Source: Alitta virens
Lineage: Eukaryota; Annelida; Polychaeta; Phyllodocida; Nereididae
Length of the DNA: 64,000 nt
Assembly: GCA_932294295.1 (NCBI GenBank)
Contig: OW028579.1
Location: 2,857,285 to 2,921,284 of the forward strand
Direction of reading: 5' to 3'
Under the pieces are notes generated by a model. The model searched no databases. It was not told the DNA's origin and worked only from the letters and a program-made list of their open reading frames with translations. This document shows, in pieces, positions 1 through 64,000 of the stretch. Each line of letters opens with the position of its first letter. Position 1 is the first letter of the stretch. The position numbers were made by a program, and so were the translations under genes.

Positions 1-142
1 CCTTAACTCTGCTTAAGGGCCAAAAGTAACACCAACTGCAACAATCATAAGCTATGTCAAATTTACTTTCAATATACTACTAAATGTGGCTTCTCTCTAT
101 CTTATTAGCCGATACTACAGGGCAAACGGTTTAATTGAGGGG

Positions 143-430
143 TACATGGCCTAATGTGCCACGTGCGTTTTCCATGAGTTTGATAAACGCATGGAAAATG
201 CATGGTTTTGGCCTCATTATGTCCTATATTTCTGCACCAGTTGGGCTAATTAGGACCATGGCAATGAGACGAAGGATGAAACAGCCATCCAACTCAGGCT
301 CGACCGGGAATCGAACCCGGTGCCCAGCGTTGGGAAGCCCAGAGCGCTAGCTCTGACGTAGGCCCCCGCCCGTTGGCCTCATTATAATCAGGCGAAAACC
401 ATGCGTATTCCATTAGTTTATCAAAGGCCT
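143..430. mobile_element. Palindromic MITE (GCATGG family), split by a SINE
   Basis: An imperfect inverted repeat built on the words ACGTGCGTTTTCCATG and AAACGCATGG. The left arm is at about 143-210, and the right arm at about 385-430 carries AAAACCATGCG. The same palindrome recurs at 3712-3822 and 48601-48749. Here a SINE sits in the centre, flanked by a 13-bp direct repeat (208-220 and 373-385), so the MITE is older than the SINE. No coding capacity. Confidence 0.7.
221..372 (-). mobile_element. tRNA-derived SINE, family 1 (3'-truncated)
   Basis: Read on the minus strand it begins with a tRNA-like head that retains a B box (GGTTCGATTCC) and runs into the family body that ends in TACAGGACGTAAAGCCCTAAT in full copies. 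This copy stops short of that end. It is flanked by the target-site duplication TTGGCCTCATTAT (208-220, 373-385) inside a MITE. Confidence 0.85.
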
Positions 431-650
431 GTTGTTCCGACTTTGATCTGGAAGTGACCAACCAAGGATTTTAACCCAGGTCATTTCACACAGGAAGCAA
501 GGACAATCAACCATTGCATTAACGGAGTCATATATGGAAAACACCCAACTTCAAGGCACTGTCTGAATATTATCTGAGAAGCATTTACTTCCTTCTGAAA
601 ACAAAAGATATCCCCTGCTTGCGTGGGCTGCCATGTAGTAAAGTAACTAA

Positions 651-751
651 AGCTATATAAGTCTATATAAGTCTATATAAGTCTATATAAGTCTATATAA
701 GTCTATATAAGTCTATATAAGTCTATATAAGTCTATATAAGTCTATATAAG
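651..751. repeat. 10-bp tandem repeat (GTCTATATAA)n
   Basis: Ten near-perfect head-to-tail copies of a decamer, starting with one variant unit (AGCTATATAA) and then nine identical units at 661-750. The unit contains TATATAA, so the block is an array of TATA-like words, but no gene starts next to it. Very low divergence suggests recent expansion. Confidence 0.95.
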
Positions 752-1731
752 TTAAAGTCTACCATGCACCTCAAAATATCAGGCTAGCAGGGAACTTCCC
801 TTCAGCATAATTGGTGCTTCCTATAATTTGCAACACAACACAACACTACCTATTTGTCTTAGCATACAACTGGGGGTCAGCAAACTTTAGACAGGAAAGA
901 TTTCACTTCCTTCTATAGAACTAATAGTTTGTGTCCCACCACATGCATGAGGAAACTATACGGTGTTTCCATGCAGTATTATACAAGTTTCAGTGCGAAA
1001 CGTGATCACAACATTCCATTGTATTTTTAAAATTGACATGTAAAAACCACAGGTTAGCAACATGAAGTTGTGTGCACGTCTTTTTAAATAAATGTTAAAA
1101 CTGTGTTACGCCTATGTAGTAAGCAGCATTAATTGGTTGTGTTTATATACAGTTTATAGTAACAAGGAAAAGGTTATATTACATACAAGTAAAAATTTAT
1201 ACAGCTAAATTTACTTTTCAACTCACAAAAAAATTTCGACTAAGAGAACTGACAAAACTGAATGCCCTTCTGTTTTAGGGGGCATCCACGTCAGTGTTTT
1301 TTTAAATAAGAACTTAGTGGATGTCTCCTGACCAAAGGTAAAGAGTATATATGTATTTTGACTTTATTTTATTTTATTTATTTACTGCTTATATTATGTG
1401 TTATAACGTACATTTCTTTATTTGTTCCTTGTAATGTGCCGCTTTAGTTTTTTTTTGTTATTTGGTCAAATAAATATATTCTTTCTCTCTCTGTAAGAGG
1501 GCTTCTCAGCGAGAGCATGGCTGTCTTTAACAGTGACCTGCATGATCTCGTATATTCTAATTAAATATTTAAAAACAAACTTATTCTGATTTCTAGTTTG
1601 TATTTAGCCAGCAAATGGTTAGTAATAATTACATTGATGAAATGTCAACCAGTGCCCTTTGGTCTTGGAGAGTTGGTGCAAAAAGTCACTTGGGTTTTGC
1701 CAGTTCTCGTGATGCCAAAGACTTAAGAAGA

Positions 1732-1803
1732 GGAATTAGTGTAGTGGTAGAGTGCTCAACTCTTAATCTCAATGAACCAGGTGTGAACCTCACACACGGC
1801 ACT
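1732..1803 (+). repeat. Possible tRNA-like SINE head (unassigned)
   Basis: The words TAGTGTAGTGGTAGAGTGCT and, 35-40 bp on, GGTGTGAACCTCAC resemble a decayed A box and B box of a pol III promoter. It does not match the other SINE families here and I could not define its ends. Weak call. Confidence 0.2.
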
Positions 1804-1994
1804 TTCTTTTTTAGGCTTTTAGCAAGCCACTCTAATTGTCCTCAGTGCTGCTCTGCACCCAGCAGATAGTGGACACCAAGCTTTACTGGTCCAGGAGAGC
1901 TTCAGAATGAATTTTAAAAACTGTTGTGTTGATAAGGCTGTACACTCCTAAGGGGAGCGGAGTTTGAGGCAAGGGGAGCTGCTGTAAACCACGT

Positions 1995-2184
1995 GGGTGG
2001 GGTGGGTGGATTAGGGCTTTACGTCCTGTATTTCGGCACCTGATGGGCTAATTAGGACAGGCAGGGACCATGGCAATGAGATGAAAGATGAAACCGCCAT
2101 CCAACTTAGGCTCGACCGGGAAATGAACCCGGGACCCAGTGGTTGGAAGCCCAGTGCGCCACCACTGAGCTAGGCCCCCACCCC
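1995..2184 (-). mobile_element. tRNA-derived SINE, family 1
   Basis: Near full-length copy, minus orientation: tRNA-like head (about 2100-2180), body, and 3' end next to a (CCACC)-rich tail on the low-coordinate side. Flanked by an imperfect 14-bp duplication GCTGTAAACCACGT / GCTGTATACCACGT (1981-1994 and 2185-2198). Confidence 0.9.
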
Positions 2185-2446
2185 GCTGTATACCACGTAA
2201 TGGGTATAGCAGCTCTTGAGAAATGTAATCAGCTGTATAATCCAACCGTCAAGTGGCCTGTGCCACTTTCAAATATTAAAGTCTATCAAAGCCATTCTCT
2301 TTGTCATCTGACCTACTGAAGACATTTTCAGTCTTAAATCAGTGTACTAAATGGATGCTCCCTGACTCGTGTTTAGAGGTGGGGTGCAGTTGCACATAAA
2401 CTGGTGACCAATTGAATCACAACCACAAATGTACATGAAGTCTAAT

Positions 2447-2611
2447 GGGTGGGTGGGTGGGTGATTAGGGCTTTATGTCCTTGTATTTCTGCACCTGATG
2501 GGCTAATTGGGACAGGCAGGGACCATGGCCATGAGATGAAAGATGAAACAGCCATCCAACTTTGACTTGACCAGGAATCGAACCTGGGACCTCTGAGCTA
2601 GGCCCCCACCA
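2447..2611 (-). mobile_element. tRNA-derived SINE, family 1 (internal deletion in head)
   Basis: Same family, with about 25 bp missing between the A-box side and the B-box side of the head. Target-site duplication CATG(A/C)AGTCTAAT at 2434-2446 and 2612-2624. Confidence 0.88.
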
Positions 2612-3335
2612 CATGCAGTCTAATAGTCCAACAGCAAACTCTGCACACTGCAAAATATTCTATGCAAATTCACAGTATGTACCACCAAATATGGTTATAT
2701 TATAAAGGCACTAATTGTGCATCTAGAGTACATAACATGTTGTCATGTAGTTATTGCTACAAATACCATTTATTGATTATAAATTTAGTTAACTAATAAT
2801 TCTCTCATCCGTTTCCGGGTGCGGCTGTGCATCCAACTACCAATCATAGCACACCTCATTTTAATCCTTTTCATTCCTAACCAACTGAGCAGCTTAGGCT
2901 TGTTCCTCATTCGTCTCCTGCCTTTCGATTTTCCCACCCGTCCATCCCCTTATTAACTTTTCATTGTAGTTATCATTCTCAAAATTTCCTTTTGGTTTAC
3001 CATTTCTAAATTAACCATGTGTATGGTGTTATTTCAGGATGCGCTATCTGAATGTGAGTACTTTTTGCTATGAATTTTTAGCATAAGTATTTCTGTTGCG
3101 TTGGTCTAACCCTAATGTTATGGGGTAGACCTTTCTTTAATTATATAAGCATATGGATTGAGCCTAATCCTTCTGTAAGTTGTTTCCTAAATTTACAAAA
3201 TTTACAAGTTTTGTGCGGGTGTCCACAAGAGCAATATCTTAGTGTATGCGTGTCAATGTATGTATGCCGCCAATAAAAGGCATTTTCTATCCGCGCTTTC
3301 ATGCGTGTCAGCTTTTATTATTTTGGGTTAATGAT

Positions 3336-3520
3336 GTGTGTGTGTGATTAGGGCTTTACGTCCTGTATTTCTGCACCAGTTGGGCTAATTAGGACAGGCG
3401 GAGACCATGGCAATGAGACGAAAGAGGAAACAGCCATCCAACTTAGGCTCGACCGGGAATCGAACCCGGGACCCAGCGGTTGGAAGCCCAGAGCGCTACC
3501 TCTGAGCTAGGCCCCCGCCC
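3336..3520 (-). mobile_element. tRNA-derived SINE, family 1 (full length)
   Basis: One of the best-preserved copies. On the minus strand the head reads CCTAGCTCAGAGGTAGCGCT (A box) and GGGTTCGATTCCCGG (B box), and the tail ends in a (CA)n run. Perfect 15-bp target-site duplication TTTTGGGTTAATGAT at 3321-3335 and 3521-3535. It lies just 3' of lectin-receptor copy A. Confidence 0.95.
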
Positions 3521-3547
3521 TTTTGGGTTAATGATAAATTATAATAA

Positions 3548-6184
3548 TTACCTCTTTTTGTGAATGACCACAATGAAAATTATGACTACCACAGCTATAA
3601 CAGCAATCCCTCCTAGTACTCCTCCAACAATATATGGTACGTTTCCTGAAATTAACATTGATATATAAATCATTAGGTAGTGACAATAAGTGATGTTTGG
3701 CATAACTGTGGTACATGGCCAAATGTGCCACGTGCGTTTTCCATGAGAAGGATAAACGCATGGGAAACGCATGGTTTTTAGCTAATTATAATGTAGCAAA
3801 AACCATGCGTTTTCCAGCTGCATTAAAAGATGAGAAATTAATCTGAGAAAGGAAGACAAGAGATTAGTTTCTGGTCAATTACCTAAACCTGAAACAAGAT
3901 TCAACTCCACTTGCCTTACAACGGTAAGCATTAACTTTTTTTGGATATTAGTTTCATATAAAAACTTTCTATTTTGTTTCTGTTTAAGCCTTCAAAGAGT
4001 CAAATCATACATTACACATATTGGAAAAACAATGGAGTTCCAACTCACCTTTACTTGAATTTGCATTTTGCCGGCCTGGTGGTAATGTACGTGACACGCC
4101 ATCATCCATTATTTGGCAAGTTATGTTAAAAGGCAATCGGGATCTACTACCCCATCCATCAGATGTTTCTATTCCTGAAGAAAAATAATACAAATTAAAT
4201 ACATTAGTCTATCTGAGCAGGTTAAAGAAATCAAATCAATTTGTCAAATAATTTCAGGTCAAATAGGCATGAACCCAGGATTAAGAAGCTCTCAATTTGT
4301 TTCCGGCTGAGTCCAGACAGCCAAATTATTTTTATGGCTTCCAAGATTTATTCTAGTCATTCTCTCAGATATAGATCCTAAATGAAGATATTTACATGTA
4401 ATTCTATCAAAAAGAAACTCTTTTGTGATTTATTTTAATAACTTTATATTTTTATTATCAGTTGTACAACATTCCAACCTTCTGGTTGTCTTCTTGAACA
4501 AAATCCTGTACTACTATAAAAATTACCAGGTATCAAATGTAAATTTTACTTCATTTAATATAAATGATAAATTATAATTAACCATTGAAAGTGAATAGAA
4601 ATAAACATTAACTGGTCTGCACCAACTAACTCACAGAATATTTGTACCGGTATTTATAATATTCAATATGGCTTACACATAGGAAATCTTATAAGAAAAA
4701 AAATAAAAAATGAAGCAGATTGACGTAATAAATCCTTACCGATCATAACCATATGGAGCCTAGTGGTTAAAGGTTTCTCTGTCATTTTCCTTATCATGAA
4801 GGGACCAGGTTCAAAAATGACAGTCTTAACCATCCCACCTTTTTCCGCACATTTGATATCATTATAAAATTCTATGCAGTAAGAGTCAGTTGTATCGTCA
4901 CTAGCATTTGTTGTAAAATCGTATATCTCTAAGCGTACCCTTGGCATTCCAGTGTTACTTTTTATGTTGCAATATACATCACTAGTAATGACATCGCTAG
5001 ATGGGTATCCCATTGTCTGAATGATAACTTCCTGTCCAGATGCTGTCAAATCATTGTAAAGGTTCATAAATGCCATATCAGGTAGATCAGCTTCTGCAAA
5101 AGGTATGGAAAAGGTAAATTAAATGCAAATCGTGAGATTTAATGTGCATGCAGTTGAATTGACTGTGTTTGATTTGAATACAACTTACTTGTGCACTGAT
5201 ATTCAATAAAGATGTATCTTGCATGCAGTCGACCAATTCCTCTCATGTTATCAAGGCCACATCTGCCGAACGTATTACAAGTATATCTAACTACATCAGT
5301 CATATTCCTCTGGTCATATTGCCTGTATTCTGGGATGACTGTCGGATGGTTACAAAATTCTGAATTGCGTTCAGCAATTTTGCCTAAATATGCTTGTGTG
5401 ACCAAAATTAGGCCAGACTCACAGGCCAACGATGCACCTTGCGGAAGGGGAAAGCAGAATATGGCAGTGTCAGAAGAGACCAAACTTGCTTCTGAAATTA
5501 AAATCAAACAATAAGATTAAAAAAATAATAAAGATACAACAATGCATTTTCAGTAATCTTTGCATGATTTTGAGCATAACCTGAACTCACTGTACACAAA
5601 GCATAATTGATTTTTTGTCTGATTTAATTAATTGTATCCCATAGAAAAGTATGTAATAAATATGTATACATGTTGACATCTATTTACTATATAATAGGTA
5701 ACAGGTACCTTGTTCTTCATTTCGTAAAGGCCTGACTAGCATTATGGATATAGCCATTAATTCATTTGTGATAATCAATAATATACACATTACAAGTGCA
5801 GATATTGACATTTGATATCCATAGGAGAATCTATTTTGCAATATATTTAAATAAAATGATCTTGATTATTTTTTAAATTAAAAAAGTGTAAATTATTCAA
5901 CCTGATTAAAACATAAATGTACAAGTTAGAAAATAAATATTTCTAATGTTTTAGTCACAAAATTACTAATTAAATCAACATGGTTTTATAATGTTATACA
6001 CAACTATATCCTAATACCAACTATGTAAGCAAAAGTACCACCATAATCAATAATCACGAAAGCATACAAATATATTCGTAAACAAAGTATACTTCTAGTA
6101 GTATGACTCATTTAGTATACAGTACAATAATCACTCACCTGTTAATAGCAGTAGTAATGAAAGTAGCTGTACTTTGTAATCCAT
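3548..6184 (-). CDS. SUEL-lectin-like single-pass membrane receptor, copy A (short-tailed)
   Basis: Predicted cell-surface lectin-like receptor, 308 aa. Exons (minus): 6139-6184, 5189-5491, 4740-5093, 4049-4174, 3548-3645; all introns GT-AG and phase 1. Exon 1 gives a signal peptide (MDYKVQLLSLLLLLT). Exon 2 (residues 17-116) resembles a SUEL/Gal_Lectin domain: the Cys pattern with CESGLILVTQAYLG, YTCNTFGRC and YIFIEYQC is right, but the family's DPC motif is missing. Exons 3-4 (about 118-276) form a second extracellular domain with CUB-like spacing, unproven. Exon 5 is a Gly/Val/Ile-rich transmembrane helix followed by HKKR and a stop (TAA, 3548-3550). A GT two bases after AAAAAGAG could instead splice to a tail exon, but I found none. 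A second candidate leader exon, 5709-5811 (also ATG start, hydrophobic, phase 1), would fit equally. The ligand is unknown. Confidence 0.65.
3712..3822. mobile_element. Palindromic MITE (GCATGG family), partial
   Basis: Left arm GTACATGGCCAAATGTGCCA followed by the ACGTGCGTTTTCCATG word, then AAACGCATGG, an AT-rich centre near 3780-3790 and the start of the mirror arm (AAAACCATGCGTTTTCC, ending about 3817). The outer part of the right arm is missing. It lies in the copy A transmembrane-side intron. Confidence 0.75.
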
Positions 6185-7528
6185 TGATAGAGCTGATTCA
6201 GAAATGACTGTGTATTACCGTGGGTAAAGCCCAATATCAGATTTACTGAAAAATATCCCTGTATTTATTTAAATCCATTTTAGTGTTAATGATATTTTCT
6301 ACGAGTATATGTACACCATGCAAACTCCACGAGGAAGCAATGGCAACTGAAAAGGGGGTAAGTTGGGGGGGGGGGGTGTAATCTTGGCTCCGATGTGCAG
6401 CCAAGCATGCATTTAAGGAAGGCTTAGTCAGACTCTTACCAAAAATACGCCCACAACAAAGCTACAACTCCAGTAACGATTTTCTGTCGCACATCCTATG
6501 AGATATGCAAGTAGGTATATATTGGTATCCTATACGGATACATGGGCCAGTTATTGTTGGTCTATTCCATCTAATTTTCACACAATTACCGAGTAAAATA
6601 AACTATTTGTCATATCCTACAAGGATTGGGGGTATTGACAGTGTTTTTAAACAAGACAGATAACACAAATCCTACAAGATAAAAAAAAAAAAAAAAGACG
6701 TATTTGTAATCCTACAAGTGCTTAATCAAGACATTCAAAATATTGTTCAGATAGGTAAATATACAAAATTATCAAATATACAAAACTACATGTATGGTGT
6801 TTTTCATGTCATATATACTTATGACATGAGAAAAATGCTTAATTCAGTGAAATATAGTCTGGAATTTTTCATAGGATTCATTGGGATACCATGTATTGCA
6901 ATGACATGAAATTGCTATATGTATGCTATTCTGTACTCTGGTATTCGTCATACCCTCCTAGCTAATTGAAATAAAAATCATGATTCATCGACAAATTAAA
7001 CTCACTCCATGACAATTCATGTCATTTCCAATCGTGACACACTAATGTTCAGTATTAATGCAAATAAATGTCAATGAGTTTTGTAATCAAGCACTTCCAC
7101 TTAAAATATATCTTTGTAAATAAGTCACGACTTTTATGCATTGGAAAACATTTACAGGGGGTTTTCCACAAGCAAAAATGTCGAGGACTGACTGAAATTT
7201 TTAAACAGAGGATACACTACATGTTTATATAACTACTCAAAAGAAAATATAAAACTGTACAAATGATCTAAGTCAAGTAATTTTTATTCCATATAATTTC
7301 AAGGTTGCCAACTACTGAATTTGTGTAAAAAAAATAAACAATATTACAAACGTGTAGGAAATGCGTCTAATGAATTTATTGCGATGTTATGAATATATAA
7401 AGAAATAAAAATATTTACTGTTAGATAAGATACTTATACAGGCTTGCACACATACTACATTGGAATGCCGAGGTAAGTTTGACGCCAAATGCAATTGACA
7501 AAGTTAGAACATCCTAAGAACATAAGAA
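6185..7528. other. Intergenic, no gene seen
   Basis: AT-rich sequence upstream of lectin copy A, with a short poly-G run (6364-6379) and a poly-A run near 6680. The only open frame (6718-6909) is short, unspliced-looking and AT-driven. The proximal part may hold the promoter of copy A; I recognise no specific element. Confidence 0.5.
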
Positions 7529-7594
7529 CACCTATCTGTCTGTCTATCTGTCTGTCTATCTATCTATCGATCTGTCTGTCTATCTATCTATCTA

Positions 7595-7625
<31 letters not shown>

Positions 7626-8060
7626 GTCTATCTATCTATCTAATTGGCTTATCTAACAGGTGTAAAGGTGCATCTATCTTTCTATTTATCTATCTATCTG
7701 TCTGTCTATCTATCTATCTATCCGTCTATCTATCTATCTATCTATGTCTATATATCTATCTGTCTATGTATCTATGTATGTATGTATCTATCTATCTAGC
7801 TATCTATCTAATTGGCTTATCTTACAAATGTAACGGTACATCTATCTATCTATCTATCTATCTATCTCTCTATCTATATGTCTGTCTATCTATCTATATG
7901 TCTGTCTATCTATCTATATGTCTATCTATCTGTCTATTTATCTATCTATCTGTCTGTCTATCTATCTATCTGTCTATCTATCTATATGTCTGTCTATCTA
8001 TTTTTTTGTCTATTTATCTGTCTATCTGTCTATCTATCTATCTATCTATCTATCTACTTG
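7529..8060. repeat. Interrupted (TATC/TGTC)n microsatellite
   Basis: Over 500 bp of imperfect tetranucleotide repeat (TATC with TGTC variants) broken by two related unique spacers, CTAATTGGCTTATCT..CAGGTGTAA/ACAAATGTAA, near 7640-7665 and 7808-7830. A third spacer follows the end. The repeated spacers show the block grew by duplication of microsatellite plus spacer units of about 170-230 bp. Reading frames through it are low-complexity artefacts. Confidence 0.95.
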
Positions 8061-8474
8061 GCTTATCTAACAGGTGTAAGGGTGCATTCATACTTCCATA
8101 ATCTTCATATCCTGTGTTTACACAACAACTCCATCATTTGGAATGGCTTAAGTTCTGATAATGCATGGTTTAATGTCATGGTCTGTTAAACCTGAACTGA
8201 GAACTAAACACTGTGTGAGGCCTCATAATAATGCCTTAATACGGGTACTTAAATTTACAGGTGGCTCGCCGGAGGAATAAGTGTACAGTGTAGGCCTATA
8301 TGCTAAAATATCCTTTAATCGTTGAGACTAGTCTCCATGCTTTATATTAATCAATACTTTTCATTTTTTGTTAACACAACAAATAGATTTTGTAATATCA
8401 CTTTATTTTTTTAATATATAATTTATTATCTCTTTGGGATGCCCCCTCCCCCCCCTCACACAACCACCCTTAGG

Positions 8475-8628
8475 CACTGGCGGATCAAGTCCTGCTTCTA
8501 GGGGGGGGGGGGCAAAATCATAACTTAAAGAGGTTCCTGTCAGTCATTGTCATTTCATAGAAAACTTATAGTAATTAAGGCTGCTACGGAGGCCATGCCC
8601 TAATGCCCCCTCCCCGGATCCGCCAGTG
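8475..8628. mobile_element. Non-autonomous hAT-like MITE
   Basis: 154-bp element with 12-bp perfect terminal inverted repeats CACTGGCGGATC / GATCCGCCAGTG and a perfect 8-bp target-site duplication CCCTTAGG (8467-8474 and 8629-8636). An 8-bp duplication and a CA(C/G)TGGCGGATC end are typical of hAT superfamily elements. The interior holds a poly-G run and no coding capacity. Confidence 0.9.
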
Positions 8629-9039
8629 CCCTTAGGTCCATCCCTGGACCCATTTACTAAAAACATTTACTAGGAAAAAAAAAAACGAAATAAAAAATCA
8701 TTTGTTATTGGAACAATAATTGTGGCTCCGTGCTCGCATTTTACACCACTTTCTGTCAAGATGGAAAGAAAAATTAAATTGATACAATTGGCATTAAGAC
8801 CGCCCCCCCCCCCCCCTTTCCTTGGTTGAAGCGCAGTGAATTCACCTATAACAATGAGTATGGATTGCTTAAATTTATACAACTTTCCGAGGAGAGCATG
8901 CAAGTCTATGACCTTAGAGTGCCTAGCATATTAGTGGTGACAAAGTGAGTCGGGCAGAACTGAAAATAAATTCTGCCCAAGTTCTAAAGTGACATAGATC
9001 ATTGCTTGGTTTTGTTTGAAAAAAAAAGTAAAACAACTG

Positions 9040-9300
9040 TCTCTAAGCTATTGAATTTGCTCAGCCAGCCCTGAGTTTTGACCAACACAGAGATTATCCT
9101 TAAATGTTGATTACTTTGTTTGATAATCTGTCAGGGTTGGCTGAATATATTCAATGGCTTAAATCTACAAACAATTAGTGATAGATAATGACTGCGTTTG
9201 AGTGAATATGCAATTTATCCGAGGCTTTAGCCGAGGATTAACAGCATATTCACGAAAACAAGGTCATTATCTAACTTATACCACTTGTTTTGTTTGTAGT
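9040..9300. repeat. Two adjacent long hairpin-forming palindromes
   Basis: Palindrome 1 (about 9042-9160): arms AAGCTATTGAAT..TCAGCCAGCCCTGA and TCAGGGTTGGCTGAATATATTCAATGGCTTAA in part. Palindrome 2 (about 9168-9298): arms around GATAATGAC..GTGAATATGC and GCATATTCAC..GTCATTATC with the loop TTTAGCC. They resemble old foldback or MITE copies. No terminal duplication was identified. Confidence 0.65.
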
Positions 9301-10477
9301 TGTTTGATCACTTGCTTATGACGTTCTCCCCTTAAGACTTTTGTTTGCTTATTATATAAGATGTTCATTTGATTGTTTTGTTTTGTTTCATTGTTTTACT
9401 ACAACTTGTAGCCAGTCAAGTGTGACTATATTCTCCCAGGTATATGCAATTTATCCCCCTGGAATCTTGGCCTCTGATTGGATGAAAAAGGCAAACAGTG
9501 GTATAACAACTAATATGACGTGGCAGAGGCCCTTTAAAAGACTGTAACTATTTCATTGTTTGCCAGTGTAACCACTTTTTAGGCACTATAAAAAAAAACA
9601 AAGGATAGGTATTCAATAGCTGTGACAGCAGTGGAACTTCAGAATCCTGGTTTAGGTTTAAGTCAATACTGTGCCTAAAACTGGGCCTATATATATATAT
9701 AGTGTCTAATATCTAGTATGGCCTATATACATCCCATTTTAAGGAAAAATTATATATACATATAAATATATATATATTTAAATCATAAACTCCAAAAATT
9801 AATAATGTGCAATGATGTATTTGTCACATTATTGATCATATATCACATGATTTTTTTAAACTAAATAAAGTCCAAATATCATACATACATTTTTACCATC
9901 GTAAAATAATTCATGAATTCATAAGAATAAAAATCACCATAAATTTACGAAGCAGCAAAAGTCTAGAATACAGCAATAATATACACTTTGTAAATTGTGT
10001 GTAACTCAAATTACACCACCATTATCTCACTAAAACAAACAAATACTATAAGCTAAAGAATATTTGTTCACTTTTAGCCCTGTATTTGCCAATACTTTAA
10101 TTACACTAGGACTGTATTTACCCATCAAATGCTGGTCTGCTGATGACATTAAATACCCAATCGAATAAACCACATATTTACTGGGTGCTTACCCCTCATG
10201 GTATGCAAGGTCATTTTGAGGTCATAATGAAATCATTTCCTCCCTTCGAACACACCTTTACCTAGTAATCCTTGATATGTGGAACCCCATACTATCAGTA
10301 ATGTACATAAACTGTATTTATGATTATGTAGGATTTTAGTTGAACACATTATTAAGGTAGGATCCATAATACATTTTAATTTTTTTTTGCTTTTGTTTGT
10401 CAGTCAATTTTGTATCATAAACCGCTTGGAACACTACAAAATGGACATAAATGTTACTAATATAAGTCAAATCCCAA

Positions 10478-10575
10478 CTTGTGTGGACACCAAGCCTTAT
10501 CATCTCATCATTACGTCTGCCTCTGACAGCTGGTCACATAAGCTGACTAAACTTCAGACCCAGTAGCATTAAAAC
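10478..10575 (-). repeat. Dispersed repeat also found in SUCLA2 intron 5
   Basis: About 90 bp that match, in reverse complement, the sequence at 30395-30490: shared words include GGTCTGAAG, TTAGTCAGCTTAT, GACCAGCTG, AGAGGCAGAC and TAATGATGAGAT. A third shorter relative is at 30755-30815. Probably an old SINE or MITE body. Confidence 0.6.
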
Positions 10576-11025
10576 ATTGCTAAACCATATAAAAACCCCC
10601 AATATTTGTAACAATCCACAAAAAGTTTCCTGTCTTTCCAATGACCAATATATAATTTATATATTTTATCATGTCATCATTTTGCCATTTGTCCTAGTCT
10701 CAGCAGCAGCAGCATAAATTACAAAGGGGAATATAGCAAACTTTGTTGTAATTTGCTTCACAGATTAGTCTTTATTTCATTGTTCAGTCCCTTGTTCTGC
10801 CACCCTTGTCATAAGGAGGCCCAGGAATTTCTAGGGCTATTTAGATCAGCTTCAATCCAGAACTATATCTCGAAGATCAGGTAGTCCTACTAGCAAGATG
10901 CATTATTGGTCATAATAGGATACAATAGCTAATAATAATCCTTTATGTGGGAACCTCCATATCATTAATGTAACCCCTTTGGAGTGGGACCTATCCCACA
11001 TCACTGCTGACATCACCTCAGAGTA

Positions 11026-11212
11026 TGTGTATGTGATCAGGGCTTTACGTCCTGTATTTCTGCACCAGTTGGGCTAATTACGACAGGCAGAGACCATGGC
11101 AATGAGACGAAGGATGAAACAGCCATCCAACTTAGGCTCGACCGGGAATCGAACCCAGGACCCAGCGGTTGGAAGACCAGAGCGATACCTCTGAGCTATG
11201 CCCCCGCCCTAC
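11026..11212 (-). mobile_element. tRNA-derived SINE, family 1
   Basis: Full-length copy in minus orientation with slightly mutated B box (tail-side AATCGAACCCAGG). Target-site duplication CACCTCAGAGTA at 11014-11025 and 11213-11224. Confidence 0.92.
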
Positions 11213-11349
11213 CACCTCAGAGTAAAGACCACTATCTTACATAATAATTAACTGCATAACTAAACATTTAGTTCAGCACATTTCAACTAAGTGATATGCA
11301 TACAAGTGATTTCACTGGTTCCCTGACCTGTTTATAAATATTACTTCAG

Positions 11350-11861
11350 TTAGGCTCTTTAGGGTAAGATTGATTATCTATAGTTGGTAGTAGAAACCAG
11401 AAGCATGTAAAAAATCAATAATTGTCTGCGTTGGATAGCTGGAGCAGCTTGTGCAATGCGCACTGTCCTGTTTTAGCCACTGGGGATAGAGGACTTCACC
11501 GCAAGTGTTTCCACCCTCGCCGCTTGGAGGCCCAGGACCTTCGAGGGCTGGAAGGTTGCTTCATAATTCGCCTCATTGCCTTGGCACTTGCCTGTCCTGA
11601 TCAGCCCTATCTGGTGCAAAAATATGAGACGTTATCCCTGTCTCACCTACCACTGCAAAGGTTCTTAGGTAAAATTAAACCCCCAGGAACTTAACATAAG
11701 CTACATCACAGAGGGATACAATTCACATGAGACTTTTAATAAGGACCTGTAATCAGTGTTAAGCCTGAGGAAAGCAAAATATCCCACAAATGGAGTAGAT
11801 AGATAGATAAAGTGCAACCCTCTCAGCTAAGTTCTTGCCACTAATTAGGGTTGATTGATGA

Positions 11862-11904
<43 letters not shown>

Positions 11905-12121
11905 GTCTAGCCATGTTATGCCTCTACTCCATGGATGGGATCATTTACTTGCCTCAGCATAGACACCAAGTACTAGGAACCACCAATTTCACGTCTGATC
12001 CGAACGACACCCATCTGGAATGTGGCTCATGAAGTGTGCACAGCACTGCAATCCAGGGGTTGAACCTGGGTCCTTCAGAGGAGCAGGTAAGGGTCTTACC
12101 ACTGGGCCACCAGCTGTAACA
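11350..12121 (-). mobile_element. tRNA-derived SINE, family 2 (composite), with (GA)n tract
   Basis: The minus-strand head near 12045-12121 has pol III-like boxes (TGGCCCAGTGGTAAGA and GGTTCAACCCCTGG). The tail end near 11355-11545 matches the more compact copy at 18328-18702. The middle (about 11545-11990) is extra here and includes a stretch related to SINE family 3 (11550-11640, plus orientation) and a (GA)n tract at 11863-11901. Probably one SINE interrupted by another insertion. Confidence 0.6.
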
Positions 12122-12774
12122 TGACTCTATTTACTATTAATTAACCGTTCTGAGTGGCAAGTACTACCTTAAGAGGGCTGTATCACTCCTTTCTTAACTC
12201 CATTAAATCTTACTAGTGAGGTGTCACTGCCCTCAGGTCATGTAAACAAATAATTTCAACGAAAAAATTCTTTAAAAAAAACAAAACAAAAAAACAACTA
12301 ATTATTAGTCAGTTTTTATTAGTAGGTGTTCACATTCAATACATTAGTCGATCCTGATCATGCTGATGCAAAGATTTATATTCACTAAGCTAAGAAAAGT
12401 GAAAGTTCCAACAAAGTTATCCCCAAATCCCCCCCCCCCCCAATGTCCCACTAGGTGGAGACATCAGCAGCAATTAACATCAGCAGAGAAATCTGGTGTA
12501 AATATAAAAGGTCATTGCAATGATTTGGCACCTTTTTCTTTTTTTCTTGCTGATCATGTGTTTATAAAATGCATTAGACTGTTAATTAATTCACCTACAC
12601 CCTGCAGTGCTCGTATAGGGGTGTACAACACAATGTATATCTAACAAGCTAACAAAATTCTTGTGTGAGAGCCTATTAAAAAAAAGGACTATAAAAATTG
12701 AATTTAATATCTAACACAGTTTCATTGCATGTCTACATAATCATGGTGACCTTCCTTGCTCACTGTGTTCAGTT

Positions 12775-15664
12775 TCAAATATTCTTGACGTTCATTGCAT
12801 TGCCTCTGTGACGTTTTTTAGTATTTACATATTCATGACGTTCATTGCATTGCCTCGTTGTCATCTGACATTCCACTGTTGGTAATCTTTCCTGATAACC
12901 GTCATTGCCATAAGACAAGCCCTGGTAGTTATGATCCTGCTCATTTTGATAATCATGTTTCTGCTCATCAGGTTGTTGAAGATTATTGTAGCTGTTGTTG
13001 TCATTTTCACATTCATTCTGTTCAGAGGACTTAGCATTTTTCCTGAAATGGTCAAAAGAATATTACTAATATCTTACATTATACATAAACTTTCACATGA
13101 AAGAGAAGACAACGTAGCATATACAGTGCTTTGCAGAGTTATTGGCACTCGGTGGGGTGGGTGGGTGATTAGAACTTTACGTCCTGTATTTCTGCACCTG
13201 ATGGGCTAATTAGGAGCATGATGAAGGATGAAACAGCCATCCAACTTGGGCTCGACCGAGAATCGAACCCGGGACCCAGTGGTTGGAAGCCCAGAGCGCT
13301 ACCTTTAAGCTATGCTCCCGCCGTTATTGTGTTCTAGTGATATCCGCTGTTTGTATCTGTTGATCATGGCCATTGAAATTATGATTTGTCTAGTACACAT
13401 TGAAATAAGTGACAACTGCAGATGAGCACCTTTTCCTATGTAAAATGACCAACAAGATGGTCACCAATGCCATAATTATCAGTCCTACTGATGCCACAGC
13501 TGCCCCAATCACAATTGATGAACCTGGAACATAGAGAAAACACTGATATTTCTCTTTAACCATGACATATAAATAATTAAATTGTCTAAAGAATTGCAGC
13601 CACTATTCTTTCATTTGTTCTCCCCATTTATCAGTTTAATTGAATTTTGTTTTCTCCTGACATTTTCAATTTCTATACTTAGGCATATTTATGTCACCAT
13701 TATTTATAGATGGACTGATAACTGTGAATAACAAACACTGTACTTCCATGAATTTAGGATAATTGACCTTTACCAAGCAGTTACATTTTAAAAAACTATT
13801 TACTTGTAAAAACAACACAGGAAAACTCACCTTTACTTGAATTTGCATTTTGCCGGCCTGGTGGTAATGTACTTGACATGCCATCTACCATTATTTGGCA
13901 AGTTATGTTAAAAGGCAATCGGGATCTACTACCCCATCCATCAGATGTTTCTATTCCTGAAGAATAATAATACAAATGAAATACATTAGTCTGAGCCGGT
14001 TAAAGGAATCAAATGAATTTGTCAAATAATTTCAGCTCAAATAGGCATGAACCAAGGATTAAGAAGCTCTCAATTTGTTTCCGGCTGAGTCCAGACAGCC
14101 AAATTATTTTAATGGCTTCCAAGATTTATTCTAGTCATTCTCTCAGATATAGATCCTAAATGAAGATATTTACATGTAATTCTATCAAAAAGAAACTCTT
14201 TTGTGATTTATTTTAATAACTTTATATTTTTATTATCAATTGTACAACATTCCAACCTTCTGGTTGTCTTCTTGAACAAAATCCTGTACTACTATAAAAA
14301 TTACCAGGTATCAAATGTAAATTTTACTTCATTTAATATAAATGATAAATTATAATTAACCATTGAAAGTGAATAGAAATAAACATTAACAGGTCTGCAC
14401 CAACTAACTCACAGAATATTTGTACCGGTATTGATAATATTCAATATGGCTTACACATAGGAAATCTTATAAGAAAAAAAATAAAAAATGAAGCAGATTG
14501 ACGTAATAAATCCTTACCGATCATAACCATATGGAGCCTAGTGGTTAAAGGTTTCTCTGTCATTTTCCTTATCATGAAGGGACCAGGTTCAAAAATGACA
14601 GTCTTAACCATCCCACCTTTTTCCGCACATTTGATATCATTATAAAATTCTATGCAGTAAGAGTCAGTTGTATCGTCACTGGCATTTGTTGTAAACTCGT
14701 ATATCTCTAAGCGTACCCTTGGCATTCCAGTGTTACTTTTTATGTTGCAATATACATCACTAGTAATGACATCGCTAGATGGGTATCCCAATGTCTGAAT
14801 GATAACTACCTGTCCAGATGCTGTCAAATCATTGTAAAGGTGCATAAATGCCATATCAGGTAGATCAGCTTCTGCAAAAGGTATGGAAAAGGTAAATTAA
14901 ATGCAAATCGTGAGATTTAATGTGCATGCAGTTGAATTGACTGAGTTTGATTTGAATACAACTTACTTGTGCACTGATATTCAATAAAGATGTATCTTGC
15001 ATGCAGTCCACCAATTCCTCTAATGTTATCAAGGCCACATCTGCCAAACGTATTACAAGTATATCTAACTACATCAGTCATATTCCTCTGGTCATATTGC
15101 CTGTATTCTGGGATGACTGTCGGATGGTTACAAAATTCTGAATTGCGATCAGCAATGTTGCCTAAATATGCTTGTGTGACCAAAATTAGGCCAGACTCAC
15201 AGACCAACGATGCACCTTGCGGAAGGGGAAAGCAGAATATGGCAGTGTCAGAAGAGACAAAATATGCCCCTAAAAATGTAAAGAGATAATGAAAGTTCCT
15301 CACATAAAAGTCAATAAAATGCCTCATGTCAACATGTTGTTACAGAAGATTTCATACATAGACTAGGAAACTGAACTCCAGGGGATGTCATGTGAATCCA
15401 GGACTCCTATTGATTGAGGGACTGCCTTGGCCAAAAGAACCTTGGATTCACATGACGTCCTCTGGAGTTTAGTTTCCAAATCTTCAAAAATGAAGGTTCT
15501 GTTGCTCAACCTGAATTTAGCTGATAAATTGCCATCAAAGAGATATATAGCAGTTGCAAGCCCAATAAAAACAGGAAATTCCAGAATAAGAAACTCTAGG
15601 ATTACCAACCTAGACCACAGAACAACAGAAGTAGTAGCGATCCACCAAATGACAGTATAGCCAT
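12775..15664 (-). CDS. SUEL-lectin-like membrane receptor, copy B (frameshifted tail)
   Basis: Exons (minus): 15610-15664, 14967-15269, 14518-14871, 13831-13956, 13430-13523, 12775-13042; phases 1,1,1,1,2; predicted 399 aa. Exon 1 is a clean signal peptide (MAILSFGGSLLLLLFCGL). Exon 2 carries the SUEL-like domain (Cys motifs CESGLILVTQAYLG, YTCNTFGRC, YIFIEYQC), exons 3-4 the second extracellular domain with Cys pairs. Exon 5 encodes a transmembrane helix ending HRKR and exon 6 the cytoplasmic tail. The donor after exon 5 is GTGCTC, a weak site, but phase and frame continue into exon 6 behind a good acceptor. Compared with copy C one base is missing at 12813-12818 (six T where C has TTCCTTT), which shifts frame and stops the tail at 12775-12777 after 88 residues instead of 115. 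The YLKL and YVDM motifs are lost; the upstream HEYVNT motif is kept. Confidence 0.7.
13145..13322 (-). mobile_element. tRNA-derived SINE, family 1
   Basis: Lies in the last intron of receptor copy B. Short duplication GTTATTG on both sides (13138-13144, 13323-13329). The matching copy in unit C (20070-20174) has an internal deletion. Confidence 0.85.
15366..15477. mobile_element. Palindromic MITE (CTCCAGA family)
   Basis: About 112-bp inverted repeat: arms GGAAACTGAACTCCAGGGGA and TCTGGAGTTTAGTTTCC, with GTCATGTGAATCCAGGACT mirrored by GGATTCACATGACGTCC. Central CCAA-type words. Located in intron 1 of receptor copy B. Sister copies: 16375-16475, 16545-16652, 22216-22328, 23235-23337, 23405-23519, 54356-54655. 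Confidence 0.85.
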
Positions 15665-16374
15665 CACTGCAGTAATGTAGCAATCCCTGTAGAAATATCC
15701 GACAAGTGGCATATATACCTTAGACTGAATAATTCGTTTTCCATGTCACTGAATGTGGAACTAGGAAGTATGATTTTAAATAAATAGGACAGCTGAATAT
15801 AACTTTGTTTCCATTGCTCATGTATATGCATGAATTGCTTTTCCTCAAACAAATTTTTCTTTTTTCACCTCATTCTTTATTTTTAAAATCCCCGATGAAC
15901 TACAAGAACATGACCAGGAACCAACATTACATTTAAAATTTACCCGCAGTATTAGATTTGTTATTTCCTCACAATAGCTTCCAACTACAATGCACTGCAA
16001 ATTAAGTCTCACAGGTCATTTTCAGTTAGGATTAGGTTAAAAAGTAGCCTGCAAAATATGATTTAATCCTGGGTCCTTAGCAAAGATGACAACAGCACCA
16101 GATGGCAGCGACACAGCACAAAGAACATGCAGTTCTCACCCACGGATCGATTCGAACCAGAACTTTCATTGCAGCTGGCAAATAATCTGACCACAGTTGC
16201 CCATGCAGCTGGCAAATGATCTAGCCACATAGTTGCACATGCTTATGTAACTAAAGTAACATTTATGCTAAATACCTGCATGAGAAAATAAAATGTTTAC
16301 ATACCACATAATATACAGTTACAAGCTAGTTTTACACCATTTTAAGGAAATGTGTTCCAGCAGAACTCATATAC

Positions 16375-16475
16375 TTGGAAACTCCAGATGACATCATGCG
16401 AATCCAGGGCTCTCATTGGTTAAAGCAGTCCCTCAACCAATACGATTCCTGACATCTTCTGGAGTTTAGCTTTCT
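16375..16475. mobile_element. Palindromic MITE (CTCCAGA family)
   Basis: Diverged copy: GGAAACTCCAGATGACATCA on the left, CTTCTGGAGTTTAGCTTTC on the right, with CAGTCCCTCAACCAATAC in the centre. Upstream of receptor copy B. Confidence 0.75.
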
Positions 16476-16544
16476 TGTCTATTAGGTTTGTTTCCATCTA
16501 TGATATTGACTGTAAAAGAGTGAATGTAGTAGCCTGATGACTTG

Positions 16545-16652
16545 GAAACTCAACTCCAGATGATGTTGCATGAATTTAGGACTACCATTAAAGCAGTTCC
16601 TCGGCCAATGAGTCCTGCATTCACATGACCTCCTCTGGAGTTCAGTTTCCAA
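16545..16652. mobile_element. Palindromic MITE (CTCCAGA family)
   Basis: Third copy in unit B, 70 bp from the previous one: left arm AAACTCAACTCCAGATGATG, right arm CCTCTGGAGTTCAGTTTCC. Confidence 0.8.
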
Positions 16653-16791
16653 ATCTATGAAATCTGCTTTACAGGGGCAGATAAAACGAAGTTTCAACAA
16701 TGGTCAGGGGTGTACTTAGAGATTTGCCAAGGTGGAGGGGTTGAGAACAGGGTATAGGGTAGTTGAAGTTAACGCAGTTTTAACCTTAAGG

Positions 16792-16948
16792 TGGGTGGGG
16801 TGGGTGGATTAGGGCTTTACGTCCTGTATTTCTGCACCAGTTGGGCTAATTATGACAGGCAGGGACCATGGCAATGAGACGAAGGATGAAACAGCCATCC
16901 AACTTAGGCTCGACCGGGAATCAAACCCAGGAGCTAGGCCACTGCCCC
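16792..16948 (-). mobile_element. tRNA-derived SINE, family 1 (head deletion)
   Basis: Target-site duplication TTTAACCTTAAGG (16779-16791 and 16949-16961). The tRNA-like head lacks the segment between the B box and A box. The orthologous copy in unit C is 23657-23813, so the insertion predates the segmental duplication. Confidence 0.9.
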
Positions 16949-17236
16949 TTTAACCTTAAGGTCATTAATGTCTGACCACGGTATTGATATATAAGTATGA
17001 CTTGCTAGTGTACAGGAAAAAAATAGGTGTACAGAAAGAGAACATCATAAGTCTCCACCTATGAATGAGGAAGTTTTCTCCATAGTTTTGCAAGTTTTGA
17101 AGCAACAGAAAGCATGCCACGTAGGATGAGTGTCATACATCTCCAGGTGAATTTTTAAGCCATTTTGATTATGTTTCTCCTCATGCTTAATGATAAAAAC
17201 TATGTCATCATTTGGAAAAATACAGATCTCAGTAGG

Positions 17237-17346
17237 TGGGTGTGGGTGGATTAGGGCTTTACGTCCTGTATTTCTGCACCAGTTGGGCTAATTAGGACAG
17301 GCAGAGACCATGGCAATGAGACGAAGGATGAAACAGCCATCCAACA
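17237..17346 (-). mobile_element. tRNA-derived SINE, family 1 (5'-truncated)
   Basis: Body and 3' end only; the tRNA-like head is missing, as expected from incomplete reverse transcription. Target-site duplication ATCTCAGTAGG (17226-17236 and 17347-17357). Shared with unit C (24081-24190). Confidence 0.9.
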
Positions 17347-17954
17347 ATCTCAGTAGGAGAAGTGAAAAAATTGGTTAATCAGAGGATCCTTTAAGTCAAT
17401 AGCACACATCATATAAGAGTAGGCCCCCTAAGAAATTCGTGACAATATAAAGAAATGAGACATCAAACTTACATGACTAAAAGCCATTGGGCATAATAAT
17501 AGCAGTATTTGGCATAAGATTACTCAGTTGAGGAAATTATATTACCACAAACCTTAGAACTGCAAAACGAAAACATTATAATGATGAGTCATTGATGTCC
17601 GAAGAGTCGATAAATTGGAAGGGAAATCCTAAGAAAGTTGGAAATTCATAAAATAAGAGTTACTAACAGGAAAGATAAAGTAACCCAATTGAAATTATAC
17701 TGACAGGAAACTATACATATAGTAAGGGTGATTCAAGTATATAATGACAAAGGATGCGATGATGGCACATTTTATATCTTTGTTGACACTTCATTTGCTT
17801 ATGACTCCAATAAGGTATTATACTCAATGGAGAATAGAACCAATATTTATCATGATATCATTATTTTATTACTAGAAATTCTTCCTGGAGTAGCTTTAGA
17901 GAGGCAGGATCCTCCAAGACGAGCTAGACAGTACTTAGGGTGGATGGGTGAGGC

Positions 17955-18112
17955 GGCTGGGTGGGTGTGTGATTAGGGCTTTACGTCCTGTATTTCTGCA
18001 CCTGATGGGCTAATTAGGACAGGCAGAGACCATGGCAATGAGACGAAGGAGGAAACAGCTATCCAGCTTAGGCACAACTGGGAATCGAACCCGGGACCCA
18101 GCGGTTGGAAGC
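17955..18112 (-). mobile_element. tRNA-derived SINE, family 1, fused to family 3
   Basis: A family-1 copy whose head ends abruptly at about 18112 and continues directly into the body of SINE family 3 (AGGTGCCAAGGCAATGAGG, 18113 onward), seen intact at 24945-25085. The junction looks like a deletion between two neighbouring SINEs after the B/C duplication. Confidence 0.7.
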
Positions 18113-18210
18113 CAGGTGCCAAGGCAATGAGGTGAATGAAGCAACCTTGGAACATGGGCAGGATTTGAACGTAGGACCAAGTAGTTGGTAGTAGTAGTAG
18201 TAGTAGTAGT

Positions 18211-18327
18211 GTTATTGTTTAACGCCTCATCAGCACCTGAGTGGGCTATGTAGAGGCTCTCTAGGGTAAGATTGATCATCCATAGTTGGTAGTATGAATA
18301 AATGTCTGCGTTGGATAGTTAGTTAGT
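18211..18327. repeat. 117-bp direct repeat of a SINE family 2 tail
   Basis: The 3'-end module (GTTATTGTTTAACGCCTCAT on the plus strand) at 18211 is repeated at 18328 after 117 bp, and is preceded by (TAG)n. On the minus strand it ends GATGAGGCGTTAAACAATAA plus an (ACT)n tail, a form common for SINEs mobilised by CR1/L2-type LINEs. Confidence 0.7.
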
Positions 18328-18702
18328 GTTATTGTTTAACGCCTCATCAGCACCTGAGTGGGCTATGTAGAGGCACTCTAGGGTAAGATTGATTATCTAG
18401 TTGGTAGTAGAAACCAGAAGCATGTAAAAAATCAATAATTGTCTGCGTTGGATAGCTGGAGCAGTGTGTGCAATGCGCACTGTCCTGTTTTAGCCACTGG
18501 AGATAGAGGACTTCACCCCAAGTGTTTCCACCCTCGCCGCGTGGAGGCCCAGGACCTTCGAGGGCGTCTGCGTTGGACACTGAACGACACCCATCTGGAA
18601 TGTGGCTCATGAAGTGTGCACAGCACTGCAATCCATGGGTTGAACCTGGGTCCTTCAGAGGAGCAGGTAAGGGTCTTACCATTGGGCCACCAGCTGTAAC
18701 AT
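18328..18702 (-). mobile_element. tRNA-derived SINE, family 2 (near full length)
   Basis: Minus orientation. Head about 18620-18702 with GGTGGCCCAATGGTAAG (A-box-like) and AGGTTCAACCCATGG (B-box-like), a 250-bp body, and the GATGAGGCGTTAAACAATAA end at 18328. Overlaps the start of duplication unit C. Confidence 0.65.
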
Positions 18703-19235
18703 GACTCTATTTACTATTAATTAACCGTTCTGAGTGGCAAGTACTACCTTAAGAGGGCTGTATCACTCCTTTCTTAACTCCATTAAATCTTACTAGTGAG
18801 GTGTCACTGCCCTCAGGTCATGTAAACAAATAATTTCAACGAAAAAATTCTTTAAAAAAACAAAACAAAAAAAACAACTAATTATTAGTCAGTTTTTATT
18901 AGTAGGTGTTCACATTCAATACATTAGTCGATCCTGATCATGCTGATGCAAAGATTTATATTCACTAAGCTAAGAAAAGTGAAAGTTCCAACAAAGTTAT
19001 CCCCAAATCCCCCCCCCTCCAATGTCCCACTAGGTGGAGACATCAGCAGCAATTAACATCAGCAGAGACATCTGGTGTAAATATAAAAGGTCATTGCAAT
19101 GATTTGGCACCTTTTTCTTTTTTTCTTGCTGATCATGTGTGCAAAAACAGTGATGTGACACATCAATGCAGACTATTAGAACATTATTTTACTCCTTTTA
19201 TACAGCTCATCAATCATAATGGATATACTTTTTTG

Positions 19236-19417
19236 ATGGTGGGTGGGTGGGTGGATTAGGGCTTTACGCGTCCTGTATTTCTGCACCTTATGGGCTAATT
19301 AGGACAGGCAGGGACCATGGCATTGAGATGGTGGATGAAACAGCCATCTAACTTAGCCTCAAACCCGAGACCCAGTGGTTGGAAGCCAAGCACGCTATCA
19401 CTAAGCTAAGCCTCCAA
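19236..19417 (-). mobile_element. tRNA-derived SINE, family 1 (unit C only)
   Basis: Flanked by ATATACTTTTTT / ATATGCTTTTTT. It sits inside a roughly 310-bp block (19140-19452) that is missing from unit B at the position after GATCATGTG, so it is either a later insertion in C or a deletion in B. Confidence 0.8.
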
Positions 19418-19614
19418 ATATGCTTTTTTTAGGTTTTTAAAAAGTCAGTGTTGTTTATAAAATGCATTAGACTGTTAATTAATTCACCTACACCCTGCAG
19501 TGCTCGTATAGGGGTGTACAACACAATGTATATCTAACAAGCTAACAAAATTCTTGTGTGAGAGCCTATTAAAAAAAAGGACTATAAAAATTGAATTTAA
19601 TATCTAACACAGTT

Positions 19615-22512
19615 TCATTGCATGTCTACATAATCATGGTGACCTTGCATGTCTACATAATCATGGTGACCTTCCATGCTCACTGTGTTCAGTTTCAAAT
19701 ATTCTTGACGTTCATTGCATTGCCTCTGTGACGTTCCTTTAGTATTTACATATTCATGACGTTCATTGCATTGCCTCGTTGTCATCTGACATTCCGCTGT
19801 TGGTAATCTTTCCTGATAACCGTCATTGCCATAAGACAAGCCCTGGTAGTTATGATCCTGCTCATTTTGATAATCATGTTTCTGCTCATCAGGTTGTTGA
19901 AGATTATTGTAGCTGTTGTTGTCATTTTCACATTCATTCTGTTCAGAGGACTTAGCATTTTTCCTGAAATGGTCAAAAGAATATTACTAATATCTTACAT
20001 TATACATAAACTTTCACATGAAAGAGAAGACAACGTAGCATATACAGTGCTTTGCAGAGTTATTGGCACTCGATGGGGTGGGTGGGTGATTAGAACTTAG
20101 GCTCGACCGAGAATCGAACCCGGGACCCAGTGGTTGGAAGCCCAGAGCGCTACCTTTAAGCTATGCTCCCGCCGTTATTGTGTTCTAGTGATATCCGCTG
20201 TTTGTATCTGTTGATCATGGCCATTGAAATTATGATTTGTCTAGTACACATTGAAATAAGTGACAACTGCAGATGAGCACCTTTTCCTATGTAAAATGAC
20301 CAACAAGATGGTCACCAATGCCATAATTATCAGTCCTACTGATGCCACGACTGCCCCAATCACAATTGATGAACCTGGAACATAGAGAAAACACTGATAT
20401 TTCTCTTTAACCACGACATATAAATAATTAAATTGTCTAAAGAATTGCAGCCACTATTCTTTCATTTGTTCTCCCCATTTATCAGTTTAATTGAATTTTG
20501 TTTTCTCCTGACATTTTCAATTTCTAGACTTAGGCATATTTATGTCACCATTATTTATAGATGGACTGATAACTGTGAATAACAAACACTGTACTTCCAT
20601 GAATTTAGGATAATTGACCTTTACCAAGCAGTTACATTTTAAAAAACTATTTACTTGTAAAAACAACACAGGAAAACTCACCTTTACTTGAATTTGCATT
20701 TTGCCGGCCTGGTGGTAATGTACGTGACATGCCATCTACCATTATTTGGCAAGTTATGTTAAAAGGCAATCGGGATCTACTACCCCATCCATCAGGTGTT
20801 TCTATTCCTGAAGAATAATAATACAAATTAAATACATTAGTCTGAGCCGGTTAAAGGAATCAAATGAATTTGTCAAATAATTTCAGCTCAAATAGGCATG
20901 AACCAAGGATTAAGAAGCTCTCAATTTGTTTCCGGCTGAGTCCAGACAGCCAAATTATTTTTATTGCTTCCAAGATTTATTCTAGCCATTTTCTCAGATA
21001 TAGATCCTAAATGAAGATATTTACATGTAATTCTATCAAAAAGAAACTCTTTTGGGATTTATTTTAATAACTTTATATTTTTATTATCAGTTGTACAACA
21101 TTCCAACCTTCTGGTTGTCTTCTTGAACAAAATCCTGTACTACTATAAAAATTACCAGGTATCAAATGTAAATTTTACTTCATTTAATATAAATGATAAA
21201 TTATAATTAACCATTGAAAGTGAATAGAAATAAACATTAACTGGTCTGCACCAACTAACTCACAGAATATTTGTACCGGTATTGATAATATTCAATATGG
21301 CTTACACATAGGAAATCTTATAAGAAAAAAAATAAAAAATGAAGCAGATTGACGTAATAAATCCTTACCGATCATAACCATATAGAGCCTAGTGGTTAAA
21401 GGTTTCTCTGTCATTTTCCTTATCACGAAGGGACCAGGTTCAAAAATGACAGTCTTAACCATCCCACCTTTTTCCGCACATTTGATATCATTATAAAATT
21501 CAATGCAGTAAGAGTCAGTTGTATCGTCACTGGCATTTGTTGTAAACTCGTATATCTCTAAGCGTACACTTTGAATTCCATTGTTACTTTTTATGTTGCA
21601 ATATACATCACTAGCAATGACATCGCTAGATGGGTATCCCATTGTCTGAATGATAACTTCCTGTCCAGATGCTGTTAAATCATTGTAAAGGTTCATATAT
21701 GCCATAACAGGTAGATCAGCTTCTGCAAAAGGTATGGAAAAGGTAAATTAAATGCAAATCATGAGATTTAATGTGCATGCAGTTGAATTGACTGTGTTTG
21801 ATTTGAATACAACTTACTTGTGCACTGATATTCAATAAAGATGTATCTTGCATGCAGTCCACCAATTCCTCTCATGTTATCAAGGCCACATCTGCCGAAC
21901 GTATTACAAGTATATCTAAATACATCAGTCATATTCCTCTGGTCATATTGCCTGTATTCTGGGATGACTGACGGATGGTTACAAAATTCTGATTTGCGAT
22001 CAGCAATGCTGCCTAAATATGCTTGTGTGACCAAAATTAGGCCAGACTCACAGGCCAACGATGCACCTTGCGGAAGGGGAAAGCAGAATATGGCAGTGTC
22101 AGAAGAGACCAAATATGCCCCTAAAAATGTAAAGAGATAATGAAAGTTCCTCACATAAAAGTCAATAAAATGCCTCATGTCAACATGTTGTTACAGCAGA
22201 TTTCATACATAGACTAGGAAACTGAACTCCAGAGGATGTCATGTGAATCCAGGACTCCTATTGATTGAGGGACTGCCTTGGCCAAAAGAACCTTGGATTC
22301 ACATGACGTCCTCTGGAGTTCAGTTTCCAAATCTTCAAAAATGAAGGTTCTGTTGCTCAACCTGAATTTAGCTGATAAATTGCCATCAAAGACATATATA
22401 GCAGTTACAAGCCCAATAAAAACAGGAAATTCCAGAATAAGAAACTCTAGGATTACCAACCTAGACCACATAACAGAAGTAATAGCGATCCACCAAATGA
22501 CAGTATAGCCAT
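19615..22512 (-). CDS. SUEL-lectin-like membrane receptor, copy C (full tyrosine-rich tail)
   Basis: Exons (minus): 22461-22512, 21818-22120, 21369-21722, 20682-20807, 20281-20374, 19615-19963; 425 aa. Signal peptide 1-17, one codon shorter than copy B by an in-frame 3-bp loss, which argues for selection on the leader. SUEL-like domain about 19-118 with paired Cys but no DPC motif; second domain about 120-278; transmembrane helix about 284-306; tail 307-425. The tail is rich in Asn, Gln and Tyr and has tyrosine motifs at about Y381 (YVNT, a Grb2-type YxN), Y398 (YLKL), Y412 and Y421 (YVDM, YxxM type, PI3K-p85-like). The last two lie in a tandem 9-residue repeat, and a longer repeat RQCNER(H/Q)EY precedes them. 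Signalling roles are inferred from motif shape only. The GTGCTC donor after exon 5 is weak, as in B. Confidence 0.72.
20070..20174 (-). mobile_element. tRNA-derived SINE, family 1 (internally deleted)
   Basis: Same insertion as 13145-13322 in unit B, but about 75 bp of body between two ACTT words is missing, leaving (GGGTGG)n tail plus head. A deletion after duplication. Confidence 0.85.
22216..22328. mobile_element. Palindromic MITE (CTCCAGA family)
   Basis: Unit C counterpart of 15366-15477, with arms GGAAACTGAACTCCAGAGGA and TCTGGAGTTCAGTTTCC, in intron 1 of receptor copy C. Confidence 0.85.
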
Positions 22513-23234
22513 CACTGCAGTATTGGAGCAATCCCTGTAGAAATATCCGACAAGTGGCATATATATCTTAGACTGAATAATTTGTTTTCCATGTCACTGA
22601 ATGTGGAACTAGGAAGTATGATTTTAAATAAATAGGACAGCTGAATATAACTTTGATTCCATTGCTCATGTATATGCATGAATTGCTTTTCCTCAAACAA
22701 ATTTTTCTTTTTTCACCTCATTCTTTATTTTTAAAATCCCCGATGAACTACAAGAACATGACCAGGCACCAACATTACATTTAAAATTTACCCGCAGTAT
22801 TAGAGTTGTTATTTCCTCACAATAGCTTCCAACTACAATGCACTGCAAATTAAGTCTCACAGGTCATTTTCAGTTAGGATTAAGTTAAAAAGTAGCCTGC
22901 AAAATATGATTTAAATTAATCCTGGGTCCTTAGCAAAGATGACAACAGCACCAGATGGCAGCGACACAGCACAAAGAACATGCAGTTCTCACCCACGGAT
23001 CGATTCGAAACCAGAACTTTCATTGCAGCTGGCAAATAATCTGACCACCGTTGCCCATGCAGCTGGCAAATGATCTAGCCACATAGTTGCACATGCTTAT
23101 GTAACTAAAGTAACATTTAGAATTTATTTATGCTAAATACCTGCATGAGAAAATACAATTTTTACATACCACATAATATACAGTTACAAGCTAGTTTTAC
23201 ACCATTTTAAGGAAATGTGTTACAGCAGAACTCA

Positions 23235-23337
23235 TATACTTGGAAACTCCAGATGACATCATGCGAATCCAGGACTCTCATTGGTTAAAGCAGTCCCTCA
23301 ACCAATACGATTCCTGACATCTTCTGGAGTTTAGCTT
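23235..23337. mobile_element. Palindromic MITE (CTCCAGA family)
   Basis: Unit C counterpart of 16375-16475; same diverged arms. Confidence 0.75.
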
Positions 23338-23404
23338 TCTTGTCTATTAGGTTTGTTTCCATCTATGATATTGACTGTAAAACAGTGAATGTAGTAGCCT
23401 GATG

Positions 23405-23519
23405 ACTTGGAAACTCAACTCCAGATGATGTTGCATGAATTTAGGACTCCCATTAAAGCAGTTCCTCGGCCAATGAGTCCTGCATTCACATGACCTCCTC
23501 TGGAGTTCAGTTTCCAAAT
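23405..23519. mobile_element. Palindromic MITE (CTCCAGA family)
   Basis: Unit C counterpart of 16545-16652; arms AAACTCAACTCCAGATGATG and CCTCTGGAGTTCAGTTTCC. Confidence 0.8.
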
Positions 23520-23656
23520 CTATGAAATCTGCTTTACAGGGGCAGATAAAACGAAGTTTCAACAATGGTCAGGGGTGTACTTAGAGATTTGCCAAGGTGG
23601 AGGGGTTGAGAACAGGGTATAGGGTAGTTGAAGTTAACGAAGTTTTAACCTTAAGG

Positions 23657-23813
23657 TGGGTGGGGTGGGTGGATTAGGGCTTTACGTCCTGTATTTCTGC
23701 ACCAGTTGGGCTAATTATGACAGGCAGGGACCATGGCAATGAGACGAAGGATGAAACAGCCATCCAACTTAGGCTCGACCGGGAATCAAACCCAGGAGCT
23801 AGGCCACTGCCCC
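23657..23813 (-). mobile_element. tRNA-derived SINE, family 1
   Basis: Unit C counterpart of 16792-16948 with the same TTTAACCTTAAGG target-site duplication (23644-23656, 23814-23826). Confidence 0.9.
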
Positions 23814-24080
23814 TTTAACCTTAAGGTCATTAATGTCTGACCACGGTATTGATATATAAGTATGACTTGCTAGTGTACAGGAAAAAAATAGGTGTACAGA
23901 AAGAGAACATCATAAGTCTCCACCTATGAATGAGGAAGTTTTGAAGCAACAGAAAGCATGCCACGTAGGATGAGTGTCATATATCTCCAGGTGAATTTTT
24001 AAGCCATTTTTATTATGTTTCTCCTCATGCTTAATGATAAAAACTATGTCATCATTTGGAAATATACAGATCTCAGTAGG

Positions 24081-24190
24081 TGGGTGTGGGTGGAGTAGGG
24101 CTTTACGTCCTGTATTTCTGCATCAGTTGGGCTAATTAGGATAGGCAGAGACCATGGCAATGAGACGAAGGATGAAACAGCCATCCAACA
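24081..24190 (-). mobile_element. tRNA-derived SINE, family 1 (5'-truncated)
   Basis: Unit C counterpart of 17237-17346; duplication ATCTCAGTAGG at 24070-24080 and 24191-24201. Confidence 0.9.
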
Positions 24191-24755
24191 ATCTCAGTAG
24201 GAGAAGTGAAAAAATTGGTTAATCACAGGGTCCCTTAAGTCAATAGCACACATCATTTAAGAGTAGGCCCCCTAAGAAGTTCGTGACAATATAAAGAAAT
24301 GAGACATCAAACTTACATGACTAAAAGCCATTTGGCATAAGATTACTCAGTTGAGGAAATTATATTACCACAAACCTTAGAACTGCAAAACGAAAACATT
24401 ATAATGATGAGTCATTGATGTCTGAAGAGTCGATAAATTGACAGGGAAATCCTAAGAAAGTTGGAAATTCATAAAATAAGAGTTACTAACAGGAGAGATA
24501 AAGCAACCCAACATATAGTAAGGGTGATTCAAGTATATAATGACAAAGGATATGATGATGGCGCATTTTATATCTTTGTTGACACTGGTGCAATAACTTC
24601 ATTTGCTTATGACTCCAATAAGGTATTATACTCAATGGAGAATAGAACCAATATTTATCATATCATTATTTTATTACTAGAAATTCTTCCTGGAGTAGCT
24701 TTAGAGAGGCAGGATCCTCAAAGACGGGCTAGACAGTACTTAGGGTGGATGGGTG

Positions 24756-24938
24756 GGTGGGTGGATTAGGGCTTTACGTCCTGTATTTCTGCACCAGTTG
24801 GGCTAATTAGGACAGGCAGAGACCATGGCAATGAGACGAAGGATGAAACAGCCATCCAACTTAGGCTCGACCGGGAATCGAACCTGGGACCCAGCGGTTG
24901 GAAGCCCAGAGCGCTACCTCTGAGCTAGGCCTCCGCCC
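24756..24938 (-). mobile_element. tRNA-derived SINE, family 1 (full length)
   Basis: Target-site duplication GGATGGGTG at 24747-24755 and 24939-24947. First of three family-1 copies bounding a 516-bp tandem duplication. Confidence 0.9.
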
Positions 24939-24944
24939 GGATGG

Positions 24945-25085
24945 GTGAGGCGGACTTTGAGTCCCATATTTATGCCAAATAGGGCTGATCAGGACAGGCA
25001 GGTGCCAAGGCAATGAGGCGAATGAAGCAACCTTGGAACATGGGCAGGATTTGAACGTAGGACCAAGTAGTTGGTAGCCAAGCGC
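24945..25085 (-). mobile_element. SINE family 3 (tRNA-like), copy 1
   Basis: On the minus strand it has a B-box-like GTTCAAATCC and a body containing CAAGGTTGCTTCATTCGCCT and GGCACCTGCCTGTCCTGATC. The body is clearly related to family 1 (which has GGTCTCTGCCTGTCCTAATT), so families 1 and 3 share a core. A second copy is at 25460-25600. Confidence 0.6.
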
Positions 25086-25269
25086 ATGGCAACAGTACGT
25101 AGCAAGACATTGAGGAAACAGCTGTGAAATTCTACTTTCAGAAATCCTGAATAATGCCAGGAAAAGGCATATATAATGGTGGTTTTCACACAACAGGAAA
25201 AAGTAACCATCTTATTGTAATGTCTATCAACAAGCTCCGTGAAGAATTTAAGCCTGCATACACTCTAGG

Positions 25270-25454
25270 TGGGGTGGGTGATTAGGGCTTTACGTCCTGT
25301 ATTTCTGCACCAGTTGGGCTAATTAGGACAGGCAGAGACCATGGCAATGAGACGAAGGATGAAACAGCCATCCAACTTAGGCTCGACCGGGAATCAAACC
25401 TGGGACCCAGCGGTTGGAAGCCCAGAGCGCTACCTCTGAGCTAGGCCTCCGCCC
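25270..25454 (-). mobile_element. tRNA-derived SINE, family 1
   Basis: Member of the 516-bp tandem duplication; almost identical to 24756-24938. It has a single base difference in the B-box area (AATCAAACC). Confidence 0.88.
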
Positions 25455-25459
25455 GGATG

Positions 25460-25600
25460 GGTGAGGCGGACTTTGAGTCCCATATTTATGCCAAATAGGG
25501 CTGATCAGGACAGGCAGGTGCCAAGGCAATGAGGCGAATGAAGCAACCTTGGAACATGGGCAGGATTTGAACGTAGGACCAAGTAGTTGGTAGCCAAGCG
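25460..25600 (-). mobile_element. SINE family 3 (tRNA-like), copy 2
   Basis: Exact-looking duplicate of 24945-25085, carried by the 516-bp tandem duplication. Confidence 0.6.
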
Positions 25601-25785
25601 CATGGCAACAGTACGTAGCAAGACATTGAGGAAACAGCTGTGAAATTCTACTTTCAGAAATCCTGAATAATGCCAGGAAAAGGCATATATAATGGTGGTT
25701 TTCACACAACAGGAAAAAGTAACCATCTTATTGTAATGTCTATCAACAAGCTCCGTGAAGAATTTAAGCCTGCATACACTCTAGG

Positions 25786-25971
25786 TGGGGTGGGTGATTA
25801 GGGCTTTACGTCCTGTATTTCTGCACCAGTTGGGCTAATTAGGACAGGCAGAGACCATGGCAATGAGACGAAGGATGAAACAGCCATCCAACTTAGGCTC
25901 GACCGGGAATCGAACCCGGGACCCAGCGGTTGGAAGCCCAGAGCGCTACCTCTGAGCTAGGCCCCTGCCCC
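25786..25971 (-). mobile_element. tRNA-derived SINE, family 1 (full length)
   Basis: Perfect 14-bp target-site duplication GCATACACTCTAGG at 25772-25785 and 25972-25985. This copy was the original insertion at this site; the copy at 25270 sits against the same flank because of the tandem duplication. Confidence 0.93.
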
Positions 25972-25985
25972 GCATACACTCTAGG

Positions 25986-26805
25986 CACAATTGCTAAACT
26001 GAAATTTGGTTCTATCAGACCGCCAGAAGTTCTACTGTGCAGTAAAACTCCCAAGAAATATCTGTGGGTGTACATATCTTGCTGGGTTCACTATCTTTCT
26101 ATAAAATAAATAAACTTCACCTGACATTTAGTTTTTCAGAACATCAAAAAAACAATATGTAAACAAACTAAGTGATGACATCACAATACTCAACATTGGT
26201 TGATGATGCCATTTCCATTGTATTTCCACTGTTTTGGTCTTGATTTATTTCGATGTATCATTTATTTTGTTTAATTAATGGCCGATAGATTCATTAGCTT
26301 ACACATATTTAGTGTGCCTTGATCAAATAAGGTGATTTTCAATCATTTGATGAAGTTTTAAAAAATATTAATTATGACAGACAGCGGAACCTGAAGTCTA
26401 AATTGAAATACTCGGGTGTATCCCCTTCCAACACATTACATGCTTTAATTACTTATAATATCATATTGCATGGTTAATATATAAAGCTGATGCATGTAAT
26501 GTTACCATTCTGGCTATGCCTTAGGCCAGGAGACTATCAGATCAAACCAATGACCGTGAAATGAAACAGGCTGGTAAAAGAATTACAGATTTGATTGCAT
26601 CAGAAACCACAGTATTCAAACAGCAGAAAACTACTTGGGAGTTTTTGTCAACAGATCAGACAGTAACCGTTTCTTTCACTAGTACACATCAAAAATATCC
26701 CATGAAGCAGTTAAGAAAATAATATCAAAAATAAGGAAGTAATCAAGGAAAATATGGATCCTTTGCATCCTGGTCTTATATATCACAAGCTGTGAGAGCT
26801 TTTAT
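25986..26805. other. Intergenic, no gene seen
   Basis: AT-rich sequence between the receptor cluster and SUCLA2. No open frame with coding character, no recognisable repeat. Confidence 0.5.
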
Positions 26806-27170
26806 GAAAATCACGTCTTATGACTGGCAATTTTATATGTGAAAGCTTTGTTGAATGTGACTTCGATGAAAATCGCATGCCTTATGATTGGCAATTTCAT
26901 AAGCGACAGCTTTGAGGAATGGGACTTCGATGACATTCACATGCCTTATGACAGGCAATTTCATAACGTGACAGCTTTGATGAAAACTGACATAACTTTG
27001 ATGAAAATCACATGCATTATAACTGGCAATTGCATAAGTGACAGCTTTGAGGAATGCGACAGCTTTAAAATCACATGCCTTATGACTGGCAATTTCATAA
27101 GTGACATCTTTGATAAAGTGACAACTTTAATGAAAATCACATGCCTTATGACTGGCAATATATTCTGATT
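26806..27170. repeat. Diverged approx. 60-bp tandem repeat
   Basis: Six imperfect units built on ATGAAAATCACATGCCTTAT, GACTGGCAATTTCATAAGTG and ACAGCTTTGA. Both strands stay open across it (plus 26839-27168, minus 26961-27158), an effect of repetition, not evidence of a protein. It lies just beyond the probable 3' end of SUCLA2. Confidence 0.85.
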
Positions 27171-27216
27171 GTTGCAGCTTCTTCATTGACAAACTGATCG
27201 GAAAACAAGAATGGTT

Positions 27217-27222
27217 TTTATT
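27217..27222 (-). terminator. Candidate poly(A) signal for SUCLA2
   Basis: AATAAA on the minus strand, about 460 bp beyond the SUCLA2 stop codon. It is the first canonical hexamer found downstream; usage is inferred. Confidence 0.45.
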
Positions 27223-27680
27223 TCAGTTAATAAATACCTGCAGAGCAGAATTAAATGGTGTGCTGCACAGTCAATACTGTACAAAATTGTTGTAAGACAT
27301 CATGTATATCCATGTAGACACAAATACATGGTTTTCACAATTATGACACCTCCGGAAACTTAACAGAGTGTAGCTATCCAATAACAATATCATCTCCATT
27401 AAATGTACATTGCAACAAGCGAAAAAAACATACTGCCAGTTAAGCAAATGGTACTTTTTATCACAATATTTACATACAAACTTCTGAACTTAGCAAAGCG
27501 AGATGTTATTGAACATTCTGCACTCATGTGGTCTCAAATTTACATAACTCTTCAGTGGTCCGGTTTCTACCATTTTCTACTCGTGGTGGGTCCATTTCCT
27601 TCCATCAACTCATCATATAAATAATACCAACTCGTTTGCATCATTATAGTATTGTCGCAGGATGTATGTTGAATTTGAAA

Positions 27681-35424
<7,744 letters not shown>

Positions 35425-37584
35425 TTTTCTTCTGACCTCCTTTTGCCCTTGCAGGTGCTGCCACCTAACGGATTATACAAGAAATGCTAACTAGCAGATG
35501 CTGATAACATAATTATAACCACTTGATAGAGTGATAGGGTACTTTTTGCAGTACCAAGTGAAAATCTAGCACTACATGATTGTAATAACTAACACAGATA
35601 TGATAACCAAGCAGTGCTCCTTGACCCATAGTCAGGTTCCATGCTAATGCCAATTAAACTGGATTAATAATCATGATAATACTTGTGCCACTTAGCCTTC
35701 TAAAGGTAATAAATAATGTCTTATTTTTAAATTCAAAAGCTGGGCAAGAAATTTATACCAGTGCCAGACCATGCTTCAGTCTCCAGAATGAATTGTATCT
35801 ACATGCACAAGTCACAATAATTTTTTGTCAACTTCCCTCGATCTCTTGATCAAGATTCAAGGGTGTCTCCATCATTGGGTCCCAGTACCCTGGGAATCCA
35901 CCCCTGAAATCTCACTATTTCGATCCCTTTTTAACTGTATCACTGGTCAGCCAATTATTGCTCGCTTTGGCACAGCCCTGAGCCAGACATACTTAGTCTC
36001 ACTCCTTACTCATTTGGTGACTGTCTCACTCATCTAGACTTCAGTAGTATTTTCTTTTCATATTTTAGTTTGTCTCACACCGAGTAACGATAAAACTTCA
36101 ACATTTTATGTAAACTGGTTGGAAAGGGCCAAATCTCTCGTTCACCACTCCATAACTTGGCATCTCTGCCTAAGCGCCAATTTATGTGACCTTTCTACTT
36201 TGACCCCATTTTGGGCTGCCAATCAGCAGTGGTCTTCAGATGTCCAGTGGCAGCAGTTTAAACTGCAACAACATGGCCCTAATGGCGCCTTAAATGTTTG
36301 AAACACTGAAACCACATGTTTTGGCAAACATTAAGGGGTTAACTTGCGATTGGTTGAGGCAAAGCAGGCCAGCAAAGGTCGAGCTAATAAATATGCATGA
36401 ATTGACCCAGATAGTAAAGTCAGTGGTGAGGGTTGCTAAGGCTTGGCGTGCGAGGGTGGGGTGTCTCCAAACCAGCTCTCAGGATAAGTGAATTAACGAA
36501 ACAGATCATCATTCCCTGGAGTCTTGACACTTCCAAGTACCCGAGCTGAACGAAAAGTATCAAAGAACAAATCATAAAACCTCAAACCAATATTTTTTTA
36601 TTAATTCTTGGCATATTACGGACCAGATCCCATTTAAACAATTATATGGTCACCATCATTTCTTCTGACGGGCATATTTATTAATATGGAAAGTTAACTC
36701 AGTCATTAAAAATTCATAGAAAGTTGTATTATTACAGTATCCATAAATAAACAGAATATATAATTCGCCAAAAGGATAAATTAAAATATAGAGTAAAGTT
36801 AAATATTTTGAAGAAAATAACCAAGATTACACGGGTTTTCTAAGATTTAAAACCAACAAAGTTGTGCAGGGTATACTTTGTACAACAAAACACAAGTCCT
36901 AGGTTTGATAGGACTGTACAATAATTCTTCACTTGTTCGGTATGCGAAATACTAAATATTCCCTTTTTCTCACATTGAGTGACACACCAAGTCCATCTTT
37001 CTTCACAATTTCCACTTATAATTAAGTAAATACACTACATTGGATTAATTAGGCATACATAACTTTTGTAAGCATGGTAAAAAGATAGGCGTGAGCATTT
37101 CAATAAGCCAGTACTTTAATAAAAAGTTTAACAGAACATAAAATTTTCTATCAAGGAAACAACTGATATTATTTCAATATCACCAAGTGCGCAATAAGCG
37201 GTTTCCTAATCGGCCTTCATATATCCAACAGAGGGCGTTCAGGCATAGCAGTGCCACCTACTGTTTAGTCTAATCATTAGACACCAGTAAGTTCTATTAC
37301 TGGAATTACTCAATGACGACAATTTACCATCAATGTGTTTCTTAATTGTAGGCTCACATTACAGCGTAAACTAGTCCTTATTTAACAGCATATTCCCTAT
37401 TTAACTGGTACACTAGAAAAAAAAAAAGGTTAACAAAGTCTCTCATGAAAAGCTTTGCAAATGGTGTCAAACACCACAAATAAAGTCACTATGCAGCATT
37501 TAATATCCATTCACTCGGCTTCTGTTCAATATAATGAACTGTATATATGAATGACTTGAAAGCAAGTGGCATAACCATTGAGTT
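35425..37584. other. Spacer: SUCLA2 promoter side and CAB39 3' UTR side
   Basis: Both flanking genes are on the minus strand, so this holds the SUCLA2 5' flank (near 35425-35500) and the CAB39 3' untranslated region (from 37584 downward; an AATAAA on the minus strand occurs near 36600). I see no coding frame or known repeat in the middle. Confidence 0.45.
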
Positions 37585-40500
37585 TTAGTGATCCTCAATG
37601 GGCTTTAGTTCTTTGATTTGCTTGATTAGGTAGGCTTTTTCATCCTTGAACTGCTCATCCTCTGACCGATCCGTGTGGAAATGTGTGAGAAACTCTACAA
37701 GTTTGTCTTTATTCCGCAGAAGGATCTCTAGGATTGGTCTCGGCTTATTCGGATTGGCAACAAACACCTGTATAAAACAAAGAAAAATTTTTTTTGTATT
37801 TGTCTATGAGGCTCATTTCTTATGGGCTGTTCCATTTAAAAAAGGAGGGGGGGGGGGGGAGGGGAGACCTGAAAATTGGTATCAAACTGACCAGTATTTT
37901 CTTTAATGTAGAACAAAGCAGGGGTCAAAAAACAGATGGGGGGGGGGGGGGGGCTAAACATTTTCAGGTCCACCCCCCCCCCCCCCCTTTGAATGGACCA
38001 GCCCTAAGTACAATCTCTATTCTTTAGGGCTCATTTCTGTTTATCTGCTTATCCAGAAATGGTCAAATAAGGTGCTTTCAATAAATAACAACATACAACC
38101 AAGAAAAAGAATTAAATTAGAAAATTTAAAAAATGACATTGGATCATGTAGTAAACAATCAAAATTATTAGAGGTGTTATTAGACAGATACATTTGAAAA
38201 AAATCTTGCCGCACACAAGGTTTATTAATAAATTATCATCATCGTAGTTTGACTACGAGGCAAGTATTTAAATTGTTGATACTTTACCTTGAATACATGG
38301 AAGGCCTCGAACTGAATGCTCCGTGACTTTTCTCGTAACATATTCATCATAAGTTTCAGGTTGTCAGGGTTACTTATGTATCGCGTCATAGTCGTGAAGT
38401 TGTGACGATCTAACAGTAGTTCTCCGAGCAACTGTATGAAGAATGAAGCGGAAGATTCAGTTTAATGTAACAATGAGACGTTCTAATAGCAACACCCGAA
38501 ATGTTATGAAATGACAAAACAATGTCAACCCTCTACACCTACCTTCAAAGCTTGTCGCCTTGTTACATAATTTTCAGAGTTGAGTAACTTTTGATAGTGG
38601 GTGAATACCTTGTCGTAGTTAGTTTCCAAATATTCAGCACATAGCATTTTATGACGTGTCAACAATTCCTGCAATCGAAAGAGCAACAACTTTAAAATTA
38701 CATAGTATACTGTATACAAATATATATATCAGGGATGTGATTGATCAGTGATAAAAAAACCTGAAAATGTCAGGATGAATAAGCGCCCTGTCCGGGGGCA
38801 TCCCCCCATCCCCTCAATGTGAGAAACATTTATAATCACATTACTTAACTAATTTATCATCCTCAACTCATAACCTAATCGCTGCCACACAATTCAGAAT
38901 ATTCAATGAAAGACGACAAATCAAATATATCTAAGCTTATCCTAAAACAACTAAAATAAATTAATTTCCGCAATTACAAAACGGCTTAGTCTTGATTTTC
39001 ATTTCGGGCTTTTCAACACAAACCTTAAATGTAGAGAAAGCGTCAGATGCAATATCGAATGTGGAGACTTCTACGTAATTGAAGAAATTGTAAAAATCTG
39101 GAGAATTGAGCATGATCTTGGCAAGAGCTTCGTGACGACAGCATTCTCGCAACATGTTTCCACAGTTCAGAGCTATTTCTTGATTTTCATACCTGGAATA
39201 AAAATAGAAATGATTGATTCCAATTTCATACAGACAAGTAAATACCTCTACTCTTGGGATTTATATAACTTCGCATCACTTCATAATGATATATAGGTCT
39301 TATGTGACCTCACAATATCGGTATTTAATTCATTCATTCGTTGATATACAGTGGCCGACATCGAAGTTGTGGCCGACACCGGATTTGTGGACGTCTATAG
39401 TGAAGTCCAGGGGCGGATTCAGAACATTTTGACAGAGAAAGAGTTAATTTCAACGTCGACCACTGTATGTTGTTAACAAATTACCGTAGACCAAGATTAG
39501 GTCCACATGGATTTAAAGAATAACTAGCAAAAAAACGCTGGTCTTCTATTATAGTATAATCCAAAAAAAATCTCCACTTGATTTTTTATCTTATTTTTAC
39601 ATAAAAGTGATAGCGAAGCACAAAAAATAAAATAAATGTACCTAAAAAGTAAAACCCAAATTTTCTAATCCATAAAAACACCTCTCTGTATAAATTAAGT
39701 TTACTATCTCAGCAATCTTAATTTTAAGCCATTTTGTCATCATTGTAGCCAATTTGTTATGGTCACAAAGAAGCAGCAGAAATGAAAATGGGGAATATAG
39801 CAAATTTCAAGTTATTTCTTTCCCAGAAGTGTGTTTTATTAGATTGAAAGTTGGGATTTGAATTGTTGCTAACATTTCTATCCATCTTGCGAATAACAAG
39901 TGGACATTTATTATGGGATCCTAGTATAATAAACAGTGTTCCCGCTAGGCACCACGCCCAACGTCCGTTGTGCCATGCCTTATGCCCGTTTATTGTCAAA
40001 GTCATGCCGGAAATTAAGTTAAGACTTTTTTTTTTTTTTAACTAGCTATATGTCTCTCTTTAGGTTTCCTCATATCCTTGTGCGCCATGCCTATTTGATA
40101 ACCTAGCTGGAACACTGATATACGATTCATTTTACATTGTTGTCTGCTTCGCAGCTGGTATAAATCATCGTCTCAATTGGCTCAATTAAAAGATTGGGAA
40201 AAGAAAAAATCTTCCAAGGTTAATTCTTACAATTTGTAGACATTCTCAAGATCAGAAGTAGCACTCACCCGCGCATCAAGGTGAACAGAATTTCATTATG
40301 TGAGCAGATGTGTTCTACAGTCGGGTGCCGAGCTCCAATTTGCCTCCGAAGCAAATTGTTGAAGATATGTGCCACATCCTTCTTGCCCTTCAAATAACAC
40401 AAAACGCAGGTCATTGGTATGGTACATTCATTTTCTTTTTTAATTCAATTCAAAGACTATTTTCTTAAATTTTGATGACATCACTGTACATTATGAATTA

Positions 40501-41861
40501 CTTTTTTCTTAAATTATAATAACATCATTCTACATTTGTTCTATGCACATAAATTATGCATTATACATTAAGGGAAGAATTTAATGTCAGTCCTTTGTTC
40601 TGCCAACACCAATGATTGGAAATTTAGTCACAATAATAATTTAAACCTTTAAACCCATGTTCTATTAGTTCTAACAAAAAAAACCAATAATATTTTAATT
40701 CTATCTCCGGCAACAATTATTTAATTTTTAGCTTCCGGATCCACCGACATGAGAAATGATTTAACAGAAACATAAAATAACATGTCCCAAGGTTATTTTC
40801 TGAAATTGTATCCAATTTTTGCCCAACTAAAAATTACCCTGAGAAGATCCAAGAAGCTAAAGATCAATAAATGTGACCTTCGTACATACCTCAAAATCTA
40901 TCTTTGCAAGATTTTGAATTAGCAGAAGAAGCATGTTATTGTTGTACATTTCCTGCGCCAGTTGAGCCGTCACTTCCGTTTGAGGCTCCTGGTCAGCCGT
41001 ACCGTACAACATATTCTTCATGGTGGATAGACATTTCGACACGTCTTCAAGAGCCTGAGAAATAGATAAAACAAGTTAGTAAAATACCTTAATTTTTCTT
41101 CAAAGATTAGAATATCTAGGTCCCATTAAACTACAGACTGAAATTCCTAGATATCTATGCTGAGGCAAGTAAAAGATCCCACCCATGGGGTAAATGTGTA
41201 TCATGGGTGGACTACTCCTCTCTCTCACCTCATCAATTAACCATCGATAGCGGCAAACTACTGGTAATGTAACACGCCAGTCCCATGTAAAGTCTAACTC
41301 CGAATACCAATACGTAAATTTCAGTCTACAGTCTAATGGCAAATTAATGCTCATATTTGTAGCATGTAAAACTCTCCAACCCGATAAGCTTTTGATGTAT
41401 CAGGAGTTGATTTAAAGGAACTTCAACAAATAATTAATTTAGAAGCGCACTTTAAAGATGTTCCTCTTCTTATGCATTTTACTTGCATAATCTTATCAGT
41501 GGGAAGAAATGATTCAAACTGCACAATAATATAAGAACTCAAAATTGCAGTCTCGTTTTGAGTAAAGGGAAGAATGCGCATTTCGCACCTGTTTACACTT
41601 CTGGGAAAAGTACTTGGGATACTTTGGAATACGTAATGCTAGATTGCTCAAGAAATTTTACTTTCTAGCATTTAAAATAAATCACATTGGTTCCAATTCA
41701 AAAGACGTTTATCTGTCAAAAAGCTATGACACAAGCAGTGACTTTATAATTACCTTAGTAAATTTCTTATCATCCTTGCTGTCCTGCAGAGTGAGAAGAC
41801 CTTCCCTCAAACTCCGCACTAACTCTTGGGGATTTTTGTGTTTGCTCCCGAACAACGGCAT
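37585..41861 (-). CDS. CAB39: Calcium-binding protein 39 / MO25, LKB1-STRAD scaffold
   Basis: Complete, 337 aa (human CAB39 341). Coding exons (minus): 41754-41861, 40890-41054, 40269-40387, 39024-39192, 38543-38668, 38288-38431, 37585-37767; every junction GT-AG and in frame. MO25 is a helical-repeat (armadillo-like) scaffold that holds the LKB1-STRAD kinase complex in its active state. Recognisable blocks: [11 protein letters not shown] at the start, [101 protein letters not shown] and [19 protein letters not shown] near the end. The start exon is preceded by an acceptor (TTCTTGCAG, exon from 41918), so at least one non-coding 5' exon lies upstream, perhaps near 43.4 kb. Confidence 0.97.
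37822..38030. mobile_element. Poly-G/poly-C MITE-like element in the last CAB39 intron
   Basis: Inverted ends TGGGCTGTTCCATTTAAA and TTTGAATGGACCAGCCCT enclose two G runs (about 37846-37864 and 37938-37953) and a long C run (about 37973-37987). Possible flanking duplication GCTCATTTCT (37811-37820 and 38028-38038). Opposing homopurine and homopyrimidine runs could form quadruplex or triplex structures. Confidence 0.6.
39934..40117. mobile_element. MITE with CAGTGTTCC.GCTAGG ends (CAB39 intron)
   Basis: Ends CAGTGTTCCCGCTAGG and CCTAGCTGGAACACTG, 184 bp, sharing GTGCGCCATGCC with the copy at 32042-32210. Confidence 0.75.
41150..41260 (+). repeat. SINE family 2 fragment (CAB39 intron 1)
   Basis: GCTGAGGCAAGTAAAAGATC and CTCTCTCTCACCTCATCAAT match, in reverse complement, the 11850-11970 part of the family 2 composite. 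Confidence 0.55.
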
Positions 41862-43279
41862 CTTGTCTAGCCCTGGTGAGTGTGGACCGACTGGCCCAGT
41901 ATTTCACAACTTGTGATTCTGCAAGAACAATGTTATGAAATAAAAATCTGGTCTGTTGTTTTTAATCATAAAGTGTGTCCTTGATATCAATTTTCATTTG
42001 ATATCGATATCAGTATTCAACTTTCGATATTGCAATATCGCACAAATTTTGTATTAGCAGCATTTCCAGTTACAAATGCAACCACTAGTCACAGGAATAT
42101 AACTCCCAAGTCATCGTGAAAACCATTTACCTTTAATGTGATAACTACTGAGCCAATTTGTTAGGAAATCAGTTAGCAATTGTATGTTGGGGCTGTGTGG
42201 TCATTCTTAGTCAAGTGCTCATCATGGCACACATGTACAATTAAAGAGGTTAAACAAAGAATCGAAACATGAATTTCGATATCAATAACAACCCTATGGT
42301 GTACCTAATTCCTTGATTACCCTCAAGTTGCCTCAACCCTAATTAATAACCATTAACAAATACTCTGGCCATGTAAATAAACAAATATTATATTTTTATA
42401 CGTTTGTATTCAAGCAGTGACACTGAAAAGTAAGTTCAAGCACTTGGCACATGTTGACTTGGTTGTAGGTGGCACCTGGTGTTCACGGAATTAGGACCTC
42501 ATGGAATTAGGTACACCAACTATGCACAGATGGATATCAGTACAGCATGTTTCGGCACGAAATAATAACTTGATATATGCAGATCAGTAAATGGTGAATA
42601 TTCAATCAGTAAAATTAAAATACAAATAAAATGCAGTATCATTAATGATTCATTGACACTAACAAGTAACCACTTTGAACAGTTGAAATCACTTCGTAAA
42701 GCATCCATTAATTTCAGAAGACTTAAAATCCATGGAATTCTTAAACATAAGGCAAGATTAAAGAGCTGGTCAGTACCTATGAAATCCTGTATCTAATGTA
42801 AGGGTTGAAAAAGTTTGTGGAATGCCGAATCAGTTGGTTTTATTGACAAGGGATCCACGCAAAGATTAGCAATGACACTATGAGTACTGATAACGCATGA
42901 ATGACACACAAGAAGTGACTGAGTGATATTAGTGAAGTTAAACATCATTGAAACCACAGGCACTGGGAGAGACACTCAGACAGGGGAGAAGCTTATGGAA
43001 TGAAATGATTGACACCATTCCACAGTATTGCACAATCAATATCAATAGAGCATGCCTATAGATCTGTCAAAGCCAGACACTTTTATTGGGGTAAACATAC
43101 TTGACTCAGCCAAGCAAACGAGATATCAAGGACTATGTGATCTTAGTCTACAGTCTGGTATTCGTGAATCACACTGCAGGGTCATGACTTGTCTTTGGTT
43201 TTACGTCCGTCATGTTCAACATTTCCCAACTGACCCACCGACATTCTCAATTACACTACACCCACATCCACGAAGCTAT

Positions 43280-43640
43280 GGTGTTCATCGGCCCTAATAG
43301 CAAGTAAGACATGCTAGACGACAAGACTAGAGGCGTGGGCGTTAGACTATACATACAATAACACACCCTTCCGAGATTGACAGATCGTTCCACAACATGG
43401 CAGATGAAATTTGTGACACGGCCGTGCCGTTCCGGCCGCATTTCTCACAGATTATCACTCGCAGGTTTTTTCTCCGTAAAATATTTCAAGGCACGGACAT
43501 TCATAAGTTCATTTCGATGTTTTTCTACCAGGGGACAGCTATTTAAAGGCCAAGGAAACGATACTTTACCTGGTTCAGTAAACGGTAGCTCCCTAAAACT
43601 TTGAACTCAAGTGTGACGTCTGTGGGACATACTGCGCAGA
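43280..43640. promoter_or_regulatory. Possible promoter / 5' exon region of CAB39
   Basis: Less AT-rich and CpG-containing (ACACGGCCGTGCCGTTCCGG near 43420) than its surroundings, and 1.4 kb upstream of the first known CAB39 exon, which needs a 5' partner exon. A plus-strand ATG at 43397 opens a 51-codon frame in a fair context but I cannot connect it to other exons. Weak inference. Confidence 0.25.
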
Positions 43641-44756
43641 CACGGAAGCAAATGGTCAAATTCCGCCAGGGGGCATTTGTGCAGCGACACCTGGCGGATA
43701 AGAAAGGAACAATTACCTAATTAATTAAATTAAAGTAAATTAAAAGCTTTTAAATTTTCTCATTACTAATATTTGAATTTAAATTATTTATTGAATTTAT
43801 CAAGCAATTACAGTCATATTTGCAATACAAGATTACAATATACAAATAAATATAATTATATATATTATGTAAGTTGCCTGAGTCCATACATAAAAGCAGC
43901 TTGCATGGCCCTGGGAAAGTATGGTGATGAGAGTAAATGAAGATGAGGATGAATATGAATGCATATCATGTCATAAGTTACATTTTACACGCGAATTAAA
44001 TATCAGCAGTTAAAATATATGTCAATTAAATATATATATATATATATATTAGTTACAAGAATTTCCAAATTTTTTAGGGAATTTACTTTGAGTTTACTTT
44101 TATTTGCAAATATAACATATTTAGTTTTTATGACATTTAGGATAATTTATTGCACAAAAACCATTTATTGACATTTTTTAAGTCATCATTAGCTTTTCTC
44201 TAAATTTTGAATATCTGGACCAGAATATATTATGTTAGCGTCATCTGCGAATATTATGAATTTAGCAAGTTTAGAAATGTTAGGAAGGTCATTTACAGGG
44301 GGCCAAGGACAGAGCCCTGTGGAACGCCACAAGTAATAGTATGCTTTTCAGAATAAAATGTTAATATTTACTGTTTGACATCGGTCTGTTAAAAAACAAT
44401 AGAACCATTTTAGTGCTGTTCCTCGAATTCCGTAATGCTGCAATTTATTAAGTAAAATTTGGTGTTGGAGGGTGTCGAAAATCTTGGACAAGTCCAAAAA
44501 ATTCCTATACTATTAGAGTTTGTTTTGAAAATTTTGAAAATGGTATCTTGAAATTGATTTATTGCTTATTCAGTGGAGTGATTTTCTCGGTAGCCATATT
44601 GTGAATTGAAAAATAAATCATGTTCATCAAAATATCCAAATAGTCTGCAATGAATGACTTTTTCTATTATTTTTGAAAATGCAGGTAAGAGTGAAATGGG
44701 CCTATAGGTTTTTATTTCATCAGTATTCTTGCTCTTGTATATTATCATAAAATAAT

Positions 44757-45016
44757 AATGGGGTCTGGTCAAAACGGCCAAATATAAAACGGCCAACATA
44801 CCAAGACGGCCAATCGCAAAAACGGCCACCATACCAAGACGACCAAAGGATAAAACGGCCACCTACCAAAACGGCCAATTGTACCCAGAATCACTGTATC
44901 ATTGATGGAATTTATATATAGAGAGCTAGAGCTCCATATATGCAATTTATATAAAAATGATTGGCCGTTATGGGGGGTGGCCGTTATGGTCGTTGTCCGT
45001 TTTGACTCTACTCCGT
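44757..45016. mobile_element. Foldback element with reiterated AAAACGGCCA words, inside the LINE
   Basis: The left half has about six spaced copies of (A)AAACGGCCA; the right half has mirrored TGGCCGTT words. Outer ends GGTCTGGTCAAAACGGCCAA and CCGTTTTGACTCTACTCC are roughly inverted, and a central palindrome contains GAGAGCTAGAGCTC. It splits the reverse transcriptase frame, so it inserted after the LINE. No clear target-site duplication. Confidence 0.7.
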
Positions 45017-46008
45017 TGGTATCGCTTTTAAGCTAATTTCATCTTATCCGGTACAATGCCCGTTTCTTGTGAAAGGTTTATTATATATGAGGGGGATAAT
45101 TATGATGCTTGATTGCTTAATCAGTTTACAACTTATTTAATCTATACCTGTGCTAAGTTTTTGGTTTTAGTTTGTTAATTAGTCTAGATATGTCATATTC
45201 TGTGGTGGGAGTTAAGAAGAAACTTTCTCTGATGTTTATTTGGGGCATAGTGTTTTCTATTTCGTATGGATCTGACATATTATTGGCTAGAGAGGGACCT
45301 ATATTTATGTAATAACCATTAAATGCATTAGCAATGTCTCTTGTGTTGGTTAAAGTTGAGCCATTATGTTCAAACCTTCCAGGAAAAGCATGCTTATTAC
45401 TATAGGTATTTAGGACTTTTTTAAAAATGTTTTGCCAGGTCTGTTTGATATAATTTTTTGAATTGTCGAATAATTTCTGCTAATAAATTTATTTTGCATT
45501 TCTGATAACTTTATTTAGTGTATTTCTAAATAAGTTATAATTTCTTGTTGCTTGTAGTATATTTTGTTCATTTCTTGAGCACATTTTAGCTTTGTATAAT
45601 TTAGTTTTTTGTTTAATAGAGTTTAATATTCCCTTGGTCATCCAGCTTTGTTTCTTATGCTTTAGTTTGTTAAATTTGGTTTTTAGTGGAATAGTTTTGT
45701 CTAGTGCATCTTTGTACAATTCTATGAATCTATCATAAGCCTCATTTGGGTTTTGTGTGTTGTAGATAGGGGACCAAACTATTGAATTTAATTCTTCATT
45801 GAATATATTTAGACGCCTGTCAGCAAATGCACAGTAACTTATATATTTTGGGTCTGATGTCTGAGATTTTGGCATAGAAGTGAATACAAAGTTTATGTAA
45901 TGGTCTGTTATATGATTAATAAAAGTACCTGCTAGACAATTGTTGGTTGAAACTTTTTTTATATACATGGTCTATTAAAGTGGCACTAGTGTGGGTAACC
46001 CTGGTGGG

Positions 46009-46186
46009 TGATTAGGGCTTTACGTCCGGTATTTCTGCACCAGTTGGGCTAATTAGGACAGGCAGAGACCATGGCAATGAGACGAAGGATGAAACAGCCA
46101 TCCAACTTAGGCTCGACCGGGAATCAAACCCGGGACCCAGCGGTTGGAAGCCCAGAGAGCTACCTCTGAGCTAGGCCCCCGCCCCC
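46009..46186 (-). mobile_element. tRNA-derived SINE, family 1, in the LINE endonuclease
   Basis: Target-site duplication TAACCCTGGTGGG at 45996-46008 and 46187-46199. Full-length head and tail. Confidence 0.94.
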
Positions 46187-46800
46187 TAACCCTGGTGGGA
46201 ACTCTAATTCTAGGACTTAACTGATCATTCATAAACATATCTAACAATTGAGAAACATTTGCCTGTGAATTGCTTTTAATTAAGTCCGTGTTAAAGTCAC
46301 CCACAATTAGAACTACTTTATCTTCATGTCTCAACAGAGTTGATAAATTGCCTTTTCATTATTATGCGAAGGACTGCGATATACAACACCTATAATACTG
46401 TAAGGAATATTTCTGTTTGGGGTTTCTTAACTACTTACTTCTATAAAAAGACAATCATAAAATAATCTAACTTCATTAGGAAAACTCAAGTCATTTCGTA
46501 CACTATGCCATCTTTTATGAAAATTGAAATTACACCTCCTCGGTTTGTGTTAACTTTAGGTATCATAATATGATTATACTGGCCAAAATTAGCTAGCAAA
46601 CTGTTTTGTTCATTTAACCATGTCTCTACAAAGCAAATAATGTCGAATTGTACATTTTTCGTATCATATGAACAATCTAGTAAGGAATGATATTCGACTA
46701 TATATTTAGGCAGGCTTCTACAATTAGCATACATTATTGATAAATTATCTTGGTAGTCTTGGTAAACATTACACATTTCTTCTGTCATAGTACTTAGGAG

Positions 46801-48059
46801 TTACAGTTAATTTCAGAGTGAAAATGTGGCAGAAAAAAAAAAAAAAAAAGAAAAAAAAAGAACATCAGAATTATATCATTCATTTCAAATTTTTATTTTT
46901 TTTTGTAATACCATTCATGTGGCACATAAGTAGTCTCTGATCATATTATAACAGCATGTGACATATAGATGCATAATGTAAAATTGCCTAAATAGGAAAG
47001 ATACTATAGTACGACTGATGAGATCAGCTGAGGAGTTATATAATGATAAAAATTAATCTATTGGGAACGACAAGAAACATGAGAAATATATATGGGAAAT
47101 ATTATATGTATATGTAAGGATTTGTACATATATTGGTATGCTTATGTAATTGTTTTTACTGCTATTATTATTATATTTAGTTCCTAAAATAGACAATATA
47201 ACTGGATATAAAATCTGTACACATGTAAATACCCACTCCTGCTGCTTATTTGTATTCAGTATTAATCTTCTATGGTGCATTGATTCCTGTTAATTGCCCT
47301 GATGGTGCCTTGTTATTCATATACTTATAGTTGTACATAATTATCATATAGATGTTTTTAATATGTAACTAAATTATGTTCATGTAGATTGTTCTTTTAT
47401 TTTACTTAATCATTATATATATGTATATTTTTCTTTTTATCCTTGTTTTTATTTTTTTATGACACGTGTATCTTTTTGATGCCCTGCGGTCAATAAAATT
47501 CTATATGTATATATGAATAGGGCCTACTTGACACCATATTAAAGGCAGTTTATCAGGATTGATCATATAATATAGCAACAGAGCATCCGACCGATTCAAT
47601 ACAAACAAAAAAATCATATAATATGGAAATTAATAATAAACATCACCCCCATGCAACCAAACCTGTAAATATATATATTGCATAAGGCTATAATACATGC
47701 TCCCCTACAAGATGCTCACTCACTTCATTAATGCTCCCTGAATGCTTAATAAAAATTATTACGTAAAAGTATAACAATCCTAGTAAATTTCCATAAGCAT
47801 CTTTGAGCATGCCCATCAGCAGCTGCTCCTGCCACAGGCCAGCCTGGCCACTTTAAGCCAAGTATTTAATCTGCACTGGGCCCCCCTCTGCACAGAGAGT
47901 GAGAGAGACATCTATTTAGTCATGTATTCATGAGTGAAGGCTGATCTCACATAGAACATTTCAATATTTAATTCTTTGGACTTTGTGGGGAACACACAGT
48001 TTAATATGACTATGCAATAAACCATTCAACTTTACATTGGACTCCATCTTCATTTAACT
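46801..48059. other. Intergenic, no gene seen
   Basis: AT-rich; poly-A-like run at 46832-46860 next to the LINE 5' side. No recognisable coding sequence. Confidence 0.45.
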
Positions 48060-49187
48060 TTAACTGGATTGAACTAAGGCTTCAGATCCTGGACCCTCAC
48101 TGCTAAGCGAAATATCCACTTCATTAAAAACTAGAAGCTTTAGTGCAACAATATGCTGTAAAGATATAGGCCTACTGAACTTTCTTGGCTTTCTGCCTGT
48201 GGGCTTCAAGATGGTCCGGCTGCTCTGTGGACAGGAACTGGTCACACCTGAGTGTGAATTCAAAATTTCCTATATGATGAGATAATTCCACAAAAAAGTT
48301 GGTCCAAACATTTTTACAGTTTTGTGGTTTAGTTTAGCTTATTTACAATGTTCAGAGGGACCTGCATATATATGCATTTCCCACCTATTTTTCTATGATT
48401 TCACATGGCCAGATGGTATGAGCACAATGCTATCATCAGGCGCCGGTGTCCAGGAGATTTCGCAGCTTTCAAAATAAGAAATAAAATAAAAAGCAAAGAA
48501 ATAAATTATTACCAATATACCAATAAATATGCCCCAGAAACCTCCATAAAAAGATAACTTTTAATTGTCTTGTAATTTTAGTTTTGTTTAAAGTACGTAT
48601 ACCTGGCCAATTGTGCTACGTGCGTTTTCCATGCGTTTATCCAAACGCATGGTTTTTTCCTTATTATAATTAGCTAAAAACCATGCATTTTCCATGCGTT
48701 TATCCTTCTCATGGAAAACGCACGTGGCACATTTGGCCATGTATATATATAGATGTGAAAAAAACCTTTTACATTCAAGATAAAATCGCTATCAACTTCT
48801 TTGGGCCTCATTAGCAATTCAATTTTGTTGTAGGGTTAAGGCTGACATGCATATTGTAGATAAAATATTTGTTTCATCTCGTTATGAACAAAAATTAAAA
48901 AAATCAGGCTTATATATACATTATCAAATTTAGAATACCTAGATTATATTTATCAGATATAGATAACCTTGCAAATATTTTTTTTAACCTCAGATAAGAA
49001 TATTGTTATGTATACCACAAACAGTTAACACGTGCAGTTCTTCTCCAGCTTTAGTCAAGAGATAACAATGGCCTGAAATTAATTGAAAAAGGATTTCTTT
49101 GCCAGGATTATATGTCAGATCCGTAAGTACAACCTCTTTGCAAAAAGAATCATAAGAATAAGATAAAACGGAGTTTGCAAAATCCAT
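48060..49187 (-). CDS. Hypothetical small two-exon protein (tentative)
   Basis: Exon 1 at 49016-49187 starts with ATG and encodes 57 residues beginning MDFANSVLSYSYDSF, then a GTATAC donor in phase 1. Exon 2 at 48060-48247 follows an acceptor (CACTCAG), continues the frame in the matching phase and ends in a stop; total 119 aa. Composition looks protein-like (Cys, Tyr and charged residues evenly spread; basic GRKPRKFSR stretch), but there is no recognisable domain, and phase agreement alone can occur by chance. A MITE (48601-48749) lies in the intron. Could equally be two unrelated open frames. Confidence 0.2.
48601..48749. mobile_element. Palindromic MITE (GCATGG family), near complete
   Basis: The best copy: left arm ACCTGGCCAATTGTGCTACG + TGCGTTTTCCATGCG, right arm ending CGCACGTGGCACATTTGGCC + ATGTAT, with an AT-rich loop around TTATTATAATTAGC. 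The arms can pair over about 60 bp. Confidence 0.85.
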
Positions 49188-49790
49188 TCATAGAATGACC
49201 TTTTCGTCATTGAAGGTCAAAATTACTCATCAATTTGAAAGAGTAAATTGTCTACATCCTACATCTACATAATCAAAAATATTAAATAAAATAAATAAAT
49301 AAAATAATATAATTGTTGCATCAACAATAAAGGAGAATATGTTACCATATCAAATTTCATATATTGTGATTTAGGTGTGTGTTTTTTGGGAGGGCATGGT
49401 ACCTACTGATTATAAGCAATACCTGATCATAGATAATTTCATCATCATTTAGTTCGTATGTTTTCAAAAAAGCCTAACAACTAATGCTAATATCTAACGA
49501 TCATCATTATCATAAACATTTAACTGTTTTATCAGTCAATTTGCCATATATTGCTGACTATTGACCTACTTATTGTTTATCTGCTTGGTATTGAATACAT
49601 TTATACACTCTGAGCAGACAGTGAATCGACAAATAATTATCTTTCTGATACAATATGGGCTTTGACCAATTGAAGATATGATATAAATTGTATAAGGTTA
49701 TATATGAACTGTTATCTAAATGAGACAAGAAAATGCATAATAGTCAATGAAAATTAATAAATGAAAATTAGTTTGCATGGCAATTGCATG

Positions 49791-49982
49791 GGTGGGTGGG
49801 TGGGATTAGGGCTTTACATCCTGTATTTCTGCACCAGTTGGGCTAATTAGGACAGGCAGAGACCATGGCAATGAGACGAAGGATGAAACAGCCATCCAAC
49901 TTAGGCTCGACCGGGAATCGAACCCGGGACCCAGCGGTTGGAAGCCCAGAGCGCTACCTCTGAGCTAGGCCCCCGCCCTCAA
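49791..49982 (-). mobile_element. tRNA-derived SINE, family 1 (full length)
   Basis: Perfect duplication GGCAATTGCATG at 49779-49790 and 49983-49994. It lies about 200 bp upstream of the pseudo-subtilase start codon. Confidence 0.95.
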
Positions 49983-50179
49983 GGCAATTGCATGAAAGAG
50001 CAGAAACCAACAATAGAAAATTCTATATGATATTTATATGGATCAAATCATCAAAATAGAAATATGCCTTGCATTTGTTAATAGCTTTAATCTGGATAGA
50101 ATATTTAGTATGCTGAGAGGAAAACACAAGGGTGAATAATAAATATTTTGTAACTTTTCTCCTACTATCCATAGAGAAA

Positions 50180-53100
50180 ATGGGCAATGTACTGTCCCTC
50201 GTGGAAGATACCGTGGGGTTAACCAATATCGATGATGAAGGAAGTTCAGTTGACCCTGACCCCACAGAAACACCAGGCACACTCCGAAGACGACTGCGGA
50301 CCACCTCAATCAGAGAGCACATTCCCATCCGGTCACCTCTTCAAGCATTGCAGGTTATTTTTACTGCTAAAAAGTAACCATCAATAAATAAATCATAATA
50401 TCAATGGTCATTACATTCAGTTGATGACAATGATGAACAACTATTCAGATAAGACATGTAGATAATTGAAAAGGATTTTGTATCTTCAAAATTCCAATTG
50501 AAAATATTGGAACAATTCAATGATTTTCAATTCTTGATGTGAAGCCAACAAGCTTGCTCTTTCTTTCCTAAAATTGGTGGGGGTGGATTAAGGGTGTGTT
50601 TGTGCACCTGATGGGCTAATAAGAACAGGCAGGGACGTTTTTCTCAAAGTAATTAAAGAATATGGGGTATATATGAACATCATATCCCATGCTGTCTATA
50701 GTTGAATTGTAGCTAATGTAGAGTTGGTTAACATAAAGGGTATCTTTACATTTGTACAATTGCCATTCATGGGTTGGGATCTAGCTCAGTGGTAGCACGC
50801 TGGACTTGCAATTCCCGGTCGAGCCTATGTTGGATGGCTGTTTCATCCTTCGTCTCATTGCCATGGTCCCTACCTGTCCTAATTAGCCCATCAGGTGTAG
50901 AAATACAGGACGTAAAGCCCTAATCCACTACCACCACCACCACCACCACCACAATTGCCATTCAATAGATTGATGTGGCATGGGATGCTCTAAGACAAGC
51001 GGCTGAGGACAACCTACGAGAACAGGGTAGTACTGCAGAGTTTACGCATGACAATTTTGACATTGAGAATGACCTTGGATTGGAACGACCCATCAAAATT
51101 GCCATCTTGGACACTGGAGTAGACCTTGACCATGCAGCTCTCATTGGACGAGTAGTACGACTTCGAAATTTTGTCCCGCGCTGGTTCCAAGAAGATGCTA
51201 CGGATGACTTACAGCGGGATCGTGCTGGTCGAGGGACCTTCCTTGCGGCACTCGCAGTTGGTGGGACTTATTCAGCAACGTCTGACGACCACCGTGCAAA
51301 AGATCCAGCTTTTCGCAATGGAATAGCCCCATTTGCAAAACTTGTTATTGGCAAAGTGCTGAATGACCATGGAAAGGGAGATGTGGAATGGCTTGTGAAA
51401 GGTAAGCGTCATTAATTTTTAAGAGACAGAATCATAATGATTTTTTTTATTGTTTTATTAATATATTTCCACTGGGTTACATAATCTACTGGGAGTTTTT
51501 CACATGGTCCAGTATAAAAACATGTAAAACAGGTAAAAAGACAATGCATGTTAAGCAAATTTTCAAAACATGCAAATTGATTTCCACATGCTTTAATGAA
51601 TGGACACTATGTGTGTTAAATTGATAACAAGGTTTATGTGGAAAATCCTTGCAGTATGATATTGGCCAAATGTTACCATGTATTTAACAGATAGGTTGAT
51701 CATTATAACCTAACATACTCCTAGAACCCATACAGCTCCAGAGCATAACAGGCTTTTATGGCTTATCTTATGCCCTTTAGCATATATAGCTAGGGACACA
51801 GTCAATTTTTCAGGCTGCAGCTCAATTTACCTTGGGGTATGGTTGCCCAAGTTCTTTCCGTGTTCTTGTGGTTACGTACCATGACAGTCCCAACAGGCTT
51901 TTATGAATTATCTTATGCCCTTTAGCATATATATATATATAGCTAGGGACACAGTCAATTTGTCAGGCTGCAGCTCAATTTACCTTGGGGTATGGTTGCC
52001 GAACAGTTCTTTCCGTGTTCTTGTGGTTTCGTACCACGACAGTCCCAACAGGCTTTTATGGCTTATCTTATGCCCTTTAGCATATATATATATATATATA
52101 GCTAGGGACACCGTCAATTTGTCAGGCTGCAGCTCAATTTACCTTGGGGTATGGTTGCCGAACAGTTCTTTCAGTGTTCTTGTGGTTTCGTACCACGACA
52201 GTCCCAACAGGCTTTTATGGCTTATCTTATGCCCTTTAGCATATATAGCTAGGGACACAGTCAATTTGTCAGGCTGCAGCTCAATTTACCTTGGGGTATG
52301 GTTGCCCAAGTTCTTTCCGTGTTCTTGTGGTTACGTACCACCACAGACCCAATTTCGTGCCACGAAAGTTACCCATATTCCTCCCAGAAATGTACCAACT
52401 TTCGCCCTATGAAACAACAACTAAATGTTGCCCTAAGAAAGTACCCAACTTTCGTCCCAAGAAACTGCTAACTTGCCCCCCCCCCCTCACTGGCGGTTTT
52501 AGCTAATTAAGTTCATCAATATTGAACGTACAGTGATGATTTGCAAATTCAGGAATGGCTCTATCATAAATACATCTACCCTGCATAGGACAATGCAGTA
52601 GATGCAAGTATTAATGGAGTGAAGGACAAAATACGATTGGCGAGAGGGCAGGCTGGCCGGGTGCCTAAGTCCCCTCTCATGCGGTCTGGGAGCCTGTGTT
52701 CAGGTGCTCTTATCTTTGAATGTATTTTTTAGAAATGTTATTTTTTACTCTGTTATGTGTTTTAATATCTTATTTCTGCAACTTTTAACTTGTTTACAAT
52801 CTTAGATTGATAAAAACGTAAAATGCAACTAATCTTGTAAGCTTAAAAATTGCATTTGCATTGTTTTCAACTCAGGCCTGAATTCAAACGAAAAACTGTA
52901 TATTATTACTACAACTAAGGCAGAACGACATCAATGTTTTAATTACATATCTTCGCATTAGGCTTCTAACTCAGCTGTGGTCAGTAGTTCTGCAGTTCTC
53001 TCACGCTTTATTAGTCATCTGGCCAGTTTCGATGGAATTTTCCTATTTTTTTAAAAATCATATTGGAAGCCACTCTTACAAAGTTGCATACCTGCAGTTA

Positions 53101-56100
53101 TTTTTTTTAATTAACCTTCACTTTTGTGGTGCGAAACCTACACTGTCAGGGGGCTGTATTACTTTCGTGGTACGACAGCATACTGTCACTGTCGTGGTGC
53201 GAAGGTGCTCATGTATCGTGTGAAGGTGTCGGGGGAGGGGGGACCTTCGCACCAGAAAATGTACTCCTTGGCCACCATATAGATCATAAATGTATCAAAA
53301 GTTTACATAACTGAGGTCCTCATCTCTCATTGAAATAGCATTATGTAGAGGTATGTAATCTTTTTGAAACTTTTAAGACCCCTATGTAAATGGGAATGCA
53401 GCCAAGCAAATTGGCTGTTCCTAGCATCAAACATACTACATAATGTATAAATATGCCCTTGAAGCCTGTTTTAAATGATACGCCAGTTCAAAGGGAAAAA
53501 GTGCAGTATAGCGGACCCAGATTTATGACCATATTTACCGAGCCTCTTTGCCAGGCCTAGGACGTAAAAGTGCTTGAAATCAATTATGACGTCACAAACT
53601 AACATAGTTATGACGGCAGTTTTCATATTCACGGTAAAGGCAGAGTTTATTTTTGCTTCTCTAGGGGACTACCGCCCCCAAACCCCCCACTATTCTATAC
53701 AAAATGTTATTTTAATTGTGCTAGAACTTCAAACAAAAAAAATATTTGATAAAAATTTAATTTTTAATGGACGCCAAATATGGGCATATATTTTGGTCCG
53801 CTACACTGCACTAAACCCGTTCAAAGTTGATCGATGGTTTTGACAGGATTGAAATGGGCTTGCGACATCGAGAAGACAGACAGTCGTAGATTAATAAATG
53901 CAGACATCATTTGCATCACATCCGGAGTGTCTCGTTACTCGCCGGATCTCAGGCTTGTGATAAATGAAGCTTTAGCAAAAGGAAAGATCATAATTTGTGC
54001 TTCCAATTCTGATGAACCTGGAACAACATATGAAATACATTATCCAGCACGTTTTGGTGATGTCATGTGTGTAGGCAGCCAATCAGAAAATGGAACGCCT
54101 TCAGCATTCACACCTCCAGGTTCGTTAACCTCATTGTTTTCTTAGTTTCTATTAATTTCTTCTGTAAACTTCATCAGGTTTCACTGTAGTTTTATTCTGC
54201 TTAATCTTCCTTAATTTGTAAGGAAGATGTTTTCCAGGTCATTTGATCTCCAAGTTAGGCAAACAATTCATAACTTAATTTTATTACAATTAGGCACTAT
54301 GAATTGGCCAGATAAAATTGTTCTTATTGCAGCGCACAGGCAAATTCATAGAGTTGGAAACCAATTTCATAGACTTAGAAACTAAACTCTAGATGATGTG
54401 TGTGTGTGTGTGATTATGGCTTTACGTCCTGTATTTCTGCACCAGTTGGGCTAATTAGGACAGGCAGAGACCATGGCAATGAGACGAAGGATGAAACAGA
54501 CATCCAACTTAGGCTTGACCGGGAAAACTCCAGATGATGTCATGTGAATGTCGGACTATCATTGGCTGAGGGATTGCTTTAACCAATGACAGTCCTGGAT
54601 TCACATGACGTCCTCTGGAGTTAAGCATTAAAGTCCAAGAGATCGGTTTCCAACTTATGAATTTGGCTGTAATACAACTCATCCAATCATTCAATGGTGA
54701 TGGGAAACTAGGCAGTCATGAGGCTGTTGTCAAACCATTTTGATATAAAATTTCAAAACAATTTCAAGGTAGAGAAGCAGAGTTCCTTGCTCCTGGAGAG
54801 GACATCTGGTCAGCATCCTCGCAGGGACCTCACCGAGTGACCAGGCGGTCAGGAGCATTTGTGGCCGTGCCTTACTGTGCGGGTATTTGTGCTCTTGTTA
54901 TGGCCTATGCAGAAAAAGTAGGTAGGTAAGAGCTTCATCTGGCTATGTTGGAGCAAAGGCAAACATTTAAGTCTTCACTTCTCTGCAGTGCATTTTTGTC
55001 CATGAATGGCTAATGACCAAGCTACATGTATTGTCAGAACTGAACTCTCTTCTTAGCTTAGCTATGTTATTGATAGCATAATTATTAAGTAAGGCCTCTT
55101 CAATTTGAAAATAAGTGTGGTGTAAATCCTACTCTACAACAATATGGTAATTAATATGACACACCCCATAATAGCTGAAATTTCATGAAATAAACATCTA
55201 GGGTGGCAAAAACTAGTAACACCTCAGGACGTTGCCATGCAAAGCTTAAGATTACAAAAGCTGCGGATCAAATTGGCCACCATACAGTATATAATGATGC
55301 AATGTTTTGTTCCTTTCAGTTAGCATTACTTATTAGTATATTATATAAATTAGACTAAAAATGTTGATCAGGAACATCCTAAAGTGGTGGAATTTTTTAT
55401 CCATACCGTGTATTGCATAAACTTCATAAGTATTCCTTCAATTGTGTTTAGGAGGTCAAGAACTACGACGAATCACCACCCACACTCACGTAATGAAGAA
55501 AATCTTGAAGCGAATGTCATCCACCACAGCAGGAACACATCATGACTGCCTTTCTGGATTTGGAAATATTCTGCCAGGAAGAGTTCTCAAGTATGGTTCA
55601 GACTTCTTTATCAACATTGTCAAAGACGTATTTGGGGTCAGAGAAAGAGGTTAGTACAAAAAAATTTATGAGAAGGTTAATAGAGCAATCGTTGAATGGG
55701 GATTGTTCATACAGTCCTAGCTGTACCTTAATGGTCTAGCCAAAGACAGCATCAGCATATCAAAGTTAACCATTAATTTATCAGCTGGTCATTAGAGTCA
55801 CATGCTTGAGTAACTGCATTTTCTACGCATCTGGTGATATCATGTAAATTGCTAAACTTTTCTATAACTGTGCAATATGCATGTATTATACCATATTAAT
55901 ATACTGTACTTCAATATAAGTTCGTTCTTTTGTAGGATTCATGAGCAGTGACCATCAAGTACCAGTTTCAAAAGATCCAATGAAGCCAACAATAAAAGAA
56001 TTCAATGCTGCTCACATTGCCTCAAGGATTCCTTCAGACAAAAACCTTTCAAAAACACTGCTAAGGTCCATGCTACCAGACAAAGCCTTGTTTCACTGGT

Positions 56101-59100
56101 ACAAGGGATTAGAAATCTTACTGACCCATGCTGCATGCGAAGATCCAAACATACCACCGCCTGCACTTCTGAAACCTTTGCCTTTGAAACTAGACCTGGT
56201 TGATCTCTCTATGCCTCCCATCAGTTCTAACTTGACCATGACAATCAGTGGAATAAATGTTGAAAGGTGCATCGAAACTTACTTCCATAACTATCACGGC
56301 CATGTCAGAAAAGTCATCCTGCCGGAATACCGACACGTTGTCCAGTTTGACCAAATGAGTCAGTTGCACAATCTCAAGCCAGATGTTGTTCACATACCTG
56401 GGACAGTGCCAATCCATTACTTGTTCAGGGTGATCAACACTTTATCACGTCATGAGAAGCACACTGGTATCATTGCTGATGTTCTCGATGTAGATTCATT
56501 TGCGGCGTTGTATCCACCTGAGACAGCTTTCATCCAGCAAGTGTTGGAAAGAACAGATCATATAAATATGAAAGTATACTTCAAGGAGATAACTGGTGAT
56601 TGTCCAGAAGAGTTTGAAAACATTATGGAAGCCATGGCTATCAGAGGAACCGAATTATTAAAGAAGTGTTTGGAATCAAAGTTTTATATCTCCGACGTAC
56701 ACAGAAAAGACCACCGACAAATCATCTTTTACTTGCAATCTGAAAGCTCAGAGTTAACCGCGGATGAGGATACATTGCCAGAATCATCAAGACAAGAGGA
56801 AAAGACCTGCTTTTACCTCAAACATGAGTTGACAAAGATTTTCTTCAGCAACAACAGAAGTAAAGTCTTCAAAGAATACCCCAAGAAACAACAACTTTTG
56901 AGGAGTAACATGATGAGAAGTTACGAGGGTGCTTTGAATTTGCTTAGAAGATGCAATTTGGCTGACATGGTCACTTGTCTTGACCTTCGCTTTGATGAAC
57001 TTACTCTGGAAATTCCTGACGTTCAGTTGGAAGATATGGATGTTGATGATGATACCATGATCCAGATTCCGGAAGAAATGCGCGGAACATCTTACTTGAG
57101 TATTTCAGACAGCAGGAGTGCATCACTAGCTTCAGTTTTTAAAGACATTGCAACCAACATAAAGGTTACAGTGGCTATTGAAGAAATCATCATCCCTCCT
57201 GTGAGTCATATACAAGATCTAGCAGATGCGATGTCATCACCTTTACTGAAGCAATGCAAGAATGTTTACATTCCTGGTGAAACTGCTTTTGTTGACCTAC
57301 TCCTCATCTTACGTACTCTCCCAAGAGAAGAATACCCAATTACTCTACATGTCCAACATCTCAGGCTTACCATGTTGATAGGAACTTTATCATCAAGGGA
57401 TTTTGAATGTCCTCCAGGTGTCAAGATAATTGTGTACTATTATAAGGTTGACTACACTTTCTTGCAAATCCCAGTTGAGAAAGTTGCTGGAATATACGAA
57501 ATTCTGCTAAGGTAATACTTTTTATGCTCGAATGACTTTCAAGGAACTAGGTACGTCTGCAAATATGATGAAGTTTTTCTTCACCAAATTTGTAGTTGTA
57601 CCCAGTTCACAAACTATTACTTGGTGTGTAATTTCACATTAACAATGCATAGCCAAAGTGAGGATTTCCACAAACAGTACTAATTAAAGTTGTCTTTTCA
57701 AACACTGTTCTGTCTTTGACTTTGCCTGCTGCAAAATCTGCAGGAAGTAATACAGTAATACAGTAATACAGTAATACAGTAATACACTGTATGCAATAAT
57801 GTGACCTCAATAGAAGATGTTCATAAAACAAGGATCCATTGTCTACTGCAAGTTTACTTACTATATCTTCCTCTCAAAATCCTGTTCAGATTCTCTTCAC
57901 GTCATTTGCTTGAGCTCATCCAAGACAACTGCAAAGGCTTCATGGCTAACCCTGATGACAGACTCCTGCCATTCAACTGCTGTGGATCTTACATGGCATG
58001 CCATACTCTCATGGTCTACTTCCAAGAAGCTCTCAGTGAGGACATGATTCAGGATGAACAGAGCATTCTGAAGTTCTCTTCAGAAGTCTTCAAGTTTAGG
58101 TATCATGCATCTAAATTTGTTTGATGACTTACATGTAAAAATATTGCAAAACAACAATCACGCCAGAAACCAAACAGCAGTGTTTCTCTGCATTTATCCT
58201 ACAACCTAGATATTATAATACAAATTTATTTATATGACAAAAGATTACATCAAGTATTGGATCTAATGCCAAAGAGAAAAGGAAAGATAATGAAAAATAT
58301 ATCTTGGGCATAAAACATCTTTAATAGCAAGTAACTTACGTTGTTAGTTTATCTGATGTTAACAATACTAAAAAATGTTTTTCTTTTTTTTTTGGTGACA
58401 AATCAGATACATCACTGCAGCAACAGGACCACAAAAGTTCCGGTTAGCTTTTAAACCTTCTCAAAACAGCGAAGAGAGGCAAACGCTTACACCAAATTTC
58501 TATCGACCAGTGTTAATGGAAAACAGGACTCTGCTGACAAAATGGAGACAAGGGAAATTGAGAGATGTCGTTGTTGCAATCTTTGGACTTGGGATCAATG
58601 CATATCATCCAGAATTCTTCAGTAAGCCACCAAGGTGTGTAAAGCGCATCACTTTGTAGCAAAAATTATGGGTTTAGTGCAGTATAGCGGACCCAAATTT
58701 ATGCCTATATTTGGCATCCATTAAATACGAAAATAATCACTATTTTTGACCAAATTTCGTGCTATTACACAATAAGAATAACATTTTTTATAGAGAAGCA
58801 GGGGTTTGGGGGCAGCAGCTCCCGAGAAAAACAAAATGTAAACAATAATAAGCTGCGTTCTTGCCTTGAAGCCGCCGTTTGTTTGTGACGTCACATATTG
58901 AATTCAAGCATTTGACGTCATTGGCCTGCAATGAGACTCGCTAAATATGTTCGTAAATTTGGGTCCGCTATACTGCACTTTTTCCAAAATTATTATCCTT
59001 ATCACGTTGATAGCACTGTTCGAAAGGAAGAGTGAAATTTAAACTACACTCACTATATAATCGTTTTAGCACATTGAAACAATTGTCTAAGTACTGCAAT

Positions 59101-62100
59101 TTACTTTTAAAGACACATTGTAACAGATATAGCAGACCCACTGTTTCATTTTTTTTGACAAAATGTTGCAGAAGTCCACCAATAGACCCTCTTCATGAGC
59201 AATGAGCATAGTTTAGCATACCCAGGCAAGAAAAAGTATTAAAGAGATCGTGATTTGTTGTCATTTTAGCCGAGATAACATTGGAAACTTCGGGGATAAA
59301 ATAGCAGGACTTGCTTACAATGCTGTTCCTGAGGATTGCCACCAGGCATTCATTGATGATGACTGCACAATTGGCACAGTTGCAGCTGCACTAGTGGCAG
59401 GAAGTACCTGTGGAGCTGCACCTTTTAGCAAAGTAGTCTCCATAAAGGTGGGGAGGTCATCTGGGCATTGTCGACCAGATTGGATGATAGCAGGTAAAGG
59501 GGCGTTCACACTGTCACAAGTGGGCATGGTGAGCCTGGATGACGACAAATTGTTAATCATACTTATCCTTTTTCATACATAATTCTCTCGCCGAGCGTTG
59601 TGCGGATACTCCTGCTAATCCGAAGAACCTTTCAGATCACTATTGGATATCCATGGAGAGGGCAAAAATTTTAAAACATGTTTAAAAAATGGCGGATATG
59701 TCTACAAGTCAAATCCTTAACCTTTTTACGGGAATCACATGGGGAGTCCAAGGCTGTCCTAGTGTCCTTCCGTGTATACTCGCCATCCCCTCTTGTACAG
59801 CTTGTGGAAGCCTCGCAAATTTATACGTGATTATCAGAGCCACGACTGAGCACGTATAGTCCCTTTTTGACGTCCATGGTCACACATCTCTCTTACTCGT
59901 GATAATCTGGACTAGGCTTAAAGGCTTTACATGCAGATATATTGCATTATACTGGGTCACAACTACTTGAATGATGAAAGTCTATGGAATTTATATTTTC
60001 TAAATCAACACAATATGATTGGTCTTACAAGACTACATGTTATTAATATTTTCCAAAAAATCATAAAGCATAGCAATAGTTTTATGGCTATGTTACTTTT
60101 CACAATTATGTTGCAATATATATTTCATCACAGTCTTGGTTAATGTTACCATTAAAACCATACCATACAGTGTAATTAAGACTTAAATTTTGACTAGATG
60201 CTATTACAAACACCCTTCTATTGCATAAATATTGTCATATTGATTGGCCTTAGTATTTTTAACTGCATGAACGCCCTAATAAATCAACTGGATTTCCAGA
60301 TTCAGTTTCTGTGGTTTTTTGTAGGCTTGAAGTACCTTATTGAACAAGAGAAGAATGGTCTTCTACCACAAAGTGACGTTGTTTTCATTCCCGTCACATT
60401 TGGATCATTTGATTTTGATATGTACAACATGGTGAACCAGTTGACCACATCAGGAAAGATCATTGTCTGTGCTTCTGGAAGATCATCTGTTCTGGATTCT
60501 GAGCTCATTTCCTATCCTGGATGTTATGGAGATGTCCTATGCATCGGTAAGCCATTAAGTTCAGAAATACAAGATTCCTTTTTTTGCAAGCTCTTACATT
60601 AGATAATCATCAGTACCAAACCTTGATGTTCACACTGAATGATTATTTAGGAGAATGTTAGTGGTTGATGATGTAATGAGCATTAAATTAGACCATAATA
60701 CCATGTCTATCTTTTTTTCCCCAAGATTCTTGTAAAAAGACAATGTTTCTGACTTCTGAGATTTCATTTCTGGGGCACGAGAAACGTAACATACAGTACT
60801 ATTCTGGTTAATCTTCTGCTTATTTTTTCCAAAAGTAGTTCATGCTTCCAGACAGAACCTACCCTAAAATATCATATAGCAAAATTACAAAGCAAACCAT
60901 CCGAAAACTAATAGCTTTAGCTTTAGGTGTTCCAGAAGTAGGTGATATTCCTCTGTTCCAGATCCTTTTTCTTCTGTATAGTTCGCGACTGAATTTTGAG
61001 TATAAATTATACAATAGTGGATTTTCACGGAAGGTTCTCTATATTTCCACCAGGTGGCTATGACAGAATAATGCAATTCTATTGGCTGAAAAAGTACCCC
61101 TCCTTGGCTGTGATTGGCTGTAGCAAAGTGCATCCTAGCAGCAGTAATTTTAGTGCATTTAAATGTATATTTGACACCTTATCATACAGTTGATATTTGT
61201 TATTTTTCTGAGAATGTTGTATTTATTGAATAAGTCAGTGATTATCTTCTATGTCTGAAAAGCAAAATGAGTAATAGGAGGAGAGGAAGGACTTATGTCT
61301 TGCTGAACTCAGGGCTGCTCAGTGAAGACTCTATTATGTGCAATATATACATAAGGTAATGCAAGATACTTATTCTAGGCAGCCACCAGAACAACGGAGA
61401 ACCCTCACCCTTCACAGGAAAAGGTCGAGAAACTGACCTCTTGGCTTTAGGAGAAGTTCCCTGTGGTGGTGATCTCAATGACCAATGGGGCACAGCCATT
61501 GCAGCAGCTCATGTCACAGGGGTAGTGGCTTATATTCTGGGTTACGCCGAGACAGTAGGTAAGGTTTCACGAAAAATGCTGGAAATAAATACTCTAGAAG
61601 TTTCTGTTTACTGACAGCACACACACAAAGAAAAGGTCATAATCAATACAGCACACAAACTTGTAAGCTACTGGTCAAAGAAGGTTTTTGTCACAATAAT
61701 CCAATTAGTTGCCAGCAGCACCATTCATAAGACAATGATAGACAGTGGTTTCAGGCTAATATTGCCTATCAACTGATCAACTTCATTGGAATAAACTGAG
61801 CTAAGGAATCAAATGTCAGCACCAGAATCCTTATATAGTTTTACTTAAAAGGCAAATTAATTCAATTTAACTGTTGTAACATTTTATACTCCGAAGAATA
61901 CAGGTTTGGGACCTGGTAACCTAAGAGCATATCAGGCTGATCCAGTGGGGCATATAAATGACATGTACTTGCTTTTCTATAACACAGGTGGACCTAGCTT
62001 ACGTCAGGTCATTTCCAATAACAGTGTCATGAGGGAAATTCTTCGCAGGATGTGCAGCAAACCAGGCCAACATGACGAAAAGAGTGGATACGGAATTCTG

Positions 62101-63011
62101 AACCCAGGCCAGGTCAATTGAAACAATATCTCAAATTATGTAACAGAGTATCCAAAATTCATATTGTTCATATGAAGCAACATCTAATTATGGATATATG
62201 ATTTTGCTCTCCATACTTGTATGCTTTCACATATATTGTACCTATCATAACTTGCTGTCAATATATTGTACCTATCATAACTTGCTGTCAATATATTGTA
62301 CCTATCATAACTTGCTGTCAATATATTGTACCTATCATAACTTGCTGTCAATATATTGTACCTATCATAACTTGCTGTCAATATATTGTACCTATCATAA
62401 CTTGCTGTCAATATATTGTACCTATCATAACTTGCTGTCAATATATTGTACCTATCATAACTTTTTCTTGCTAGTCAGGCTGACCAATGGTGACAGGGAC
62501 CTTTAAGATGGGATGCAGTGCCTGCCAACACTAAGCTTACTCTTGGTCAGTGCTTCTGCATGAGCCCTCTTGTGCTCGAGTGGACACTGGTCAGGGCCTT
62601 GACCTGCAATGTGGTCTCGGCTCTGAGGGAGTAGTGCCGTATTATGAACTTTCAATGTACATGCATTTCTTCCTTCAGATCTTGCGACATGGAGACGACT
62701 TCTTCAGACAGATGGTTAGTGAGCTGACGGAAGAGTACAGTGCCATCATAGCTCGTCGTCAAAGTGTCATATCACAGCAACAAGTCAATATGGTCCATGG
62801 AAATGAAGATACCTCAAGGAGGAGGAGGATTTCTGTCACAAGGCCCCCTACGAATGAGAAACTCCACGAAGCTCTTCTTACGAGACGTATGGTGTCTGTT
62901 GAGGTCACTCCACAAGATCCGCCGAGCCGATCTGGACGTAACCAAGAGCGAAGACACAGAAGAAGACACTTTAGTGAATGCAGTGCAAGCAGTGGTGTCT
63001 CTGACACCTAA
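50180..63011 (+). CDS. Double pseudo-subtilase (two inactive S8-fold domains) with central repeat region
   Basis: Predicted 1442 aa from 13 exons: 50180-50353, 50969-51401, 53847-54119, 54769-54921, 55452-55649, 55936-57511, 57890-58099, 58407-58634, 59270-59493, 60325-60546, 61379-61558, 61988-62112, 62679-63011; all GT-AG, frame continuous to TAA. N-terminus MGNVLS fits N-myristoylation. Subtilase-like domain 1 (about 60-410): Asp motif IAILDTGVD kept (D106) and oxyanion Asn (CASN, N256) kept, but the His motif reads GRGTFLA (His to Arg146) and the Ser motif SGAFVAVPYCAG (Ser to Phe324). Domain 2 (about 1050-1345): VVVAIFGLGIN (Asp to Gly1066), CTIGTVAAALVAG (His to Ile1116), CASGR (Asn to Gly1208), GTAIAAAHVTG (Ser to Ala1270). 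Both are predicted proteolytically dead. The 600-residue middle is unfamiliar and internally repeated. The C-terminus is basic (RRRRISV, RRHRRRHF). No signal peptide or membrane segment, so probably cytosolic. Function unknown. Confidence 0.85.
50580..50640 (-). mobile_element. tRNA-derived SINE family 1 fragment
   Basis: Short remnant of the body (GTGCACCTGATGGGCTAATA, ACAGGCAGGGAC) without head, in intron 1 of the pseudo-subtilase gene. Confidence 0.6.
50770..50950 (+). mobile_element. tRNA-derived SINE, family 1, beside the exon 2 acceptor
   Basis: The only clear plus-strand copy: A box GATCTAGCTCAGTGGTAGCA, deletion across the B box, then body, GACGTAAAGCCCTAATCCAC and a (CCA)n tail. Perfect 14-bp duplication ACAATTGCCATTCA at 50756-50769 and 50951-50964. 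The right duplication ends 4 bp before the AG acceptor (50967-50968) of pseudo-subtilase exon 2. Confidence 0.95.
51749..52350. repeat. Four-unit approx. 150-bp tandem repeat, pseudo-subtilase intron 2
   Basis: Units start (CAGGCTTTTATG) at 51749, 51894, 52049 and 52208. Length differences (145, 155, 159) come from a short (AT)n inside each unit after TTTAGCATAT. Units are highly similar. A 169-codon plus frame across three units (51903-52412) is repeat-driven. Confidence 0.93.
53501..53811. mobile_element. MITE, GTGCAGTATAGCGGACCC family, copy 1
   Basis: 311 bp with inverted ends GTGCAGTATAGCGGACCCA and GGTCCGCTACACTGCAC. Located immediately before exon 3 of the pseudo-subtilase gene. The partner at 58677-58978 is in the opposite orientation. 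Confidence 0.88.
54356..54655. mobile_element. Palindromic MITE (CTCCAGA family) split by a SINE
   Basis: The left arm (AGAAACTAAACTCTAGATGATG in part) is separated by a SINE from the rest (ACTCCAGATGATGTCATGTG ... ACATGACGTCCTCTGGAGTT). Same family as the copies around the lectin receptors 30-40 kb away. Confidence 0.8.
54399..54525 (-). mobile_element. tRNA-derived SINE, family 1 (5'-truncated)
   Basis: Target-site duplication AACTC(T/C)AGATGATG at 54385-54398 and 54526-54539, inside a MITE arm. The tail is (TG)n on this strand. The head is cut at CTTGACCGGGAA. Confidence 0.93.
58677..58978. mobile_element. MITE, GTGCAGTATAGCGGACCC family, copy 2
   Basis: 302 bp with near-perfect ends GTGCAGTATAGCGGACCCAA and TTGGGTCCGCTATACTGCAC; contains two TGACGTCA-like words. 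It sits in the intron after exon 8 of the pseudo-subtilase gene, inverted relative to copy 1. Confidence 0.9.
62231..62462. repeat. 30-bp VNTR, about eight units, last pseudo-subtilase intron
   Basis: Nearly identical head-to-tail units (ATATATTGTACCTATCATAA + CTTGCTGTCA). The period is a multiple of three, so two plus frames and one minus frame stay open; these are artefacts. Near-zero divergence implies recent, likely polymorphic, expansion. Confidence 0.97.
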
Positions 63012-63172
63012 CCATATGAACAGAATGGCACTAGACTTTACTATGAGTCAAAACATTTTACTAAGAATCAAAACATTTTACTAAGAATTAGAGTCCAAAC
63101 ATTTTATTAAGAATACAGAAAAGTTCTATCATGTACCTAAAACTATCAACAGTAAACAATCCAATAAAATAT

Positions 63173-63200
63173 GTTGAGTTTGTGAATGCGAATCAATAAA
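63173..63200 (+). terminator. Candidate poly(A) signals for the pseudo-subtilase gene
   Basis: AATAAA at 63173-63178 and again at 63195-63200, 160-190 bp after the stop. A short (AAACATTTTACTAAGAATCA-type) triplicated motif precedes them at 63048-63115. Convergent with the fucosyltransferase gene, whose stop is at 63385. Confidence 0.6.
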
Positions 63201-63384
63201 TGGAGTTAATTAACATGTGTACGTGAGTAAATTTCAATAAATGGCGTTAAACAACAGCTGTACTTGAGTACATGTCCTAACTACAGACAGATCTATGACC
63301 AGATTCGTAAACGGCACATTTCCATCAATTTTTTCATTGGAAATATAATCACATGGACTTCATGCGTAGATAATTATTGGTATA

Positions 63385-64000
63385 TCACGACATAGGTATC
63401 CATTGTTGGGGAAAGTATTCCTCCGCTTTGTAGGATATTCGTTTGTAGAAGTTGGAATTATTTCGAATCCAATCTTTGTAATACACAGTTTGGCCTTTAT
63501 TTAGGAAACCACACCACCAACTGTAAGTTCCAAACGATGTGATGGAATGATTGCAGTTAGCCACAAGTGCCATATCCTCTAATGCACTCATTTTTGCTAC
63601 CGTTTTAGAAATGTATACATTTGTTCGATTTAGGTTAAGAGCAGCCCATGTCGTGTCAGTGGTTGTGACAACAAAAATACATTTTTGGTATCTATTTTCA
63701 TAGTAATCCATTGCACGGGCAAAATAGGATGCATTTGGGGTTCTATAGCCATAATTTTGAAAGTTTTGGTGAGTGATATCACCTCTTCGAATTTGTATTC
63801 CAACAAAGGTCACCTCTTCCCCAGTTGAATTTGATTTGTGAAGAATAGCCCTTAGTACCATTTGAGCTTTTTCAACAATTTCATCCCTAAAGTGAATTTT
63901 ATCTCTTACTTCTTCCCAACATCCTTGGAAATATGCAAATTTTTGCATAAAATGACGGTATATGATGCTGTCATTCAGTAATACTTTAAATGCTTCAACA
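63385..64000 (-). CDS. Alpha-1,2-fucosyltransferase-like (GT11), C-terminal part
   Basis: The open frame runs from the window edge (no start reached; the ATG at 63948 is internal, because the frame stays open upstream to 64000) to TGA at 63385-63387; about 204 residues seen, 3' end of a type II Golgi enzyme. GT11 enzymes move fucose from GDP-fucose to the 2-OH of galactose. The donor-binding motif VGIQIRRGDI is present, followed by ASYFARAMDYYENRYQKCIF and FVVTTTDTTWAA, then the second family block SALEDMALVANCNHSITSFG with TYSWWCGFLNKGQTVYY. These match animal FUT1/FUT2-type proteins, though which paralogue cannot be said. Intact, in a single exon as far as seen. Neighbour gene is convergent with a 370-bp gap. 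Confidence 0.88.
   Translation of the reverse strand, partial: VEAFKVLLNDSIIYRHFMQKFAYFQGCWEEVRDKIHFRDEIVEKAQMVLRAILHKSNSTGEEVTFVGIQIRRGDITHQNFQNYGYRTPNASYFARAMDYYENRYQKCIFVVTTTDTTWAALNLNRTNVYISKTVAKMSALEDMALVANCNHSITSFGTYSWWCGFLNKGQTVYYKDWIRNNSNFYKRISYKAEEYFPQQWIPMS

Follow-up and report, generated by a model that had tools for sequence, protein, structure and literature searches.

Subtilase pseudoproteases as a kind are not new; they have already been described in Clostridioides difficile (PMC6636752) and probably in malaria parasites (PMC5520436). CspC of C. difficile is a subtilisin-like pseudoprotease with D105, T170 and G485, while CspB is produced fused to CspA, as CspBA, and is active in that fusion (PMC6636752). 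PIMMS2 of Plasmodium is a potential subtilase pseudoenzyme in which the loss varies between orthologues (PMC5520436). Peptidase S8 (PF00082) is also among the annotated domains of the fungal NOD-like receptors, which are cytosolic (PMC4986451). Among the open-access papers listed in our searches, none showed an animal pseudo-subtilase in its title or abstract. The iRhoms are animal pseudoproteases with regulatory roles, and they are kin of the rhomboid intramembrane proteases, which have another fold.

Here we describe a locus in a 64-kb stretch of Alitta virens DNA (the window), which encodes one or two copies of a catalytically dead subtilase fold, probably two. Its domain 1 resembles CspC in having a subtilase fold with the Asp kept and the His and Ser replaced, but the Csp proteins differ in being bacterial, in having a prodomain and a jelly-roll domain and in including the active CspB, whereas no domain of the window protein has a full triad (PMC6636752). 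We found no Csp-type jelly-roll insertion: no long insertion interrupts the alignment of the 266 residues of domain 1 with 244 residues of PDB 7y6m. The likeness to PIMMS2 lies in the potential pseudoenzyme; in P. berghei PIMMS2, by contrast, the residues aligned with the triad are kept while the HGT and GTS motifs are absent, and that protein has one domain and is predicted to have a signal peptide and a transmembrane segment (PMC5520436). Unlike the NOD-like receptors, the window protein has no NACHT or NB-ARC match in Pfam at E values up to 1 over its whole length. The best-scoring solved sequence for both domains is the bacterial intracellular subtilisin 7y6m, which is listed as a protease, and the triad of bacterial intracellular subtilisins is intact. 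The preliminary description knew of no named family with such an architecture. The titles and abstracts listed from the open-access literature agree with this, but the wider kind is known from C. difficile and, probably, from malaria parasites.

The gene model spans 13 exons on the forward strand (50180..63011) and encodes 1442 amino acids with a single stop at the end (Table 1). Rebuilt by assembling exons from open frames and splice scores, it is the same model that had been proposed before, with the frame open across 13 exons, phases correct and no internal stop. All 12 introns have GT-AG borders. Exon junctions were picked by frame and homology and not always by splice score; better-scoring splice pairs existed at 54119/54769 and 60546/61379, and the lower-scoring pairs were taken there because homology favoured them. 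On a rough splice scale, four donors are weak (50354, 54120, 58100 and 62113). The donor at 54120 is backed by the relatives P0003–P0006, which read through the junction without an intron, and that at 62113 by alignment with domain 1, whereas 58100 has no such backing. Exon 6 is open over 525 codons, compared with 177 codons for the longest plus-strand open stretch in 200 base shuffles of the region. Several repeats lie in or near the gene: a 30-bp tandem repeat in intron 12 (62171–62523), open in frames of both strands; repeats spaced about 155–159 bp in intron 2 (51747–52352); and a dispersed repeat of about 115–130 bp with three copies in both orientations (49788–49918, 50811–50926 and 54396–54525), two of which lie within introns of the pseudo-subtilase gene. 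Rfam and tRNA scans of the 64-kb window gave no matches.

Table 1. Exons of the pseudo-subtilase gene model, and intron 5, in window coordinates.
Feature	Position	Strand	Content
Exon 1	50180..50353	+	MGNVLS start; open frame, in-phase join, weak donor
Exon 2	50969..51401	+	Domain 1: D106 kept, His replaced by R146; 52–57% identity to P0003, P0005 and P0006 (tblastn)
Exon 3	53847..54119	+	Domain 1 oxyanion region, N256/S257
Exon 4	54769..54921	+	Domain 1: Ser replaced by F324; start set by homology, not top score
Exon 5	55452..55649	+	Domain 1 C-terminal extension; P0007 residues 352–425 align at 55442–55636, E = 7e-6
Intron 5	55650..55935	+	Donor GTTAGT; TAG at 55652–55654 in frame if retained; acceptor tract TTCGTTCTTTTGTAG
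Exon 6	55936..57511	+	525 codons without known family; last 170 residues weakly leucine-rich-repeat-like
Exon 7	57890..58099	+	Linker without family match
Exon 8	58407..58634	+	Domain 2 begins; Asp replaced by G1066
Exon 9	59270..59493	+	Domain 2: His replaced by I1116
Exon 10	60325..60546	+	Domain 2: Asn replaced by G1208; matches P0003, P0005, P0006 and, weakly, P0007 (E = 0.003)
Exon 11	61379..61558	+	Domain 2: Ser replaced by A1270; start 61379 favoured by domain 1 alignment, 61418 scored higher
Exon 12	61988..62112	+	Domain 2 C-terminal extension
Exon 13	62679..63011	+	End of domain 2 extension and Arg-rich tail of about 97 aa; AATAAA downstream at 63163

The two regions previously aligned with the subtilase landmarks both match PF00082 and exceed its curated cut-off of 21.8 (domain 1, residues 100–368, 83.9 bits, E = 1.6e-23; domain 2, residues 1060–1312, corresponding to residues 124–376 of the last piece searched, 61.6 bits, E = 1e-16). 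Both also match solved subtilisins, and the three-dimensional subtilisin fold is predicted to be kept in a model of the top relative match. Three pieces spanning the whole protein gave no other Pfam match at E values up to 1; the P domain, which follows the catalytic domain in proprotein convertases (PCSK), was absent among these matches. At the catalytic positions, all of which sit inside exons, domain 1 has D106, R146, N256 and F324 and domain 2 has G1066, I1116, G1208 and A1270. Of the Asp-His-Ser triad of an active S8 peptidase, domain 1 lacks the His and Ser and domain 2 lacks all three residues, and a subtilase domain without the full triad, as in a pseudoprotease, is found in both window domains and in P0003–P0006. 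The replacements proposed earlier were recovered at every position, but the kept oxyanion Asn of domain 1 is uncertain: when read without a gap, N256 is opposite a Ser of the relatives, and their Asn is opposite the next residue, S257. Splicing that restored HGTH or GTSMA motifs would speak against dead domains, and neither motif occurs in the three forward frames from 49 to 64 kb. Three partial look-alikes in that region (GHGTY then a stop at 49392, upstream; SGTS then a stop at 55368, in intron 4; and GTSAN at 57550, in intron 6) have, by eye, no subtilase context.

A search for relatives with both domains aligned scored 8000 candidates and found at least 36 proteins with E values of 1e-5 or lower, and 29 of the 36 were taken into the alignment. 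With the full-length query, two weak matches were found among 7997 scored candidates, and a search of prokaryotes with one peptide pattern gave 38 loci with at best 33% identity. P0003–P0006 share 57–62% identity with domain 1 across 79% of the query and 51–55% across a longer alignment, and P0019, a shorter piece, is 61% identical over 27% of the query. P0003 and P0004 appear to begin and end in introns, so we read them as genomic frames from other eukaryotes. The Ser is absent from all four relatives that cover its site (Trp, Trp, Phe and Gly), the His is kept in three of the five domain 1 relatives (P0005, P0006 and P0019) and is Tyr in the other two, and the Asp is kept in all five. The other 24 aligned matches retain D, H, N and S. 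They include P0007, a triad-intact, single-domain frame of 426 aa that is 29% identical and carries the C-terminal extension of the window domains. A pseudoprotease domain common to several relatives is well supported. A loss common to relatives, as opposed to one broken copy, was found for domain 1 only, and no closer relative of domain 2 was noticed among the at least 36 matches or in the tree.

The tree was built from 19 of the 36 relatives, the two window domains and two subtilase frames from the same genome, with a midpoint root. Domain 1 groups with P0003–P0006 (95/82), domain 2 joins them less firmly (81/49) and P0007 joins next (100/98), and this side stands apart from the 14 other matches and the two own-genome frames. 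P0007 shares a side of the tree and the C-terminal extension with the window domains but differs in its full set of D, H, N and S, its single domain and its identity of 29%. Domain 2 lies on a long branch (2.96), and there is little support for placing it closer to domain 1 than P0007 is. From the tree, we infer that the Ser was probably lost before the domain 1 lineages parted, and that the His was probably lost later and more than once. The statement that the gene is not a decaying pseudogene stands for domain 1, for which decay is unlikely because relatives 57–62% identical locally also lack the Ser and a model of the top match shows the fold; for domain 2, no close relatives were noticed.

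Judged from sequence, domains 1 and 2 are copies of one unit, domain 2 having diverged. They share 34% identity (94 of 280 positions) and a C-terminal extension that contains a G-x-DFF motif, and two introns of domain 1 have counterparts of matching position and phase in domain 2 (K-G-LKW with A-G-LKY, and V-G-GQ with V-G-GP). A third intron position does not match between the domains, and domain 2 has more introns. The two shared positions suggest that the unit was duplicated together with its introns, or that both domains retained an older pattern.

To see where constraint lies, we compared mean pairwise identity within five residues of the D, H, N and S positions with that at random places. 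In the window protein and four relatives it was 0.55 compared with 0.58, and 67% of 5000 draws were as high. In a control set of 11 of the 36 matches, all triad-intact and four with a bacterial name, it was 0.68 compared with 0.36, and 0.06% of draws were as high; the domain 1 set is small, with five sequences, and differs from the control in divergence. That conservation is not raised around the old active site, taken as a whole, supports, but does not prove, a function on other surfaces, and the binding or scaffold role suggested in the preliminary description would fit it. Within the domain 1 set, per-site identity was 0.72 at the Asp, 0.56 at the His, 0.52 at the Asn and 0.39 at the Ser, so that the Asp region is conserved and the Ser region lowest. 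Together with the His kept in three relatives, the conserved Asp region indicates that some constraint on the old site persists.

The protein begins with MGNVLS, which we take to be a myristoylation-like N-terminus. Gly at position 2 is also found in P0006 (MGTISS) and P0019 (MGNTIN), but not in P0005 (MWGNALS). The N-terminus encoded by exon 1 resembles that of P0006 (7 of 1000 shuffles as high), whereas its similarity to P0019 and P0005 was not significant (363 and 90 of 1000 shuffles as high). The middle region (525 aa) matched no Pfam family, had no relative among 5488 candidates and gave no match in a plasmid search. Its leucine-rich-repeat resemblance is weak and confined to the last 170 residues, its structure model is too poor to give meaning to the lack of fold-library matches, and its halves align in a way that 21 of 1000 shuffles equalled, which is only a hint of internal duplication.

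Whether both domains belong to one protein depends on intron 5. Reading through it adds Arg-Gly-stop, with just two bases between exon 5 and the stop codon, and its donor is average (3.3 on the rough scale). The in-frame stop could mean two neighbouring genes, one of exons 1–5 that ends at 55652–55654 and encodes one dead subtilase domain in about 411 aa, the other of exons 6–13 that encodes the middle region and domain 2; in a variant, one gene would give two products by retention of intron 5. P0007 ends at about the same place, although this may be a gene-prediction end, a shorter transcript could use the AATAAA at 55991, and exon 6 has a Met codon near its start, at 55941, after two other codons. 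This division is a real but doubtful possibility, since a strong pyrimidine-rich acceptor tract lies just before exon 6 and the donor is in phase, only 286 bases separate exons 5 and 6, and AATAAA and ATTAAA are absent from 55655–55935. It is likely that both domains lie in one 1442-aa protein, and the two-domain architecture is likely but unproven.

The explanation towards which we lean, with slightly better than even confidence in it as a whole, is a pseudoprotease that acts as a cytosolic scaffold or sensor with a lipid on Gly2, both domains most likely being in one protein. By eye, the 1442-aa protein has no signal peptide and would thus be cytosolic. A putative lipid on Gly2 would tether it to a membrane, the dead folds would hold partner proteins mainly by surfaces distant from where the Ser and His once were, and a ligand or partner may bind to the middle region, which is perhaps leucine-rich-repeat-like. 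A bolder version, in our view unlikely, would be a new receptor class of the animal cytosol in which two dead subtilase folds flank a leucine-rich-repeat-like sensor, lipid-anchored and with the protease fold as a signalling platform, a counterpart of the bacterial CspC sensor. A little less probable again is a regulatory decoy, in which the dead domains would grip substrates or inhibitors of the organism's active subtilases through the old substrate groove and hold them back. The 671-Mb genome gave at least 122 PF00082 matches in a profile search (pieces, not genes), many of them long frames in arrays, which are possible targets; the Asp region is still conserved; and the dead subtilase CspA controls CspC (PMC6636752). 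However, conservation is lowest at the Ser region, and the three genome subtilase frames that we read have by eye a signal-like N-terminus that the pseudo-subtilase lacks, so the two would not meet.

These three frames also have an intact triad by eye, and the two placed in the tree are those on the other branch. The large subtilase expansion in this genome (G000, loci L001–L008) lies on contigs C9 (20.2–20.4 Mb), C8 (6.0–6.3 Mb) and C14 (several). Among 24 genome loci (8 from the profile search and 16 others) compared with the whole protein, the best-scoring match was 28.6% identical (L001), so none of them is a close paralogue, and ten stretches flanking the window, about 49 kb on each side, gave no match to domain 1, the middle region or domain 2 at E values up to 1. 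Elsewhere in the window, on the reverse strand, a glycosyltransferase family 11 (fucosyltransferase-like) frame (63388–63999, E = 1.3e-29) runs off the window end, and a weak ATP-grasp_2 match (34124–34480, E = 1.2e-4) falls under its curated cut-off. An open-frame pair is present on that strand in three very similar copies (4666–5516, 14444–15339 and 21295–22190), with a weak CUB-like match below the cut-off in the first and none in the two other frames scanned.

Two further readings question the pseudoprotease itself. The weak donors, the two junctions set against the top score and the long branch of domain 2 might point to a decaying gene, or to unrelated open frames joined into a false model. 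We regard this as very improbable, given 1442 codons without a stop, an open length of exon 6 that no shuffle approached and the 57–62% local identity of the domain 1 relatives. It is slightly more improbable still that the protein is not dead and that an altered active site cuts using other residues: domain 1 and all five relatives retain the Asp, and three of the relatives the His, but Phe, Trp or Gly stands in place of the Ser, in a poorly conserved region.

If the family is real and expressed, the pseudoprotease would be a probable animal case of the subtilase fold working without catalysis. On the same condition, a triad-intact cousin and intermediates that kept the His and lost the Ser would allow tests of the sequence of changes by which a protease became a pseudoprotease. 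Should the one-gene model be right, the subtilase fold would be joined to a large region that has no known family.
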